This document shows positions 1 through 64,000 of a stretch of 64,000 bases of DNA, piece by piece. The translations under genes were made by a program, and so were the position numbers. How positions within the stretch are numbered: position 1 is the first letter of the stretch; each line of letters starts with the position of its first letter. This DNA is from Vicinamibacterales bacterium (GTDB lineage Bacteria; Acidobacteriota; Vicinamibacteria; Vicinamibacterales; 2-12-FULL-66-21): assembly GCA_035699745.1 (NCBI GenBank), contig DASSPH010000022.1, positions 1 to 64,000 of the forward strand, given 5' to 3'. The notes beneath the pieces are model-generated. The model worked only from the letters and a program-made list of their open reading frames with translations, did no database searches and was not told the DNA's origin.

Positions 1-1
1 G

Positions 2-184
2 GCCGCCAACATCGGCATCAGCCTGCCGGGTACGGGCGAGGAACCGAGCTGCCCCGTGTTCATCGACGGTCATCACACCGCAACGCTCCGCGGCACCTAC
101 GAGGAACTCGATCGCGCCTTCCGCGAGCTCGTCGACGAGTCCGTCGCGTCGAAGTTCCCGCGCAAGGAAGCGGCCGTTCGCTGA
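2..184 (+). CDS. ispG: IspG (GcpE), C-terminal fragment
   Basis: The window opens inside a gene; only the last 60 residues are present. The fragment reads NIGISLPGTGEEP, then PVFIDG and TLRG, and matches the C-terminal [4Fe-4S] domain end of 4-hydroxy-3-methylbut-2-enyl diphosphate synthase, which reduces MEcPP to HMBPP in the cytosolic MEP isoprenoid pathway. The cluster cysteines lie upstream of the window. The presence of dxr and uppS a few kilobases away fits an isoprenoid neighbourhood. The call rests on this short conserved tail only. Confidence 0.8.
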   Translation, partial: AANIGISLPGTGEEPSCPVFIDGHHTATLRGTYEELDRAFRELVDESVASKFPRKEAAVR

Positions 185-227
185 TCGCCCGATCACCCGA
201 TCACCCGATCGCCCGATCGCCCGATCG
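185..227. repeat. 8-bp tandem repeat between convergent genes
   Basis: About five copies of an 8-bp unit (CGATCACC/CGATCGCC) fill the gap between the ispG stop and the stop of the next gene on the minus strand. The same unit recurs at 8408-8495 and 53403-53420. Confidence 0.8.
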
Positions 228-491
228 CTAGTCGATCCGGCTGACGATCGGAGATCCCGTCTCGCGATAGGTCTTCTTCCGCGCTTCTCCTTCAGCTTCG
301 TCGAACTCGGGGATGCCGTTTGCGTCCGAGCCGCGTCCATCGGCGCGGTCGGATTGCTGCGTGAAATCGGGATCGAGACGATCGCCGACCTCATCCTGAG
401 TAGCGTCGGATCTCGCCTGCGCGGCGTTGCCTTCGGGGTTTCTCTGCATCGGGTCGCCGCCGGGGCCGGGGCGGCGCGTCAGGTCAGCCAT
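228..491 (-). CDS. small hydrophilic hypothetical protein
   Basis: An 87-residue protein starting MADLTRR, rich in Asp, Glu, Arg and Gly, with no hydrophobic segment and no recognisable domain; it looks largely disordered. I accept it because an AGGAG ribosome binding site lies about 7 bases before the ATG and it follows the MATE gene by 17 bp on the same strand, so it may be cotranscribed. Its last codons run into the 8-bp repeat. Function is unknown. Confidence 0.55.
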   Translation of the reverse strand: MADLTRRPGPGGDPMQRNPEGNAAQARSDATQDEVGDRLDPDFTQQSDRADGRGSDANGIPEFDEAEGEARKKTYRETGSPIVSRID

Positions 492-508
492 GAGCACACT
501 CCTGCCGA

Positions 509-1840
509 TCAACGAGCAAGGTGGATGCCTTTCATCCGCCACACGGTGACCAGACTGATGCCGCAGATGACCAGCCCCAGCGACAATCCCCACCACAGCC
601 CGACGACGCCGTAGCCGGCGTGGAAGCACAGGACGTAACCGAGCGGCAGACCGACGCCCCAATGGCCGCCGAGGTTCCACAGCATCGCGGTGCGGGTGTC
701 GGCCAGTCCGCGGAGCGCGCCCGTGGTGACGCCCTGCAGGGCATCGAACAACTGGAATACCGCGGCGACGAACAGCAGCCGCACGCCGAGCGCGATCACT
801 TCCGCATCGGCGCTGAACATGCGGATGAGCAGTCCGGGCACGGTGAGAAAGACGAGCGCGGCGGCCGCCATGAACGAGACGCCGAGCGCGATTGCCGTCC
901 AGCCGGCGGCGATGGCGCCGGCGGGATCGCGGCGTCCGATCGCCTGGCCGACGCGCACCGCCGCGGCCGATGACAGACCGAAGGGGATCATGAACGTGAG
1001 CGACGCCATCTGGATCGCGATCTGATGCGCCGCGAGCGCGGTGGTCGAGACGCGGCCGGCCAGCGCCGTCGCCGAGGCGAACACGCCGACTTCGAGGAGC
1101 ATCTGACCGCCGGCGGGAAGCCCGAGCCGCACCAGGCGCCGGACGCGCGGCATATCGAGCGCGAGCGGCGTCTCGCGCAGGCGCGGCTGCATGCGCCGCT
1201 CGTGCCGGAGGATCACCACGAACAGCGCCGCCGCCATCACGATGCGCGAGGCCAGCGTCGCCCACGCCGCGCCGGTGACCCCCAGCTGCGGCGCCCCGTA
1301 GTGGCCGAAGATCAACACCCAGTTGGCGAGGGCGTTGGTCACGTTGGCGATGACCAGCGTGTAGGTGACGGCGCGGACGATGTTCATCGCCTGGAGATAG
1401 CGCCGGAAGGCGACGTACAGGAGCAGCGGTGGCAGGCTCCAGCCGACGACCGAGAGGTACGGCTGCGCCAGGGCCACGACCGGCGGCGGCAGTCCGAGAT
1501 GGGGCAGCGCGCGGTTCATCAGATACACCACGCCGATGGTCGGCGGCGTCGCCAGCGCGGCGAGCCAGACGCCGGCCACGAGCCAGCGATGGCAGTCGTC
1601 GATGCGCCTCGCGCCGAACGCCTGCGCGACCAGCGGATCGAGGCCGAGCAGCAGCCCCATCGCGAAGACGCCGACGGCGATGAACAGCGAACTTGCGATG
1701 CCGACGGCGCCGATGGCGTCGGGCCCGAGGCGCCCGACCATCACCATGTCGACGATGCCCATCGTCACCCACCCGAGCTCGGCGACGATCACCGGCGCGG
1801 AGAGCGACAGCATGGGCCGCAATTCCTCGCGAATGCGCAA
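509..1840 (-). CDS. MATE family multidrug efflux transporter
   Basis: A 443-residue polytopic inner-membrane protein of the NorM/DinF type, expected to export cationic compounds using a Na+ or H+ gradient. The N-terminus has the family pattern VTMGIVDMVMVGRLG, and about twelve hydrophobic segments form two MatE repeats (roughly residues 15-210 and 230-430). The chosen start is TTG at 1840 because the residues before the internal ATG (1813) align with the usual N-terminal helix; a stop codon lies directly upstream. Its start is 11 bp from the divergent TPR gene, so the two share a promoter region. Substrate cannot be read from sequence. Confidence 0.85.
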   Translation of the reverse strand: MRIREELRPMLSLSAPVIVAELGWVTMGIVDMVMVGRLGPDAIGAVGIASSLFIAVGVFAMGLLLGLDPLVAQAFGARRIDDCHRWLVAGVWLAALATPPTIGVVYLMNRALPHLGLPPPVVALAQPYLSVVGWSLPPLLLYVAFRRYLQAMNIVRAVTYTLVIANVTNALANWVLIFGHYGAPQLGVTGAAWATLASRIVMAAALFVVILRHERRMQPRLRETPLALDMPRVRRLVRLGLPAGGQMLLEVGVFASATALAGRVSTTALAAHQIAIQMASLTFMIPFGLSSAAAVRVGQAIGRRDPAGAIAAGWTAIALGVSFMAAAALVFLTVPGLLIRMFSADAEVIALGVRLLFVAAVFQLFDALQGVTTGALRGLADTRTAMLWNLGGHWGVGLPLGYVLCFHAGYGVVGLWWGLSLGLVICGISLVTVWRMKGIHLAR

Positions 1841-1851
1841 GCAGCTATTCT

Positions 1852-2619
1852 ATGTGCGTGTTGCTGGTGTTCGCTCTCGGCGCGCTCCTCGCGCAGCAGC
1901 CGGAAACGCTGTCGCTGCTCGGTGAACCGCTGTACGCGCCGAAGCTGGCGAAAGCGGAACGCGCCGCCGCCGACGCGGAGCTGGCGCGCGCGCACGCGGC
2001 GTACACGGCGAAGCCGGGCGGCGCCGCCGAAGTCCTCGCGCTGTCACGCGCGCATCTCGCACTGGGGCGCGTCGGCGACGCGCTGGTGATCCTGACCCAG
2101 GGGATCGAAGCCAACCCTGAGGCGGCGGAGCTGTTTCTCGAGCGCGGCCGCGGCTACATCGTCATTCGCAAGTTCGACGTCGCGGCGCGCGATCTGACGA
2201 AGGCGACGAAGCTTCCGGAGGCGCGGTGCAGCCTCGCGCTGGCGCAGTACCTGGCCGCTGACTTCGATCGCTCACGCGCCACGTACAAGGACTGCGCCGC
2301 TCCCGGCGTCTTTGCCTATCTCGCGGAGCGGCGCGCGGGAGGCAAACCAGCGCAGCGCCCCGTTCCCGAGGGCCCAGCCGTCGCGCCATCGACCCGGATC
2401 AGATTCCCGGGAACGGTGGCCAAACAGAAGGTGAACGCCGCCGAGCCGCTCTCGGCGAAGTATCTGGCGGCGATTGAGGCGCTGCTCGACGGAAAGGAAG
2501 ACGCCGCCCGGGAAGACCTCAAGCAGATCGTCGAGAAGAATCGCGGACTCTGGATGCAGCCCGTCTACGTGGCCGCTGAGGCCGACTACGCCCGGCTGGC
2601 CGCCAAGAAAAAGAAATAG
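1852..2619 (+). CDS. secreted TPR-like protein
   Basis: A 255-residue protein with an N-terminal hydrophobic stretch ending in ALLAQQ, which looks like a signal peptide, followed by helical repeats with TPR spacing around residues 35-125 (for example LALGRVGDALVILTQGIEANP). The C-terminal part is Lys-rich and ends KKKK. It is probably periplasmic and may act as a scaffold, but no partner is evident. It is divergent from the MATE gene and ends 30 bp before the convergent DUF1028 gene. Confidence 0.65.
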   Translation: MCVLLVFALGALLAQQPETLSLLGEPLYAPKLAKAERAAADAELARAHAAYTAKPGGAAEVLALSRAHLALGRVGDALVILTQGIEANPEAAELFLERGRGYIVIRKFDVAARDLTKATKLPEARCSLALAQYLAADFDRSRATYKDCAAPGVFAYLAERRAGGKPAQRPVPEGPAVAPSTRIRFPGTVAKQKVNAAEPLSAKYLAAIEALLDGKEDAAREDLKQIVEKNRGLWMQPVYVAAEADYARLAAKKKK

Positions 2620-2649
2620 CTGAAGCTGGAAGCGGACAGCTGACCGCTG

Positions 2650-3459
2650 TCACCGCGGTGCCGCGTTCACCCCTTCGCATCCCGGGCGCGAGCGGCGCGA
2701 GAGCGAACGCTCCACGACACGGCGCAGCTCCTTGATCGGCTCGGGATTGTCGTCGACCTGGAGGCGCAGCACGGTGTCGTTGTTCAACCACACCCCGCAG
2801 CCCTTCTTCACGACGATCAGCGCGGCGGACTGCTGGCCGCGGGTATCGCCGCCGGCCGCCTGGCCGGCCTCGAGCGCCGCGACCAGGCGCATCGACAGGG
2901 CGCCGGTCGTTTCCTCGAACGCCTTGACCATGTTCGCGACGACCGCCTCGCCGGCGAGGATGTTGCCCTGCGCAGTGCAGTACTTGCCGCCCTTGTGCCC
3001 GGCCCACGTGGACGCCTGCGGACCGGTGTGGGCGGCGTAGCTCCCCTTCGGATCCATCACCGCGAACTGCCGCCCGGCCTTGGGCCACGGCTGGCCGCCG
3101 TAGCCGGGATCGGGATCGCTGTCGAGAATCGCGCGGATGATCGCGTCCGGGCGCAGACCGGCGCGGAGCAGCGCCAGCGACTTCGGTCCGTAGCTGACGT
3201 CGACGATGGCCTGCGTCGCGGCGATGCCGACTTCTGCTTCCGCCCAGAGCACGCCGTTGCCGACCGAGAAGACGCGCGACTGCACGGCGCCGCCCAGCTC
3301 GCCGGTCGCCGGATCGTAGCCAAGGATCGAAAAGGTGCCGGTTCCGAGAGGATCCGGATCCGTCAGCGCGGCGGCTGGCCGCTGCTGCTGTGCGTGAGAA
3401 ACGCCGGCCGCGGCGAAGAGGACGGCGGCTAGCGCCAGGGCACGAGCTTTTCGATCCAT
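2650..3459 (-). CDS. DUF1028 family secreted protein
   Basis: A 269-residue protein with signal peptide MDRKARALALAAVLFAAAG ending near SHA-QQ. The mature part carries the DUF1028 hallmarks TFSILGYD, GELGGAVQSR, a central GIAATQA and TGPQASTWAGHKGG. DUF1028 proteins resemble Ntn hydrolases in fold, but no reaction is established. The start overlaps the 3' end of rseP by 31 bp, so it is probably translationally coupled as the last gene of the uppS-cdsA-dxr-rseP run. Confidence 0.8.
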   Translation of the reverse strand: MDRKARALALAAVLFAAAGVSHAQQQRPAAALTDPDPLGTGTFSILGYDPATGELGGAVQSRVFSVGNGVLWAEAEVGIAATQAIVDVSYGPKSLALLRAGLRPDAIIRAILDSDPDPGYGGQPWPKAGRQFAVMDPKGSYAAHTGPQASTWAGHKGGKYCTAQGNILAGEAVVANMVKAFEETTGALSMRLVAALEAGQAAGGDTRGQQSAALIVVKKGCGVWLNNDTVLRLQVDDNPEPIKELRRVVERSLSRRSRPGCEGVNAAPR

Positions 3460-4775
3460 TGAATCCGCATCAAGTCGTTGTAGATCACGGTGACCATCAG
3501 CATCAGCAGCAGGACGAAGCCGGCGAGGAGCATCTTCTCCTTGACCCGCATGCTGAAGTCGCGGCGCGCCAGTCCTTCGAGCGCGAGGATGAAGATGTGG
3601 CCGCCGTCGAGGACGGGGATCGGCATCAGATTCAGGAGCCCGAGGTTCAGGCTGATCATCGCCATCAGGCTGAAGAGCGAGATCCAGCCCGCCTGCGCCG
3701 CGGCGCCGGAGAGATCGGCGATCGCGACCGGCCCCATCAGCTGCTTGACCGACGTTTCGCGGGTGAACAATCCGCCGAGCGTCTCGACGATGAGCCGCGT
3801 CCACTCCCAGTTCTTCTGCAGACTCAGCTTGAACGCTTCAGCGATGCCGGGGTTCACGGTGCGGGTTTCCCACGGCAGGATCTTCGCGCCGACGGTGGCA
3901 ATCGGCGTCTCGACGCCGTTCACCATGAGCGTGGTGCCCAGGTGCTGCGGCGTCAGATTGACGGTCTGCACGGTCTCGCCGCGCTTGATCTGCAGCACGA
4001 GCGTCTTCCCGGGACTCGAACGGAGCGTTTCGATCAGCTGGTCGTACGAGACCGGCACCTCGTTGTCGAGCGCGAGGACGACGTCGCCCTTCTGCACACC
4101 GGCCTGAGCGGCCGGCTGGTTCGGCACGATCTCGTCGAATTCCGGATGGATCTGCGGGTGCACGCCGATGTCGCCCATCTCGTACTTGCCCTGGGCGGTC
4201 GGCACGACGATCACTTCACCGGCGCGGCCGTCGCGCACGTAGCCGATCGTCACGCTGCGCTTCGCCTTCGAGACGATCGCCATCCCGAACTTTTCCCAGG
4301 TGTCGACCGGATCGCCGTCGACGCTGACGATGCGGTCCCCCGGTTTGAGGCCGGCCCTGGCGGCAACCGAATCGGCGGTAAAGGTGCCGATCACCACCGG
4401 CTGCTGCTCGAACTGCGGAACCTGCGCGCCCTGGTAGTACACCAGCGCCATGACCACGATCGCCAGCAGCAGGTTCATCACCGGCCCCATCACCAGGACC
4501 TGGAACCGCTGCCACTTGCCCTTCGACAGGAACTCGTCCTGCGCCCCGGTGCGGGAGTCTTCGGGGTTCTCGCCCGCCATCTTCACGTAGCCGCCGAGCG
4601 GGATGGCGCTGATGCAGTACTCGGTGCCGCCGCGCTTGAAGTTCACGAGCTTCGGCCCGAAGCCGAGCGAGAACGTCAGCACGCGCACGCCGATGCGGCG
4701 CGCCATCAGGAAGTGGCCGAGCTCGTGTACGAAGATCAGCACGCCGAGCACGAAGAGGAAGGCGAGAATGGTCAA
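3429..4775 (-). CDS. rseP: RseP-type site-2 zinc metalloprotease
   Basis: A 448-residue inner-membrane intramembrane protease that cleaves anti-sigma factors or signal peptides within the membrane. The zinc motif HELGH is at residues 17-21 in the first membrane helix, two PDZ domains follow (about residues 110-190 and 200-285), and the second metal/active-site motif MPIPVLDGGH is near residue 380. Length matches the family (about 450). It lies 15 bp after dxr, the conserved dxr-rseP order of many bacteria. Confidence 0.95.
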   Translation of the reverse strand: MTILAFLFVLGVLIFVHELGHFLMARRIGVRVLTFSLGFGPKLVNFKRGGTEYCISAIPLGGYVKMAGENPEDSRTGAQDEFLSKGKWQRFQVLVMGPVMNLLLAIVVMALVYYQGAQVPQFEQQPVVIGTFTADSVAARAGLKPGDRIVSVDGDPVDTWEKFGMAIVSKAKRSVTIGYVRDGRAGEVIVVPTAQGKYEMGDIGVHPQIHPEFDEIVPNQPAAQAGVQKGDVVLALDNEVPVSYDQLIETLRSSPGKTLVLQIKRGETVQTVNLTPQHLGTTLMVNGVETPIATVGAKILPWETRTVNPGIAEAFKLSLQKNWEWTRLIVETLGGLFTRETSVKQLMGPVAIADLSGAAAQAGWISLFSLMAMISLNLGLLNLMPIPVLDGGHIFILALEGLARRDFSMRVKEKMLLAGFVLLLMLMVTVIYNDLMRIQWIEKLVPWR

Positions 4776-4790
4776 GATTTCACCTGAGAA

Positions 4791-5915
4791 TCAAGACGTC
4801 GATTGTACCCCAGTGGCGGCCCGCGCCGCGAACGCCCGGGCCCAGGCGTCGATGGCGCGGACCTCTGCAAGACCGTGCAACGGCGCGACAGGGTGTTCGT
4901 TCTCGAACGCATCCATCGCCCGGCAGATGACGTCGGCAATGCCGGTAAACGCCAGCCGCTCGTCGAGGAATGCGGCGACCGCGACCTCGTTGGCGGCGTT
5001 CAGCACGATGGGGAGCCCTGCGCCGCCGCGCAGCGCGCGGAAGGCCAGCGCCAGGCACGGGAAGCGCACCGTATCGGCCGGCTCGAACTCCAGCCGGCCC
5101 GCGCGCGCCAGATCGAGAGACGGCAGCGGCGCCGGCCAGCGATCCGGGTAGGAGAACGCATACTGAATCGGTAGACGCATATCCGTCACGCCAAGTTGCG
5201 CGATCACGGATCCGTCGATCAGCTCCACCATCGAGTGCACGATCGACTGCGGGTGCACCAGCACGTCGATGCGGCCGGCGTCGACGGCGAACAGCCACCG
5301 CGCCTCGATCACCTCCAGCCCCTTGTTCATCAGCGTCGCCGAATCGACCGTGATCTTCGGTCCCATCCGCCAGGTGGGATGGTTCAGCGCGTCCGCCGCG
5401 GAGACGTTCGCGAGGTCGCGCGCCGGCAGGCCGCGGAACGGCCCGCCCGAGGCGGTCAGAATCAGGCGTTTGATCTCGGACGAGCGCCGCCCGTGCAGGC
5501 ATTGATGAATCGCGTTGTGCTCGCTGTCCACCGGCAGCACCGCCACGCCCCGCGCCTGCGCCGCCGCCATCACCAGCGCGCCCGCCATGACGAGAATCTC
5601 CTTGTTGGCGAGCGCGATCGTCTTGCCGGCCTCGATCGCCGCCAGCACGGCGTCGAGCGCCGCCGTCCCGGAAGACGCGAACAGCACCACGTCCGCGTCG
5701 GGATGGGTGGCCACGTCGATGAGCCCCTGCGGCCCCTGCTCGGTCGCGAGCGCGGCGCGCGACGGCCGGTAACGCTCGACCTGCCTGGCGAGCCGCGCCG
5801 CATTGCCGCCGGCCGCGAGTCCGACGACGCGCAGCTCGCGCGGGTGTGCGTCGACGACCGCGAGCGCGCTCTGGCCGATCGAGCCGGTGGAGCCGAGGAT
5901 GGCGATCCCCTTCAT
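4791..5915 (-). CDS. dxr: 1-deoxy-D-xylulose-5-phosphate reductoisomerase
   Basis: A 374-residue enzyme that converts DXP to MEP with NADPH, the first committed step of the MEP pathway. The start MKGIAILGSTGSIG holds the nucleotide-binding GxxGxxG loop; the metal site is in VDSEHNAI (about residues 145-152) and in NKGLEVIEA. The ATG overlaps the cdsA stop by 4 bp, so the genes form an operon. With the ispG fragment this gives two steps of the same pathway in the window. Confidence 0.96.
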   Translation of the reverse strand: MKGIAILGSTGSIGQSALAVVDAHPRELRVVGLAAGGNAARLARQVERYRPSRAALATEQGPQGLIDVATHPDADVVLFASSGTAALDAVLAAIEAGKTIALANKEILVMAGALVMAAAQARGVAVLPVDSEHNAIHQCLHGRRSSEIKRLILTASGGPFRGLPARDLANVSAADALNHPTWRMGPKITVDSATLMNKGLEVIEARWLFAVDAGRIDVLVHPQSIVHSMVELIDGSVIAQLGVTDMRLPIQYAFSYPDRWPAPLPSLDLARAGRLEFEPADTVRFPCLALAFRALRGGAGLPIVLNAANEVAVAAFLDERLAFTGIADVICRAMDAFENEHPVAPLHGLAEVRAIDAWARAFAARAATGVQSTS

Positions 5916-6763
5916 GCGACGAACCTGACGAAGACGTAATAGACGGGCGCCGCAAAGAGCCAGCTGTCGATGCGGTCGAGCACACCGCCGTGGCCGGGAA
6001 TCAGGTGCGACGAGTCTTTGATCCCGGCGCTCCGCTTGAGCAGGGACTCGAAGAGATCGCCCACGATCCCGAGCAGTGAAATCGCGGCGCCGAGAAGCGC
6101 CAGTATCCATGTCGGTGAAGCGAACACATACTGACCGCCGAGTGCCATGGCGAACGTGCCGAAGACCACGCCTCCTATCGCCCCCTCGACGGTTTTCTTG
6201 GGACTGATCGCCGGGGCGAGAGGGCGCCGGCCGAACGCTCGACCGGTGTAGTACTGCGCGGAATCGCTGACGACGATGACGGCCATGAGGAGCAGCACCC
6301 GCAGGCGGCCATCCGGCAGATCCACGATGAAGTCGGGCGTTGCCATCACGCCGTTGCCGCCGCGCGTCCATGCGAGGGCACCGAGCGGCAGGCCGAGATA
6401 GACCGCGCCGAAGATCATCGCCGCGGCATCCGCGAGTGACCCCGGGGCCGGGCGGCCGCGGGCGACGGCCGCGGCGCCAGCCACGATCAACCCGGCCATC
6501 AGCGCCAGGTAGACCACATTTGGAAACGCCCCCGCCAGGCCGTCGTTGTCGGCGCGCCACATGGCGAAGCACAACAGCGCCACCAGCGTCGCGCCGGTGA
6601 TCATCGGGACCTCGGCGCCAAGCGCTCCTGCCATCGACCGGTACTCGGAGAATGCCAGCACGGCGGCCACGAGGGCGAGCACGAAGGTCGCCGCCGGCGG
6701 CAGAAACCAGATCGTGCCGATGACGACCGGCAGCATCACGAGGGCCGAGAGCACCCTGGTCAT
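5912..6763 (-). CDS. cdsA: phosphatidate cytidylyltransferase
   Basis: A 283-residue polytopic membrane enzyme that makes CDP-diacylglycerol from phosphatidate and CTP, the branch point of phospholipid synthesis. It has about eight hydrophobic segments and the C-terminal CdsA signature GGVLDRIDSWLFAAP with the conserved Asp residues near 255-265. It overlaps dxr by 4 bp and follows uppS after a 79-bp repeat-filled gap, the common uppS-cdsA-dxr-rseP order. Confidence 0.93.
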   Translation of the reverse strand: MTRVLSALVMLPVVIGTIWFLPPAATFVLALVAAVLAFSEYRSMAGALGAEVPMITGATLVALLCFAMWRADNDGLAGAFPNVVYLALMAGLIVAGAAAVARGRPAPGSLADAAAMIFGAVYLGLPLGALAWTRGGNGVMATPDFIVDLPDGRLRVLLLMAVIVVSDSAQYYTGRAFGRRPLAPAISPKKTVEGAIGGVVFGTFAMALGGQYVFASPTWILALLGAAISLLGIVGDLFESLLKRSAGIKDSSHLIPGHGGVLDRIDSWLFAAPVYYVFVRFVA

Positions 6764-6842
6764 CGCGGCGGGCGGATCGCGGACCGCGGCAAGCGGATGG
6801 CGGACAGCGGCAGGCGCACAGCGGCAGGCGGGCGGCGGCAGT
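6764..6842. repeat. GCGGA/GCGGC-unit repeat in the uppS-cdsA gap
   Basis: The 79-bp gap consists almost wholly of degenerate units such as GCGGACAGCGGC and GCGGATGGCGGAC. A related stretch lies at about 31865-31915. It appears to separate uppS and cdsA without a recognisable promoter or U-run terminator. Confidence 0.65.
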
Positions 6843-7628
6843 TCACCGCCCGGCCACCGCCGGCTGCGTGACGCCGCCGAAACGGCGGTCGCGCTTCTGG
6901 TACGCGAGGATCGCCTCGAGCAGGTGGCGCTGCCGGAAATCGGGCCACAGCGTGTCGGTGACCCAGATCTCGGCGTAGGCGATCTGCCACAAGAGGAAGT
7001 TGCTGACGCGCATCTCGCCGCTGGTGCGGATCAGCAGGTCGGGATCGGGCTGGCCGGCGGTGTAGAGGTAGGACGAGACGCGCGGCTCGTCGATCTGCTC
7101 CGGCGCGAGGCCGTCGCGCACCATGCGCCGCGCCGCTTCGACGATCTCGGCGCGGCCGCCGTAATTCAGCGCGATGTTGAACTGCATGCCGCCGTTGGCC
7201 GCGGTCTTCTCTTCCGCGTCGCGCAGCTCGCGCTGCACGTCGCGCCCGAGATCTTCCATGCGGCCGATCACCTTGAAGCGGATGTCGTTGCGCAGCAGCG
7301 TGTTCAGCTCGGAGCGGAGATAGCGCTTGAGCAGCAGCATCAGCGTCGACACTTCCGCCGCCGGCCGCTTCCAGTTCTCGACCGAGAACGCGTAGAGCGT
7401 CAGCACCTTGATGCCGAGCCGGGCGGAGCCTTCGACGGTGTCCCGCACCGCGTCGATCCCGGCGCGGTGCCCTTCGACCCGCGGCAGATGCCGCTGCGCC
7501 GCCCACCGTCCGTTGCCGTCCATGATCACGGCGATGTGCGCCGGCAGCCGATCGAAATCCACCTGCCGCGCCAGCGCCTCTTCGGCCGAGCCGGGCGTGA
7601 TCGACGCGAGGACGTCTTCGAGGCTCAT
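6843..7628 (-). CDS. uppS: isoprenyl (undecaprenyl) diphosphate synthase
   Basis: A 261-residue cis-prenyltransferase that extends farnesyl diphosphate to the C55 lipid carrier used in peptidoglycan and O-antigen synthesis. Visible motifs are HIAVIMDGNGRWA with the catalytic Asp (near residue 37), the following RxxGHRAG, and the C-terminal pair DPDLLIRTSGEMRVSNFLLW and TDTLWPDF. It is first of the minus-strand uppS-cdsA-dxr-rseP group and lies 32 bp after truA. Confidence 0.95.
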   Translation of the reverse strand: MSLEDVLASITPGSAEEALARQVDFDRLPAHIAVIMDGNGRWAAQRHLPRVEGHRAGIDAVRDTVEGSARLGIKVLTLYAFSVENWKRPAAEVSTLMLLLKRYLRSELNTLLRNDIRFKVIGRMEDLGRDVQRELRDAEEKTAANGGMQFNIALNYGGRAEIVEAARRMVRDGLAPEQIDEPRVSSYLYTAGQPDPDLLIRTSGEMRVSNFLLWQIAYAEIWVTDTLWPDFRQRHLLEAILAYQKRDRRFGGVTQPAVAGR

Positions 7629-7660
7629 GGCTAGCCGTTCATTCTAGCAAGCGATCCGCG

Positions 7661-8398
7661 TCACCGGTAATCGACCCGGACGAGGAACAGGCCGCGCGGC
7701 GGCGCGGTGCGGCCGACCGCCGTGCGGTCGCGCGACCGCAGCAGCCCGGCCATGTCGGAGGCGGGGCGAGCCCCTCGGCCGATCTCGACCAGCGTTCCCG
7801 CCAGGCTGCGCACCATGTAGCGCAGGAATCCGCTGCCCGCCACCGCGAACGTCAGCGCCGCGCCGTCGACCCTCCAGCCGGCCGACGCAATCGTTCGCAC
7901 CGTGGTGTGATTGACGCCGCCCGCGCCGCGGAACGCCGCGAAATCGTGCTCGCCGACAATGGCGCGCGCCCCTTCCCGCATCGCCTCGACGTCGAGCGGC
8001 TCGGGGATGTGCCAGGCGTACAGCCGGATGAACGGCGGCAGCGTCCTTCCGTTCCAGATGCGGTACTCGTAGGCCTTGGCGATCGCGTCGAAGCGCGCGT
8101 GAAAATCGTCCGGCTCGGTGCTCGCCGCGGTGACGCGGATCGCGTCGGGAAGGTGCGCGTTCAGCGCGCGCACCAGTTGTGCGTCCCCGATCGACGCCGC
8201 GATGCGCGCGCTCGCCACCTGCGCCAGCGCGTGCACACCCGCATCCGTCCGCCCGGCGCCGTGCAGCGTCACCGGCGCCCCGTCGATCTCGCTCAGCGCC
8301 GCCTCGATCAGTCCCTGGATCGATCGCCCGCGCTCCTGCCGCTGCCAGCCGACGAAATCAGTGCCGTCGTAGGCAACCGTCAGCTTGATCGTTCGCAT
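7661..8398 (-). CDS. truA: tRNA pseudouridine(38-40) synthase TruA
   Basis: A 245-residue enzyme that isomerises uridines 38-40 in the anticodon arm. The catalytic Asp lies in GRTDAGVHA (about residue 52), preceded by YDGTDFVGWQRQ, and the later KAYEYRIWNG and RYMVRSLAGTLVEIG match the family. Length is typical. It is separated from the upstream pyrE by a 166-bp repeat element. Confidence 0.95.
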   Translation of the reverse strand: MRTIKLTVAYDGTDFVGWQRQERGRSIQGLIEAALSEIDGAPVTLHGAGRTDAGVHALAQVASARIAASIGDAQLVRALNAHLPDAIRVTAASTEPDDFHARFDAIAKAYEYRIWNGRTLPPFIRLYAWHIPEPLDVEAMREGARAIVGEHDFAAFRGAGGVNHTTVRTIASAGWRVDGAALTFAVAGSGFLRYMVRSLAGTLVEIGRGARPASDMAGLLRSRDRTAVGRTAPPRGLFLVRVDYR

Positions 8399-8564
8399 CA
8401 GACGGCCATCGGGTCATCGGGTCATCGGGTCATCGGGTGATCGGGTGATCGGGTGATCGGGCGATCGGGTGATCGGGCGATCGGGCGATCGGGAACCGGG
8501 TGATCGATATCGACCCTCGCACCTCGCTCCTCGATCCTCGATCCTCGATCCTCGATCCCCGATC
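8399..8564. repeat. two-arm 8-bp tandem repeat element
   Basis: The left arm has eleven consecutive units ATCGGGT(C/G) or ATCGGGCG at an exact 8-bp period (first ATC at 8408). After a short spacer the right arm has four units CCTCGATC at the same period (about 8529-8560). The arms are partly complementary (GATCGGGG against CCCCGATC), so the gap between pyrE and truA could fold as a hairpin. No promoter or ORF is seen here. Confidence 0.85.
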
Positions 8565-9134
8565 TCAGCTCCGGCTGCCCGGCTTGACCACCGGCTGGCC
8601 GGCGGCACAGAGCGGACACGTCTCCGGCTGATACGCGGCCACCTGCATGCGCACGAGCGCCTGGAGCGGCACGTTCAGACGCGACGCGTCCGCGCCGCGG
8701 TCGATGATCGCCGCGGCGCCCAGCACCTGCGCGCCGGCGGCCTCGGCCGCCTCGATCGTCTCGCGCGTCGACAAGCCCGTGGTGATCACGTCTTCGACGA
8801 CGACCACGCGATCCGCCGGCGAGAGCGTGAAGCCGCGGCGCAGCGTCAGCCTGCCCTCCTGCCGCTCCGCGAAGATCGCGCGCACGTGCAGCGCCCGGCC
8901 GACCTCCTGCCCGATCACGATGCCGCCGAGCGCGGGCGACAGCACCGCCGTCGGCTGCAGATGTGCGAGCCGCGCCGCCAGCGCGGCCCCCAGCCGTTCG
9001 GCGAAATCGGGAAACTGCAGCACGAGCGCGCTCTGCAGATACCGATCGCTGTGCAGTCCCGACGACAGCTTGAAATGCCCTTCGAGCAGCGCCCCGGCGT
9101 GACGAAACAACTCGAGTACTTCGCTATCGGTCAT
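8565..9134 (-). CDS. pyrE: orotate phosphoribosyltransferase
   Basis: A 189-residue enzyme that joins orotate to PRPP to make OMP in pyrimidine synthesis. The PRPP loop VVVVEDVITTGLST is near residues 107-120, preceded by SSGLHSDRY and followed by the C-terminal pair CPLC and G-P typical of one OPRT subfamily. It stands apart from the other pyr genes, and a second OPRT-like gene lies at 16887-17519. A short run of CGACCCT units (9135-9165) lies before the start. Confidence 0.9.
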   Translation of the reverse strand: MTDSEVLELFRHAGALLEGHFKLSSGLHSDRYLQSALVLQFPDFAERLGAALAARLAHLQPTAVLSPALGGIVIGQEVGRALHVRAIFAERQEGRLTLRRGFTLSPADRVVVVEDVITTGLSTRETIEAAEAAGAQVLGAAAIIDRGADASRLNVPLQALVRMQVAAYQPETCPLCAAGQPVVKPGSRS

Positions 9135-9165
9135 CGACCCTCGACCCTCGACCCTCGGTCCCCGA
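9135..9165. repeat. CGACCCT-unit repeat
   Basis: Three to four tandem copies of an 8-bp unit TCGACCCT between the S9 peptidase stop and the pyrE start. It belongs to the same class of short-period intergenic repeats as 8399-8564. Confidence 0.65.
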
Positions 9166-11658
9166 TCACTGCGTCGTCTTTCCGTTCCGCGCGACGCCCG
9201 TCCGCAGGTTCTGCTCGAACAACTTCAAGATCCGCTTGTATTCGTCCGCCCAGCTCGACGCGCGCTCGAACCCGTGGTTCTCCACCGGGTACGGCGCCAG
9301 CTCCCAGTTCTCCTTGCGCAGCTCGATCAGCCGCTGCGCGAGCCGCACCGAATCCTGGAACAGCACGTTGGTGTCGACCATGCCGTGGCAGATCAGGAGC
9401 GCGCCCTTCAGTCCGTCCGCGAAGTAGATCGGCGAGCTCTTGCGATACGCCTCGGCGTCCTTCTGCGGCACGTTGAGGATGTTCGACGTGTAGCCGTGGT
9501 TGTAGTGCGCCCAGTCGGTCACCGGACGCAGCGCCGCGCCCGCGGCGAACACGTCTGGGGTCGTGAACATCGCCATCAGCGTGATGAACCCGCCATAGCT
9601 CCCGCCGTAGACGCCGATCCGCCTGGCATGCACCTGCTCCTTCTCGACCAGGTACTTCGCGCCGTCGACGACGTCCTCCAGATCCTTGCCGCCCATGTGC
9701 CGGTAGATCGCCGTGCGCCAGTCGCGGCCGTAGCCGGAACTGGCGCGGTAGTCGACGTCGAGGACGACGTAGCCGCGGGAGGCGAGCAGGTTGTGGAACA
9801 TGTACTCGCGGAAGTAGGTGGACCAGTACTTGTGCGCGTTCTGCAGGTAGCCGGCGCCGTGGACGAACACCACGCCGGGATGCGCGGGGTCCCGCCTGGC
9901 GCCGATCATCTCCGGCGTGAACAGCCGCGCGTAGACGTCCACCCCATCGCGCGCCTTGAACGTGATCACCTTCGGGTCGATCCAGTTGAAGCCGCGCCAC
10001 TCCTCGGTGGGCGTCGTCGTCACCTGCTTCGCCGTCGCGCCCGGACGATTCGGCATGACGTAGACTTCGGGCGGCTTCGTGCTGTACGAGTGGACGAGAC
10101 CGAGCGTGGACTCGTCGGGTGACACTTCGGCGACGTTCGAACCGGTCATCGACGTGACCTTCGTGCGCGCGCCTCCCTCGACCGGCACCGTGTAGAGGTG
10201 GCGCTCGCCGGGGTGCTGCTCCGTGCTGGTGACGAAGAACGTCTGCCCGTCGCGCGACAGCGCCGCGCTCGCGATCTCCCACTTCCCGCTCGTGAGCTGC
10301 TTCGGCTTCGCCGACGTGTCGCTCACGTCCAGCGTGTAGAGATGCATCCAGCCGTCCCGCTCGGACAGGAACCACACCCGCTTGTCGTCGGGCAGGAAGT
10401 CGACGCCCGAGGTCCCGAAACCGCCGCCGGCTTCACGAATCCACGCGTCGTCGTGCAGGGTATCGACGACGCGGGTCCTGCCGCTTTCCGCGTCGATGGC
10501 GACGTACCACCGATCCTTGTTGTCCGCCGAGCGCGCGCTCGCGATCGTCAGCCTGCCGTCGTCGGACACCTGCGGCATGGACCACCGGACCTCGCGCTCG
10601 GCGCGCCGGCCGGGTCCCTCGGACCGCCCCTGGGCTGGCGGCCCCGGCGCGGTCGCGGGCGCCGCCGGCTGTCCCTGCGCCGGGCGCGCCGCGGGCTCGT
10701 CGACCGGCGGCGCGAAGCTCGCGTCGGCCCACACGGTCTTGCCCGTCTCGAGGTTCATCACCGCGAGCAGGGTGCGGTTCTGCGCGTCGCCGACCGCGGT
10801 GCGGCCAGGAATGTCCTCCGCGTAGCCGGTTTCGGTGACGTAGTTGGGCACGATGACGTTGCGCGCCGCGGCGGGCCGCTCGGATACCAGCACGAACACG
10901 TGGGTGTCGTCCGGCGACAGCATGAGGTCCGTCGCGCTCTGCCGCTCCTGCAGCTCGAGCGCCGGCAGCTTGTCCTGCCTGGCGCGATTTTCGGCCTTCT
11001 TCTTCTGTTCCTTCTGTTCCTTGATCACCTCGAGCAGCTTTTCCTGCTCGTCGCGGATGAACCGCTGGCTGTCGGTGAGGCGCGGCTCCGGCCGCCGCGG
11101 GCCGACGTCCGTGAGCTGCTGCACGACGGCGCTGCCGGTCCCGTCGAGCGGGACGACGAAGAGATTGCCTTCGCGGACGTAGGTGATCGCGGTGTCGTTG
11201 CGCGCCCAGCGCGGATTGCCCTCGCCGGCGGTCGTCCGCGTAATCCAGCGCCTCTGGCCGGAGGCGTCGAGCACGACGATGTCGCCGCGATCGGCAAAGA
11301 CGACGCGCGTGTGCGCCTTGTCCCAACGCCCGTTCGCCGGCGGGACGTTCTTCTTCTGCGCGTCGTCGAGCCGCACCGGCGTGCCGCCGTCCCGCGGCAC
11401 CCAGTAGGTGGAGGCTTCGTCTTCGCCGGGCTTGCGCCAGTCGAAGTACAGCTTCTGCGAATCGGCCGACCATCGCAGGTTGTCGGGCGGATAACCCACC
11501 AGGTCGGGCCCGCGCATGATGCTGTCGACGGTCAGCGCGAACTTGTCGGTCTTCGCCGGCGCGTCCTTGTCGGCCTGGCGGGACGCGGTCCGGGCGAGCA
11601 GGCCGGGCGCGGTCAGGAAGACGGAGAGCAGCACGAACGAACGGGTCGAAATGCGCAT
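9166..11658 (-). CDS. secreted S9 family (prolyl oligopeptidase/DPP-like) peptidase
   Basis: An 830-residue protein. The start at 11658 is chosen because it gives a clean signal peptide (MRISTRSFVLLSVFLTAPG, cleaved near LLARTA); the frame stays open upstream without a good start. The first 550 residues form a WD40/DPP-IV-like beta-propeller, and the last 260 an alpha/beta hydrolase with nucleophile loop GGSYGG, an Asp in GMVDTNV and a His in ENHGFE. It probably cleaves peptides in the periplasm. A low-complexity Ala/Pro/Gln stretch interrupts the propeller around residue 320-345. Confidence 0.9.
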   Translation of the reverse strand: MRISTRSFVLLSVFLTAPGLLARTASRQADKDAPAKTDKFALTVDSIMRGPDLVGYPPDNLRWSADSQKLYFDWRKPGEDEASTYWVPRDGGTPVRLDDAQKKNVPPANGRWDKAHTRVVFADRGDIVVLDASGQRRWITRTTAGEGNPRWARNDTAITYVREGNLFVVPLDGTGSAVVQQLTDVGPRRPEPRLTDSQRFIRDEQEKLLEVIKEQKEQKKKAENRARQDKLPALELQERQSATDLMLSPDDTHVFVLVSERPAAARNVIVPNYVTETGYAEDIPGRTAVGDAQNRTLLAVMNLETGKTVWADASFAPPVDEPAARPAQGQPAAPATAPGPPAQGRSEGPGRRAEREVRWSMPQVSDDGRLTIASARSADNKDRWYVAIDAESGRTRVVDTLHDDAWIREAGGGFGTSGVDFLPDDKRVWFLSERDGWMHLYTLDVSDTSAKPKQLTSGKWEIASAALSRDGQTFFVTSTEQHPGERHLYTVPVEGGARTKVTSMTGSNVAEVSPDESTLGLVHSYSTKPPEVYVMPNRPGATAKQVTTTPTEEWRGFNWIDPKVITFKARDGVDVYARLFTPEMIGARRDPAHPGVVFVHGAGYLQNAHKYWSTYFREYMFHNLLASRGYVVLDVDYRASSGYGRDWRTAIYRHMGGKDLEDVVDGAKYLVEKEQVHARRIGVYGGSYGGFITLMAMFTTPDVFAAGAALRPVTDWAHYNHGYTSNILNVPQKDAEAYRKSSPIYFADGLKGALLICHGMVDTNVLFQDSVRLAQRLIELRKENWELAPYPVENHGFERASSWADEYKRILKLFEQNLRTGVARNGKTTQ

Positions 11659-11813
11659 AAGTTTCCCTATTTGACCACAGCCGTCCGAACCGTCAGGCGC
11701 TCGCGGCCGTCCAACAGAAAGCCCTTGGGAGCGTCGCGTCGACGGGCCCGCAACGGATTTTGCTGTTCGTCCGGGCAGCACCCTTTGGTTCCACCACTCT
11801 GGAGAGCACTGTA

Positions 11814-13418
11814 ATGCGTTTGTACCCGCAATTTCGGGCCTCAATCGCGCGGCGGGCGGCAGCCGGCGCGGTTACCCTTCTGTTCGCTTCCGGCACGCCG
11901 ATGTCCGCTTTCGGACAGACTGCTCCGGCCGCCCCGGCGCCGCAGAGCGCCCAGCCGGCGCCGGCGCAAGGCACCCCGTTGACCATCGAAGAAGCGGTCC
12001 GGATGGCGCTCGAGAACAATCTCGGCATCCAGACCGAGAAGTTGAACCCGCAGATCCAGGTGCTCGGCATCGCGCGCGCCAATGCGGCGTTCACGCCGAC
12101 GCTCTTTTCGAGCGCCAGCCGCCGCAGCAGCACCGCGCCGCCGACCGACTTCAACACCAGCGGCGTCGGCCAGGCAATCTCGACCAGCGCGAACTTCTCG
12201 AGCCAGGGCGGCGTCCAGCAGAACCTGAAATGGCTCGGCAGCAACTACTCGGTCTCGTTCGACGGATCGAAGGCGACGACGAACGCGATCAACTCGGTGT
12301 TCAACCCGCAGCTCGGCTCCGGGCTGAACGCCGTGTTCAACCAGCCGCTGCTGCGCAACTTCAAGATCGACGGCCTGCGGCAGCAGCTCTGGACCAGCCA
12401 GAACAACGCGACCATCGCCGACATCCAGCTGCAGCAGCGCATCACGCAGACGTCGCGGAACGTGCGGGCGGCCTACTACCAGCTGGTGGGGGCTCTCGCC
12501 GGGCTCGACGTCGCGCAGCAGTCGCTGGAAGTGGCGCGCACCTCGTTGAAGAACAACCAGACCCGCGTCGAAGTCGGCACCATGGCGCCGATCGACATCG
12601 TCACCGCGGAAGCGGAGGTGGCGAGCAACGAGGAAGCGGTGATTCTGGCGCAGGCGCAGATCGAGGCGGCCCAGGACAACCTGCGCGCGCTGGTGATGAA
12701 CCCGAACCAGCCTGGCTTCTGGGGAACGCGGTTCGCGCCGGCCGAGCAGCCGAATCTCGCGCCGCGGCAAATCGACCTGGACGCCGCGGTCAAGAACGCG
12801 CTGCAGAATCGCAGCGACCTGCGCGAGTTCCGGAAGCAGATGGAGAACACCGACATCGGCATGCGCTTCGCCGCGAACCAGAAGCTGCCGGCCATCGATC
12901 TCCAGGCGCGCTACGGCCTCGCGGGCGTCGCGGGGACGCGCTACAGCCGCGACGAGTTCGGCAATCTGGTCGACCCGACGATCCGCAGCTTTACCGATGC
13001 CGTCCGTGACGTCTTCGCCAACGACTTCAAGACCTGGAGCGTGGCGGTGAACGTCTCGTATCCGCTCGGCACGAGCACGGCCGACGCGGCCCACGCGCAG
13101 GCGCGGCTGCAGAAGCAGCAGGAGCAGGTGACGCTGGCGAACCTCGAGCTGGCGGTGACGCAGTCGGTGCGCGACGCGGCGCGTCAGGTGACCACCGGTC
13201 TCCGCCGCGTCGAAGCCACGCGCCGCGCCCGGGAGCTCGCCCAGCAGCGCCTGGATGCGGACAACAAGCGATTCGCTGTCGGTCTCGCGACCACGTTCGA
13301 GCTGCTGCAGTCGCAGCGCGACCTCGCCCGCGCCCGCCAGGCGGAGCTGCGCGCGACCATCGACTACAACCAGTCGCTCGTCGACTTCGAGGCGGTGCAG
13401 ATCGCGCCGATACGCTGA
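11814..13418 (+). CDS. TolC-like outer membrane efflux protein
   Basis: A 534-residue protein with a signal peptide ending near AFGQ, then an Ala/Pro-rich linker and two OEP repeats (about 60-285 and 310-525) with the long amphipathic helices of the TolC family. GGAG precedes the ATG by about 9 bases. It is divergent from the S9 peptidase across 155 bp, and no inner-membrane pump or membrane fusion gene is adjacent, so its partner is encoded elsewhere. Confidence 0.87.
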   Translation: MRLYPQFRASIARRAAAGAVTLLFASGTPMSAFGQTAPAAPAPQSAQPAPAQGTPLTIEEAVRMALENNLGIQTEKLNPQIQVLGIARANAAFTPTLFSSASRRSSTAPPTDFNTSGVGQAISTSANFSSQGGVQQNLKWLGSNYSVSFDGSKATTNAINSVFNPQLGSGLNAVFNQPLLRNFKIDGLRQQLWTSQNNATIADIQLQQRITQTSRNVRAAYYQLVGALAGLDVAQQSLEVARTSLKNNQTRVEVGTMAPIDIVTAEAEVASNEEAVILAQAQIEAAQDNLRALVMNPNQPGFWGTRFAPAEQPNLAPRQIDLDAAVKNALQNRSDLREFRKQMENTDIGMRFAANQKLPAIDLQARYGLAGVAGTRYSRDEFGNLVDPTIRSFTDAVRDVFANDFKTWSVAVNVSYPLGTSTADAAHAQARLQKQQEQVTLANLELAVTQSVRDAARQVTTGLRRVEATRRARELAQQRLDADNKRFAVGLATTFELLQSQRDLARARQAELRATIDYNQSLVDFEAVQIAPIR

Positions 13419-13439
13419 GTCGCGATCACTCCCGATCCC

Positions 13440-13500
13440 GCAGCGTGGGCTTGGGAATTGGGGCTTGGGAATTGGGCATTGGGGCTTGGGAGTTGACAGC
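13440..13500. repeat. GGGAATTGGGGCTT direct repeats
   Basis: Three to four imperfect copies of a 14-15 bp unit (GGGCTTGGGAATTG) fill most of the 96-bp gap between the TolC-like gene and the glycosyltransferase. Only one arm is present here; two-arm forms of this family lie at 56474-56555 and 57419-57503. Confidence 0.75.
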
Positions 13501-13514
13501 GTTAGACTCCCCCA

Positions 13515-14294
13515 GTGCCAAAGCTGACCGTCACGGTCATTACGCGGAACGAGGCGGCGAACATCGAGGCGGCGCTGGCGTCCGTCGCGTGGGCGGACGA
13601 AATCGTCGTCGTCGATGCCGAGAGCACGGACGACACGGCGGCGATCGCGCGGCGCCGCGGCGCACGGGTCGAGGTCAGGGCCTGGCCCGGCTACAGCGCG
13701 CAGAAGAACCACGCCGCCGCGCTCGCCTCGCACGACTGGATCCTGTCGCTCGACGCTGACGAGCGCGTCCCGGCCGGACTGGCGTCGGAGATCCAGGCGC
13801 TTCTGCGATCGGAGCCGCCGCATCGCGGCTATCGCATCCCGCGGATCAGCCACTACCTCGGACGATGGATCCGCGGGACCGACTGGTATCCGGACTATCA
13901 GTTGCGGCTCTACGATCGCCGCGCCGGGCAGTGGAACCGCCGGCCGGTTCACGAGTCGGTGGCGCTGAACGGAGAACCGGGCCGCCTCGATCACGACCTG
14001 CAGCACTTCCCCTACCGCGACATCAGCCACCACCTGCAGACGATCGATCGCTACACGACGCTGGCCGCCGACCAGATGCGCGCGGAAGGGCGGAAGCCGT
14101 CGATTGGCGGCCTCTTCCTTCACCCGTGGTTCGCGTTCCTGCGCAATTACGTGCTCCGTGGCGGGTTCCGCAACGGCGGCGCGGGGCTCGTCGTGTCGAT
14201 CCTCAACTCCTATTACGTGTTCCTGAAGCTGGCCAAGGCGTGGGAACAAGGAGCGGCAGGCGGCCAGCCGTCGGCGGTCGGCGGGAAGCGGTAG
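13515..14294 (+). CDS. family 2 glycosyltransferase (WaaE/KdtX-like)
   Basis: A 259-residue GT-A fold enzyme starting at GTG. It has the nucleotide-sugar binding start VTVITRNEAANIEAALASV, the DAESTDDT segment and a DADE metal motif near residue 77, with a C-terminal hydrophobic amphipathic region. The arrangement resembles glycosyltransferases of lipopolysaccharide core assembly, so it probably adds a sugar at the cytoplasmic face of the inner membrane; donor and acceptor are unknown. It converges on the next glycosyltransferase. Confidence 0.85.
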   Translation: MPKLTVTVITRNEAANIEAALASVAWADEIVVVDAESTDDTAAIARRRGARVEVRAWPGYSAQKNHAAALASHDWILSLDADERVPAGLASEIQALLRSEPPHRGYRIPRISHYLGRWIRGTDWYPDYQLRLYDRRAGQWNRRPVHESVALNGEPGRLDHDLQHFPYRDISHHLQTIDRYTTLAADQMRAEGRKPSIGGLFLHPWFAFLRNYVLRGGFRNGGAGLVVSILNSYYVFLKLAKAWEQGAAGGQPSAVGGKR

Positions 14295-14305
14295 GCGCTC
14301 AGCGG

Positions 14306-14319
14306 CCGGCGGCCGCCGG
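14306..14319. other. perfect 14-bp palindrome between convergent glycosyltransferases
   Basis: CCGGCGG followed by CCGCCGG lies in the 34-bp gap between the two convergent glycosyltransferase genes. It could pause transcription from both sides, but there is no T-run, so a terminator role is not shown. Confidence 0.35.
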
Positions 14320-14328
14320 TCGGCGCGG

Positions 14329-15435
14329 TCAGGCCTCGACGTGGGCGTGCATCGCGACGCGGCGGTAGACGTTCAGCGTCTCCTCCACCATCCGCTCGGC
14401 GCTGAAACCGGCGCGGACGCGCGCCCGCGCCGCGGCCGCCATTTCGGCGCGCATGGCCCGGTCCGTCAGCAGCCGGACGATCGCGTCCGCCATGGCCGCG
14501 TGATCGCGCGGCGGGACCAGCAGCCCGGTGCGGCCGTCGACCACGACTTCCGGCATTCCGCCGGCCGTCGTCGCCACGATCGGCTTGCCGCACGCCATCG
14601 CGTCGAGCAGCGACGTGCCGAGCCCCTCGGTGACCGAGCTCATGACGAAGATGTCGAACGCCTTGTGCACCGACAGGATGTCCGGACGGAAACCGGCGAG
14701 GAACACGTGCTTCTCGAGGCGATGCTCCCTGATCATCCGCTCCAGCGCGGGACGCAGCTCTCCCTCGCCGGCGATCACGAACCGCGCGTCCGGCACTTTC
14801 TTGACGACGAGCGCGGCGGCCTCGATCAGGTGCCGCTGCCCCTTGTGCGGCACCAGCGCGGCGACGTTGCCGACGATCGGCGAATTGTGCGGCAGCCACA
14901 GCTCGGCGTGGAGATCCGCCGCCGGCGCGGCTTCGACGTGGCCGATGTCGATCCCCTCGTGCACCACCACGGTGCGCGACGCCGGCACGCCGTCGCCGAT
15001 CAGCATCCGGCGGATCGCCTCGGAGGCGCAGATGAAGAGGTCGACCTGCCGGTACTTCCAGCGCGAGAACGCGTTCGCCTTCAGGTGGAAGTCGACCCGG
15101 CGCGCCGCGACCAGCGGCGGCTTGGCGAGCTGGGTGCTCATCGACAGCGCCAGCGCCGCCATCGCGACGCCGTGCGGGTCGTGCGCGTGCAGCACGTCGG
15201 GCTGCAGCTGCTTGATCAGCCGCGACAGCCGCCACGCGGCACTGAGATCCATCTCGGTCTTCGGCGCAATCGGGACCAGGTCCAGGCCTTCCTGCGCGCG
15301 CTGGCGAAGCTCGCCGGCGGCATGGGCGACGAGCATCGAGCGGTGGCCGAGCGAGCGCAGGCCGAGTACGGTGAGCAGCACCTGGTTCTGGCCGCCGCGC
15401 CACGTCCGCGCCGTGTCGATATGGAGCGAGAACAT
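14329..15435 (-). CDS. family 4 (GT-B) glycosyltransferase
   Basis: A 368-residue retaining glycosyltransferase. The N-terminal acceptor domain has WRGGQNQVLLTVLGL, and the C-terminal donor domain has the EX7E-like motif TEGLGTSLLDAMACG and KPIVATTAGGMPEVV near residues 270-305. Such enzymes act at the cytoplasmic side in LPS or glycan assembly. It follows the membrane-anchored hypothetical gene directly (stop and start adjacent), so it is likely in the TIGR02757 transcript. Confidence 0.9.
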   Translation of the reverse strand: MFSLHIDTARTWRGGQNQVLLTVLGLRSLGHRSMLVAHAAGELRQRAQEGLDLVPIAPKTEMDLSAAWRLSRLIKQLQPDVLHAHDPHGVAMAALALSMSTQLAKPPLVAARRVDFHLKANAFSRWKYRQVDLFICASEAIRRMLIGDGVPASRTVVVHEGIDIGHVEAAPAADLHAELWLPHNSPIVGNVAALVPHKGQRHLIEAAALVVKKVPDARFVIAGEGELRPALERMIREHRLEKHVFLAGFRPDILSVHKAFDIFVMSSVTEGLGTSLLDAMACGKPIVATTAGGMPEVVVDGRTGLLVPPRDHAAMADAIVRLLTDRAMRAEMAAAARARVRAGFSAERMVEETLNVYRRVAMHAHVEA

Positions 15436-15972
15436 CTACGGCTTGATCGCGAGCATTCCCGGCTTGCACCCGGAGTGATGACGCGGGCAATCGTCGAAGG
15501 TCACCGCGTTGCCGTTGCTCGAGAACGTGACGCCGCGGGCGATGCGGCTCGACGGAAAACCGTCGGGGTCGATGATCGCGACGGCGCCGAGCGCGGCCCC
15601 AGTTCTGCCGTCGAACACCCGGAGCTGGTAGCCATTGACCACGAAGCCGACTCTCGCGCCATCGGGGGTCCAGGCGATCTCGCCCGCTTCCTCGCTCGGG
15701 CCGCTGAGCGCCTGCACCCGGCGCGCGCGCTTGGTATCGGGACCGACCCACAGGGACTGGCACCGTCCGGCCGCGCAGCGCCCTTCCAGCACGAACGCCA
15801 CCGCGTCCTGCGACGGCGACGGGACGACGCTGACGGCCCGCCGGGCGCCGAGGAAGAAGCCGCCCGCGAAGCCGGCGATCGCGACTACGAACGCGGCGAT
15901 GAGCGCCGCGACCGCCCCGCCGCCGCGCGTGCGGCGCGGCCGCGGGGCCGGCAGATTCCCTTCAGCGGACAT
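15436..15972 (-). CDS. membrane-anchored hypothetical protein with TolB-like segment
   Basis: A 178-residue protein with a basic N-terminus (PRPRRTRGGG), one membrane helix at about residues 25-48, and a periplasmic part with WTPDGARVGFVVNG, a pattern seen in TolB/WD40-like propeller blades. Two pairs of cysteines (CAAGRC, and CPRHHSGC near the end) could form disulfides. Its start lies 88 bp inside the 3' end of the TIGR02757 gene in another frame. Function unknown. Confidence 0.6.
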   Translation of the reverse strand: MSAEGNLPAPRPRRTRGGGAVAALIAAFVVAIAGFAGGFFLGARRAVSVVPSPSQDAVAFVLEGRCAAGRCQSLWVGPDTKRARRVQALSGPSEEAGEIAWTPDGARVGFVVNGYQLRVFDGRTGAALGAVAIIDPDGFPSSRIARGVTFSSNGNAVTFDDCPRHHSGCKPGMLAIKP

Positions 15973-16799
15973 TGCGCATCTCCCTGCCGGCGGCCGAAGC
16001 CGCAGGCGTTCATCATGCCGACGTGGCACAGCGAGAAATCGAACCGCACCGGATCGACCGGATCGATCGCCCGCAGCGAGGCGGTGATCTCGGCCGCCAT
16101 GCGCCACCCGGGCGAGCGGTAGCGCGTCAGGCGCAGGCAGCGGCCCAGCCGGATCACGTGCGTGTCGAGCGGGACGATCAGCTTGGCGGCGGGCACCCGG
16201 GTCCACGCGCCGAGGTCCACCGCGTCGCGCCGTACCATCCACCGCAGGAACAGGTTCAGCCGCTTGCAGCCGGAGCCCGCCGACGGCCGGGGAAAGAAGT
16301 AACACACACCGGTGCGTTTCGGCGCGCGGCTGCCGTACACCGCACGCACGTCCAGCGCCAGCGCCCGCCGCGAGAAGCTGTCGAGCGCGCCACCCAGGTC
16401 CACCGCGGCCGGATCGTAGCCTTCCAGGAAGAATGCTTCGATCGATCCGGCGCGGTCGATCATCTGCCGCAGGATCCAGAGCAGCGCGACGATGTCGGCG
16501 CCCCGCGTCCAGCGGTGCACCATGGCGCGCAGCTCGGGATGCGGCCCCTTTGGATTGAACCCCCGCACGTACGCCGCCGGCCGCGGCCCCATCACCCGCG
16601 CCAGCGCCTCGACCGTGTTCAGCACGCTGGCGACGCGCCCGAACGCCAGCGCCGCGGCGCAGAACCCCACCACCTCCTGGTCGTCGCGCGCCTCGTAGCG
16701 GCGCACGATCTGCACCGGGTCCGCGGCCGCGTCCTCACGGTTGTAGTCGTCGTAGAGGCGTTCCAGCCGGGCCGACAGGACGGCGACGGACGCGCTCAC
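15885..16799 (-). CDS. TIGR02757 family protein
   Basis: A 304-residue protein matching the TIGR02757 (DUF2400) family: LYDDYNRED near the start, DPVQIVRRYEARDDQEVVGF, LNLFLRWMVRRD and the central DTHVIRLGRCLRLT. The C-terminal region has four cysteines spaced C-x7-C-x10-C-x5-C (CHVGMMNAC through CPLKGIC), which resembles the FeS motif of HhH-GPD DNA glycosylases, and DTHV also recalls Nth. The biochemical role is unknown. The last 25 residues are Arg/Ala/Ser-rich and overlap the next gene. Confidence 0.8.
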   Translation of the reverse strand: MSASVAVLSARLERLYDDYNREDAAADPVQIVRRYEARDDQEVVGFCAAALAFGRVASVLNTVEALARVMGPRPAAYVRGFNPKGPHPELRAMVHRWTRGADIVALLWILRQMIDRAGSIEAFFLEGYDPAAVDLGGALDSFSRRALALDVRAVYGSRAPKRTGVCYFFPRPSAGSGCKRLNLFLRWMVRRDAVDLGAWTRVPAAKLIVPLDTHVIRLGRCLRLTRYRSPGWRMAAEITASLRAIDPVDPVRFDFSLCHVGMMNACGFGRRQGDAQCPLKGICRPRGRAARAAAGRSRRSSPRS

Positions 16800-16886
16800 G
16801 CAGCACGCGCCGCGAACGCAGAACGATCCAGATGGAAGATCGCTGCGAGCTCGGCGACCTCCGCGTGAGCACGGACGTGACGGCGG

Positions 16887-17519
16887 CTAGAACGTCGTAA
16901 TCGGCTCACCGGCTTTGCACATCGGACACTCACCGGCGGCGAAGTTCTCGGCCGCCTTGTACTCGGCGAGGGCGAAGTTCGGCACGCCGGCATCCGCCAT
17001 CGCCTCCATGCGGTCGAAGATCTCCACGGTCGCGAGCACGGTGCCGCCCGCCTGGCGCACCAGCTCGGCGCACTGCTGGAACGTCTTGCCGGTATTCCTC
17101 ACGTCGTCGGCGAGCAGCACGCGCTTGCCGTTCATCTCGCGGGCGTAGAAGCCGCGCAGCGTGAACCCGTCGCCGCGGCTGGTGAACGGCGCGTAGCTGC
17201 AGGGCGGATGCGTGAGCGAGCGCCGGCCGTCGAGAAGGCCGGCCAGCGTGTGGGCGAGGAGCGCGCCGCCGACGACCGGGCCGGCGACGACCTCGGTGCG
17301 CTGCAGCAGGTCGCCGGGCAGCACGTCGAGCAGATCCTGGGCGAGCCGCCAGATGGTCGAGGGATGGCGGAACAACTGGTGCGGGTTCAGATAGACGCGG
17401 CCGTGGAACCCGTTGCCGTAGTCGAAGTGCCCGTGCCGCATGAGCACCTCGAATTCCTCGAGCTGCCGCAGCGCCTGCCGCCGTAAATCGTCCTTTTTGT
17501 CGGGAGAATATCGCCCCAT
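16887..17519 (-). CDS. second orotate-type phosphoribosyltransferase
   Basis: A 210-residue type I phosphoribosyltransferase with PRPP loop VLLADDVRNTGKTF (about residues 133-146) and a C-terminal CPMCKAGEP that resembles the tail of the pyrE product at 8565-9134. It follows pyrC by 88 bp in the pyrR-B-C direction, so it may be a second OPRT or salvage PRTase. In its leader a hairpin TCGGGG-acgcg-CCCCGA (about 17531-17547) lies just upstream of a GGAAGGA ribosome binding site. Substrate is not readable from sequence. Confidence 0.7.
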   Translation of the reverse strand: MGRYSPDKKDDLRRQALRQLEEFEVLMRHGHFDYGNGFHGRVYLNPHQLFRHPSTIWRLAQDLLDVLPGDLLQRTEVVAGPVVGGALLAHTLAGLLDGRRSLTHPPCSYAPFTSRGDGFTLRGFYAREMNGKRVLLADDVRNTGKTFQQCAELVRQAGGTVLATVEIFDRMEAMADAGVPNFALAEYKAAENFAAGECPMCKAGEPITTF

Positions 17520-17607
17520 CGCTTCCTTCCAGTCTCGGGGCGCGTCCCCGAACCCCCCTGCCGCGCTACTCGCGGGGACCCATCGCCCCGCTCCGTTCGC
17601 GCGCCGG

Positions 17608-18909
17608 TTACTGTAACCCGTCGTTCCTGTACACGACGTCGCCTCCGACAATCGTCGCCGCGACGGCGCCGCGCAGCCGCCAGCCGTCGAACGGCGTGTT
17701 CTTCGATTTGGAGCGCAGCGCCGCGGCGCTGATCGTCACCGGCGCGTCCGGCGCGAGGATGGTGACGTCCGCGGCGGCGCCGTCCGCCAGCGTTCCGCCC
17801 GGAAGCCGGAACACCCGTGCGGGATTGGTCGAGAGCAGCTCGATCGCCCGGGCCACACCGATGCGGCCGGCGTGGACGAGCCGATCGAACACGAGCGGCA
17901 CGCAGGTCTCCAGCCCGACGATGCCGAACGGCGCGCGATCGAACTCGACCAGCTTCTCGTCGGCGTGGTGCGGCGCGTGATCGGTGGCGATGACGTCGAC
18001 GCTGCCGTCGGCGATCCCCTCGAGCATGGCGTCACGGTCGGCGGCTTCGCGCAGCGGCGGATTCATCTTCACGTTGGTGTCGTAGCGGATCGGCGTTTCG
18101 AGCGCCTCGTCGGTGAGCACGAAATGATGCGGCGCGACCTCGCAGGTGACGTTGGTCAGGCCGCGCGCCTTGGCGGCGCGCACCGCGCGCAGCGACTGCC
18201 GGGCGCTCATGTGGCAGACGTGGTACGGCCCGCCGGTCAGCTCGGCGAGCGCGATGTCGCGCTCGACCATGATCGATTCGGCCACGCCCGGGATGCCGCG
18301 CAGCCCGAGCCGCGCCGCATGAAATCCTTCATGGGCGACGCCGTCCCCCTTGAGTGAGGGGTCTTCGCAGTGATTGACGATCGGCACGCCGAGCATGCCG
18401 GCGTACTCGAGCGCGCGGCGCATGAGCAGCGCGCTCGCCACCGGCCGGCCGTCGTCGGTGAACGCGACGCAGCCGGCGGCCTTCTGCGCCGCGAGCTCCG
18501 ACATCTGCTCGCCGCGCGACCCCAGCGACACCGCGCCGATCGGATACACGCGCGCCTGCTTCGCCTCGGCCGCCTTGCGCAGGATCAGCTCGGTGATGCC
18601 GGGGTGATCGTTCACCGGGTCCGTGTTGGGCATGCAGGCGACGGCGGTGAAACCGCCGGCGACGGCCGACGCGGTGCCGGTCGCGATCGTCTCCTTGTGC
18701 TCCTGCCCCGGCTCGCGCAGGTGCACGTGGATGTCGATCAATCCCGGCGCGACGATCCAGCCGCGCTGGATCTCGAACACCTGGGCGCCCTCCGCGGGCA
18801 GCGACCTGCCTATTCGAGCGACGCGGCCGTCCTCGATCAGCAGGTCGAACTCGCCATCACGTCCGGCGGCGGGATCGATCAGGCGTCCGCCCTTCAACAG
18901 CAGCTTCAT
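17608..18909 (-). CDS. pyrC: dihydroorotase
   Basis: A 433-residue zinc amidohydrolase that closes carbamoyl-aspartate to dihydroorotate. The metal motif DIHVHLREPG is near residue 58, the carboxylated-Lys/His region follows with NHCEDPSLK and CHMSA, and the catalytic ATDHAPHH is near residue 305. It is the long bacterial class I form (about 430 residues). It lies 46 bp after pyrB and belongs to the pyrR-pyrB-pyrC operon. Confidence 0.95.
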   Translation of the reverse strand: MKLLLKGGRLIDPAAGRDGEFDLLIEDGRVARIGRSLPAEGAQVFEIQRGWIVAPGLIDIHVHLREPGQEHKETIATGTASAVAGGFTAVACMPNTDPVNDHPGITELILRKAAEAKQARVYPIGAVSLGSRGEQMSELAAQKAAGCVAFTDDGRPVASALLMRRALEYAGMLGVPIVNHCEDPSLKGDGVAHEGFHAARLGLRGIPGVAESIMVERDIALAELTGGPYHVCHMSARQSLRAVRAAKARGLTNVTCEVAPHHFVLTDEALETPIRYDTNVKMNPPLREAADRDAMLEGIADGSVDVIATDHAPHHADEKLVEFDRAPFGIVGLETCVPLVFDRLVHAGRIGVARAIELLSTNPARVFRLPGGTLADGAAADVTILAPDAPVTISAAALRSKSKNTPFDGWRLRGAVAATIVGGDVVYRNDGLQ

Positions 18910-18955
18910 AGATTCTTCGCTTCACTCGCTCGCGTCTTCGTCTTTGCCTGCACCG

Positions 18956-19884
<929 letters not shown>

Positions 19885-19885
<1 letters not shown>

Positions 19886-20430
19886 CACGCCTCCACCTTG
19901 TCGTCGTCCAGCAGGACGCCGTCTTCTCCGTCGATTTCCTGCAGGCGGACCTGCACGCTCTGCCGGAGCGAGGTCGGCAGGTTCTTGCCGACGTAGTCCG
20001 CCTTGATCGGCAGCTCGCGATGGCCGCGGTCCACGAGCACGATCAGCTGAATCGAGCGCGGGCGGCCGAAGTCGATCAGCGCGTCGAGCGCCGAGCGGAT
20101 CGTGCGGCCGGTGTAGAGGACGTCGTCGACCAGCAGAATCCGCTTGTCGTCGATCGAGAACGGGATTTCGGTGCGCCGGACGACCGGCTGCGGCCCGACG
20201 GCATGACGCATCAGGTCGTCGCGGTACAGCGTGATGTCGAGCGCGCCGGTCGGGACCTCTTCGTGGTTGATCTCTTTCAGCGCGTGCGCGATACGGCGGG
20301 CCAGCGGGACACCGCGGGTGCGGATGCCGACCAGCGCCAGATCGCTGGTGCCCCGGTTGCGCTCGAGAATTTCGTGGGCGATTCGCGTGAGAGCGCGGGC
20401 CATGCGGTCCGCGTCCATGACTTGCGGCAT
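19885..20430 (-). CDS. pyrR: PyrR bifunctional pyr regulator/uracil phosphoribosyltransferase
   Basis: A 181-residue protein that binds pyr mRNA when UMP/UTP is high and has weak UPRTase activity. The PRPP loop [18 protein letters not shown] lies near residues 90-107 and the RNA-binding family pattern [11 protein letters not shown] near 60. It heads the pyrR-pyrB-pyrC run. A PyrR-binding hairpin overlaps its own Shine-Dalgarno region, implying autogenous control. Confidence 0.95.
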
Positions 20431-20436
20431 TCGTCG

Positions 20437-20466
20437 TCACCTCTTCGCGGCCTCGCGGGACCGCAG
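20437..20466 (-). promoter_or_regulatory. PyrR-binding RNA hairpin over the pyrR ribosome binding site
   Basis: On the minus strand the leader has a 6-bp stem GCGGTC / GGCCGC around the loop CCGCGA (20447-20464), followed at once by the Shine-Dalgarno stretch AAGAGGTG (20438-20445) and the ATG at 20430. The segment GGTCCCGCGAGGCC fits the GUCCnGnGAGGC core of known PyrR binding loops. No attenuator hairpin follows, so translational repression, as in mycobacteria, is the likely mode. A TATAGT -10-like box (20485-20490) would give a leader of about 50 nt. Confidence 0.7.
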
Positions 20467-20604
20467 TTAAAGAGTTCGATCGGAACTATATCACGCGCGC
20501 CGCCGGCATCACCGCGAGAACGCTGACGCGCGATCGGAGGCTCATCATTTCGCCCCGCTGGCGCGCAGGCACGCGTGGCGACCGGATGCGGAGGGACGAT
20601 CGAG

Positions 20605-21918
20605 TCAGCGTGGGATGCGGAATTCCGCGGGATCGCCGCCGATCGCGAGGCGGGTGCTCCCCGTCCAGGAGAACAGCGATCTCCCGGGGACGTACCCGTC
20701 GTCCAGGGTGAACACGCGGTTCACCCGCGTCAGCGTGACGGAGGCCGGGGCCGGCGACGGCGGCGCGTTCGGCCGGGGCGGCAGCGCGTGCGCGCTCAGG
20801 CGGACGGCGTCGGGTGCGCCGGCTCCCGCCGGCAGCGGCACGGCGCCGCGGAAACATCCGGTGCGGACGATGCGGAACTGCGGCAGGCCGCGATCCGACT
20901 CGAACCAGCGAACCTCGCCGGAGGCATCCTTCGCGCGCACCGCGAAGGCGACCGCCGCGTTCTGCAATTCCGTGCACGCCTCGACGAAGACGAAGCGGCG
21001 CGGGTCGGGGATGACGCCGGAGCCCGCCTCCGCCGATTCCGACAGCTTCTTCTCGCGTGCCATCTCCTTGGAGGCGAGCACGTGCGTCCAGGGATGCGCG
21101 TCCATCACGATCTCGCGCGACGCGTTCGTGAGGTCGAACCTGACCGGCGCCGGCGCGTAGCGGACGTCGGTCGGCCCGGACTCGCTGACCATGTTGTTGA
21201 TCGTCGAGACCCACTGCAGCGGATGCTGCGCTTCGTGCCGGCCGCGGAACGGCGGGACCTCGTGTCCGGGTCCCTGGAACTCCTCGGCGACCACCCTTCC
21301 CTGCGCGTCGACGGTCGCGCCGTAGGTGTACTCGATGTCGGTGGTGCGCCCCCAGGTCGCCATGAGGCGGTCGGTGGCGGTGCCGCCGTCTTCGTTGCTG
21401 AAGATCGTCGAATAGCGGAACTGGCGTCCCTGCGCCACCGGGACGATCTCGTACCACATGAAGATCGGCACGTCGGTGAACCTGCCGACCGTGTCCGGCC
21501 GGGCGTAGACGAATGGCGCCATCGCCTGCGCCAGGTGCTCATCCGAACCGGCGGCGATGACGTGGGTGTTCACGTCGGGCACGGACACCCTGCCGACGTC
21601 GCGCGCCGACAGCCCGGCGTCGAGGTGGACGAAGACGCGATGCGTCCCCGGCGTCACCGCGCCGAGTGTCAGCCGGTACTCCCACGTGCCGCTGCCGCGC
21701 GCGAGCACGACGTGCTGCGAGTAGCGTCCGTCGAACGACACGCGCAACACCGCGGCCTCGCGCCCTTCGACGCCCCAGTCGCAGCGCTCGCACGTGGCGC
21801 GCACGACGGCGATCGCTTCACCCGCCTGTTTCGCCTCGAACACGCGGTAGGCCAGCGGCGCGGCGTCCGGACCGGCCTGCGTGAACACCGTGATCAGCAG
21901 CAGCAGGAGCGCAGACAT
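20605..21918 (-). CDS. secreted hypothetical protein
   Basis: A 437-residue protein with signal peptide MSALLLLLITVFTQAG. The mature part is mostly beta-rich, with no catalytic motif I recognise; it contains MWYEIVPVAQGRQFRYSTIFSNEDGG and a Pro-rich linker (PPRPNAPPSPAPAS) before a final beta segment. A 7-bp inverted repeat (GCCGGAG-agtcta-CTCCGGC, 21919-21938) lies directly before the start codon. It follows the phosphodiesterase gene by 65 bp on the same strand. Function unknown. Confidence 0.6.
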   Translation of the reverse strand: MSALLLLLITVFTQAGPDAAPLAYRVFEAKQAGEAIAVVRATCERCDWGVEGREAAVLRVSFDGRYSQHVVLARGSGTWEYRLTLGAVTPGTHRVFVHLDAGLSARDVGRVSVPDVNTHVIAAGSDEHLAQAMAPFVYARPDTVGRFTDVPIFMWYEIVPVAQGRQFRYSTIFSNEDGGTATDRLMATWGRTTDIEYTYGATVDAQGRVVAEEFQGPGHEVPPFRGRHEAQHPLQWVSTINNMVSESGPTDVRYAPAPVRFDLTNASREIVMDAHPWTHVLASKEMAREKKLSESAEAGSGVIPDPRRFVFVEACTELQNAAVAFAVRAKDASGEVRWFESDRGLPQFRIVRTGCFRGAVPLPAGAGAPDAVRLSAHALPPRPNAPPSPAPASVTLTRVNRVFTLDDGYVPGRSLFSWTGSTRLAIGGDPAEFRIPR

Positions 21919-21983
21919 GCCGGAGAGTCTACTCCGGCCGGCGCCGTTGACGAGCGCTGCCGCCGCCGCGGCAGCGCCGCGCC

Positions 21984-23690
21984 CTACCGTCCATGCGAGG
22001 GGATGTAGGCGATCGGGTGCGCCGCCGTGAATCGCTCGTCGAACAGGTCGGCCCGGGCGAAGCCGTCCATGTCGCGGCCGATCGGCAGGCCGAGGTAATA
22101 GAGAATCGTCGGCGTCACGTCCACCACCGAGCCGCGCCGCCTGCGCCCCGGCGTCACCGACGAGCCGTACGCCAGGAGGAACCCGTCAGGGCCGTACTCA
22201 TGGGTCCCGCTGAACTCCGGATCCCGCAGCACGCGGGCGGCGGCGTGCTTGACCGGACCCACCGGCTGCATCCCGAAGCCCGAGACGACGAGCAGCAGAT
22301 CGCCTGGCGCGAGCCGTTCGACGGCGGCCCCGATCTCGCCGTCGACGTAGGCGTAGTAGCGATCCATCAGCGGCCCGAAGCGCTCGCGTTCGGCGGCGGT
22401 GACGTCGCCGAACCCGCTGCCCTCGGCGTACCGCAGGTAGACGTGGCTGGCGGCGTCGATGGCCTGGTACCGGATCGCTTCCACTTCCACCGGTGTGGTC
22501 GCCCGGATCTCGCGCGCCGCGCGCGCGTACGCTTCGTCGCGCCGTGCCGACGCCGCGACCGCGTCCGCCGCCGCGGAACCGTTGGCGTTGAACGCCTCGC
22601 GGGCGACCGCGACGATCTCGTCGGGGTACGCGGCGCGGCCGTCGAACTCGAACATCGATCCGACCATCTGGTGGAACCGATCCGTGACCATGAAGCCGGT
22701 CAGCGGCTGCGCCGGATACGTCAGCGGCCAGCGGACGACGCCGGCGCTGATGCCGTAGTCGCCGAGGATGCTCCACAGCGGCCGGGCGCGCCACGCCGCC
22801 GAGGTGTTGGGCCGGTCCTGGACGACCCCGAGCCGCACCAGGACGTGCGAGAAACAATGCGCCGGCAGCAGATCCACGGCGCGGTGATCGCCCGGAGCGA
22901 AATAGGAGGAGGCCGAGCGCACGCCGTTCTTCGACGGATACATGCCGGTGGCCACCGCGGCCCACACCGGATCCGGCTGCGTGGGCCGGATCGTCGCCAG
23001 GTCCATCGACGCGCCGGCGTCGAGCAGCCGGCCGAAGTTCGGCAGCCGCGCCGCCGCGACGCGCGGCCACACGTACTCCAGGGACGCGCCGTCGAGGAGC
23101 AGCAGGATGATGCGCGCGGTCGCACGCGGCGGCGCCGTCGCGAGCGCGACGCGGCGGGCACCGAGCGGCGGTTCGCCGCCGGCGCCGCGCGCCGCGATCG
23201 GCAGCGCCAGCGACCCGGTGATCGCGATCGCCAGCAGAGCCGCGCCGACGCGGCTGCCCCGCCGTCCCGACGAGTAATGCGCAACCGCGATGCCCAGCAG
23301 CACCACCGCCGCCACGGTGGTCGCCCCTGCCCCGAACGCAAACCGCCGCGCCGCCGCTTCGTCGAAGACGTACGGAAAGCCGCGAAGGTTGAGCCACATC
23401 AGCAGCGAGGCGACCGCCGCCGCCGTCGCCGACAGCCAGGCGAGCAGACGCACGCTGATCCAGCCCGGCGAGAACGCGCCGAAGCTCACGAACTCGCGCA
23501 GCAGCATCACGACGTAGAACACCAGCGCCAGATGCACGCCGTAGAAGCCGGCGAGCGTCAGGTACCACCGCCACACGCTGCCGGATGCGAGCGGCACCTG
23601 CGGATTCAACTGCAGCAGCAGAATCGTGAGGTAGGCGGCGCCGAGCGCTCCGGCGAGCAGCGCGTTGGTCAGCATCCGCAGGAAGCGCAT
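21984..23690 (-). CDS. membrane-anchored alkaline-phosphatase superfamily (type I phosphodiesterase) protein
   Basis: A 568-residue protein with about five N-terminal membrane helices (residues 1-165) and a C-terminal phosphodiesterase/nucleotide pyrophosphatase-like domain. The latter begins ARIILLLLDGASLEYV (the LD metal site), continues with PTQPDPVWAAVATGMYPSKNG, where a Thr or Ser in this segment may be the nucleophile, and ends with a degenerate metal region (LLVVSGFGMQP in place of the usual SDHG). The altered last motif makes hydrolase activity uncertain. It is divergent from pyrK across 23 bp. Confidence 0.75.
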   Translation of the reverse strand: MRFLRMLTNALLAGALGAAYLTILLLQLNPQVPLASGSVWRWYLTLAGFYGVHLALVFYVVMLLREFVSFGAFSPGWISVRLLAWLSATAAAVASLLMWLNLRGFPYVFDEAAARRFAFGAGATTVAAVVLLGIAVAHYSSGRRGSRVGAALLAIAITGSLALPIAARGAGGEPPLGARRVALATAPPRATARIILLLLDGASLEYVWPRVAAARLPNFGRLLDAGASMDLATIRPTQPDPVWAAVATGMYPSKNGVRSASSYFAPGDHRAVDLLPAHCFSHVLVRLGVVQDRPNTSAAWRARPLWSILGDYGISAGVVRWPLTYPAQPLTGFMVTDRFHQMVGSMFEFDGRAAYPDEIVAVAREAFNANGSAAADAVAASARRDEAYARAAREIRATTPVEVEAIRYQAIDAASHVYLRYAEGSGFGDVTAAERERFGPLMDRYYAYVDGEIGAAVERLAPGDLLLVVSGFGMQPVGPVKHAAARVLRDPEFSGTHEYGPDGFLLAYGSSVTPGRRRRGSVVDVTPTILYYLGLPIGRDMDGFARADLFDERFTAAHPIAYIPSHGR

Positions 23691-23713
23691 CGGGCCAAGT
23701 GTATACTTCGCTC

Positions 23714-24556
23714 ATGCCCGTGGACATCGACGCCGCGGTGATCGCCAACCGTCGGTTGTCGGCGGACTACAACGTGCTCGCGCTCGCCGCTCCGCAGATC
23801 GCCGCCGCGGCGCGCCCCGGCCAGTTCGTCATGATCAAGACGTCGGGCGGCCCCATGTTGAGCGGCGCGCCGCTGCTCCGCCGCCCGTTCTCGATCTTCG
23901 AAATCCTCCGCGACGACGCCGGCGCGCCGAGCGGCGTCTCGATCTTCAACAAGCGCATCGGCACCGGAACGGCGCAGCTCGCGCGGGTGGAAGCGGGCAC
24001 GCGTCTGCCGCTGCTCGGCCCGCTCGGCCGTCCGTTCGAGCCCGTCGATCCGCCGGCCGAAGCGTGGATGGTCGCCGGCGGCGTGGGTCTCGCCCCCTTC
24101 GTCACGCTCGGCGCCGCCCTCGCGGCGCGCGGCACGCGCACGACACTCTTCTACGGCGCCCGCCGCGCGGAAGAGCTCTACTGCCTGGAGCTCTTCGAGG
24201 CGCTCGGCGCCTCGATCGTGCTGAGCACCGAGGACGGCAGCCGCGGCACCCGCGGGCGCATCACGGTGCCGCTCGCCGACGCGCTCGACGCGCGGCCGCT
24301 CGGCAATCCGGTCAAGCTGTACGTCTGCGGCCCGACGCCGATGATGCGCGCCTGCGCGCGGCTGGCCCACCGGCACGGCCGCGCCTGCGACGTCTCGCTC
24401 GAGCAGGTGATGGGCTGCGGCCTCGGCGGCTGCTACAGCTGCGTCGTCCTCGCCGCGGGCGCCGACGGCGGCGCACCGCATCACACCCGAACCTGCATCG
24501 ACGGTCCCGTGTTCGACGCGCAACGGATCGTGTGGGACGCGCTGGCCGGCCATTGA
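23714..24556 (+). CDS. pyrK: dihydroorotate dehydrogenase electron transfer subunit
   Basis: A 280-residue flavin/FeS protein that passes electrons from PyrD to NAD+. The FAD domain has RRPFSIFE (about residue 58), the NAD domain GGVGLAPF, and the C-terminal [2Fe-2S] cysteines are in CGLGGCYSC plus a distal Cys in TRTCIDGP. It precedes pyrD by 25 bp and pyrF overlaps pyrD, giving a pyrKDF operon. Confidence 0.94.
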   Translation: MPVDIDAAVIANRRLSADYNVLALAAPQIAAAARPGQFVMIKTSGGPMLSGAPLLRRPFSIFEILRDDAGAPSGVSIFNKRIGTGTAQLARVEAGTRLPLLGPLGRPFEPVDPPAEAWMVAGGVGLAPFVTLGAALAARGTRTTLFYGARRAEELYCLELFEALGASIVLSTEDGSRGTRGRITVPLADALDARPLGNPVKLYVCGPTPMMRACARLAHRHGRACDVSLEQVMGCGLGGCYSCVVLAAGADGGAPHHTRTCIDGPVFDAQRIVWDALAGH

Positions 24557-24581
24557 GGACTGCGCCGCCGCATCGAACGTG

Positions 24582-25520
24582 ATGGATCTCTCGCTCCAGA
24601 TCGGTTCGCTCTCGCTCGCCAACCCGCTCATCGCCGCCAGCGGCTGCTTCGGCTACGGCGTCGAGTACGCGGACGTCGTCGACCTCTCGTCGCTCGGCGG
24701 CGTGGCGGTGAAGGGGCTGTTTCTCTCCCCGCGCGAAGGACACCCCCCGCCCCGCATCGTCGAGACGCCGTCCGGGATGCTGAACGCCATCGGGCTGCAG
24801 GGGATCGGCGTGCACCGCTTCATTGCCGAGCGGCTGCCGGAGCTGCGCGAGCGCCGCGCCATCGTCGTGGTCAACATCTGCGGCACCACGCTGGACGAGT
24901 ATGTCGAGGTCGCGCGGATCCTCTCCGACGTCGAGGGGGTGCACGCGCTCGAGCTGAACATCTCGTGTCCGAACATCAAGGAGGGGGGCATCACCTTCGG
25001 CTGCAGCCTGCCGGGAACGCACGACGTCGTCGGCGCGGTCAGGAAGGTGACATCGCTCCCGGTCATTCCCAAGCTGACGCCGAACGTCACCGACGTGTCG
25101 TCGTTCGCGAAAGCCGCCGAGGACGCCGGCGCCGACGCGATCTCGCTGGTCAATACGTTTCTGGCGATGGCGATCGACGTGCACACCAGGCGGCCGAAGC
25201 TGACCAACATCGTCGGCGGCCTCAGCGGCCCGGCGATCCGGCCGATCGCCGTCCGCATGGTCTACGAATGCCGGCGGGCCGTGAAGATTCCGATCGTCGG
25301 CATGGGCGGCATCGCCACGGCCGACGACGTGCTCGAGTTCATGATTGCCGGCGCCAATGCCGTGCAGGTGGGGACCATGAACTTCGTCGACCCGTTCATC
25401 TGGGGCAAGCTGCTCGACGGCATCCGCGCCTACATGACGCAGCACTCGATCGCGCGGCTCCAGGACATCGTCGGCACCGTCGACACGAGCACGCGCGAGC
25501 AGGCGTGGATCTCGACGTGA
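24582..25520 (+). CDS. pyrD: dihydroorotate dehydrogenase, class 1B
   Basis: A 312-residue FMN enzyme oxidising dihydroorotate to orotate. The catalytic Cys is in LNISCPNIKEGG (about residue 130), FMN-binding segments are IPIVGMGGI and NAVQVGTMNF. Class 1B is supported by the adjacent pyrK. An in-frame GTG lies directly before the ATG; I take the ATG. Confidence 0.96.
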   Translation: MDLSLQIGSLSLANPLIAASGCFGYGVEYADVVDLSSLGGVAVKGLFLSPREGHPPPRIVETPSGMLNAIGLQGIGVHRFIAERLPELRERRAIVVVNICGTTLDEYVEVARILSDVEGVHALELNISCPNIKEGGITFGCSLPGTHDVVGAVRKVTSLPVIPKLTPNVTDVSSFAKAAEDAGADAISLVNTFLAMAIDVHTRRPKLTNIVGGLSGPAIRPIAVRMVYECRRAVKIPIVGMGGIATADDVLEFMIAGANAVQVGTMNFVDPFIWGKLLDGIRAYMTQHSIARLQDIVGTVDTSTREQAWIST

Positions 25521-26227
25521 AAGAGAAGATCCTGGTGGCGCTCGACGTCGAGTCCGGCGCCGAGGCGCTGCGCCTGGCGGACACGCTGCGCGACGTCGTC
25601 GGCGGCTTCAAGATCGGAAGCCGCCTGTTCACTTCGGCGGGTCCGGCAATCGTCCGCACGCTCACGGCACGCGGCGACCGCGTCTTCCTGGACCTCAAGT
25701 TCCACGACATCCCCAACACGGTGGCGACCGCGGTGGCGGCGGCGGCGGAGCTGGGCGTGTGGATGGTCAACGTGCACGCCTCGGGCGGCGGCGCCATGAT
25801 GCGCGCCGCGCGTGCCGCGGCGCACGAGACCGCGGCGCGGCGGAACGCGGCGGCACCGCTGGTCATCGCGGTGACGGTGCTGACCAGCATGAACCAGGCG
25901 GCGCTCACCGAAACCGGCGTCGCGATCGAGCTGATGGATCAGGTGCTGCGGCTGGCAGAGCTCACGAGGGACGCCGGCCTCGACGGCGTCGTCGCCTCGC
26001 CGCGCGAAACGGCGGCGATCCGGCGCCGCTGCGGCCCGGACTTCGCCGTCGTGACGCCCGGCATCCGCGGCGGGGCGGCGGATGCGGCGAAAGGGGATCA
26101 GGAACGGACGATGAGCCCCGCCGAGGCTGTCGCGGCGGGGGCGAGTTACCTGGTGGTCGGCCGGCCGATCATCGCGGCGGCCGATCCGCGTGCCGCGGCG
26201 ATCAGGATCGCGGCTACTTCGCCGTGA
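25517..26227 (+). CDS. pyrF: orotidine 5'-phosphate decarboxylase
   Basis: A 236-residue TIM-barrel enzyme that makes UMP from OMP. The catalytic motif DLKFHDIPNT lies near residues 58-67, with ALDVESGAEAL at the start and VVGRPI at the phosphate-binding end. The GTG start overlaps the pyrD stop in a GTGA overlap. Its 3' end overlaps the convergent pal gene by 14 bp. Confidence 0.95.
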   Translation: MKEKILVALDVESGAEALRLADTLRDVVGGFKIGSRLFTSAGPAIVRTLTARGDRVFLDLKFHDIPNTVATAVAAAAELGVWMVNVHASGGGAMMRAARAAAHETAARRNAAAPLVIAVTVLTSMNQAALTETGVAIELMDQVLRLAELTRDAGLDGVVASPRETAAIRRRCGPDFAVVTPGIRGGAADAAKGDQERTMSPAEAVAAGASYLVVGRPIIAAADPRAAAIRIAATSP

Positions 26228-26780
26228 CGACGAAGTGACCGCGCCGGTTCTGCTGCCAGCAGCCCTCGTTCTCCTCGGTGCAGAACGGCGATTCCTTGCC
26301 CTTGCTGACGATCTGGATGCGGTTCGCGGCGACGCCGAGGCTCACCAGATAGTCGCGCACCGCGGCGGCGCGGCGCTCGCCGAGCGCCAGGTTGTATTCG
26401 GCGGTGCCCCGCGAGTCGGCGTGCCCCTCGATCATGATCTTCGCCGGCCAGCGCTTCAGCCACTCGCTGTTCTTCTGCAGCACCGGTCGCGCCGCGTCGT
26501 TGAGCTGGGCCGAGTCCAGCTCGAAGAAGACCGGCGCCAGCTCGCGGCTGAGATCGTCGAGCGTCTTGCTGCCGTAGATTTCCTCGTCGCTCGGGGTGCG
26601 CGTCGGCGCCGGCGCCGGGGCGGGCGGCGGCGGGGGAGGAGCAGCGGGCGTGGTGCGCGGTGCCTCGGCCGCGGGCGGCGGGGGCGCCGGCGCGGCGGCC
26701 GGCTTCTTCTTGCCGCAAGCGCTCACACCGATCGTGAGCGCAAGCGCGATGACGCCCGTGACGCGAACTCCTCGATTCAT
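26214..26780 (-). CDS. pal: Pal/OmpA-domain lipoprotein
   Basis: A 188-residue protein with a lipoprotein signal (MNRGVRV to VSAC, Cys near residue 22), a Pro/Ala-rich linker to about residue 65, then an OmpA-like peptidoglycan-binding domain with the typical GHADSRGTAEYNLALGERRA (about residues 120-140). It should anchor the outer membrane to peptidoglycan. The rest of the Tol system is not in the window. An unusual Cys pair (CTEENEGC) sits near the C-terminus. Confidence 0.88.
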   Translation of the reverse strand: MNRGVRVTGVIALALTIGVSACGKKKPAAAPAPPPPAAEAPRTTPAAPPPPPPAPAPAPTRTPSDEEIYGSKTLDDLSRELAPVFFELDSAQLNDAARPVLQKNSEWLKRWPAKIMIEGHADSRGTAEYNLALGERRAAAVRDYLVSLGVAANRIQIVSKGKESPFCTEENEGCWQQNRRGHFVVTAK

Positions 26781-26827
26781 TTCAGTCTCCTGCGCACAAT
26801 ATAGAATCGCGAAAAAAGCTTAACACG

Positions 26828-27562
26828 ATGGATCGACTGCTCGAAGCCACCGCGCGCGCCGAACGCGATCATTTCTGGTTCCGCGGCTTCCGCCGCTTCA
26901 TGGAGCCGCTGCTCGCCGGCATCGCGAGCGGCCGCCGCATCGAAATCCTCGACTGCGGCTGCGGCACCGGGCACAACCTGCAGATGCTCCGGCGATACGG
27001 CCGTGCATACGGTATCGACCTGACATGGTCCGGACTTCAGTACGCACACCGGCAGGGGGAGAAAAAGGTCGCGCAGGCCACCGTCGGCGCACTCCCGGCG
27101 CCCGGCGCGAGATTCGATCTGGTGACGTCGTTCGACGTGCTCTACGGACTGCCCGAGGACGTGGAGACGGCGGCGATTGCCGAGATGATGCGCGTGCTGA
27201 AGCCCGGGGGCTGGGCGATCGTCAACGTCGCCGCGCTGCCGTGGCTGCGCGGCAATCATTCGGTGCTCGGCGGCGAGCTCCGCCGCTACCGCCGTCGGGA
27301 GCTGCGGGACAAGCTGGAGCGCGCAGGGTTCCGCGTGACGCGGACCAGCTACACCAATTTCTCGATCTTCCCGCTGGTCGCCGCCGTGCGGGTGAAGCAG
27401 CGGTTCAGCGGGCACGTCGAGTCGGACGCGGAGATTACCGTGCCGGCGGCACCCGTCAATGCGGCGTTGTCTGCCCTGCTGTCACTCGAAGCCGCCGCCC
27501 TCCGCGTCGTCAACATGCCGATCGGCAGCTCGGTCATGGCGGTGGCGCAGAAACCCTATTGA
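26828..27562 (+). CDS. class I SAM-dependent methyltransferase
   Basis: A 244-residue protein with the SAM-binding motif ILDCGCGTGHNLQ (residues 39-51), DLVTSFDVLYGLPED and MMRVLKPGGWAIVNV. The N-terminus EARDHFWF-type pattern (AERDHFWFRGFRRF) is common in methyltransferases of glycan or lipid pathways. Substrate unknown. Its 3' end overlaps the convergent membrane glycosyltransferase gene by 7 bp. Confidence 0.85.
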   Translation: MDRLLEATARAERDHFWFRGFRRFMEPLLAGIASGRRIEILDCGCGTGHNLQMLRRYGRAYGIDLTWSGLQYAHRQGEKKVAQATVGALPAPGARFDLVTSFDVLYGLPEDVETAAIAEMMRVLKPGGWAIVNVAALPWLRGNHSVLGGELRRYRRRELRDKLERAGFRVTRTSYTNFSIFPLVAAVRVKQRFSGHVESDAEITVPAAPVNAALSALLSLEAAALRVVNMPIGSSVMAVAQKPY

Positions 27563-29769
27563 ACAGACACCGTGTAGATCCGCAACGCCAGATGGCGCTG
27601 GTCGCCGCCGCCTCCGGCGCCGCCGGGGACGAAGAACTTCGAGCTTTCGAGCAGTACGTTCCCAGCGGCGGCCTCGATCAGCGCGGCGGGCAGCGTGACG
27701 GTCTGTTCGAAGTCCGCTGACGGCTCGAAGGCGCCGACCTCCCGGCCGCCCACCGAGATCCGCACCCGCGGCGCCGCGTCGTAGTAGCGCAGCGGCGACT
27801 CGCCGTTGAGCCGCAGTGTCACGTCGCGGCCGATCGGCCGGATCCAGAGGTTCGACGTCTCGCTCATCCACCGCCACGATCGGCCGGTCGCGGGATTGAA
27901 TTCGGGTTCCTGCCAGCCGGCGTCGTAGCCGACCATCGGGACCCCGGGCGGCTGCGCGTCGAACTGCTCCAGCGACACGCGTTCCCCGCCGGTGGCGCGG
28001 ACGTCCAGCGCCGCGTAGCCGGCACCCGACCCGAGGCTGCCGGACGGCAGCGACAGCCGGTGGAGGAAGAACCCCGGCGCCAGGGCATACGACGTCACCC
28101 GCGACCCGGCGAGCGTCACGTCGAGCGTCACCGGCCGGGGGCCCAGGTTGCGGCCGCCGAGGAGGACGGTCGTCTCGTCCGGGTGCCTGGCGATCCACGC
28201 GGTGGCCGGGGCTGTTTCGGGCCCGGTGCGATCGCGCGCGGTGACGCCGCCGACCTCCGCGGTGAGCGCCCAGCCGCGATCGAGCATCCATCGCGGCGGC
28301 TGCATCTCGTACCAGTCGATGTCTCCGGGCCGGGCGCCGCCGACGAACGGCGGCTCGGTGAAGCCCCAGCGGTACGCCCGGGCGAGCTCGCGCGCGTTGG
28401 CGTCGAAGAGCGCGAGGTCGGTCCGTCCGGGATCCGCGGCGAACCACACGCGCGCCGACGGCTGTTCCTTCCAGAGCGTCACCAGGGCGAGCCATTCGCG
28501 TCCGTGCGGCGCCCGCGTCACGCGCGCGGGCAGGATCGGCGCGGCCCATTCGGCCGCTCGGCGAATGCCGGCGTGCATCGCAATGGTGTCGACGCGGTTG
28601 GCCCCGTGCGCCGTCGCCGCCATGTCGTCGAAGGCGCGGAATGCCGGCGCGCCGTCCCGCGCGTAGACGCGCGACGCCGGCACCGCCGCCAGCAGCGACA
28701 GCGCCGCGATCCCGATCGCCGCGGCCGGCAGCGCGCGCGCCGGCAGCCCCTCGAGCGCCGCCATCGCCGCATAGGCCACCACCGGCACGAGCGGCAGCGC
28801 GTAGCGGATCGTCTGTGTTTCCTGCAGCAGCAGGTGGAACACGGCATACGGCCCCACCGCGAGGAGGACGGCGACGAGGACGCGCGGGGCGCGCCAGGCG
28901 ACGCGCAACGTGCCGACGACGGCCAGGGCGCACAGCACGAGGCCGGGCCGCCAGTCCCACGGCCACACGAACGTATTCGCGAGCGCCGCCGCGACCAGCC
29001 GCGCCGCCCCTTTCGGATCGCGCGGATCGAGATGCGTCCACAGCATCACCACCCCGGAGAAGTCCTCGCCGGCCTGCGATCCGAGCGCCTGCATGTAGGC
29101 CCCGGGCCCTCCGCTCGCAACGATCATCGGAATCGCCCAGACGAGCACGCCGCCGGCGATGGCGACGGTCGAGAGGAGCAGGGCGCGGGCGCGGCGCGCT
29201 CGCAGCACCGCGAAGGCGAGTGCCGGCAGGGTGAGCAGCGCCGTCTGCGATCGGATCCCCAGGGCGAGGCCGGCGAGCAGCGCCGCCCCGGCGAGCCGGC
29301 GATCCGGCGCCGGGCCGCCGCGCTCCACAATCAGCGCCAGCACCCAGGCGACGGCGGCAAATCCGAGCATGTCGCTGAGCGGCCGCAGCGCCGCGAACCA
29401 GAACAACGGCGACGTGACGGCGACGAGCGTCGCGCACCACGCCAGTCGATCGCGTCCTTCCAGTCGGCGGAAGAGCACCAGCAGGGCGGGAATCGCCGCC
29501 GTGCCGGCGAGCGCGCTCCAGATGGCGAGGCCGCGCGGCCCGGCGGCGTCGACGCCCGCACTCCTCAGCGCCGAGGTCGACGCCTTGGCCAACGCGATGA
29601 ACACCGGGTAGCCGGGCGGGTGCGGCTGATGACGCGCGACGTCGTACTCGCGCACGCCGAGCGCGAAGTTGATCGAGTCGATGTCTTCGAGCGTGCGGGG
29701 AAGGAAGGCGAGATGGGCGACGAGAAACAGCAGCAGCAGTGCGACGCCGGCCGAGCGCTGGGCCGTCAC
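27556..29769 (-). CDS. membrane glycosyltransferase, GT39/DPM-PMT-like
   Basis: A 737-residue protein with about nine to ten membrane helices in the first 420 residues and a large C-terminal periplasmic beta-rich part. The first loop has DIDSINFALGVREYD followed by HQPHPPGYPV, as in lipid-linked-sugar glycosyltransferases of the GT-C fold (acidic pair in the first loop). It probably uses a polyprenyl-linked sugar at the periplasmic face; acceptor unknown. The start overlaps the larE stop by 4 bp, so it is the third gene of the LysW-like/larE operon. Confidence 0.7.
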   Translation of the reverse strand: MTAQRSAGVALLLLFLVAHLAFLPRTLEDIDSINFALGVREYDVARHQPHPPGYPVFIALAKASTSALRSAGVDAAGPRGLAIWSALAGTAAIPALLVLFRRLEGRDRLAWCATLVAVTSPLFWFAALRPLSDMLGFAAVAWVLALIVERGGPAPDRRLAGAALLAGLALGIRSQTALLTLPALAFAVLRARRARALLLSTVAIAGGVLVWAIPMIVASGGPGAYMQALGSQAGEDFSGVVMLWTHLDPRDPKGAARLVAAALANTFVWPWDWRPGLVLCALAVVGTLRVAWRAPRVLVAVLLAVGPYAVFHLLLQETQTIRYALPLVPVVAYAAMAALEGLPARALPAAAIGIAALSLLAAVPASRVYARDGAPAFRAFDDMAATAHGANRVDTIAMHAGIRRAAEWAAPILPARVTRAPHGREWLALVTLWKEQPSARVWFAADPGRTDLALFDANARELARAYRWGFTEPPFVGGARPGDIDWYEMQPPRWMLDRGWALTAEVGGVTARDRTGPETAPATAWIARHPDETTVLLGGRNLGPRPVTLDVTLAGSRVTSYALAPGFFLHRLSLPSGSLGSGAGYAALDVRATGGERVSLEQFDAQPPGVPMVGYDAGWQEPEFNPATGRSWRWMSETSNLWIRPIGRDVTLRLNGESPLRYYDAAPRVRISVGGREVGAFEPSADFEQTVTLPAALIEAAAGNVLLESSKFFVPGGAGGGGDQRHLALRIYTVSVQ

Positions 29770-30647
29770 TCGATCGGTCGGAGCTTCAGCGCGTCGTTCA
29801 GGCTGCCGAGGCGATAGCCGCGCAGATCGACGGTCACGTGCGCGTAGCCGAGCGCGCGCAGGCCGCGATCGATCGCCTCGGCGATCTCCGGCTCCAGCGC
29901 CCGCGCGATCTCGTCGCGCCCGAGCTCGAGGCGCGCGAGGCTGTCGTGATGGCGCACGCGGCAGATGCGGAAGCCGAGATCGCGCAGCACGCGCTCGGCG
30001 GCCTCGATCGTCCGCAGCTTCGCTTCGGTGACTTCGGAATGATAGGGAATCCGCGACGACAGGCAGGCGGACGCCGGTTCGTCCCAGGTCGCCATGCCGG
30101 CGCGGCGCGCCAGCTCGCGAATCTCCGCCTTGGTCAGCCCGACGTCGTCGAGCGGACTGACGACGCCGAACTCGCGCGCCGCCTGGCGTCCCGGACGGTA
30201 ATCGCCGCGGTCGTCGGCATTGCTGCCGTCGGCGACGGCGTCGAACCCGCGCGCCCGCGCGATCGCGGTGAGCTTGGTATAGAGCTCGTGCTTGCAGTAG
30301 TAGCAGCGGTTGGCGGGATTGGCGCGATAGTCCGGGTTGTCGATCTCCGAGGTGCGCACCATCTCGTGGCGGAGATGAAACGCCCGCGCCGTGCCGATAG
30401 CTAGATCGCGGTGGCGGTCGGGATAACTGGGACTGTCGGCGGTGACGCAGATCGAGCGATCGCCGAGCACGCGTCTGGCGGTGATGCCGAGGAAGGCGCT
30501 GTCGACGCCGCCGCTGTAGGCGACGAGCAGGGACCCCAGGGCGGCGAGCCGCGCGTCGAGCGCCGCGGCCTTGGCCTCGAGGTCAGAATCCGCAGGCTGA
30601 ATCCCGGGGTGAACAGCGTTCAACGGGTCCAGCGGCGGCAGGGTCAC
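29766..30647 (-). CDS. larE: LarE-type ATP-dependent sacrificial sulfur transferase
   Basis: A 293-residue PP-loop protein. The N-terminal SGGVDSAFLG (about residue 45) adenylates the pyridinium cofactor precursor, and DEPASACLSSRIPY holds the Cys that donates its sulfur in LarE of the nickel-pincer cofactor pathway; CYYCKHELY is also conserved. The GTG start overlaps the carrier protein stop by 4 bp. No larA, larB or larC is in the window, so its sulfur acceptor here is open; related PP-loop enzymes can serve other thiolations. Confidence 0.85.
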   Translation of the reverse strand: MTLPPLDPLNAVHPGIQPADSDLEAKAAALDARLAALGSLLVAYSGGVDSAFLGITARRVLGDRSICVTADSPSYPDRHRDLAIGTARAFHLRHEMVRTSEIDNPDYRANPANRCYYCKHELYTKLTAIARARGFDAVADGSNADDRGDYRPGRQAAREFGVVSPLDDVGLTKAEIRELARRAGMATWDEPASACLSSRIPYHSEVTEAKLRTIEAAERVLRDLGFRICRVRHHDSLARLELGRDEIARALEPEIAEAIDRGLRALGYAHVTVDLRGYRLGSLNDALKLRPIE

Positions 30648-30901
30648 TCGTCCCAGTTCTCCTTCTCGTCCTCGTCCTCGTCTTCGTCGTCGTCGTCGTC
30701 GTCGAAGTCGTCCGTGTCATCGTCGTCGGCGGTCTCGTCGTCCTCGTCGTCGTCGTCTTCGTCGGAGAGTTCGAGCTCGATGGGAGACGTGCTCGTGACC
30801 TCGAGATTCGAGCCGCAGTCCGGGCAGCTGATCAGGTCCCCCTTGTCGACGTCGAACTCGTCGACCTCGATCTCTGCGTCACATTCCGGACAGGTGGCCA
30901 T
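30644..30901 (-). CDS. lysW: LysW-like amino-group carrier protein with extended acidic tail
   Basis: An 85-residue acidic protein. The N-terminal 40 residues form a zinc ribbon, CPEC with a following CPDCGSNLEV, as in LysW/ArgW carriers, followed by PIELEL and then about 35 residues almost wholly Asp and Glu, and a C-terminus NWDE matching the EDWGE end of LysW, whose last Glu carries the amino-adipate or glutamate substrate. Usual LysW is about 54 residues, so the acidic insert is odd. A good AGGAG lies 6 bases before the ATG. No lysX or other lysine genes are adjacent; a generic zinc-ribbon protein is the alternative. Confidence 0.65.
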   Translation of the reverse strand: MATCPECDAEIEVDEFDVDKGDLISCPDCGSNLEVTSTSPIELELSDEDDDDEDDETADDDDTDDFDDDDDDEDEDEDEKENWDE

Positions 30902-30934
30902 ACACGCTCCTGGCAAACGCCGATAGAAGTACGA

Positions 30935-30964
30935 ATTATAACGAGAACCTGATAAATTGCGCAA
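30935..30964 (-). promoter_or_regulatory. sigma70-type promoter for the lysW-larE operon
   Basis: A perfect TATAAT -10 box (30935-30940, minus strand) is preceded by TTGCGC (30959-30964) with an 18-bp spacer. It reads toward the carrier gene whose start is at 30901, giving a leader of about 27 nt that holds the AGGAG ribosome binding site. Confidence 0.6.
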
Positions 30965-30972
30965 TCAAGCCG

Positions 30973-31677
30973 GTGAGCAATAAGACCGTTGTCGTCGCCG
31001 ACGATACCGCGTTCGTGCGCGATCGGTTCGCCACGGCGCTCGTGGGCGCGGGCCATCGGGCCCTGCCCGTGAAGAGCGCCGCCGAACTGCTGGCGCACAT
31101 CCGCGAGGAGCTGTCCCAGATCGACCTTCTGGTGCTCGACCTGCGCCTGCCCCACGCGGGCGGGGTGGAGATGGTGCGCAGCATCCGGAAGATCGACGGC
31201 GGCCGGCTGCCGATCCTGGTCTTCAGCGGGACGATCGCCAACGCCGCCGAGGTGCGCGATCTGGCGGCGCTCGGGGTGTCCGGCTACGTGAACGAATACA
31301 GCGCGGTCCAGAACATTCTGCCGTCGCTCGCCCCGCACCTCTTCCCCGACAACTTCAACCGCCGCGGCAGCCCGCGGGTCGTGCTCGGGATCCCGGTCGC
31401 CTACCGGTTCGGCAACACCATCGCCGCGGCGCTGACGCTGAATCTGAGCAAGGGGGGCGTCGCGATCCGGACGATGAGCCCGCTCGATCAGAACGCCAAG
31501 GTGCGCGTGCGGTTCCGCCTGCCGGGCTCGAAGGTCGACGTGGAAGCGGACTCGCGCGTCGCGTGGAGCGATCGGCGCGTCGGGATGGGGCTGCAGTTCG
31601 AGAAGGTGGAGTCCGCCGACCAGGCTGCGATCGACGAGTTCGTCGATCAGCACTTCTTCACGAATCGCAAGGCTTGA
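30973..31677 (+). CDS. response-regulator receiver fused to PilZ domain
   Basis: A 234-residue protein starting at GTG. Residues 1-120 form a receiver domain with acidic pair D10-D11 and the phospho-acceptor D56 in LVLDLRLP; the Lys expected near the end of the domain is not seen in GYVNEY. Residues 130-230 form a PilZ domain with the c-di-GMP motifs RRGSPR and NLSKGG. It should join phosphorelay input to c-di-GMP binding, for example in motility or surface control. No kinase gene is adjacent. Confidence 0.88.
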   Translation: MSNKTVVVADDTAFVRDRFATALVGAGHRALPVKSAAELLAHIREELSQIDLLVLDLRLPHAGGVEMVRSIRKIDGGRLPILVFSGTIANAAEVRDLAALGVSGYVNEYSAVQNILPSLAPHLFPDNFNRRGSPRVVLGIPVAYRFGNTIAAALTLNLSKGGVAIRTMSPLDQNAKVRVRFRLPGSKVDVEADSRVAWSDRRVGMGLQFEKVESADQAAIDEFVDQHFFTNRKA

Positions 31678-31695
31678 TCAGGGCGCGGCTGCGGC

Positions 31696-31791
31696 ATGCT
31701 TACCCAACTCGGGAACGAAGTATCCGAGGTTCGTCAGATGCTCACGCGCCTCGTTCAGACCGTGGCGGCCGCGGCGTCGCGACCACGATAG
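31696..31791 (+). CDS. possible 31-residue ORF
   Basis: In the 249-bp gap between the PilZ protein and the P-type ATPase there is a short frame, MLTQLGNEVSEVRQMLTRL through SRPR, with an amphipathic helical look. There is no clear ribosome binding site, so it may be chance. The rest of the gap holds nothing recognisable besides the GCGGAC repeat near its right end. Confidence 0.2.
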   Translation: MLTQLGNEVSEVRQMLTRLVQTVAAAASRPR

Positions 31792-31861
31792 GCAACCGGT
31801 GAACCGCAGTCGAGCACGATGTCGTTCGGCGAATCGATCACACGTCCGGCGGCGAGGGCGA

Positions 31862-31916
31862 GCGGCACGCGCGAAAGCGGACGGCGGAGAGCGGACGGCC
31901 GACAGCGGACAGCGGC
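31862..31916. repeat. GCGGACGGCGGA-unit repeat
   Basis: Five to six degenerate copies of GCGGAC/GCGGAG units precede the stop codon of the P-type ATPase gene. The unit is related to that at 6764-6842. Confidence 0.55.
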
Positions 31917-31926
31917 TCGCGCCGAG

Positions 31927-34056
31927 CTACTCCCGCAGCAGCCGCAGCGCGTTCGCGATCACGATCAGCGACGCGCCCATATCGGCGAGCACCGCCATCC
32001 ACAGCGTGGCCACGCCGAGGATCGCCATCACCAGGAACGCCCCCTTCAGCACGATCGAGAAGGCGATGTTCGCGCGGATGTTGCGGACGGTCGCGCGGCT
32101 CAGGCGCAGCGCGTAGGGAATCTTGAGCAGTTCATCCGCCATCAGCGCGATGTCGGCGGTCTCGAGCGCGGCGTCGCTGCCGGCGGCGCCCATCGCGATG
32201 CCGACGTCGGCGGTTGCCAGCGCCGGCGCGTCGTTGACCCCGTCGCCGACCATCGCGACCGTGCCGAAGCGCGCCTTCAGATCCTCGATCGCCTCCACCT
32301 TGCCCGCCGGCAGCAGGCCGGCGCGGACTTCGTCGACGCCGATGGCGGCGTTGAGCGCGGCGGCGGCTGACGGGTGATCGCCGGTCAGCAGCGCCACGTG
32401 GCGGATCCCGTGATCGCGCAGCATCTGCACCGCGTCGCGCGCCGCCTCGCGCGGCCGGTCCGCCACGCCGATCGCGCCGATCGGTTCGTTGGCGCCGACG
32501 ATCACCGTCGTCGTCGCGCCGGCGGCCACGCGATCCAGCGCCTGGTGGACGGCGGGAGAGCAGAGACCGCGCTCGTCGAACAGCCGGTGGCTGCCGACCA
32601 CGAGGGGAGCGCCGCCGGCGCGCGCCTCGGCGCCGAGCCCGGGGAGCGCCTGGAACCGCTCGACGGTCACGAGCGGCAGCTGGCGCTCGCGCGCGTGCGC
32701 CACGATGGCGGCGCCGATCGGGTGCTCGGACAGCGCCTCGACCGACGCGGCGAGCTGAAGCACGCGGTCGGCGGACTCGACGCCGAGCGCGGTGACGTCC
32801 ACCACGCGCAGCTCCCCCTTGGTCAGCGTCCCGGTCTTGTCGAACGCGACGCAGCGCACCTCCGCGAGCCGCTCCAGCCGCGCGCCCCCCTTGATGAGCA
32901 CCCCCTTGCGGGCCGCCGCGGCGAGCGCGGACACGATCGAGACCGGCGTGGAAATCACCAGCGCGCACGGACAGGAGATGACGAGCAGCACGAGCGCGCG
33001 GTAGATCCAGACGCTCCAGTCGCCGCCGCCCGCCAGCGGCGGGGCGACCGCGACCAGCGCGGCGATCGCGAGCACCGCCGGCGTGTAGACGCGGGCGAAC
33101 CGTTCGACGAACGTCTGGCTCGGCGCGCGCTGGGCCTGCGCGCGCTCGACGAGATCGATGATGCGCGCGAGCGTCGAGTCGGCGCGGCGCCGCGTGACCC
33201 GCACGTCCAGCGATCCGCGGCCGTTGATCGTTCCCGCGTACACCTCGTCGTCCGGCCGTTTCTCGACCGGCAGCGACTCGCCGGTGACCGGCGCCTGGTT
33301 GACGTGGCTGTCGCCGGCGAGCACGCGGCCGTCGAGCGGGATCTTCTCGCCAGGGCGGACGACCACGGTGTCGCCGATGGCGATGCCGTCCACGGGCATC
33401 TTCCGCAGCTCGCCGCTGACGGCATCGCGGACCAGCGCGTCCGCGGGGGCGAGATCCATCAGCGCGCTGATCGCTCCGCGCGCGCGATCCATCGCCCGCG
33501 CTTCGAGCAGCTGCGCCAGCGCGAAGAGGAACACCACGGTTGCCCCTTCGCCCCACTCGCCGAGCACCATCGCGCCCACCACCGCGACGAGCATCAGCAC
33601 GTTGATGTCGAGCGCCAGCGAACGCGCCGCGTGCAGCGCGCGGCGCACGCTGTAGAATCCGCCGCTCGCGATCGCCAGCCCATACGCCGCAATCGCCAGC
33701 CGCCGATCGATGCCGGCAAGCTCCACCGCCATCCCGGCGGCGACGAGCGCGCCCGACAGCATGACGAACAGGCGGCGCGTCGCCGCCGACGGCGCCCGCC
33801 CCACCGGCTGCTCGTGCTCGAGCCAGGCGCGCATCCCGGTCTGCGCGACCGCTTCGGCGATCGTCGACGTGTTCAGTCTGGCGGCGTCGTAGGTGATCGT
33901 CAGGCGCTGCTGCAGCACGTCCGCGGAAATGGCTTCGAGTCCGGCCAGCTTCCCGAGGCGCTTCTCGAGGATCGCCACTTCTTCATGGCAGTCCATCCCC
34001 TCGATCTTGAAGACCGACTCGGCGTGAACCTGGCACACCTGGCAGACGGCGGCCAT
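31927..34056 (-). CDS. P1B-type heavy metal (Zn/Cd/Co) exporting ATPase
   Basis: A 709-residue inner-membrane ATPase. It has an N-terminal heavy-metal domain whose motif is GMDCHEE (residues 20-26) rather than GMxCxxC, so one metal Cys is replaced by Glu. Further on are TGES (about 259), the membrane metal site CPC (362-364), the phosphorylated Asp in DKTGT (about 406-410), SEHP and GDGVND. The CPC motif and the SmtB-type regulator beside it point to zinc or cadmium export. The ATG shares one base with the regulator's stop. Confidence 0.93.
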   Translation of the reverse strand: MAAVCQVCQVHAESVFKIEGMDCHEEVAILEKRLGKLAGLEAISADVLQQRLTITYDAARLNTSTIAEAVAQTGMRAWLEHEQPVGRAPSAATRRLFVMLSGALVAAGMAVELAGIDRRLAIAAYGLAIASGGFYSVRRALHAARSLALDINVLMLVAVVGAMVLGEWGEGATVVFLFALAQLLEARAMDRARGAISALMDLAPADALVRDAVSGELRKMPVDGIAIGDTVVVRPGEKIPLDGRVLAGDSHVNQAPVTGESLPVEKRPDDEVYAGTINGRGSLDVRVTRRRADSTLARIIDLVERAQAQRAPSQTFVERFARVYTPAVLAIAALVAVAPPLAGGGDWSVWIYRALVLLVISCPCALVISTPVSIVSALAAAARKGVLIKGGARLERLAEVRCVAFDKTGTLTKGELRVVDVTALGVESADRVLQLAASVEALSEHPIGAAIVAHARERQLPLVTVERFQALPGLGAEARAGGAPLVVGSHRLFDERGLCSPAVHQALDRVAAGATTTVIVGANEPIGAIGVADRPREAARDAVQMLRDHGIRHVALLTGDHPSAAAALNAAIGVDEVRAGLLPAGKVEAIEDLKARFGTVAMVGDGVNDAPALATADVGIAMGAAGSDAALETADIALMADELLKIPYALRLSRATVRNIRANIAFSIVLKGAFLVMAILGVATLWMAVLADMGASLIVIANALRLLRE

Positions 34057-34367
34057 CAGCGGGCGTCCTCGGTGACGTGCCGCAGGCCCTGCTGAAAGAG
34101 GCTCAGGACGTGCTGGTCGTCGAGCGCGTAGTAGACGCAGCGCCCTTCGCGGCGCCCGCGCACGATCCGCAGCGTGCGCATCAGGCGCAACTGATGCGAC
34201 ACCGCCGATTCGCTGATCTCGACGCGATCGGCGATCTCGTGCACGCACAGCTCGCCGTCGGCGAGCGCGTCGACGATGCGGACGCGGGTGGGATCGCCGA
34301 GTATGCGGAACGTCGCGGCGAGCGCCTGGACGACCTTGGGATCGGTGAGCGGGGCGATGGTAGACAT
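34056..34367 (-). CDS. ArsR/SmtB family metal-sensing repressor
   Basis: A 103-residue winged-helix repressor with the DNA-reading segment ISESAVSHQLRLMRTL. Near the C-terminus the spacing D-x-H-x10-H-x2-E (DQH then HVTE) reproduces the alpha5 zinc site of SmtB/CzrA proteins. It starts the repressor-ATPase operon, and a perfect inverted repeat lies 8 bp upstream of its start. Expected role: release of the operator when zinc or cadmium binds, turning on the pump. Confidence 0.92.
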   Translation of the reverse strand: MSTIAPLTDPKVVQALAATFRILGDPTRVRIVDALADGELCVHEIADRVEISESAVSHQLRLMRTLRIVRGRREGRCVYYALDDQHVLSLFQQGLRHVTEDAR

Positions 34368-34374
34368 CTGAATA

Positions 34375-34392
34375 TCTGAGCAAACCCTCAGA
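34375..34392. promoter_or_regulatory. predicted SmtB/ArsR operator
   Basis: A perfect inverted repeat TCTGAG-caaacc-CTCAGA lies just upstream of the repressor gene, embedded in AATATCTGAG, which resembles the ATA-N-TGA half-site of the family. Its place over the promoter region supports autoregulation. Confidence 0.6.
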
Positions 34393-34400
34393 CGTCTATG

Positions 34401-34430
34401 TTGACACAGTTTCGACCCTACCGGTAGACT
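34401..34430 (+). promoter_or_regulatory. possible promoter for the ABC exporter operon
   Basis: TTGACA (34401-34406), an 18-bp spacer, then TAGACT (34425-34430), reading toward the ABC gene start at 34483. The -35 box is perfect, the -10 box is weak. It lies 8 bp from the repressor operator, so cross-control by the metal sensor is possible. Confidence 0.45.
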
Positions 34431-34482
34431 CCCAGATTGGCCCATAAAAAGCTTTGTTGTCTATAGATTACGGAGACGCGAC

Positions 34483-35496
34483 GTGATTGAGGTCCAACAC
34501 CTCACCAAGCGCTACGGCCGAGTCACGGCCGTGGACGACGTGAGCTTCCGGGTGGAACCGGGCGAGATCCTGGGCTTCCTTGGCCCAAACGGCGCCGGCA
34601 AGACCACCACCATGCGGATTCTGACCGGCTACATGCCCGCGTCCGAGGGACGCGCCACCGTCGCCGGTTACGACGTCTTCACCCACCCGATCGAGGCCAA
34701 GCGCCGGACCGGCTATCTCCCGGAGACGCCGCCCCTCTATCCCGACATGACGGTGCGCGAGTATCTGGACTTCGTGGCGCGCATCAAGGGCGTGCCGGCC
34801 GCCGAGCGCAAGGCGCGCGTCGACGGCGTCATGCAGCGCACCCACGTCGCCGACATGGCCGGGCGCCACTGCGGCAAGCTGTCGAAAGGCTACCGGCAGC
34901 GCGTCGGCCTCGCCCAGGCGATCATCCACAATCCCGAGGTGCTGATCCTCGACGAGCCCACCGCCGGGCTCGATCCGAAGCAGATCATCGAGACGCGCGA
35001 TCTGATCCGCGGCCTCGCCGGCGATCACACCATCGTGCTGAGCACGCACATCCTGCCCGAGGTGTCGCAGACCTGCCAGCGCGTCGTGATCATCAACAAG
35101 GGACGCGTCGTCGCGGTCGATACGCCGGACAATCTCGCGGCGCGGATGCGCGGCGCCGAGACGCTCTACGTGCAGGTGGACGCGCCGGGCGCAGACGTGC
35201 CGGGAGCGCTGGCGGCGGTGCCCGGTGTGCTGCGCGTCGCCGCGGCGGACATGCGGTCGGGCTCCGGCGCCTTCGAGGTCGCCGCCGAACAGGGACGCGA
35301 CATCCGCCGCGACGTGGCGCGCGAGATCGTGGCGCGCGGGTGGGGGCTGCTGGAGCTGCGGCCGATGCGCGTCAGCCTGGAAGAGGTCTTCCTGCAGGTC
35401 ACGACCGAGGAGAAGCCGGAAGACGCCGCCGCCGCGGAACCGCCGGCGGCGACCGGCGATCAGACGCCCGCCGGCGAGGAGGCCCCTCATGCGTAA
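34483..35496 (+). CDS. ABC transporter ATP-binding protein, GldA-like
   Basis: A 337-residue ABC ATPase starting at GTG. Walker A is GPNGAGKTT (about residues 37-45), the signature is LSKGYRQRVGLAQ, and Walker B is LILDEPTAGLDP. The C-terminal 100 residues form the accessory domain seen in ABC-2 exporters of the GldA/NosF group, ending in an acidic Ala/Pro-rich tail. It is the first of four overlapping or abutting genes (ATPase, permease, GldG-like, DUF4340). Confidence 0.9.
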   Translation: MIEVQHLTKRYGRVTAVDDVSFRVEPGEILGFLGPNGAGKTTTMRILTGYMPASEGRATVAGYDVFTHPIEAKRRTGYLPETPPLYPDMTVREYLDFVARIKGVPAAERKARVDGVMQRTHVADMAGRHCGKLSKGYRQRVGLAQAIIHNPEVLILDEPTAGLDPKQIIETRDLIRGLAGDHTIVLSTHILPEVSQTCQRVVIINKGRVVAVDTPDNLAARMRGAETLYVQVDAPGADVPGALAAVPGVLRVAAADMRSGSGAFEVAAEQGRDIRRDVAREIVARGWGLLELRPMRVSLEEVFLQVTTEEKPEDAAAAEPPAATGDQTPAGEEAPHA

Positions 35497-36250
35497 CGTC
35501 CTCGCGATTGCCGACAAGGAGCTGCGCTCCTATTTCGCGTCGCCGATCGCCTACATCCTGATCGGCTTCTTCCTGCTGCCGTTCGGCGTGTTCTTCTATC
35601 TGTATCTCTCGACCTTCGTGAAACAGAGCCTGCAGATGGCGCAGTTCGGCGGGGCGATGAACGTCAACCAGCAGGTCATCCGCTACGTGCTGCAGAACGC
35701 GTCCGTCATCATCCTGTTCATCATGCCGATGATCACGATGCGGACGTACTCGGAGGAGAAGCGTTCCGGGTCGATCGAGCTGCTGCTCACCTCGCCGCTG
35801 ACCGACGTCGAGATCATCCTCGGCAAGTTCTTCGGCGCGCTCGGCCTCTACATCGCGATGCTCGCGGTGACGCTGCTCTACATGGCGATTCTCTTCGTCT
35901 ACGGCAACCCGGAGTGGCGGCCGCTGGTGGCGGCGTATCTCGGACTGCTGCTGATGGGCGGGGCGTTCATCTCGATCGGCCTGCTCATCTCGAGCACGAC
36001 CAGCAACCAGATCGTCGCCGGCGTGGTCACGTTCGTGGTGTTCCTGCTCTTCTGGATCGTCGGCTGGTTCGCCGACACCGCCGGACCGACGATCGGGCCG
36101 ATCACCTCGTGGCTGTCGATCACCGAGCACTTCGACGATTTCTCGAAAGGGATCGTCGACACCAAGCACGTGCTGTACTACCTGAGCCTGATTACCTTCG
36201 GCCTGTTCCTCACCGCCAAGTCGGTCGACACGGAAAGGTGGCGAGGCTGA
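35489..36250 (+). CDS. ABC-2 type permease, GldF-like
   Basis: A 253-residue membrane protein with six membrane helices, beginning NVLAIADKELRSYFASPIAY and containing TMRTYSEEKRSGSIELLLTSP, a hallmark of the GldF/NosY permeases. It overlaps the ATPase gene by 8 bp. Together they form the membrane part of an exporter whose cargo is unknown. Confidence 0.9.
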   Translation: MRNVLAIADKELRSYFASPIAYILIGFFLLPFGVFFYLYLSTFVKQSLQMAQFGGAMNVNQQVIRYVLQNASVIILFIMPMITMRTYSEEKRSGSIELLLTSPLTDVEIILGKFFGALGLYIAMLAVTLLYMAILFVYGNPEWRPLVAAYLGLLLMGGAFISIGLLISSTTSNQIVAGVVTFVVFLLFWIVGWFADTAGPTIGPITSWLSITEHFDDFSKGIVDTKHVLYYLSLITFGLFLTAKSVDTERWRG

Positions 36251-36252
36251 CC

Positions 36253-37836
36253 ATGTTGAAGCGCATCCTCGGCCTGCTCGGCTGGCTCGGCGTCGCCCTC
36301 GTCTTCGCCGCCGTCGCGATCCGTTTCCTCAAGCCGGAATACCAGCAGTACTACAACGGCCTGGCGATCGCCGGCCTGGTCTGCACGCTGCTGTACATCC
36401 TCAGTCAGTGGCGCGAGATCGGCCAGTCGTTCTCCGGACGACAGGCGCGCTACGGGTCGCTTGCGGCGGCCAGCGTGCTGGTGGTGCTCGGCATCCTGGT
36501 CGCCATCAATTACCTGAGCAACAAGTACAACAAGCGCTGGGATCTCACCGCGGCGCGACAGTTCTCGCTCTCGGACCAGAGCAGGAAGGTGCTGCAGGAC
36601 CTGAAGGAGCCGGTGCGCATTCGCGTGTTCGCGCGCAGCCAGGAGTTCGAGCGGTTCCGCGACCGGCTGGACGAGTACACCTACCATTCCAAGCAGGTCA
36701 ACGTCGAGTACATCGACCCGGAGAAGCGCCCCGCGCTGGCCCAGGCCGACGGCATCACGCAGCTGGGCACGGTCGTGTTCGAGTACGCCGGACGGAAGGA
36801 GAAGGTGACGTCCGACAGCGAACAGGAGCTGACGAACGGACTGATCAAAGTGATCCAGGGGCGGCAGCCGAAGGTGTACTTCACGCAGGGGCACGGCGAG
36901 AAGGACACGGTGAGCGCCGAGCGCAGCGGCTACAACAGCATCGGCGGCGCCCTCACCTCGGACAACTTCGTGGTCGAAAAGCTCGTGCTGGCGCAGGCCA
37001 CCGAGGTGCCGGCGGACGCGGACGTGGTGGTCATTGCCGGCCCGCGCACCGACTTCCTCGCCCCGGAAATCGATCTGCTGAAGGCCTACCTCGCGCGCGG
37101 CGGCAAGCTGTTCGTGATGCTCGATCCGGTGCTCAAACCGGATTCCCCGCAGCCGGCGCAGCTGCAGGCGCTGCTCAAGGACTGGGGCATCGATTCGCCG
37201 AACGACATCGTGCTCGACGTCAGCGGCATGGGGCGCCTGATCGGCACCGACGAATCCGTGCCGGTGGCGGCGAGCTATCCCGCGCACGCGATCACGCAGG
37301 AGTTCAGCCTGCTCACCGCGTATCCGCTGGCGCGATCGATCGCGCCGATCGAGGGAGGCGCGAACGGCCGCACCGCGCAGAAGCTGATCGAAACCGGGCC
37401 GCGCAGCTGGGCGGAGACCGACCTCAAGAGCCTGAGCGGCGGGCAGCCCGCCAAGATGGACGGCAGCGACAAGCCGGGGCCGGTCTCGCTCGGTGTCGCG
37501 GTCACCGGACCGGCGACGAACGCGCCGGCACCGAAGGAGCCGCCGAAACCGGGGGAAACGCCCAAGCAGGTCGAGGCGCGGATCGTCGCGATCGGCGACT
37601 CCGATTTCGCCAGCAACGCGGCGCTCGGAGTCCAGGGCAACCGCGACCTGTTCCTCAACGCGGTCAACTGGCTGGCGCAGCAGGAGAACCTCATCTCGAT
37701 CCGCGCCAAGGATCCGGAGGACCGCCGCATCACGCTCACCGCCGATCAGGAGCGGCTGATCTTCTATCTCACCGTGCTGATCGTGCCCGGCCTGGTCATC
37801 CTCGCCGGCGTGCAGACCTGGTGGCGGAGGCGCTAG
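36253..37836 (+). CDS. GldG-like ABC auxiliary protein
   Basis: A 527-residue protein with three N-terminal membrane helices (residues 1-95), a periplasmic domain of the GldG/IFT52-like type (LTAARQFSLSDQSRKVLQDL, VYFTQGHGEKD, GGKLFVMLDP) and a C-terminal helix near 505-525. GldG partners with GldA/GldF in gliding bacteria, but the same trio occurs in many non-gliding groups. It starts 2 bp after the permease gene. Confidence 0.85.
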   Translation: MLKRILGLLGWLGVALVFAAVAIRFLKPEYQQYYNGLAIAGLVCTLLYILSQWREIGQSFSGRQARYGSLAAASVLVVLGILVAINYLSNKYNKRWDLTAARQFSLSDQSRKVLQDLKEPVRIRVFARSQEFERFRDRLDEYTYHSKQVNVEYIDPEKRPALAQADGITQLGTVVFEYAGRKEKVTSDSEQELTNGLIKVIQGRQPKVYFTQGHGEKDTVSAERSGYNSIGGALTSDNFVVEKLVLAQATEVPADADVVVIAGPRTDFLAPEIDLLKAYLARGGKLFVMLDPVLKPDSPQPAQLQALLKDWGIDSPNDIVLDVSGMGRLIGTDESVPVAASYPAHAITQEFSLLTAYPLARSIAPIEGGANGRTAQKLIETGPRSWAETDLKSLSGGQPAKMDGSDKPGPVSLGVAVTGPATNAPAPKEPPKPGETPKQVEARIVAIGDSDFASNAALGVQGNRDLFLNAVNWLAQQENLISIRAKDPEDRRITLTADQERLIFYLTVLIVPGLVILAGVQTWWRRR

Positions 37837-39153
37837 ATGAAGGGCCTCCGCTCCTTTGTGGTTCTGCTGGCCGTCGCCGCCGCGCTGGGCGGCTTCCTCT
37901 GGTACGACTCGACGCGCGCGCCGGACGCCGGATCGAAGCAGGAAAAGGTCTTCGCCGGCGTCGACGCCGACAAGATCGAGCAGGTCACGGTGACCTCGGC
38001 CGCGGGTGAAAAGACGACGGTACAGAAGCAGGGATCGGCATGGCAGGTGACCGCGCCGGCGGCGGCGCCGGCCGACGAGGCCGAGCTCTCCGGGATCACG
38101 TCGAATCTGGCGTCGCTGGAGGTGCAGCGGGTCGTCGACGAGCAGGCGAGCGACTTCAAGGAGTACGGGCTGGAGCCGGCCAACGTCACGGTCGCCTTCA
38201 AGGCGGCGGGCAAGGAACAGACGCTGCTCCTCGGCAACAAGACACCCACCGGCGGCGACATGTATGCGCGGCTGCCCTCGTCGCCGCGCGTGTTCCTCGT
38301 GTCGTCCTTCCTCGAGACGACGTTCAACAAGAGCACGTTCGACCTGCGCGACAAGACCGTGCTCAAGCTCGATCGCGAGAAGGTGGAACGCGTCGAGGTG
38401 CAGACCGCCGATCGGACGGTGACCTTCGTCAAGCAGGGGGCGGACTGGCGGATCACCTCGCCGATCGAGGCGCGCGCCGATTTCGGCGCCGTGGAAGGGA
38501 TCATCGGGCGGCTGAACACGTCGCCGATGAAGTCGATCGAAGCCGGCGACGCCAGCGATCCGAAACTGCTCGCCAGGTTCGGGCTCGACAAACCGGCCGC
38601 CACGGTGCGCGTCACCTCCGGCAGCTCGCAGGCGGGTCTCGCCATCGGCAAGAGCGCCGCGGAAGGCACCGTCTACGCGCGCGATCTCTCGCGGCCGCTG
38701 ATCTTCACGGTCGAGAGCGGCCTCGCCGACGACCTCAAGAAGGCGCCCGACGAGTTCCGCATCAAGGATCTGTTCGACGCCCGCGCCTTCAACACGACGC
38801 GGATTGAAGTCGCCCGCCAGGGACGGACGCTCGCGTTCGAGAAGGACAAGGACGTGTGGAAGCAGGTGACGCCGGCCGCCAGGGCGGCAGACGCCGCCAA
38901 GGTCGACGCGCTGCTGTCGGCGCTGACCGGCACCCGCGCCAACGGCTTCGAGACGAAGCTCGCGGCGGCCGGCCTCGACGCGCCGGAGATCGTCGCCACG
39001 CTCAAGTTCGAGGACGGCAAGAAAGAGGAAAAGGTCACGTTCGCGAGGAAGGGGGCGGACGCGTTCGCCCGGCGCGAAGGAGACACGGCGGCGGCGAAAA
39101 TCGACGCCTCGACCCTGGACGGCATCATCAAAGCGTTCGACGCATTGAAATAG
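37837..39153 (+). CDS. DUF4340 protein
   Basis: A 438-residue protein with one N-terminal membrane anchor (FVVLLAVAAALGGFLWYD) and a large periplasmic part made of repeated DUF4340 units (for example KIEQVTVTSAAGEKTTVQKQ and ADFGAVEGIIGRLN). DUF4340 genes commonly sit after GldG-like genes, as here, where the start abuts the GldG stop. It is probably the periplasmic accessory of the exporter. Biochemical role unknown. Confidence 0.85.
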   Translation: MKGLRSFVVLLAVAAALGGFLWYDSTRAPDAGSKQEKVFAGVDADKIEQVTVTSAAGEKTTVQKQGSAWQVTAPAAAPADEAELSGITSNLASLEVQRVVDEQASDFKEYGLEPANVTVAFKAAGKEQTLLLGNKTPTGGDMYARLPSSPRVFLVSSFLETTFNKSTFDLRDKTVLKLDREKVERVEVQTADRTVTFVKQGADWRITSPIEARADFGAVEGIIGRLNTSPMKSIEAGDASDPKLLARFGLDKPAATVRVTSGSSQAGLAIGKSAAEGTVYARDLSRPLIFTVESGLADDLKKAPDEFRIKDLFDARAFNTTRIEVARQGRTLAFEKDKDVWKQVTPAARAADAAKVDALLSALTGTRANGFETKLAAAGLDAPEIVATLKFEDGKKEEKVTFARKGADAFARREGDTAAAKIDASTLDGIIKAFDALK

Positions 39154-39156
39154 GCG

Positions 39157-40644
39157 ATGCGCGCAGTCCGTGCGGTCTGTCTGAGCGCCGTCCTTCTCGC
39201 CGGCTGCGCTCACGCCTCGCCCGGCACGCACGTCAGGATCAACCCGGGCGCCGAACGCACGCTTGCCGCGGACCTCGACCGCGTCTTCGACGCGCCGCTC
39301 ACCCGCAACGCGCTCTGGGGCGTCCACGTCAAATCGCTCGACACCGGCCGGGTGTTGTACTCGCGCAACGCCGCGACGCTGATGATGCCGGCGTCGAACA
39401 TGAAGATCCTCACCCTCGCGGCGGCGGCGGAAACGCTCGGGTGGGATTACCGCTTCAAGACCACGCTCGAAACGACCGGGTCGATTGAGGGCGGCGTGCT
39501 GAAGGGGGACCTGATCGTCCGCGGCACCGGCGACCCGACGATCAACAGCCGCAACCGCCGCGCCGCCGCGGTGTTCGACGAGTGGGCGTCCGCCCTGCGC
39601 GGCGCAGGGGTCAGGCAAATCGACGGCGGCATCGTCGGCGACGCGTCCGCGTTCGACGATCGCCGGCTCGGCCAGGGTTGGGCGTGGGACTATCTCGAGG
39701 CCGGCTACGCGGCGCCGGTGGGGGCGCTCGAATACAACGAGAACATCGCCGCGGTCTCGATCCGGGCCGGCGCGAAGCCGGGGGATCCCGCCGAAATGCA
39801 GCTGCCGCCGGGCACCGGCCTTGGCCTGCTCTATCGCGTGGTCACCGGCGACCCGGGGTCGCGGACGAACATCACCCTCGAGCGGCGAACCTACGACAAC
39901 TACCTCGAGGTCAGCGGTTCGATCCCCGCCGATGCGGGGCCGGTCTCGCGCGATGTCGCGGTCGTCACGCCGACGAAGTACTTCGCGCACTCGGTACTGC
40001 TCGCCCTCATGGAGCGCGGCATACCGGTCCGCGGGCTGCCGGTCGATCTCAGGGAGCGGCCGCCGGACGTGGTCCCGCAGCCGCGCCGCGTGCTGCACGA
40101 GTCGCTCTCGCCGCCGCTGCGCGAGATCGCGACCACGATGATGAAAGTCAGTCAGAACCTCTACGCCGAGACGCTGCTGAAGGCGGTGGGCGCAGCACGA
40201 GGCGAGACGGGCAGCGCCGCCGCGGGCCGGCGGGCCGCGGCGGACGTGTTCACCGCGTGGGGCATCGCAGACAGCGCATACGTGCAGGCGGACGGATCCG
40301 GTTTGTCGCGCTACGACTACGTCACCGCGGCGGCGATCGTCACGCTTCTCGAGCGGCTCCACACCGACCCGGAACACCGCGACCCGTTCCTGGCGACGCT
40401 GCCGATCGCCGGCAAGGACGGCACGATGTCCACCCGTATGCGCGCCACGCGGGCGGAAGCCAACGCGGTCGCCAAGACGGGATCGATCTCCAACGTCCGC
40501 GCCCTGTCCGGCTATGTCCGAACCCGCGACGGTGAGCTCCTGGCGTTCTCGATTCTCGCCAACAACTTCACCGCACCGGCCGCCACGATCAATTGGATGA
40601 CCGACCTGGCGGTGGAAACGCTCGCGAACCACACGGTTCGCTGA
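39157..40644 (+). CDS. dacB: D-alanyl-D-alanine carboxypeptidase/endopeptidase (PBP4, S13)
   Basis: A 495-residue penicillin-binding protein of the S13 family. The serine motif SNMK is near residue 79, SQN near 330 (SQNLYAE) and KTG near 434 (KTGSISN). The N-terminus has a lipobox (LLAGC), so it may be a lipoprotein. It trims or cross-checks peptidoglycan in the periplasm. It starts 3 bp after the DUF4340 gene and could be read through from the exporter operon. Confidence 0.93.
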   Translation: MRAVRAVCLSAVLLAGCAHASPGTHVRINPGAERTLAADLDRVFDAPLTRNALWGVHVKSLDTGRVLYSRNAATLMMPASNMKILTLAAAAETLGWDYRFKTTLETTGSIEGGVLKGDLIVRGTGDPTINSRNRRAAAVFDEWASALRGAGVRQIDGGIVGDASAFDDRRLGQGWAWDYLEAGYAAPVGALEYNENIAAVSIRAGAKPGDPAEMQLPPGTGLGLLYRVVTGDPGSRTNITLERRTYDNYLEVSGSIPADAGPVSRDVAVVTPTKYFAHSVLLALMERGIPVRGLPVDLRERPPDVVPQPRRVLHESLSPPLREIATTMMKVSQNLYAETLLKAVGAARGETGSAAAGRRAAADVFTAWGIADSAYVQADGSGLSRYDYVTAAAIVTLLERLHTDPEHRDPFLATLPIAGKDGTMSTRMRATRAEANAVAKTGSISNVRALSGYVRTRDGELLAFSILANNFTAPAATINWMTDLAVETLANHTVR

Positions 40645-40747
40645 ACGGCGAGCGGCTTGCCGCTTCCAGCTTTCAGCTGCCGGCTTCCGGCTTCCGGCTT
40701 CCGGCTTTCAGCTTCCCGCTTGCAGCTTGCCGCTTTCCCCGATCCCT
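40645..40747. repeat. GCTTCCG-unit repeat between convergent genes
   Basis: The gap between dacB and the HEAT-repeat gene is built of GCTTCCG and GCTTTCAG 7-8 bp units, with AGCGGCTTGCCGCT at its left edge that can fold back. It may end transcription from dacB, but no T-run is present. Confidence 0.65.
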
Positions 40748-41542
40748 TCAGCGATTTTTGATCTCGGCGAGGTGAACCAGCGTGCGTCCGGCCTCCCGTC
40801 TGACGTCTTCGTCGGGATCGCTTGCCGCCTTCTTCAAGGCGGGGATGGCCCGCTCGGCGAGCGCCCCGTACTCGGCGAGGGCGGCGGCCGCAGCCTGACG
40901 GACTTCGGGGCTTTCGTCCGCGAGCGCCTTGATCAGTCCGTTCACTTCCGCGGCGGGATCGTCGCGGACGATGCCAAGGTAGGTGACGGCGACGTTGCGG
41001 ACGGCGGGGTCCGGGTCGTCGACGGCGCGGAGCAGCAGCGGCACCACGATCTTCGGATCGATCGACGCGCGCTCGCGCAGCTTGCCGAGGGCGCGCAGCG
41101 CCTCGCGCCGGACGATTTCGTTGCTGGCGTTGACGGCCTCCTGCAGCGCGGGAACGGCGGGAGACCCCATGAAGCTGAGCGCGAGCGCGGCTTCCGGCGC
41201 GAACTCCGGCTCCTGCAGGACCGCCGCGACATCCGGCAGCGCGTCGGCGGCGCGGGCGCCGAGAATCGCCGTCGCCTTCAGCGCCGCCTGCTTCCTGGCC
41301 GGCTCCGCCGCCGGATCCTGAAGCGTCTGGCGGATCACCGGCAGCGCCGCGGTGCCGCGCTCTTCCAGTTGCGCCGTCGCTTCCTCGACGTCCTTCGGCG
41401 AGCGGCTCTGCAGCGCCTCGATCCAGCGATCGTCGTTGCGCACGATGGGCGCGGGAACGCCGTTCGCCGGCGCGCGGTAATACCACACCGCGGCCGCCAC
41501 CCCGGCGACCAGCGCGACGAACAGCGCAATGAACCGCGTCAC
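40748..41542 (-). CDS. HEAT-repeat protein
   Basis: A 264-residue protein with an N-terminal membrane anchor (FIALFVALVAGVAAAVWYY) and about six HEAT/PBS-lyase-type repeats from residue 45 on, such as DDPDPAVRNVAVTYLGIV and ADESPEVRQAAAAALAEYG. These are protein-binding scaffolds; no catalytic motif is present. The start overlaps the AlaX gene stop by 4 bp. Confidence 0.85.
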   Translation of the reverse strand: MTRFIALFVALVAGVAAAVWYYRAPANGVPAPIVRNDDRWIEALQSRSPKDVEEATAQLEERGTAALPVIRQTLQDPAAEPARKQAALKATAILGARAADALPDVAAVLQEPEFAPEAALALSFMGSPAVPALQEAVNASNEIVRREALRALGKLRERASIDPKIVVPLLLRAVDDPDPAVRNVAVTYLGIVRDDPAAEVNGLIKALADESPEVRQAAAAALAEYGALAERAIPALKKAASDPDEDVRREAGRTLVHLAEIKNR

Positions 41543-42729
41543 TTGCTTATTCTAGTCAGCTCGCGCGCCGACTGAAGGATCGCGTCCGCGGGTGCCGTCA
41601 GGCCGCCGCCCTGCGCCAGCTCGGGGCGGCCGCCGCCCTTGCCGCCGTGCCGCTCGACGAGGCCGCGCAAGACCGCCGAGGCATCCAGCGGCAGGTCCCC
41701 GGCTCGCGCAACCACGAGCGGGGCCGGCGACGGACTGCCCAGCAGCACCGCGACGTGGCCCGGGCGTTCGACCACGCGGGATGCGATGCTCTTGAGGCCG
41801 GCCGCATCCCATCCGGGCAGCGCCGCCGCAACGAGCCGTGCGCTGCCGATCGTTTCCGCTGCGTCGGCCAGCGCATCGGCCTCGTGGACCGCCGCCTTCG
41901 TCTGCAGATCCTTGATCTGCTTGCGCAGATCCTTCCCCTCCGACTGGAGCCGCTCGATCGCCGCCGGCAGTTCCGCCGGCAGCACCGACAGCGCCCGTAC
42001 GCTGCCGGCGACCGCATCGCGGAGGGTGTGGAATCCCGCGAGCGCGCGGCCGCCGCACAGAAAGGTGATGCGCGAGCCGCCGCGGACGCGCTCCACCGCC
42101 GAGATCGCGACGATGCCGATCGCTCCGGTGCGTGACACGTGTGTGCCGCCGCACGCCGAGAGATCGAAGCCCTCCACGTCGATCAGCCGCAGCATGCCGC
42201 CGCGCTTCGATTCCTTGCGCAGCCCGAGCGCGGCTGCCTCCGCGGCGGCGGCGAACCTGATCGCGACCGGACGATCCTCCCACACGATGCGGTTGGCCTC
42301 ATCTTCCGCCCTGGCGATCTCCGCGGCCGAGACTTCGCGCGCCAGGTCGATCGTCGAGTACTCGAGCCCCATGTGAAAGCTCTCGGTCCGGACGTCGAAC
42401 AGCCGCGCGAACGCCGCGGACAGCACGTGCTGCCCGGTGTGCTGCTGCATGTGATCGAACCGCCGCGGCCAGTCGATCGTGCCGTGCAGCCGGGTCGCGG
42501 AGGGCGCCCGATCGACCACGTGCAGCACCCGCCCGTCGTCCGCCTCGACGACCTCGAGCACGCGCACGTCGCCGAACATGCCGACGTCGAACGGCTGCCC
42601 GCCCGAGGTCGGATAGAAGGCGGACCGATCGAGCACGAGCGCAGTGCGCCCGTCATGCGACACGGTGTCGACCAGCGCCGCGTCGAACTCGCGCAGGTAC
42701 GGGTCTTCGTAATAGAGGCGTTGAGTCAT
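41539..42729 (-). CDS. AlaX-type alanyl-tRNA editing protein with DHHA1 domain
   Basis: A 396-residue protein lacking the AlaRS aminoacylation domain. It begins with the second-additional domain (FYPTSGGQP), has the zinc/editing motifs HTGQH (97-101) and SACGGTH (near 195), then a coiled coil (LQSEGKDLRKQIKDLQ) and a C-terminal DHHA1 domain with GGKGGGRPELAQGGG. It should hydrolyse Ser- or Gly-tRNA-Ala in trans. It lies after the queC gene across a 496-bp repeat region. Confidence 0.88.
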   Translation of the reverse strand: MTQRLYYEDPYLREFDAALVDTVSHDGRTALVLDRSAFYPTSGGQPFDVGMFGDVRVLEVVEADDGRVLHVVDRAPSATRLHGTIDWPRRFDHMQQHTGQHVLSAAFARLFDVRTESFHMGLEYSTIDLAREVSAAEIARAEDEANRIVWEDRPVAIRFAAAAEAAALGLRKESKRGGMLRLIDVEGFDLSACGGTHVSRTGAIGIVAISAVERVRGGSRITFLCGGRALAGFHTLRDAVAGSVRALSVLPAELPAAIERLQSEGKDLRKQIKDLQTKAAVHEADALADAAETIGSARLVAAALPGWDAAGLKSIASRVVERPGHVAVLLGSPSPAPLVVARAGDLPLDASAVLRGLVERHGGKGGGRPELAQGGGLTAPADAILQSARELTRISK

Positions 42730-43225
42730 GCTGTCTCTCTAATCGAAGGAGTCGAAGGAGGCGAAGGAGGCGAAGGAGCTCGAAGGAGCACATCTTCGCT
42801 GGTCGAAGGGGTCGAAGGTCGAAGGTTAACCATTCCCTCATAAGGAGCACATCTTCGCTGGTCGAAGGGTCGAAGGTCGAAGGTTAACCATTCCCTCATA
42901 AGGAGCCACATCTTCGCTGGTCGAAGGGGTCGAAGGTCGAAGGTTAACTATTCCCTCATAAGGAGCACATCTTCGCTGGTCGAAGGGGTCGGAGGTTGAA
43001 GGTTAACCATTTCCTCATCTGGCGGTCGAAGTCCTTGTTCCTTCGACTCGTTGTTCCTTTGACACCTTCGACCTTCGCTCTTCGACTCCTTCGACGCGGC
43101 CGCTGGACGCTCCTTCGCCACCTTCGTCGTCCTTCGACTCCTTCGATTAAACCGACACGGGATCCACCACGGACCCGGCCGCCGGACGCTCCTTCGCCAC
43201 CTTCGTCGTCCTTCGACTCCTTCGA
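42730..43225. repeat. 496-bp two-arm repeat region between queC and the AlaX gene
   Basis: This gap has no gene. The left part (42740-43018) is rich in TCGAAGG units, first as five 9-bp units (TCGAAGGAG or GCGAAGGAG) and then inside four 59-bp tandem copies. The right part (43021-43225) is rich in the complementary unit CCTTCGA. The arms can pair over long stretches (for example TCGAAGGAGTCGAAG with its complement), so the transcript between queC and the AlaX gene could form a large hairpin. Confidence 0.85.
42783..43018. repeat. four tandem copies of a 58-60 bp unit
   Basis: Copies lie at 42783-42841, 42842-42899, 42900-42959 and 42960-43018. Each begins AAGGAGC and has TCTTCGCTGG, TCGAAGG units and GTTAAC near its end, with a few substitutions and 1-bp indels. 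It has no spacers like a CRISPR array. Confidence 0.9.
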
Positions 43226-43250
43226 TTAAACCGACACGGGATCCACCACG
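43098..43250. repeat. 74-bp direct duplication that includes the queC 3' end
   Basis: Two nearly identical copies (43098-43171 and 43177-43250) differ by one base near the start (GGCCGCTGG against GGCCGCCGG). The second copy covers the last codons and stop of queC; the first carries the same codons downstream as a non-coding copy. It looks like a recent tandem duplication. Confidence 0.85.
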
Positions 43251-43900
43251 CCCGCCTCGGCGAAGCCCTTCGCCCTGATCCGGCAGCTGTCGCAGCGGCC
43301 GCACGGGCGGCCGCCCGGGCCGGGATCGTAGCAGCTCGACGTCAGCGCGTAGTCGAGGCCGAGCGCAAGGCCGCGCCGGATGATCTCCGCCTTCGACAGG
43401 TGCAGCAGCGGCGCGAGAATGCGAAGCGGACGTCCTTCGGCCCCCGCCTTCGTCGCCAGCGCGGCGAGCCGTTCGAACGCCTCGAGATACTCGGGACGGC
43501 AGTCCGGATAGCCGGAGTAGTCCAGCGCGTTGACGCCGATGACGATGGCCTCGGCGCCGGCGACCTCGGCCCACGCCATGGCCAGCGACAGCAGCACCGT
43601 GTTGCGCGCCGGGACGTACGTCGAGGGAATGCCTGCCGCCTCGAGCGGGCGATCCTTCGGAACGACGCCGTCCCCGACCAGCGCGGATCCGCCGATCCGC
43701 GACAGCGGCACGTCGAGCTCCAGATGGCGCACCGCGCCCAGCGCCGCCGCTGCCCGGCGGGCGCACTCGATCTCATGTGCGTGCACCTGGCCGTAGTGCA
43801 CGGTCAGCGCGTACAACGTGTAGCCGTCCGAGCCGGCAATCGCGCCGGCGGTGTACGAGTCGAGTCCGCCGCTGAGCAGAACGACGGCGCCGCGCTTCAT
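43226..43900 (-). CDS. queC: 7-cyano-7-deazaguanine synthase
   Basis: A 224-residue PP-loop enzyme making preQ0 from carboxydeazaguanine in queuosine synthesis. SGGLDS is near residue 9, and the C-terminal zinc cysteines are in [17 protein letters not shown]. It follows queE by 22 bp on the same strand. Its 3' end is inside a 74-bp duplication. queA, a later gene of the pathway, is at 62085-63143. Confidence 0.95.
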
Positions 43901-43922
43901 GACGATCGATGATTCGCCGGCA

Positions 43923-44579
43923 TCAAACGCCGCGCGTATCCGGCGCCCAGATGTACTTGTGGGCCTGCAGTTGCAGACGCACCGGAAGACGGTCGGCGAG
44001 AATCCATTCGGCGAGCTGCTTCGCCTCGAGCACGCCGTGCACCGGCGAGAACAGCACCGCCGCACACCGCGCCAGCAGATCGTGGCGGGCGACGACGTCC
44101 CGGGCGAATTCGTAGTCGGCGCGATCCTTGATCACGAATTTCAGCTCGTCCGAGGAGCGGAGCCGCTCCAGGTTCGGCCAGTGCATCTTCGCCGACTCGC
44201 CGCTGCCGGGGCACTTGATGTCGATGACGCGGACCACCCCGGCCGGCACGGCGTCGGCGCTCAGGTGCCCGCCGGTCTCGATCATCACGGTGCGTCCGTC
44301 GTCCAGCAACCGCTCCATCAGGCGGTAGACCTCCTTCTGGAGCAGGGGTTCGCCGCCGGTGATCTCCACGACGTCGCAGCCATACTCGCGCACCCGCTCG
44401 ACGACGTCGTCCACGGTCATCCTGCGCCCTTCGGTGAACGCGTACGGGGTGTCGCACCACGAGCAGCGCAGGTCGCAGCCGGTCAGGCGGACGAAGACGC
44501 ACGGACGCCCGGTGTGGGTCGATTCCCCCTGGATCGAATGAAAGATCTCGTTGACCGTCAGCATGGCCCGCCGAACCAT
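43923..44579 (-). CDS. queE: 7-carboxy-7-deazaguanine synthase, radical SAM
   Basis: A 218-residue radical SAM enzyme that contracts the pterin ring to 7-carboxy-7-deazaguanine. Motifs are FHSIQGEST, the [4Fe-4S] triad CDLRCSWC (near residue 35) and [10 protein letters not shown]. An alternative ATG at 44564 would give MLTVNEIF, which fits the usual family start; the longer form is listed. It is followed by queC. Confidence 0.94.
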
Positions 44580-44619
44580 CTATTTTACCGCTGATACGGC
44601 GTAGAATCCGTGTGGCCGC

Positions 44620-45762
44620 ATGGACCTCAACTGGAGACGCGACGTCGATCGCTGGCGCGCCGCCGGCGTGATCGACGCCGAGACGGCGGCGCGGATTCAG
44701 GCGTTCGAGCAGTCGCGCGCGGGATCGACCCGCCTGCGCTGGCCGATCCTGATTGCGCTCGCCTTCGGCGCCGTGATGATCGCCGGCGGCATCCTGCTCT
44801 TCGTGGCGGCCAACTGGGACGCGCTGTCACCGGCGAGCCGCTTCGGGCTGGTTCTGCTGCTGGTGTCCATCTTCCACGTCGCGGGCGCGGTTGCGGCAGA
44901 GCCGTTCCCCGCGATGTCGCAGGCGCTGCACGGCATCGGCACCGTCGCGCTCGGCGCCGGGATCGCGCTGAGCGGGCAGATCTTCAATCTCGAGGAACAC
45001 TGGCCGGGCGGCATCATGCTCTGGGCGGCTGGCGCGGCGCTGGCCTGGGCGGTACTGCGGCACACGGCGCAACTGGCGCTGGTCGCGGTACTCGTGCCGG
45101 CATGGCTGATGGGCGAATGGATGCTCGCCATCGAGGACAGAGCGCGGCTCGGGATCATCGGCGTCGGCCACGCCGCCGAGGTCGCGACATCGGGAGCGCT
45201 CCTGCTGGCGCTGACGTATTTGAGCGCCGTCGCCGCCGACAAGGCGACGCGCTCGCGGCGCATGCTGATGTGGATTGGCGGCGTCGGCGGAGCCATGGCG
45301 GCGGTCGTGTTCGCCGGCGTCAACATGGGCTCGCCGAACGACCCGCGGCCTGACCTCACGCTGCTGTGGATCGCGGGCTGGACGATCGCCTTCGCCGCCC
45401 CGCTGCTTCTGGCGGCGGCGCTGCGCGGGCGCGACGCCTGGACGAACGCGATCGCCGCTGTCTGGGTGGGTGCGATGGTGTTCGTGCCCGGTCTCGATCG
45501 CGGCGTGGCGACGTTCGGCTGGTGGGCGCTTGGCGCGGTCGGCCTGATCGCCTGGGGCGTCCGCGACGGCCGGGTCGAACGGATCAACCTCGGCGCGGCC
45601 GGCTTTGCCGTGACCGTCCTCGCCTTCTATTTCTCCCGCGTGATGGACAAGCTCGGACGGTCCGCCGCGCTCCTGATCCTCGGACTGCTGTTTCTCGGCG
45701 GCGGCTGGGCGCTCGAACGCATGCGCCGGCAGCTGGTCGCGCGCACCCGCGAGGACCGATGA
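44620..45762 (+). CDS. DUF2157 membrane protein
   Basis: A 380-residue protein whose N-terminal cytosolic 45 residues (WRAAGVIDAETAARIQAFE) match the DUF2157 domain, followed by about ten membrane helices. DUF2157 proteins commonly precede a GDYXXLXY protein, as here, where the next gene overlaps by 4 bp. The role is unknown, possibly an envelope-located module. Confidence 0.85.
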   Translation: MDLNWRRDVDRWRAAGVIDAETAARIQAFEQSRAGSTRLRWPILIALAFGAVMIAGGILLFVAANWDALSPASRFGLVLLLVSIFHVAGAVAAEPFPAMSQALHGIGTVALGAGIALSGQIFNLEEHWPGGIMLWAAGAALAWAVLRHTAQLALVAVLVPAWLMGEWMLAIEDRARLGIIGVGHAAEVATSGALLLALTYLSAVAADKATRSRRMLMWIGGVGGAMAAVVFAGVNMGSPNDPRPDLTLLWIAGWTIAFAAPLLLAAALRGRDAWTNAIAAVWVGAMVFVPGLDRGVATFGWWALGAVGLIAWGVRDGRVERINLGAAGFAVTVLAFYFSRVMDKLGRSAALLILGLLFLGGGWALERMRRQLVARTREDR

Positions 45763-46100
45763 CGCCGCTGGTCAAAGGACTCGTCGTCGCTGCGCTGCAC
45801 GTCGCGCTCACCGCCAGCCTTGGCGCCAAGCTGTTGATCGACCGCGCCATGCGGCCGCGCGTGTGGGTTCAGGTGGTCCCGGTCGATCCCGACGATCCGC
45901 TGCGCGGGCGCTACGTGCGGCTCCGCGTCAAGGACGGCGACGAACAGCTGGCGTTCTTCATTCCGGAGCACATTCCCGACCCCTCGATCCGCGAACCGGG
46001 CGAAGAGCTGTGGGCGGAAGTGACGCTGCCGCGAAAGGGTCCGCCGCGGCCGATCCGGCTCGCGGTGAAGAAGGACGGTGTGCTGACCCCTCTCAGATAG
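45759..46100 (+). CDS. GDYXXLXY family protein
   Basis: A 113-residue protein with one N-terminal membrane helix and a periplasmic domain. The name motif appears as RGRYVRLRV rather than GDYxxLxY, in the context VDPDDPLRGRY typical of the family. The ATG overlaps the DUF2157 stop by 4 bp. It ends 12 bp before the ArsC/Spx-like gene and in the same reading frame, so the latter may be cotranscribed. Confidence 0.8.
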   Translation: MTPLVKGLVVAALHVALTASLGAKLLIDRAMRPRVWVQVVPVDPDDPLRGRYVRLRVKDGDEQLAFFIPEHIPDPSIREPGEELWAEVTLPRKGPPRPIRLAVKKDGVLTPLR

Positions 46101-46112
46101 GACAATAGGGGC

Positions 46113-46442
46113 ATGGCGAAGCCGGTCTTCTACACCAAACCCACCTGAACCACGTGCAGGAACGCCAGGAGTTTCCTGGACGAACGCAACATCGCCGTCG
46201 AGCAGATCGACATCAACAAGAACCCGCCGAGCCGCGCCTTCCTCGAGCAGCACGTCGACGCGCAGCGCTTCCTCGACTTCGTGAGCACGCGCAGTCCGGT
46301 GTTCAAAGCGCGGCCGCTGCCCGCGTCGAAGAAGGAGGCGATCGATTTGATGATGGAGAACCCGAACCTGATCAAGCGGCCCATCCTGGTTCGCGGTTCC
46401 AGAGCGACCTTCGGCTTCGACAAGACGGCGTATGGCGCGTGA
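46113..46442 (+). CDS. ArsC/Spx family thioredoxin-fold protein, predicted selenoprotein (in-frame TGA)
   Basis: Read through TGA at 46146-46148, this frame gives 109 residues: MAKPVFYTKPT-U-TTCRNARSFL and on to NPNLIKRPILV and FGFDKTAYGA, all hallmarks of the ArsC/Spx/YffB family. The TGA falls at the first Cys of the family CxxC (usual PTCTTCR), giving U-T-T-C, a selenocysteine-Cys redox pair. A hairpin (46165-46179) follows at the distance expected of a bacterial SECIS. The frame stays open and family-like for 97 codons after the TGA, so this is not an ordinary truncation. Alternatives are a Cys-to-stop mutation or sequencing error. The next gene overlaps by 11 bp. Confidence 0.8.
46165..46179 (+). 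promoter_or_regulatory. predicted bacterial SECIS element
   Basis: Perfect stem-loop CCAGGA-GTT-TCCTGG. The apical loop begins with G followed by U and lies 22 bases after the TGA codon, within the 16-37 base window and loop rule of the bacterial SECIS model. It would bind SelB to recode the UGA as selenocysteine. Confidence 0.7.
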
Positions 46443-47373
46443 GGGGCGCATCCGGGTCGGCACGTCCGGCTGGAGCTACCCGTCGGGCGAAGGCACCTGG
46501 AAGGGTGTCTTCTATCCCGAGAAGAAGCCGAAGGAGTTCAACGAGCTGACGTTCTACGCGGAGCACTTCGACACGGTCGAGGTGAACTCGACCTTCTACC
46601 GCATCCCGGCGGTCAAGACGGCTGAAGAATGGGCGAAGCGCACGCCGAAGGACTTCGAGTTCTCGCTCAAGCTGTTTCAGAAGTTCACCCATCCCGAGAT
46701 GTTCCTGAAGGCGACCGGCAGGGATCCGGCGGACGTCGATCGCAAGGACGTCGACGAGTTCCGCGCCGTGCTCGACCCGCTGGCGGGCGCCGGGAAGCTG
46801 GGCGCGCTGCTCGCGCAGTTCCCCGCCAGCTTCAAGAACGAACCGGGCTCGCGCGATTATCTCGCCTGGCTGCTGCACGCGTTCCGCGAATACGACGTCG
46901 CGGTCGAGCTGCGCCATCGGAGCTTCAGCGACGACCCTGGCGAGACGATGGATCTGCTCGCCGAGTACGGCGCGGCGCTGGTGCAGATCGACGAGCCCAA
47001 GTTCAAGACCTCGATCCGCCAGGACCGGCGCGCCAACGTCAAGACGTTCTTCTACCTGCGGCTCCACGGCCGCAATGCGGCGCAGTGGTGGACGCACGAC
47101 AAGTCGGAGGACCGCTACAACTATCTCTACTCGGAAGCGGAGCTGGAACCGTTCGTCGACGCGGCGGAAGAGGCGGTCGAGAAGGTGAAGAAGGCGTATC
47201 TCTACGCCAACAACCATTTCTCGGCGAAATCGGTCGCCAACGCCGCGACGATCAAGAACAAGCTCGGGCAGCCGCTCGACGGCGAGTACCCCGAGACGTT
47301 CGTGCGGCGCTACCCGGACCTGAAGGGACTGGTGAAGATCCTGCCGGCTACTCCTTCACCGAAGCTCGTTTGA
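46432..47373 (+). CDS. DUF72 family TIM-barrel protein
   Basis: A 313-residue protein of the DUF72 (YecE-like) family: GTSGWSYPSGEGTWKGVFYPE at the start, VEVNSTFYRIP, VAVELRHRSF and YFYLRLHG-type segment (FFYLRLHGR), ending YLYANNHFSAKSVANA. The fold is a TIM barrel that may bind metal, but no function is established. It overlaps the predicted selenoprotein gene by 11 bp and the convergent cyclophilin by 26 bp. Confidence 0.88.
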   Translation: MAREGRIRVGTSGWSYPSGEGTWKGVFYPEKKPKEFNELTFYAEHFDTVEVNSTFYRIPAVKTAEEWAKRTPKDFEFSLKLFQKFTHPEMFLKATGRDPADVDRKDVDEFRAVLDPLAGAGKLGALLAQFPASFKNEPGSRDYLAWLLHAFREYDVAVELRHRSFSDDPGETMDLLAEYGAALVQIDEPKFKTSIRQDRRANVKTFFYLRLHGRNAAQWWTHDKSEDRYNYLYSEAELEPFVDAAEEAVEKVKKAYLYANNHFSAKSVANAATIKNKLGQPLDGEYPETFVRRYPDLKGLVKILPATPSPKLV

Positions 47374-47884
47374 GAACGTCGCCGCGCTGAATCTTCGCGA
47401 CCACGTCCATGCCCTTCAGCACTTTTCCGAAGACGGTGTATTTCCCATCGAGCTCCGGCGCCACGCGCCGCGTGATGTAGAACTGGCTGTCGGCATCAGC
47501 GGGGTTGCCGGAGTAGCCCATCCCCACCGCGCCCACGCCGTGCCGCCGCTTCTTCGTGATCTCGCCGACCCCGATCGGCTTGCCGCTGCCCTGCCGTCCC
47601 CACCAGGCCTGGCGGCTCACGTCCCGCGTGACGGGATCGCCGACCTGGACGACGAAGTTGGGATCGACGCGATGGAAGCGCAGCCCGTTGTAGAAGTTCT
47701 TCTTCACCAGTTCGACGATCCGCGCCACGGTCTTCGGCGCCTCTTCGGGGTAAGTCTCGAATTCGATGGTGCCTTTCGCGGTCTCGAGCACGATGACGCG
47801 TCCGGCGCCCGGAGATTTCTGCTGGGCGGAGACAGACACCAGCCAGACCACCGATACCGCGAGGGCCGCAACAAGTCTTCTCAT
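47348..47884 (-). CDS. secreted cyclophilin-type peptidyl-prolyl isomerase
   Basis: A 178-residue protein with signal peptide ending near SVSAQ, and a cyclophilin domain with YNGLRFHRVDPNFVVQVGDP (catalytic Arg in FHRV) and GNPADADSQFYIT. It should speed folding of exported proteins. It overlaps nth by 4 bp and is last in the long minus-strand run starting with the microcompartment genes. Confidence 0.9.
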   Translation of the reverse strand: MRRLVAALAVSVVWLVSVSAQQKSPGAGRVIVLETAKGTIEFETYPEEAPKTVARIVELVKKNFYNGLRFHRVDPNFVVQVGDPVTRDVSRQAWWGRQGSGKPIGVGEITKKRRHGVGAVGMGYSGNPADADSQFYITRRVAPELDGKYTVFGKVLKGMDVVAKIQRGDVLKRASVKE

Positions 47885-48570
47885 GGTTTCACCAACTTGC
47901 CGATCTTCCTTACGCCGATTTTCGGGCAAACGTCCACGAGCACGCACTGCGGGCACAGAGGATACACCGGACGGCAGACGTTCTGGCCCCAGGTCACGAG
48001 GTAGAGGTTCACCAGCGGCCACCAGCGGCGCGCCACCACGCCGTACAGCGCGTGCTCGGTCTCGTCCGGCGTCCGCGTCCCCACCCAGCCGAGACGGTTC
48101 GAGATGCGGTGCACGTGGGTGTCGACGCAGATGTTCTGGGTGCTCGCGTGCGCGAGAATCAGCACCAGGTTCGCCGTCTTCCGTCCCACGCCAGGCAGCG
48201 TCAGCAGCTCCTCCATCGTCGCCGGGACGCGGCCGCCGAAGCGCGTCACGAGCTGGCGGCACGTCTCGCGGACGTGGACCGCTTTGTTGCGGTAGAAGCT
48301 CGCGGGGTAGATCAGCTTCTCGATCCGCGATTCGGGCAGCTTCGCCATCTCGCGAGGGGTGCGCGCGACGCGGAACAGCCGCTCGGACGCCGCGGCCGTC
48401 ACCGCGTCCCTGGTCTGCGCCGACAGCATCGTCGCGATCAGCACCTGAAACGGATCTTCCTGCTGATCCTTCGCGACCTTCTCGACCGCCGGCTGGTCGA
48501 GACCGTCGATCGCCTTCGTCAGGCGGCGCATGACGAGATCGACGGGCGCCGCGACGGGCTTACGAGGCAA
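47881..48570 (-). CDS. nth: endonuclease III
   Basis: A 229-residue DNA glycosylase/AP lyase acting on oxidised pyrimidines. The helix-hairpin-helix LPGVGRKTANLVL holds the catalytic Lys, VDTHVHRI the catalytic Asp, and the [4Fe-4S] cysteines are spaced C-x6-C-x2-C-x5-C (CRPVYPLCPQC then C). Its start overlaps the dehydrogenase gene by 11 bp. Confidence 0.95.
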   Translation of the reverse strand: MPRKPVAAPVDLVMRRLTKAIDGLDQPAVEKVAKDQQEDPFQVLIATMLSAQTRDAVTAAASERLFRVARTPREMAKLPESRIEKLIYPASFYRNKAVHVRETCRQLVTRFGGRVPATMEELLTLPGVGRKTANLVLILAHASTQNICVDTHVHRISNRLGWVGTRTPDETEHALYGVVARRWWPLVNLYLVTWGQNVCRPVYPLCPQCVLVDVCPKIGVRKIGKLVKP

Positions 48571-49477
48571 TCGGGGTGAGTGGTTCGGAGCCGGCGAGGA
48601 CGCTGAGCACGTTGCGGGCCGCGAGCTCCGCCATCGCGGTCCGCGTTTCGCGGGTGGCGCTGCCGAGATGCGGCACCAGGATGACGTTCTCGAACTGCAG
48701 CAGTCCGGGGTGCACCTCCGGCTCGCGCTCGTAGACGTCGAGGCCCGCGCCCGCGATCAGGCGCTCGCTCAGCGCCCACACGAGCGCCTCTTCGTCGACG
48801 ACGGATCCTCGCCCGGCGTTGACGAGGAACGCGGAACGCTTCATTCGCGCGAAGGTCTTCTTGTTGAAGAGATGCCTGGTCTCCGGCGTCCCCGGCACGT
48901 GAATCGAAATCACGTCGGAGGAGACGAGCAGCGCATCGAACGGCATGTCGTGTTTCGCGAACACTGCCTTCATCCCGAACGCGGACGCTTTGGCCGCCAC
49001 GGCGCGTCCGATCCGGCCGCGGCCGACGATCCCGAGCTGCTTGCCGCGCAGCTCCGTTCCGAGCATGAAGTCCAGCGCCCACCCCTTCCAGCGGCCCGCA
49101 CGGACGAGGCGGTCTCCCTCGGCGACGCGCCGCGCGATCCCGAGAATCAGCGCCCACGTCAGCTCCGCGGTGGCTTCCGTGAGAACGTCTGGCGTGTTGG
49201 TCACGATCACGCCGCGCTTCGCGGCGGCGGGCAGGTCGATGTTGTCGTATCCGACGGCGATGTTGGCCACGATCTTCAGCGCAGGCGCGGCCTGGAGCAG
49301 CGCGCGGTCGATCCTGTCGGTCAGCACGCAGATCAGCGCGTCGGTGTCGGCGACGCTCTGGATCAGCTCCTCGCGCGGGATCGCGCCGGGGCCGCTATAG
49401 ACGTCGACGCGGTGCTGCGCCTCGAGCAGGGTGAGAACGGACGAAGGTACGCGCCTGGTGAGAAGGACTCGTCCCAA
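48560..49477 (-). CDS. D-2-hydroxyacid dehydrogenase (glyoxylate/hydroxypyruvate reductase type)
   Basis: A 305-residue NAD(P)-dependent enzyme; the TTG at 49477, 10 bp after the upstream stop, is chosen because it leaves the family start GRVLLTRR. NAD-binding GRGRIG is near residue 155, and the catalytic Arg, Glu and His are in NAGRGSVVDE, DVYEREPEV and VPHLGSA. Its place directly after microcompartment genes suggests it reduces a 2-oxoacid made by that pathway, but the enzyme carries no clear shell-targeting tail. Confidence 0.85.
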   Translation of the reverse strand: MGRVLLTRRVPSSVLTLLEAQHRVDVYSGPGAIPREELIQSVADTDALICVLTDRIDRALLQAAPALKIVANIAVGYDNIDLPAAAKRGVIVTNTPDVLTEATAELTWALILGIARRVAEGDRLVRAGRWKGWALDFMLGTELRGKQLGIVGRGRIGRAVAAKASAFGMKAVFAKHDMPFDALLVSSDVISIHVPGTPETRHLFNKKTFARMKRSAFLVNAGRGSVVDEEALVWALSERLIAGAGLDVYEREPEVHPGLLQFENVILVPHLGSATRETRTAMAELAARNVLSVLAGSEPLTPIAS

Positions 49478-49487
49478 CGACTGGAGC

Positions 49488-49706
49488 CTAATGGCCGTGC
49501 GTCTGGCAGTACCCGCAGTGGTTGCAGGCGACGCCCGGTTCGATGATGCAGGGGCCGTCCGAGGGCGGCAGCGCATATTGATAGCTGCTCGGATGCGGCG
49601 TCAGGTGAAGCAGGCGGGGCTCGTCCTGCACCACGGGGTCGCCGCCCCGCGCGGACACGCGGGCGATCGTCTCGCGGATGATCGAGCGCAGCGCGTCTTC
49701 GTTCAT
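49488..49706 (-). CDS. small microcompartment-locus protein with amphipathic N-helix and Cys/His tail
   Basis: A 72-residue protein of unknown function. The first 17 residues (MNEDALRSIIRETIARV) form an amphipathic helix like encapsulation peptides of microcompartment cargo, then a linker, then CNHCGYCQTHGH at the C-terminus, a compact Cys/His cluster that could bind Zn or an FeS centre. It overlaps the upstream pentamer gene by 4 bp. It could instead be the remnant N-terminus of a lost cargo enzyme, but the tail argues for a real small protein. Confidence 0.6.
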   Translation of the reverse strand: MNEDALRSIIRETIARVSARGGDPVVQDEPRLLHLTPHPSSYQYALPPSDGPCIIEPGVACNHCGYCQTHGH

Positions 49707-49975
49707 GCTCCCGTCTCCACCGCGTCGATGATGCCGATGATCGCCGCGTCCACCGCGGCCGCCTTCCTGCCGAGCGCCTGGCCGGCGGCCTTCCCTTCGA
49801 TCACGACCAGCACCCGCTCGCCCACGCCGGCCCCCACCGAATCGATCGCCAGCAGCGTCGTGCCGCGCGGCTGCCCCTCGAGCGACAGCGGCTGCACGAG
49901 CAACAGCTTCGCCCCTTCGAGCTTCCGGTTCTTCTGCGTCGCGACGACGGTCCCCACTACGCGGCAGATCTGCAT
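49703..49975 (-). CDS. BMC-P (EutN/CcmL) pentamer vertex protein 1
   Basis: A 90-residue EutN/CcmL family protein that caps the vertices of a microcompartment shell. The pattern MQICRVVGTVVATQKNRKLEG, LLAIDSVGAGVGERVLVV and AAIIGIIDAVE is diagnostic. It is the third of three adjacent pentamer genes and overlaps its neighbour by one base. Pairwise the three are clearly paralogues but differ in the loop after GERVLVV. Confidence 0.93.
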   Translation of the reverse strand: MQICRVVGTVVATQKNRKLEGAKLLLVQPLSLEGQPRGTTLLAIDSVGAGVGERVLVVIEGKAAGQALGRKAAAVDAAIIGIIDAVETGA

Positions 49976-50244
49976 CAGGATTCCGCGTTCCAGTGGTCGA
50001 CGATGCCGACGATCGAGGCGTCGGTCGGCGGCTCGACCGGATAGAACGGGAACGCGGCTTCGCGGCCGCGGACGAAGAACACGTTTTCACCGACGCCGGC
50101 GCCGACGGAATCGAGCGCGACCAGGGTGCGCCCGGCCGCCTCGCCGGCGGCGTTGAGCGGCTGCAGGACGAGCAGCTTGGTGCCCGTGAGGTTCGCGTCC
50201 TTGATCGTCGCCACCACTTCGCCGATCACCCTGGCGAGCTGCAC
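49975..50244 (-). CDS. BMC-P (EutN/CcmL) pentamer vertex protein 2
   Basis: An 89-residue EutN/CcmL protein (MQLARVIGEVVATIKDANL, VALDSVGAGVGENVFFV, ASIVGIVD). It differs from its neighbours by an aromatic insert (AAFPFYPVEPP) before the last strand, which may change the vertex surface. It follows the next pentamer gene by 1 bp. Confidence 0.93.
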   Translation of the reverse strand: MQLARVIGEVVATIKDANLTGTKLLVLQPLNAAGEAAGRTLVALDSVGAGVGENVFFVRGREAAFPFYPVEPPTDASIVGIVDHWNAES

Positions 50245-50245
50245 G

Positions 50246-50515
50246 TCAGTCCCTGACTTCGACGGCGTCGACGATGCCGACGATCGCGGCGTCCACGGGG
50301 CAGTCCTTGAGGCCGGCGGCCATGCGCGCCGAGCTGCCGCTGACGATCAGCACGGTTTCGCCGAAGCCGGCGTCGACGGTGTCGACGGCGACCAGGTAGT
50401 TCCCCTCGGCCTTGCCTGACGGATCGACGGGCCGCGCGACCAGGAGCTTGGAGCTGACCAACCGCTCGTCCTTCCGCGTCGCGACCACGGTCCCGACGAC
50501 CTTGGCGAGAATCAT
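50246..50515 (-). CDS. BMC-P (EutN/CcmL) pentamer vertex protein 3
   Basis: An 89-residue EutN/CcmL protein (MILAKVVGTVVATRKDERL, LVAVDTVDAGFGETVLIV, DAAIVGIVDAVE). It is first of the pentamer trio, 26 bp after the hexamer shell gene. Three pentamer paralogues per locus is the PVM-type microcompartment pattern. Confidence 0.93.
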   Translation of the reverse strand: MILAKVVGTVVATRKDERLVSSKLLVARPVDPSGKAEGNYLVAVDTVDAGFGETVLIVSGSSARMAAGLKDCPVDAAIVGIVDAVEVRD

Positions 50516-50541
50516 TTATTCGCGCAGCTCGCTCGCCGGCG

Positions 50542-50832
50542 TCACTTCGCGGCGGTGGCCTTGCCGATGGGCAGCGCGTCCTCGAGGTTCGCGTGCGGAC
50601 GAGGGATCACGTGCACCGACACCAGCTCGCCGACGCGCCGCGCCGCCGCCGCGCCGGCGTCGGTGGCCGCTTTCACGGCGGCGACATCGCCGCGCACGAT
50701 CGCGGTGACGTAGCCGGCGCCGATCTTCTCCCAGCCGACGAGCGTCACCTTGGCGGCCTTGACCATCGCGTCCGCCGCTTCGATCATCGCGACGAGACCC
50801 TTGGTCTCGACCATCCCTAGCGCTTCACCCAT
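50542..50832 (-). CDS. BMC-H hexameric shell protein
   Basis: A 96-residue single-BMC-domain shell protein: [34 protein letters not shown] at the start (shown in parts: LGMVETKG and AADAMVKAA), then [19 protein letters not shown] and SVHVIPRPH, as in EutM/PduA-type facets. It is the only hexamer gene in the window and no tandem-domain (BMC-T) gene is seen. A strong AGGAGAGAG precedes the ATG, matching the need for high shell expression, with a hairpin just upstream. Confidence 0.94.
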
Positions 50833-50846
50833 TACTCTCTCCTTGT

Positions 50847-50866
50847 CTTCCGGCCGACGCCGGAAG
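50847..50866 (-). promoter_or_regulatory. hairpin upstream of the BMC-H ribosome binding site
   Basis: A perfect 8-bp stem CTTCCGGC / GCCGGAAG with a 4-base loop lies in the 52-bp gap between the aldolase and hexamer genes, directly before AGGAGAGAG. It may protect the 3' side transcript or tune the shell-to-enzyme ratio. No T-run follows, so full termination is unlikely. Confidence 0.55.
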
Positions 50867-50884
50867 GCACCACGTACCGGTTTC

Positions 50885-51733
50885 TCACGCCGATGATCTG
50901 CCGATCTCCCGGACAGCCGCCTCGATCAACGCGGTCAGTTCCCGGTATGTTAGCCGAATTTCGCCGTCCTTACCCGCCGCGCCGGCGGCGTCGGCAACCA
51001 GCCGCGGGCCGTCGGTGTCCGGCGCGAACACCGTCTGGCAGTTCACCGAATCACCGAGCGCGGCGGAGTCCGGCTGACAGATCGGCGCCGGCGCCGCGAT
51101 CCCGTACATGCCGCGCAGCCCCTGCAGCCGATCGACCTCCTGCCGCGACAGCAGCCGCTCGCCGCCCAGCAGGCGGGCCACCAGGCTGATCTTGGCGAAG
51201 TGCTCGATCGTCTCCATCTTGTAGTACGCCGCGAAGACGTCGCCGCCGATCGTGAGCGCGCCATGATTCGCCAGCAGCATGCCGTCGTGCGCTTTCACGT
51301 ACTTGCGGACGGCCTCGGGCAGCTCCCTGGTGGACGGAGTCGCGTATTCCGCAATCGGCACGCTCCCCAGGGTCGTCACCACCTCGGCCAGCACCGCCCG
51401 ATCGAGCGGAATGCCGGCCACCGCGAAGCCGGTCGCGATCGGCGGATGCGCGTGGACGACCGCCCTGGCGTCCGGCCGCTGCCGGTACACCTCGAGGTGC
51501 ATCTGCATCTCGGACGACGGATCGCGCTCCCCTGCGAGCTTGCGCCCCTCGAGATCGGTGATGCACATCATCGCCGGCGTCATGAAGCCCTTGCAGACGC
51601 TCTTCGGCGTCATCAGCAGACGGCCGGCGTCGAGCCGGACGCTGATGTTGCCGTCGTTCGACGCGGTGTAGCCGCGGGCGTAGAGCCGGCGGCCCACCTC
51701 GACGATCGCGTCGCGCAGCTCCTGCTCGTTCAT
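50885..51733 (-). CDS. class II aldolase with microcompartment-targeting tail
   Basis: A 282-residue zinc aldolase of the fuculose/rhamnulose-phosphate type. Family motifs: [19 protein letters not shown] (base Glu), VVHAHPP (two zinc His) and ANHGALT (third His). The last 20 residues ([17 protein letters not shown]) form an amphipathic helix after a linker, like the encapsulation peptides of PVM-type cargo aldolases. It should release lactaldehyde or a related aldehyde inside the shell. It precedes the shell genes and overlaps the upstream small membrane gene by 4 bp. Confidence 0.88.
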
Positions 51734-51981
51734 TTGGCGAACTTCGCCTGGTAGGCGCGGCGGCACTGGTCGGAGCAGAAGAAGCGCATCTCGCTGCCGC
51801 TGCCGAACGACGGCGCGTTCGTCGGCGCGACGAAGGTGCCGCAGATCGGATCGCGCACCAGCGCGACCGCCTGCGGCGCCGACGCGGCGCCGCGGATCCC
51901 GTCGACGATGCCGCGGACCAGGCGCATCAGGGCGCGGATCACCAGGATCAGCAGTACCAGCTTGAGAATCCAGCCGGTCAT
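51730..51981 (-). CDS. small membrane protein with YHS/TRASH-like Cys motif
   Basis: An 83-residue protein with an N-terminal membrane helix (ILKLVLLILVIRALMRLV) and a cytosolic or periplasmic part with VRDPICGTFVAP and RFFCSDQCRRAYQ, the Cys pattern of YHS/TRASH-type metal-binding domains. It overlaps both neighbours by 4 bp. It is of a type common next to unrelated genes in Acidobacteria and Proteobacteria; its link to the shell genes is only positional. Confidence 0.7.
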   Translation of the reverse strand: MTGWILKLVLLILVIRALMRLVRGIVDGIRGAASAPQAVALVRDPICGTFVAPTNAPSFGSGSEMRFFCSDQCRRAYQAKFAK

Positions 51982-52574
51982 TTCTTCTCGACGTCCGGGT
52001 GCGCCGCCTTCACGCCCGCCAGCGCCTGCTCTGCGGCGCGGGCTTCGTCGCTGCCGGGCGCCGCCGCGAGCACGCGCTGCCACGCCTCGGCCGCCCCCTT
52101 GAGGTCCTGCTTCCCGAAGGCGCGGACGATGCCGACGTTGAGCAGGGTCTTGGCATGTCTGGCGTCGATCGCCAGCGATCGATCGAACTGCTGCAGCGCC
52201 TTGTCCGGCTGGTTCATGTAGTAGTACGCGATCCCGAGATCGGTACTGGCGTTCACGTCTTTCGGCTGAATCTCGAGCGCCGCCTGGTACCATTCCGCCG
52301 CCTCGGGGAAACGGCCGGCGTCGAAATAGAGATTGCCGAGCTGCACGCGCGACGCCGCGTCGCGCGGATTCTGCTGCGCGGCCGTCTTCAGCGCCGACGC
52401 GCGGGTCTCATCGAGCGGCGGCGCCGCCTGGGCACCGCTGTTCGCCGGTTGGCTGGCCGCGGCGGGCGCGGCGGTGGGCGAGGGTGGCACGCCCTGCTGG
52501 CTGCCGAGGATCCAGCCGACCAGGACGCCGAAGAACACTCCGGCCAGGCCGACGACGAGCGATTCTTTAGACAC
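51978..52574 (-). CDS. membrane-anchored TPR protein
   Basis: A 198-residue protein with an N-terminal membrane helix (VVGLAGVFFGVLVGWILGS), an Ala/Pro-rich linker to residue 50, and four TPR units (for example PRDAASRVQLGNLYFDAGRFPEAAEWYQAAL). The form resembles the C-terminal part of CcmH/NrfG-like assembly factors. It heads the overlapping minus-strand run leading into the microcompartment genes, 84 bp after pdxJ. Confidence 0.8.
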   Translation of the reverse strand: MSKESLVVGLAGVFFGVLVGWILGSQQGVPPSPTAAPAAASQPANSGAQAAPPLDETRASALKTAAQQNPRDAASRVQLGNLYFDAGRFPEAAEWYQAALEIQPKDVNASTDLGIAYYYMNQPDKALQQFDRSLAIDARHAKTLLNVGIVRAFGKQDLKGAAEAWQRVLAAAPGSDEARAAEQALAGVKAAHPDVEKK

Positions 52575-52658
52575 GGCGGATCCCGATCATATTTCATCCG
52601 CGGGGTCTCGACCCTCGGACTCCCCCACACGCGCCAGGCTCGTCCGCACGGACCCCTC

Positions 52659-53402
52659 CTAGCGCGGAGCCTCACAGGCGCGGAGGTAGTCGCGGACGGC
52701 GCGGTCCAGGCCGACGTACAGCGCGTGGCTGATGAGCGCATGGCCGATCGAGACTTCGTCGAGATGCGGCAGCGTGCGGAACAGCGTCAGGTTGTCGAGG
52801 TCGAGATCGTGGCCGGCGTTGACGCCCATGCCGAGCGCGTGGGCGACGTTCGCCGCTTCGATGTAACGGCGGAAGCTGGCGTCCGCCTGGGCCGCCCCCT
52901 GCTTGTACGCCCGCGCGAAGGGCTCGGTGTAGAGCTCGACGCGATCGCCGCCGATCGACGCCGCCCATTCGACCGCCGCCCGCTCCGGCTCGACGAACAG
53001 GCTGACGCGAATGGCGCGCGAGCGCAGGTCCTCGACGATGCCCTGCATCTCGCCGCGCGGCGTGTCGGGCGGCCAGCCCGCCTGGCTGGTCACTTCGCCG
53101 GGACGCACCGGCACGAGCGTGCACTGGTGCGGCCGCACCTCGCGGACCATCGCCAGCAGATCGGGGCGCGGATCCCCCTCGATGTTGAACTCGACCGTGC
53201 CACGGTGCGGCGCGAGGAACTGCGCCAGCGCCGGCACGTCATGCCGGGTGATGTGCCGCTCGTCGGCGCGCGGATGGATCGTGATGCCGTGCGCCCCCGC
53301 GCTGACGCACACCCGCGCCGCATCGACCACCGACGGCAGCGCCCCGCCGCGCGAGTTGCGCAGCGTCGCCACTTTGTTGACGTTCACCGAAAGACGCGCC
53401 AC
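52659..53402 (-). CDS. pdxJ: pyridoxine 5'-phosphate synthase
   Basis: A 247-residue TIM-barrel enzyme that closes the pyridoxine ring from 1-deoxyxylulose 5-phosphate and amino-acetone phosphate. Motifs: LSVNVNKVATLRNSRG, GITIHPRADERHI, FNIEGDP, and GVNAGHDLDLDNL. Length is typical. It follows glmM by 15 bp of the GATCACCC repeat. Confidence 0.95.
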   Translation of the reverse strand: MARLSVNVNKVATLRNSRGGALPSVVDAARVCVSAGAHGITIHPRADERHITRHDVPALAQFLAPHRGTVEFNIEGDPRPDLLAMVREVRPHQCTLVPVRPGEVTSQAGWPPDTPRGEMQGIVEDLRSRAIRVSLFVEPERAAVEWAASIGGDRVELYTEPFARAYKQGAAQADASFRRYIEAANVAHALGMGVNAGHDLDLDNLTLFRTLPHLDEVSIGHALISHALYVGLDRAVRDYLRACEAPR

Positions 53403-53420
53403 GTTCCGATCACCCGATCA
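53403..53420. repeat. short GATCACCC repeat
   Basis: Two copies of the 8-bp unit GATCACCC lie between the pdxJ start and the glmM stop and extend into the glmM stop codon. Same unit as at 185-227. Confidence 0.55.
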
Positions 53421-54749
53421 CCCGAGGTGCTGCTTCACGCTCTCGGCGATTTCGCGGGCCCAGCCTTGAATCTCCTGCTGATCCTTCCCCTCGATCATCA
53501 CCCGCAGCAGCGGCTCGGTCCCCGAATACCGTACCAGCAGCCGCCCTTGCCCGGCCAGCCGCGCTTCCACGCGATCGAGCGAAGCGGCAATCGCCGGCAC
53601 GGAGCGGAGCTCCTTCTTCTCCCTGACCCGGACGTTGACGAGCACCTGCGGGTACGACACCAGCTGCGACGCCAGATCGGCCAGCTCGCGGCGGGTGTCG
53701 GCCATCACCCGAATCACGTTCAGCGCCGTGGCGATGCCGTCGCCGGTGAACAGATGATCGGAAAAGATGATGTGGCCCGACTGCTCGCCGCCGATCGCGA
53801 TGCCGCGCTTGAGCATCTCTTCCATCACGTGCTTGTCGCCGACCGGACAGCGGACCAGCTCGATGCCCGACTCGCGCAGCGCGATCTCCAGCCCGATGTT
53901 GCTCATCACGGTCGCGACCAGCGCATCCCCGTGCAGGCGCCCCTGCGCCTTCATGTGGCGCGCGCACATCAGCATGACCGCATCGCCGTCGACGATCCGG
54001 CCTTCGTGATCCACGAAGATGGCGCGATCGCCGTCGCCGTCGAACGCGACGCCCAGGCGATGGCCGCCCTGTCGCACGACGGCCGCGAGCCGTTCGGGAT
54101 GGGTGGAGCCGCAATCGAGATTGATGTTCCTGCCGTCCGGCTCGTCGCCGATGACCGTCACCTCGAAACCGAGCTCGCGGAACAGCCGGGGCGCCACCGT
54201 CGTGGTCGCCCCGTTGGCGGTGTCGATCGCGACCTTGAACCGTCCGAGGCGCTCGGGCTGCGGCAGCGCGCGTTTGAGGTGCTCGAGATACGCGTCGATG
54301 ACGTCCGTGCGTTCGACCGGCGGCAGGCCGCCGGCGGGCACGTGCCAGCTGGTGTCGTGGACGATCGCCTCGACCTGCAGTTCGAGCGTCTCGGTGAACT
54401 TCTCACCGCGTCCGGAGAACACCTTGATGCCGTTGTCCTCGAACGGATTGTGGGACGCGCTGATCACCAGGCCGGCGTCGAAGCCCATCGCCCGCGTCAC
54501 GTAGGCGATCGCCGGCGTCGGAATCACTCCGGCGGACGTGATCGACGCCCCTTCGGCGTGAATGCCGCGCCCCAGCTCGCGTTCGATCCAGTCGCCCGAC
54601 TCGCGCGTGTCGCGGCCGACGATGAAGCGGAGCGGACGCGCGTCGCGCATCGCCCGGACGAGCGCCGCCCCCAGACGTGCCACGGTCTCGTGATCCAAGG
54701 GATGGACACCGGCTTTGCCCCGGACGCCATCCGTACCGAACAGCCTCAC
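53418..54749 (-). CDS. glmM: phosphoglucosamine mutase
   Basis: A 443-residue enzyme converting glucosamine 6-phosphate to 1-phosphate for UDP-GlcNAc. The phosphorylated Ser is in SASHNPFEDNG (near residue 101), the metal loop is DGDGDRAIF (near 240) and the sugar loop GEQSGH (near 325). It overlaps ybbR by 4 bp in the conserved cdaA-ybbR-glmM order, where CdaA and GlmM are known to interact in other bacteria. Confidence 0.95.
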   Translation of the reverse strand: MRLFGTDGVRGKAGVHPLDHETVARLGAALVRAMRDARPLRFIVGRDTRESGDWIERELGRGIHAEGASITSAGVIPTPAIAYVTRAMGFDAGLVISASHNPFEDNGIKVFSGRGEKFTETLELQVEAIVHDTSWHVPAGGLPPVERTDVIDAYLEHLKRALPQPERLGRFKVAIDTANGATTTVAPRLFRELGFEVTVIGDEPDGRNINLDCGSTHPERLAAVVRQGGHRLGVAFDGDGDRAIFVDHEGRIVDGDAVMLMCARHMKAQGRLHGDALVATVMSNIGLEIALRESGIELVRCPVGDKHVMEEMLKRGIAIGGEQSGHIIFSDHLFTGDGIATALNVIRVMADTRRELADLASQLVSYPQVLVNVRVREKKELRSVPAIAASLDRVEARLAGQGRLLVRYSGTEPLLRVMIEGKDQQEIQGWAREIAESVKQHLG

Positions 54750-55657
54750 CGAATCACCACTGACACCACCGCAGGCTCGATCTGGACGACGCCGAAGTTC
54801 TCCGACGGCTCCACCTGAACCCGCAAATTGTACCGGCCCGAGCCGAGCCCGGCAAGGTCAACGAACGCGTCGACGCTGTCGGCGCGAACCGCGGCAAGCG
54901 CGTCCCTGGCGCCGCGGACGGTGACGCGCACCAGTTGCGGCGAGAGATTCCCGCGCAGACCGGCGCCCAGGTTCCGGTACCGCACCGGCACGTCCGTCAC
55001 CTGCCGCTCGACCGGCGCCGGCCAGATCTCGACGGCGACCTGCGCGCTCTGCGCCTGCACCAGGCGGACCGAGGCATCCACGACGCCGATGGTCACGCCG
55101 TCGCGCACGCGCGAGCGCGCGTCCTTCACCGACACCGGCTCCGTGGTCGCTTCCGCCACCTGGCGGACGCGCGATTCAGGCCCGACGATCTCGACCGACG
55201 GCGGATCCGCGGTCACGCGGCCGACGACGAACCCGGGCGCCGGCTCCCCTTCGACGGCGGGGACGACCGGCACCGTGCGGCGCGCCGATTTCTCCAGTTC
55301 GAGCGCGAGCGTCGCCGGCACCACCTGCGACACCTCGATGCCGAAGGGCACGCGGACTTCGTCGGCGCGGATGTGGAACAGCCGCGAACCGGCGCGCGCG
55401 CCGGCCAGATCGAGGACGGCGACGATCTCGCCCGGCTGGACGCGGCTCAAGGCGGCCGACGATCCGCGCAGCCGGACGTCGACGCTGTCCGGCGCGTTGC
55501 CGACGATTTCCAGCGCGTCTGGAATGTTGCGGAACTCGAGGGGCGCGCGGAGGCTGCGTTCGACGACGTGCTCGCCGGCGAGCGTGAGCCAGAGCACCGA
55601 CGCCAGCGCCACGGCGACCGCCTTGAGACCGAGGTTGCGGAAGGGGTTGTAGCGCAT
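54746..55657 (-). CDS. YbbR-domain protein (CdaR-like)
   Basis: A 303-residue protein with an N-terminal membrane helix (LGLKAVAVALASVLWLTLAG) and three or more YbbR repeats in the periplasm (GSSAALSRVQPGEIVAVLDLAGA is typical; here GSSAALSRVQPGEIVAV). YbbR/CdaR regulates the diadenylate cyclase CdaA. It lies exactly between cdaA and glmM, sharing one base with cdaA. Confidence 0.9.
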   Translation of the reverse strand: MRYNPFRNLGLKAVAVALASVLWLTLAGEHVVERSLRAPLEFRNIPDALEIVGNAPDSVDVRLRGSSAALSRVQPGEIVAVLDLAGARAGSRLFHIRADEVRVPFGIEVSQVVPATLALELEKSARRTVPVVPAVEGEPAPGFVVGRVTADPPSVEIVGPESRVRQVAEATTEPVSVKDARSRVRDGVTIGVVDASVRLVQAQSAQVAVEIWPAPVERQVTDVPVRYRNLGAGLRGNLSPQLVRVTVRGARDALAAVRADSVDAFVDLAGLGSGRYNLRVQVEPSENFGVVQIEPAVVSVVIR

Positions 55658-56457
55658 CAGCGTCCGTGCCCCGCGAACCCGCGGCGCTGCTGCACCAGCC
55701 CGCGCAGCCGCTCGCGAAGTTGATCGGGCGACAGCCCGCGCTCGATCTCTCCCTTGAGCGAAATGGAGATCAGGCCGCTCTCTTCCGACACCACGATGGC
55801 GACGGCGTCGCTCTCTTCGGTGAGGCCGATGGCTGCCCGGTGCCGCGTGCCGAGTTCACGGCTCAGCCGCGGATTCACGGTCAACGGCAGGAAGCACGCC
55901 GCAGCCGCCACCCGCCCTTCCTGCAGGATCACCGCGCCGTCGTGCAGCGGCGAACCCGGCCGGAAGATCGTCACGAGCAGGTCGTAGGTGAGCGTGGCGT
56001 CGAGCGGAATCCCGCTCTCGATGTAGTTGCGCAGCCCGATCTCCCGCTCGACCGCCACGATCGCCCCGATCCGCTGCTGCGACAGCATCGTCGCGGCGAC
56101 GACAATCTCCTCGATCGTCTCCGCCGCCGCCTCCTGGCGGTTGAAGTAGCGGAAGAACGGCGCCTGCCCGAGCCGCGCCAGCGCGCGGCGGATGTCGGAC
56201 TGGAAGATCACGATGGCGGCGAACGCGACGTAGAGCAGCGCGTTGCGAATCAACCAGTTGAGGGTCTGCAGCGGCGCCAGCTGCGAGACGTAGAAGAGCG
56301 CGACCACGAAGAACGACCCGACCGCCATCTGGACGGCGCGCGTGCCCCGGATCAGCTTCAGGAACTCGTAAATCAGGAACGCGACGACGGCGATGTCGAG
56401 CAGATCCCACCAGCCCACGGGCGGCCGCCGCAGCAGATTGGCGAGATAGTCGGGCAT
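55657..56457 (-). CDS. cdaA: diadenylate cyclase CdaA
   Basis: A 266-residue enzyme making c-di-AMP from two ATP. Three membrane helices occupy residues 15-85; the DAC domain has the catalytic DGA (LHDGAVI, near residue 168) and RHR (GTRHRAAIGL, near 202). The operon cdaA-ybbR-glmM ties c-di-AMP to cell wall precursor supply. It starts after a repeat hairpin that follows folP. Confidence 0.95.
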   Translation of the reverse strand: MPDYLANLLRRPPVGWWDLLDIAVVAFLIYEFLKLIRGTRAVQMAVGSFFVVALFYVSQLAPLQTLNWLIRNALLYVAFAAIVIFQSDIRRALARLGQAPFFRYFNRQEAAAETIEEIVVAATMLSQQRIGAIVAVEREIGLRNYIESGIPLDATLTYDLLVTIFRPGSPLHDGAVILQEGRVAAAACFLPLTVNPRLSRELGTRHRAAIGLTEESDAVAIVVSEESGLISISLKGEIERGLSPDQLRERLRGLVQQRRGFAGHGR

Positions 56458-56473
56458 TGGGCTGTAAGCTTAT

Positions 56474-56555
56474 CAATTCCCAACTCCCAACTCCCAACGC
56501 CCAGGTAACACCGTTGGGGATTACTTGGGAATTGGGAATTGGAGGTTGGGAATTG
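56474..56555. repeat. two-arm CCCAACT/TTGGGAAT hairpin overlapping folP 3' end
   Basis: Left arm 56474-56503 (CAATTCCCAACTCCCAAC...) and right arm 56525-56555 (TTGGGAATTGGGAATTGG...) are complementary over about 30 bp with a 20-bp loop. The right arm encodes the last residues of FolP. It sits between folP and cdaA on the minus-strand transcript. Confidence 0.8.
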
Positions 56556-57417
56556 ACTGGGCTGCAGCTCGTATCAGATCGGCGACGCGCGCTACATCCA
56601 CCATGGCTTTCACGCCGTGCACACGGACGATGTGCGCTCCCAGGAGAATGCTCGCGGTCACGGCCGCGGCGGTCCCCCACTCGCGGTCTGCTGCGGGGCG
56701 TTCGCCGAGCGCCGCTTTCAGGAAGGACTTCCGCGATGGACCCGACAGTATCGGACGCTCGAGCGCGTGAAGAGTATGAAGCTGCGCCAGCAGCGCGGCG
56801 CTGTGCTCGGCCCGTTTCGCGAAACCGAAACCGGGGTCGATGACGATGGCCTCGCGCGGGATTCCGGCGGCCGCCGCTCGCGCGATGGCGTCGCGCAGCT
56901 CGCTCGCCACTTCCGCGGCGGGATCGCGATAGCGGGCCAGCTCGTACATGCCGCTCGACCGTCCGCGTGTGTGCATGAGGACGACGGCCGCCCCTGTTTC
57001 CGCCACCACGCCGCCCAGTTCGGGCTCGTACTGCAGCCCGCTGACGTCGTTGACGATCGAGGCGCCCGCGGCAACCGCCTCGCGCGCGACCGCGGCCTTG
57101 TAGGTGTCGATTGAAAGGGGAACGGTCACCCGCCCCGCGAGACGCTCGATCACGGGAATCACGCGGCGGAGTTCCTCGGCCTGCGGCAGCGGCTCGGCGC
57201 CAGGCCTGGTCGATTCGCCCCCGACGTCGATGATGTCGGCGCCGTCTTCCACCATGCGCAGCGCCGCGTCGACGGCGCGATCCGGATCGAGGTGAAGTCC
57301 GCCGTCAGCGAAGGAGTCGGGCGTCACGTTCAGGATGCCCATGACGAGCGTACGCGCCCCGAGCCGGAGAGGCTCCCTGCGCGGAAGAGGAACCGTGAAG
57401 GAAGGGCGCCGGATCAT
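56521..57417 (-). CDS. folP: dihydropteroate synthase
   Basis: A 298-residue TIM-barrel enzyme joining pABA to the pterin diphosphate in folate synthesis. Signatures MGILNVTPDSFADGG (near residue 28) and GGESTRPGAEP (near 65) are intact, with ASIVNDVSG and KSFLKAALG later. The last eleven residues (SIPNLQFPIPK) are encoded by an intergenic repeat arm rather than family sequence. It lies between ftsH and cdaA, flanked by repeat hairpins on both sides. Confidence 0.95.
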   Translation of the reverse strand: MIRRPSFTVPLPRREPLRLGARTLVMGILNVTPDSFADGGLHLDPDRAVDAALRMVEDGADIIDVGGESTRPGAEPLPQAEELRRVIPVIERLAGRVTVPLSIDTYKAAVAREAVAAGASIVNDVSGLQYEPELGGVVAETGAAVVLMHTRGRSSGMYELARYRDPAAEVASELRDAIARAAAAGIPREAIVIDPGFGFAKRAEHSAALLAQLHTLHALERPILSGPSRKSFLKAALGERPAADREWGTAAAVTASILLGAHIVRVHGVKAMVDVARVADLIRAAAQSIPNLQFPIPK

Positions 57418-57418
57418 G

Positions 57419-57503
57419 TGGGAATTTGGAAATTTGGAAATCTAGGAATTTGGAAATCTAGCCAGATTTCCACATTTCCACATTTCCAAATTCCCAAATT
57501 CCC
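57419..57503. repeat. two-arm GGAAATTT hairpin between ftsH and folP
   Basis: The left arm (57419-57459) has units GGGAATTT and GGAAATCT, the right arm (57464-57503) their complements; the core GGAAATCT-agcc-AGATTTCC is perfect (57452-57471). It fills the whole 88-bp gap after the ftsH stop and could act as a strong hairpin. The AT content (about 65%) contrasts with the GC-rich genes. Confidence 0.85.
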
Positions 57504-57505
57504 GA

Positions 57506-59427
<1,922 letters not shown>

Positions 59428-59431
<4 letters not shown>

Positions 59432-60879
59432 CCTGGGCCTCCTAAATGCCTGACTTTCAAGAGTATCACGCCTTGTGACGGGTCCGTGACGCGAAAGTCC
59501 TCTGCAACCGACTGGCCGACGACCCACACGATCCGGTCGTGGGCGTCGACAACGAGCGGGACCGCATCCCGGTCTTCCCGCCTGACCTTCCGATCCACCA
59601 GGAAATCCTGCAATTTGCGGCGCCCCGGCGCCCCGAGGGGCCTGAACCGGTCGCCGGCGCGGCGGCTGCGGACCGCCAGCGGCAGGGCCAGCGCCCCGGC
59701 CGCGACGCCGACCTCGCTGCCCCGCCCCTCCCAGTTGCTTTGACGCCGGTCGGCGCCATCCGGCCCCTCCAGCCGCTCGGCGCCCACCGCATGCGAGCCG
59801 ACCTGGACCTCACCAGGGATAGACAGCGCCACGGCGAAAGAGGTCCCGCCTTCGCGCTTCGCGCTTCGGCGGGCAGGCCCGCGAGACCGCGATTGACCAG
59901 CCGGTCGCAACTCGATCCGGTCCCCCACGCGCACGGCAATCTGTCCCGGCAGGCTGATGGCGCGCCCTTCTCCTGCGGCCGCTCCCTCGGCGAGGGCCAG
60001 GAGTCGATCGACGTGCTCGAAGTGGATGGGCTTCGAACCGGCGAGCCGTTGGAGGGCGGCGTGCGCGACGCGCGAGCTCAGCGCGCGCGGAGCGCTGCTG
60101 AGGCCGGCCGCGTCCAGTCTGACGGATACATCAGATAAGACGACGCGCGCGGCCAGTTTGATTGCTTCGGCGTGAAGAAAATCTTCATCCTGCCGCGCCA
60201 GTTCCGCCGCGCGCGCGAGCACGCCGGTGATGCCGGCCGAAAAGTGTGAGGCCAGGTATGGAAGCAGCTCGTGGCGGACGCGGTTGCGCGGAATCGCCAC
60301 GTCCGCGTTGGTCGCGTCCTCGCGGAAGCCCTCTCCCCGCGCCGCCAGGAAGTCGCGCAGCGCACCACGGTCCGCTTCGAGGAGCGGCCGCACGATGTGA
60401 CCCGCGCGCGGCCGGATCGCGGCCAGGCCGCGCGTCCCGGCGCCGCGCATCAGGCGCAGCAGGAACGTCTCGGCCTGATCGTCCTTGGTGTGGGCCGTGG
60501 CCACCACGTCAGCGTGCAGCGCCGCCGCGGCGCGGGCGAAAAACGCGTGGCGCGCCGCGCGCGCCGCATCTTCAATCGACCGCCTGCCGTCGCGCGCGAG
60601 CGCCGCGACATCGGCCCGCTCGGACACGAACGGCACCTGCAGACGTGCCGCAAGAGCCGCGCAGAACGCCTCGTCGGCGTCGGCCTCGGCACCGCGCAGT
60701 TGATGATTCAGGTGCGCCGCGCCGGCGACGGTGAGATCCCCCGCCGCCTCGAGCTGCTTCAGGATGACGAGCAGCGCGACCGAGTCGGCCCCGCCGGACA
60801 GCGCGACCGCGACGCGCGCCCCCGACGGCGGCCACAACGCGTGACGCTCGACGAACCGCCGGACGGCGTCCAGGAGCAT
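59428..60879 (-). CDS. tilS: tRNA(Ile)-lysidine synthase
   Basis: A 483-residue enzyme that converts C34 of tRNA-Ile(CAU) to lysidine so that it reads AUA. The PP-loop [12 protein letters not shown] is near residue 28, followed by HLNHQLRG and [18 protein letters not shown]; a C-terminal TilS substrate-binding domain is present ([22 protein letters not shown]). A CAU tRNA lies 98 bp upstream on the same strand. It is coupled to ftsH. Confidence 0.95.
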
Positions 60880-60881
60880 CG

Positions 60882-60969
60882 GGATTTGGAAATCGGGAAA
60901 TTTGGAAATCTGGGAATTTAAGGGGTAACGGACATTGCCAAATTACCCGATTTCCAAACTTCCAAATCG
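60882..60969. repeat. two-arm GGAAATCGGG hairpin between the tRNA and tilS
   Basis: TTTGGAAATCGGG (60885-60897) is perfectly complementary to CCCGATTTCCAAA (60946-60958), with further imperfect pairing inside. It occupies the gap between the tRNA 3' end and the tilS start. Confidence 0.85.
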
Positions 60970-60976
60970 TGAAAAA

Positions 60977-61053
60977 TGGTGCCGGTGCAGGGACTTGAAC
61001 CCCGGACTCCGCGGATATGAGCCGCGTGCTCTAACCAACTGAGCTACACCGGC
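60977..61053 (-). tRNA. tRNA with CAU anticodon, probably elongator tRNA-Met
   Basis: A complete 77-nt cloverleaf on the minus strand: acceptor GCCGGTG/CACCGGC, D-arm GCTC/GAGC, anticodon stem CGCGG/CCGCG with loop CTCATAT (anticodon CAT), T-arm CGGGG TTCAAGT CCCTG, and an encoded ACCA end. CAU may read Met or, after lysidine modification, Ile AUA. The GUAGCUCAGUUGGUUAGAGCA D-region and G4-G5 acceptor bases fit elongator Met better than the E. coli Ile2 determinants. A TTTTT run follows the CCA. Confidence 0.9.
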
Positions 61054-61098
61054 GGGAAACATCGATTATACCCGATGCCGCCGGCCGCTCCCGATCCC

Positions 61099-62037
61099 CT
61101 ACTCGTCCACCAGCGCTGCGGCGAGCAGCGGGATCAGGATCTCGTGGTGTCCGACCAGCGAATAACCGGTGCCGATGCCGGCCACCGGCCGCGACACCAC
61201 GTTGGTCTGCGGCCGGTACTGCCGGACGAAATCGATGTTCACGGTGGTGAGCCCCTGGAGCGATCGGCCGGTGTTGCGCGCCAGAGCGACGGCTTTCAGG
61301 AAGACTTCCGGCAGGACGACGGCGGATCCGCAATTCAGGTAGACGCCGTGTTCGAGCCGGGCGACGTTCGCGACGAAGTACCGGAAATCGCGGAGGCTGC
61401 CCTCGCCCAGCGCGGCGCCCGACGCGTCCTTGTGCATGTGGATGATGTCGGTGCCGAGGGCCACGTGGACCGTGACGGGAATCTCCAGCCGGCCCGCCGC
61501 GGCGAGAACACTGACGTTGGCGAACGGCGGCTGGCGCCGGTGCACGTAGTCGATGACCGCCTGGCCAAGGCCGAGACCTGCGGCGACGCCGTGATTGATC
61601 GCCGCGTTGAGCTCGCGCCCGGTTTCCTCGGCCATGCCGAACCGGCCGGGACCCAGCGCTTCGTCGACGTCCTCGGAGGTGGCTCCCGACAGCGCCAGCT
61701 CGAAGTCATGGATGACGCCGGCGCCGTTCATCGCCAGCGCGCAGATGTAGCCGCGCTCCATCAGGTCGACGAGCACGGGCGACAGGCCGGTCTTCAGCAC
61801 GTGCGCGCCGATCCCCCAGATCAGGCCGTGCCCGCCGTCCCGGGCAGCGCGCATCGCCGCCGCGACTGCTTTCAGATCCGCGCCGCCGAGAATCGATGGA
61901 AGCGACTGCACCAGCGCCGCGCCGGCCGCATCCTTGAACGGGCGGGCGAAATCCGCGGCGTTCGCCTTGCTCTTCCGCGACGCCAGCGGATACGTCTTGA
62001 CGCCGGAAAGATCGAATTCTTCGTAGCCGAACTTCAC
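61099..62037 (-). CDS. conserved protein of unknown function, possibly deoxyhypusine-synthase-like
   Basis: A 312-residue cytosolic protein without signal or membrane segment. Strongly patterned blocks such as GAHVLKTGLSPVLVDLMERG, ALAMNGAGVIHDFELALSG, ALGTDIIHMHKDASG and NCGSAVVLPEVFLKAV suggest a real enzyme with an alpha/beta nucleotide-binding fold. I recall similar proteins in Acidobacteria, Geobacter and Planctomycetes, sometimes compared with deoxyhypusine synthase, but the DHS active-site Lys is not evident. It follows queA by 47 bp on the same strand. Function unknown. Confidence 0.55.
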   Translation of the reverse strand: MKFGYEEFDLSGVKTYPLASRKSKANAADFARPFKDAAGAALVQSLPSILGGADLKAVAAAMRAARDGGHGLIWGIGAHVLKTGLSPVLVDLMERGYICALAMNGAGVIHDFELALSGATSEDVDEALGPGRFGMAEETGRELNAAINHGVAAGLGLGQAVIDYVHRRQPPFANVSVLAAAGRLEIPVTVHVALGTDIIHMHKDASGAALGEGSLRDFRYFVANVARLEHGVYLNCGSAVVLPEVFLKAVALARNTGRSLQGLTTVNIDFVRQYRPQTNVVSRPVAGIGTGYSLVGHHEILIPLLAAALVDE

Positions 62038-62084
62038 GGCCGGACTATACCTCGGACGTCCTCATCATCGCCCACGGTTCATCG

Positions 62085-63143
62085 TCAGAGCACCAGCATG
62101 GCGTCGCCGTAGCTGTAGAACCGGTAGCGCTGCGCCACCGCCTGGCGATAGGCCTCGAGCACCCGTTCGCGCCCGGCGAACGCGCTCACCAGCATCAACA
62201 GGGACGACTTCGGCAGGTGGAAGTTGGTGAGCAGCCCCGAGATGACCCGGAACTCGAATCCCGGGTAGATGAAGACGTCCGCCTCTCCGCGTCCCGCGGC
62301 AGGCCGTCCGCCGCCGCGCCGCGCCGCATGCTCGAGCGCGCGCGTCGTCGTCGTCCCGACGGCGATGACGCGCCGGCGCTCGTCCAGCGCCGCGTCGATC
62401 GCGCGCGCCGCAGCCTCGCCGATGTCGTAGGGCTCCGGATCGACGACGTGATCCTGGACCTCGTCGACGCGGACCGGCTTGAACGTGCCGTAGCCGACGT
62501 GCAGCGTGATGGTGGCGCGCTCCACCCCGGCGCTCGACAAGGCCTCGAGCAGCGAGGCGTCGAAGTGCAGTCCCGCCGTGGGCGCGGCGACCGAGCCGCG
62601 ATGGGCCGCGAACACCGTCTGATAGCGCTCGCGATCCGCCGCGGTGTCGTCGCGATGGATGTACGGAGGCAGCGGCACGTGCCCGAGCGCGTCGATCGCA
62701 TCGGCGACGCGGCCGCGCTCCGGCGTCAGCCTGATCCTGCGCCGCCCGAAGAAGAGCCGCTCGAGCACCTCGCCGTGCAGCCGGGCGCCGGCGCCTTCGA
62801 AGACCACGCGCGCACCCGGCTTGAGCTTCTGGCCCGGATGCATCAACGCCTGCCAGACCTCCGCGCGATCGGCGGACGCTTCGCCCTCCGCCTGCAGCAA
62901 CAGACACTCGACCGCGCCGCCGCTCGGCACCCGGCGCCCGATCAGACGCGCCGGAAACACGCGCGTGTCATTGGCGACGAGCAGGTCGCCGGCGCGGAGC
63001 CATCGCGGCAGGTCGCGGATCGAGGCGTGCGACACGGCAGAGGTCGAGCGGTCCAGGACGAGGAGCCGCGACGCGCCGCGCGCCACTGCGGTCTGCGCGA
63101 TCAGTTCTTCGGGAAGCTCGAAATCGAATGCCTCGACCTTCAA
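62085..63143 (-). CDS. queA: S-adenosylmethionine:tRNA ribosyltransferase-isomerase
   Basis: A 352-residue enzyme adding the epoxyqueuosine ring from SAM to preQ1 in tRNA. Motifs: VEAFDFELPEELIAQ at the start, LVANDTRVFPARL, PLPPYIHRD, VGYGTFKPVR, and TTTTRALEHAAR. The family usually starts one or two residues before the FDF segment, so TTG at 63143 is chosen over TTG at 63152. With queC and queE it gives three queuosine genes in the window. Confidence 0.95.
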   Translation of the reverse strand: MKVEAFDFELPEELIAQTAVARGASRLLVLDRSTSAVSHASIRDLPRWLRAGDLLVANDTRVFPARLIGRRVPSGGAVECLLLQAEGEASADRAEVWQALMHPGQKLKPGARVVFEGAGARLHGEVLERLFFGRRRIRLTPERGRVADAIDALGHVPLPPYIHRDDTAADRERYQTVFAAHRGSVAAPTAGLHFDASLLEALSSAGVERATITLHVGYGTFKPVRVDEVQDHVVDPEPYDIGEAAARAIDAALDERRRVIAVGTTTTRALEHAARRGGGRPAAGRGEADVFIYPGFEFRVISGLLTNFHLPKSSLLMLVSAFAGRERVLEAYRQAVAQRYRFYSYGDAMLVL

Positions 63144-63163
63144 CGAGTACAATCATCCCGCAG

Positions 63164-64000
63164 ATGGCCGAGAGCGTGCAGCCCGCGAAGGACCCGCTTC
63201 CGCCAACGCCCGGGCAGGAGGGAGAGCCCGCTCCCACCGTCGTCGATTTCCCGCGCGCCCGCGGCTTCGCCATCTCGGTGCTGTCGGCGATCGGCCTGAT
63301 CGTCGCGCTGCAGTGGAGCCAGTCGGTCCTCATCCCGCTCGTGATCGGGATCCTGCTCGCCTACGCGCTCGAGCCGCTGGTGTCGGCGCTGGGGCGCATC
63401 AAGGTGCCGCGCTCGGTCGGCGCCGCGTTCGCGCTCCTGCTGTTCGTCGGGATTCTCGCCGGCGGCGCCTACGCGCTGAGCGGCCAGGCGCTGCAGATCG
63501 TCCGGCAGGTGCCGGAAGCGGCGCAGCGCGTGCGCGAGCGGTTTCGCTCGCACGAGCGCAGGCCGACGGCGCTCGGCGAGGTGCAGAAGGCGGCGAGCGA
63601 ACTGCAGCGCACCGCCGAAGTCGCGTCCCAGTCGGATCCGTCGCGCGACCCGACCGCCCGCGACGTCCAGAAGGTGCAGGTCGTCGAGCCCGCGTTCAAC
63701 GCGCGCAGCTATCTCTACTGGGGCGGCGTCAACCTGATGGCGGCGGCCGGCCAGTTCGCCGTCATCCTCTTCCTCGTCTACTTCTTTCTCGTCACCGGCG
63801 ACCTCTACAAGCGCAAGATCGTCAAGATCGCCGGTCCGGCGCTGCGGCAGAAGAAGCTCACGGTTCAGATCCTCGACGAGATCAACGTGCAGATCTCGAG
63901 CTTCATCCGCGTGCAGATCCTCACCAGCTTCCTCGTCGGCGTGGCGACGGCGGCCGTGTTGTGGTTCTTCGGCGTCAACCAGTTCATCGTCTGGGGACTG
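63164..64000 (+). CDS. AI-2E (PerM) family transporter, truncated by the window end
   Basis: The first 279 residues of a membrane protein. After a soluble N-terminal tail (about 35 residues) come two membrane helices (FAISVLSAIGLIVALQW, VLIPLVIGILLAYALEP), a soluble helical linker with QRVRERFRSHERRP, and further helices including FAVILFLVYFFLVTGDLYKRK. The pattern PLVIGILLAYALEPLVSAL is typical of AI-2E/PerM family exporters. It is divergent from queA across 20 bp. The C-terminus lies outside the window. Confidence 0.88.
   Translation, partial: MAESVQPAKDPLPPTPGQEGEPAPTVVDFPRARGFAISVLSAIGLIVALQWSQSVLIPLVIGILLAYALEPLVSALGRIKVPRSVGAAFALLLFVGILAGGAYALSGQALQIVRQVPEAAQRVRERFRSHERRPTALGEVQKAASELQRTAEVASQSDPSRDPTARDVQKVQVVEPAFNARSYLYWGGVNLMAAAGQFAVILFLVYFFLVTGDLYKRKIVKIAGPALRQKKLTVQILDEINVQISSFIRVQILTSFLVGVATAAVLWFFGVNQFIVWGL

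Follow-up and report, generated by a model that had tools for sequence, protein, structure and literature searches.

A predicted ArsC/Spx-type selenoprotein with a UxxC site and a SECIS hairpin in a Vicinamibacterales genome

The stretch of DNA analysed here, hereafter called the window, comprises 64,000 nucleotides of a contig (DASSPH010000022.1) from a Vicinamibacterales bacterium in the phylum Acidobacteriota. The gene under study and the features that bear on it are collected in Table 1. Its open reading frame begins with an ATG at 46113, meets an in-frame TGA at codon 12, and then continues through 97 sense codons to a terminal TGA at 46440-46442. With the internal TGA read as U, the product is MAKPVFYTKPTUTTCRNARSFL...FGFDKTAYGA. 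It matches the Pfam family ArsC (PF03960) with 53.6 bits, over the cut-off of 24 (2.8e-14), and at E 0.001 it is the only PF03960 match in its own genome of 6.3 Mb. The initial annotation had described a frame that stays family-like for 97 codons up to a normal stop and had named the family ArsC/Spx. Both statements agree with the coordinates and the PF03960 match, and the name also with the Spx- and ArsC-type structures matched in the PDB (see below). An internal start at 46281 was tried and rejected, as its product would have 53 residues and no active site.

Table 1. Positions of the selenoprotein candidate, its key codons, its hairpin and its downstream neighbour in the window
Feature	Position	Strand	Basis or remark
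ArsC/Spx-type gene, predicted selenoprotein, 109 residues plus stop	46113..46442	+	PF03960 match
UGA codon 12, putative Sec, first position of the UxxC site	46146..46148	+	orthologues in the order
Cys15 codon TGC, presumed resolving Cys	46155..46157	+	invariant in 18-row alignment; role predicted
SECIS hairpin CCAGGA-GTT-TCCTGG	46165..46179	+	loop G at 46171; conserved with paired changes
Arg60 codon, aligns with Spx R60	46290..46292	+	invariant in 18-row alignment; role predicted
Arg89 codon, followed by Pro90; aligns with Spx R92	46377..46379	+	Arg89 invariant in 18-row alignment; role predicted
DUF72 gene (PF01904), conserved neighbour; start overlaps end of selenoprotein gene	46432..47373	+	

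The more specific family models place the protein less simply. Against TIGR01617 (Spx/MgsR-like) it scores 75.0 bits at a cut-off of 75.05; among ten relatives scanned, L072, L073, L075, L114 and L116 reach this cut-off, and L078, L091, L098, L112 and L118 miss it. The arsenate reductase model TIGR00014 gives 43.8 bits, below its cut-off of 106.05, and the selenoprotein model NF041106 (ArsC_rel_Se_1) gives 27 bits, below its cut-off of 85, which is also reached by none of the ten relatives (nine at 20-38 bits, one without a listed score). Judged by these scores, the window protein belongs to a separate group near TIGR01617, and to neither TIGR00014 nor NF041106.

Regarding the distribution of the gene, some match is present in 58 of the 162 genomes of the order (60 match rows), the UGA form of the orthologue is present in 44, and a TGC form in one (G037). 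The codon at the Sec site could be read in 50 of the 60 rows, namely the 44 TGA orthologues, the TGC gene of G037, a UxxS gene of G141 and four distant TGC proteins; the other 10 rows, none of them listed with a stop, comprise two C-terminal fragments and eight remote matches. Counted by locus, TGA occurs in 29 of the 30 loci L013-L042, with 15 more TGA orthologues among 20 further loci, and UGA is found at the aligned site in further loci from outside the order as well. L071 was excluded throughout, its Sec site lying outside the coverage. Wherever the codon was read in relatives, the aligned site is UGA or Cys (TGC, or TGT in some), which confirms the earlier claim that the TGA stands at the first Cys position of the family. 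Because 44 genomes of the order share the UGA, a sequencing error is excluded, and the codon is a genuine TGA instead of a misread TGC.

The frame past this codon is constrained. In all 27 comparisons with the window gene (26 Sec genes and one Cys gene; 27 of the 29 loci L014-L042, L015 and L026 being excluded), dN/dS over codons 17-104 ranges from 0.12 to 0.38, and purifying selection acts on the frame downstream of the UGA. The nearest named acidobacterial loci are 67-81% identical to the window protein. Two members of these otherwise acidobacterial groups come from records with other titles, L070 (Acidimicrobiia, 67% identity) and L078 (Deltaproteobacteria, 41%), through either wrong labels or gene transfer. 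In G122 (L111/L147) a second in-frame stop, TAG, lies shortly 3' of the SECIS, which could mean that the copy has decayed or that the assembly is faulty there. Also in the same order, G141 has a distant ArsC-like gene (L153) with TGA in a UxxS motif, NPNUSTS, perhaps of the known UxxS type; a Pfam scan of one stretch of it, which may be in the wrong frame, found no match.

The hairpin occupies bases 17-31 after the UGA, with its loop G at base 23. The initial annotation was right about its location and loop G, and its conservation is confirmed below, but the weight it gave to this single sequence was too great. The 61-nt UGA context does not fold more stably than its shuffles (z -0.40), and of 50,000 sequences recoded synonymously, 4,937 form some stem of six or more pairs that has G in the first two loop bases; with GU fixed exactly at bases 23-24, the number falls to 54 of 200,000. 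Taken alone, therefore, the hairpin of the window is modest evidence, and comparative data are needed. What lifts it beyond chance is that UGA recurs in 44 of the 162 genomes and that the hairpin with G23 tracks UGA and not Cys. Among distinct Sec contexts, all 31 of the window's group and all 24 of a second group have G at base 23, and none of the 23 Cys contexts does. In 53 of these 55 Sec contexts of the two main groups, base 23 is surrounded by at least five perfect pairs; L035 has an interrupted hairpin and L080 a shorter one. Stems of at least five pairs stand at the same place in 7 of 23 Cys contexts, none with G23, and a looser hairpin count that ignores the position of G is passed by 54 of 58 TGA and 7 of 22 Cys contexts. 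Around base 23 of the TGC orthologue L041, no stem reaches five pairs.

Within the order, 29 sequences (27 distinct) form the six-pair stem in 97.5% of cells; one of the six pairs covaries, A-U (20) against G-C (7), with no break, three are invariant, and two deviate by unpaired cells only. The covariation score of this set is 0.133 against 0.142 for a slide by one column, and since the slide matches it, covariation in the 29 sequences alone is thin. In the 27 sequences of one register, the stem pair 21-27 is AU in 16 and GC in 11 and is never broken. The Arg codon within the stem is AGA or AGG in 29 of 30 loci, compared with 37 of 307 Arg codons elsewhere in the same reading frames, and the sole other one, CGG, belongs to the Cys gene L041. 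With loci from outside the order included, the bases of the stems differ widely, as in CCAGGA/TCCTGG, GCAAGA/TCTTGC, GCGAAG/CTTCGC and GGCTAGGA/TCCTAGCC, and the distinct stems are 22 in total, one of them from L114. This locus, together with L115, L116 and L119, belongs to a further ArsC-like Sec group in which G at base 23 is absent; L114 and L116 have a hairpin with loop GGTC closer to the UGA, that of L119 is weak, and none was found after the UGA of L115. L102, falsely aligned at the Sec site, was excluded from the hairpin and residue comparison. An Rfam search over 45900-46700 returned no SECIS match and one hit at chance level.

As to the decoding machinery, a search for selA, selB, selC and selD had been proposed with the initial annotation, and in the genome of the window all four factors score over their curated cut-offs: tRNA-Sec at 61.8 bits (cut-off 47; called tRNA-SeC by ARAGORN), SelB at 352 (242), SelA at 527 (268) and SelD at 347 (125). 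The selD gene itself (L136, 1495-2543, contig C71) contains one in-frame TGA, and reading it as Sec gives the N-terminus MRKLTDYSACAGUASK with the motif CAGUASK, so this SelD looks like a selenoprotein too. Over the order, the 44 UGA carriers have tRNA-Sec in 37 cases, SelB over cut-off in 37, and at least one of them in 41; the three with neither are G048, G086 and G125, with completeness of 74, 93 and 74%. The SelB tally of the order is 114 genomes, 113 of which entered the co-occurrence comparison; the 7 UGA carriers that lack SelB above the cut-off were each checked against the genome table. Carrier status is associated with the machinery over the 162 genomes (Fisher p 0.02 for tRNA-Sec, 0.005 for either factor). 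The association is nevertheless modest and gives weak support, since the machinery is also common where a gene of the window's type is missing, tRNA-Sec being present in 77 of the 118 non-carrier genomes.

The selenoprotein reading is thus supported, with SelB and tRNA-Sec encoded in the genome, Cys found at the UGA position in homologues, and the TGA genuine. By the comparative genomics and the presence of all four factors, the UGA is almost certainly decoded as Sec, and that the window gene is a genuine selenoprotein of ArsC fold and redox type is a sequence-based reading to which we give a probability of roughly 0.85.

Two trees were built to place the window's group, both short, with 114 columns kept. 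In the first, of 94 rows, the group, made up of 37 Sec rows and one TGC gene (L066), forms one side of a branch with SH-aLRT 94, and nine Sec/Cys changes are needed over all rows. The second tree included six NF041106 members, with group labels counted instead of Sec/Cys changes; support for the window's group, here 31 Sec and 1 Cys, is 97, and a branch 3.6 changes per column long separates the six members. The second group (L072-L101 and L117), whose records are mainly from Bryobacterales and related acidobacteria, is set apart by one branch (99) in the first tree and is a grade in the second. Unresolved inner branches number 41 of 90 in the first tree and 36 of 77 in the second, and as the trees are short with so many unresolved forks, the number of Sec/Cys switches is uncertain. 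Mostly as repeats of the same genes or as fragments, L013-L042, L102, L104-L109, L111, L138, L140, L141 and L147-L152 were excluded from the first tree; the second additionally excluded L103, L112, L113, L121-L128 and L131-L133, and from L138-L157 it kept L144, L145 and L154-L156. Over the phylum, NF041106 scores over its cut-off in 27 of 396 genomes, each with one TGA. Given these genomes and the far position of NF041106 on the tree, the phylum holds at least two separate seleno-ArsC groups, of which the NF041106 model misses that of the window. The NF041106 selenoproteins L159-L164, from other families of the phylum, have a hairpin of their own after the UGA when inspected by eye, for example GCAGGAGTTTCTTGC.

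The AlphaFold model of the window protein is confident, with a pLDDT of 93.7 and a pTM of 0.81. Its PDB fold matches are headed by Spx (3gfk, E 3.9e-9), with YffB (1rw1, TM 0.83), an ArsC-related chain (3gkx, TM 0.85) and ArsC (1i9d, TM 0.70) following, and the closest PDB chains by sequence are also Spx. Four positions, Cys/Sec12, C15, R60 and R89, are invariant in all 18 alignment rows, as would fit a selenolate that acts as nucleophile next to an anion pocket, together with a resolving thiol. In the mechanism that we propose, the hairpin would direct SelB and tRNA-Sec to insert Sec at the UGA; the selenolate of Sec12, near Arg60 and Arg89, would attack an oxidised substrate; Cys15 would resolve the intermediate as a selenenyl-sulfide, which a thiol system would then re-reduce; and the protein of the linked DUF72 gene may share the pathway in this order. 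Provided that Sec is inserted, a selenol-thiol oxidoreductase of this kind is the probable mechanism.

An alternative is a glutaredoxin-linked arsenate reductase in which Sec replaces Cys12. Family and fold are those of ArsC, and Arg60 and Arg89 presumably sit at the arginines of the ArsC anion site, which we counted in its favour. The TIGR00014 score, however, is far below the cut-off (43.8 against 106 bits), ars genes are 0 of the 5 neighbouring proteins scanned with Pfam, and the UxxC site has an invariant second Cys, so that we consider this function improbable.

Still less probable is a Sec-based redox sensor like Spx, in which a U12-C15 selenenyl-sulfide would switch binding to the alpha-CTD of RNA polymerase. 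It is suggested by the Spx chains that lead the PDB matches in sequence and, with 3gfk, in fold, by a TIGR01617 'Spx/MgsR' score of 75.0 bits against 75.05, and by the retained R60, whose counterpart is needed for Spx activation according to the accessible text of PMC2801614. The same text reports that Spx with Gly52 changed to Arg is completely impaired in activation, a defect that its authors tie to the contact with alpha-CTD. In the window protein, however, the equivalent of Gly52 is Arg52, and Gly occurs in none of the 18 rows (R 11, N 3, D 2, T 1, H 1; the alignment column has a gap close by). Furthermore, Spx K62 is an invariant Pro here, and the chain has 109 residues against 120-132 in the matched Spx chains. 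Spx-like regulation by the window protein is accordingly judged unlikely from the alignment, and with the Gly52 contact replaced by Arg52 the oxidoreductase is favoured over a regulator. Finally, a true stop, in a pseudogene or through sequencing error, might be read from a frame that is otherwise a normal CxxC protein with TGC or TGT at the site in some relatives, but it was rejected on the recurrence of UGA in 44 of 162 genomes and in loci outside the order, the purifying selection downstream, the G23 hairpin that accompanies UGA and not Cys, and the full Sec machinery in the genome.

Among the known systems, NF041106 resembles the window protein in being ArsC-like, with an in-frame UGA, Sec first in UxxC and members in the same phylum; at the place where these members read NLRAP, however, the window protein has NLIKRP. 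With Spx (Bacillus, 1Z3E and 3GFK; TIGR01617) the window protein shares the fold, the position of CxxC/UxxC and R60, and it differs in the missing Gly52, the Pro at 62 and the shorter chain. The UxxS arsenate reductase likewise belongs to the ArsC family and carries Sec at its catalytic position, but it has UxxS where the window protein has UxxC, and the window protein stays below the TIGR00014 cut-off. If cd03032 is the Spx subfamily, as we assume, then a family named 'Arsenate reductase 2', compared here by its description, would share with the window's group the same ArsC branch as well as the UxxC motif.

The available text of the 2008 ocean survey (PMC2398784) gives this 'Arsenate reductase 2' under cd03032 with UxxC and 42 sequences from ocean metagenomes, and it may include the window's group. 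Since a UxxC seleno-ArsC was tabulated there in 2008, the kind is already known, and the window's group is a new one within it. In the accessible parts of other surveys, the UxxS form of arsenate reductase appears as a selenoprotein in 2005 (PMC1088965), and an ArsC-like selenoprotein in Desulfotalea with a distant one in Desulfuromonas in 2006 (PMC1794560), where three selenoprotein families are also assigned to Acidobacteria, their names being absent from the text concerned. A 2026 inventory (PMC13188914) has two ArsC selenoproteins, TIGR00014 with UxxS and NF041106 with UxxC, and in its main text, as far as available, Spx, ArsC and Acidobacteri do not occur at word starts. The Deep-Sep paper (PMC12013277) has one acidobacterium in the accessible part of its list, and the words arsenate, ArsC and Spx are absent from it. 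Among the literature matches listed, most subscription papers being out of reach, no title concerns the window's selenoprotein group.

The results show that ArsC/Spx-type proteins with Sec are widespread in the phylum, in a group that NF041106 does not recognise, and because of this, ordinary annotation may truncate such genes at the UGA or miss them. A contrast set of Sec and Cys genes is gained as well, with the G23 hairpin beside UGA and none with G23 beside Cys.

The gene neighbourhood ties a tightly linked DUF72 gene to the redox selenoprotein; the assignment rests on the profile for the window gene and on the GTSGW motif for the loci of relatives. Among the 29 order loci (from L013-L042) whose downstream sequence reaches at least 400 nt, 25 show a DUF72-type GTSGW motif no more than 1.5 kb downstream; in 23 of them it is at most 60 nt from the stop, and the Cys version of the gene has the motif beside it as well. 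One might imagine that the acidobacterial Spx-type selenoproteins and DUF72 form a two-gene redox module in the order, in which Sec would serve as a fast redox sensor or the selenoprotein would repair the oxidised state of its partner DUF72, an idea that we regard as improbable. Upstream, on the opposite strand, a gene of a radical-SAM cluster (PF04055), which we take to be QueE, is found within three places in 22 of 29 loci (L043-L070 and the window), and in the window a DUF2157/GDYXXLXY pair stands between it and the selenoprotein gene. Pfam annotation of neighbours covers the window and one other locus; in 5 loci that do not belong to the window's group, the -1 neighbour falls in a cluster with a rhodanese gene (PF00581), as named from the Pfam scan of L092 only. 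The window also has bacterial microcompartment genes at 49706-51766 on the minus strand, namely three EutN/CcmL pentamers, a BMC shell protein and a class II aldolase, and in the loci of relatives EutN-type clusters lie beside the gene in 14 and BMC-type clusters in 11.
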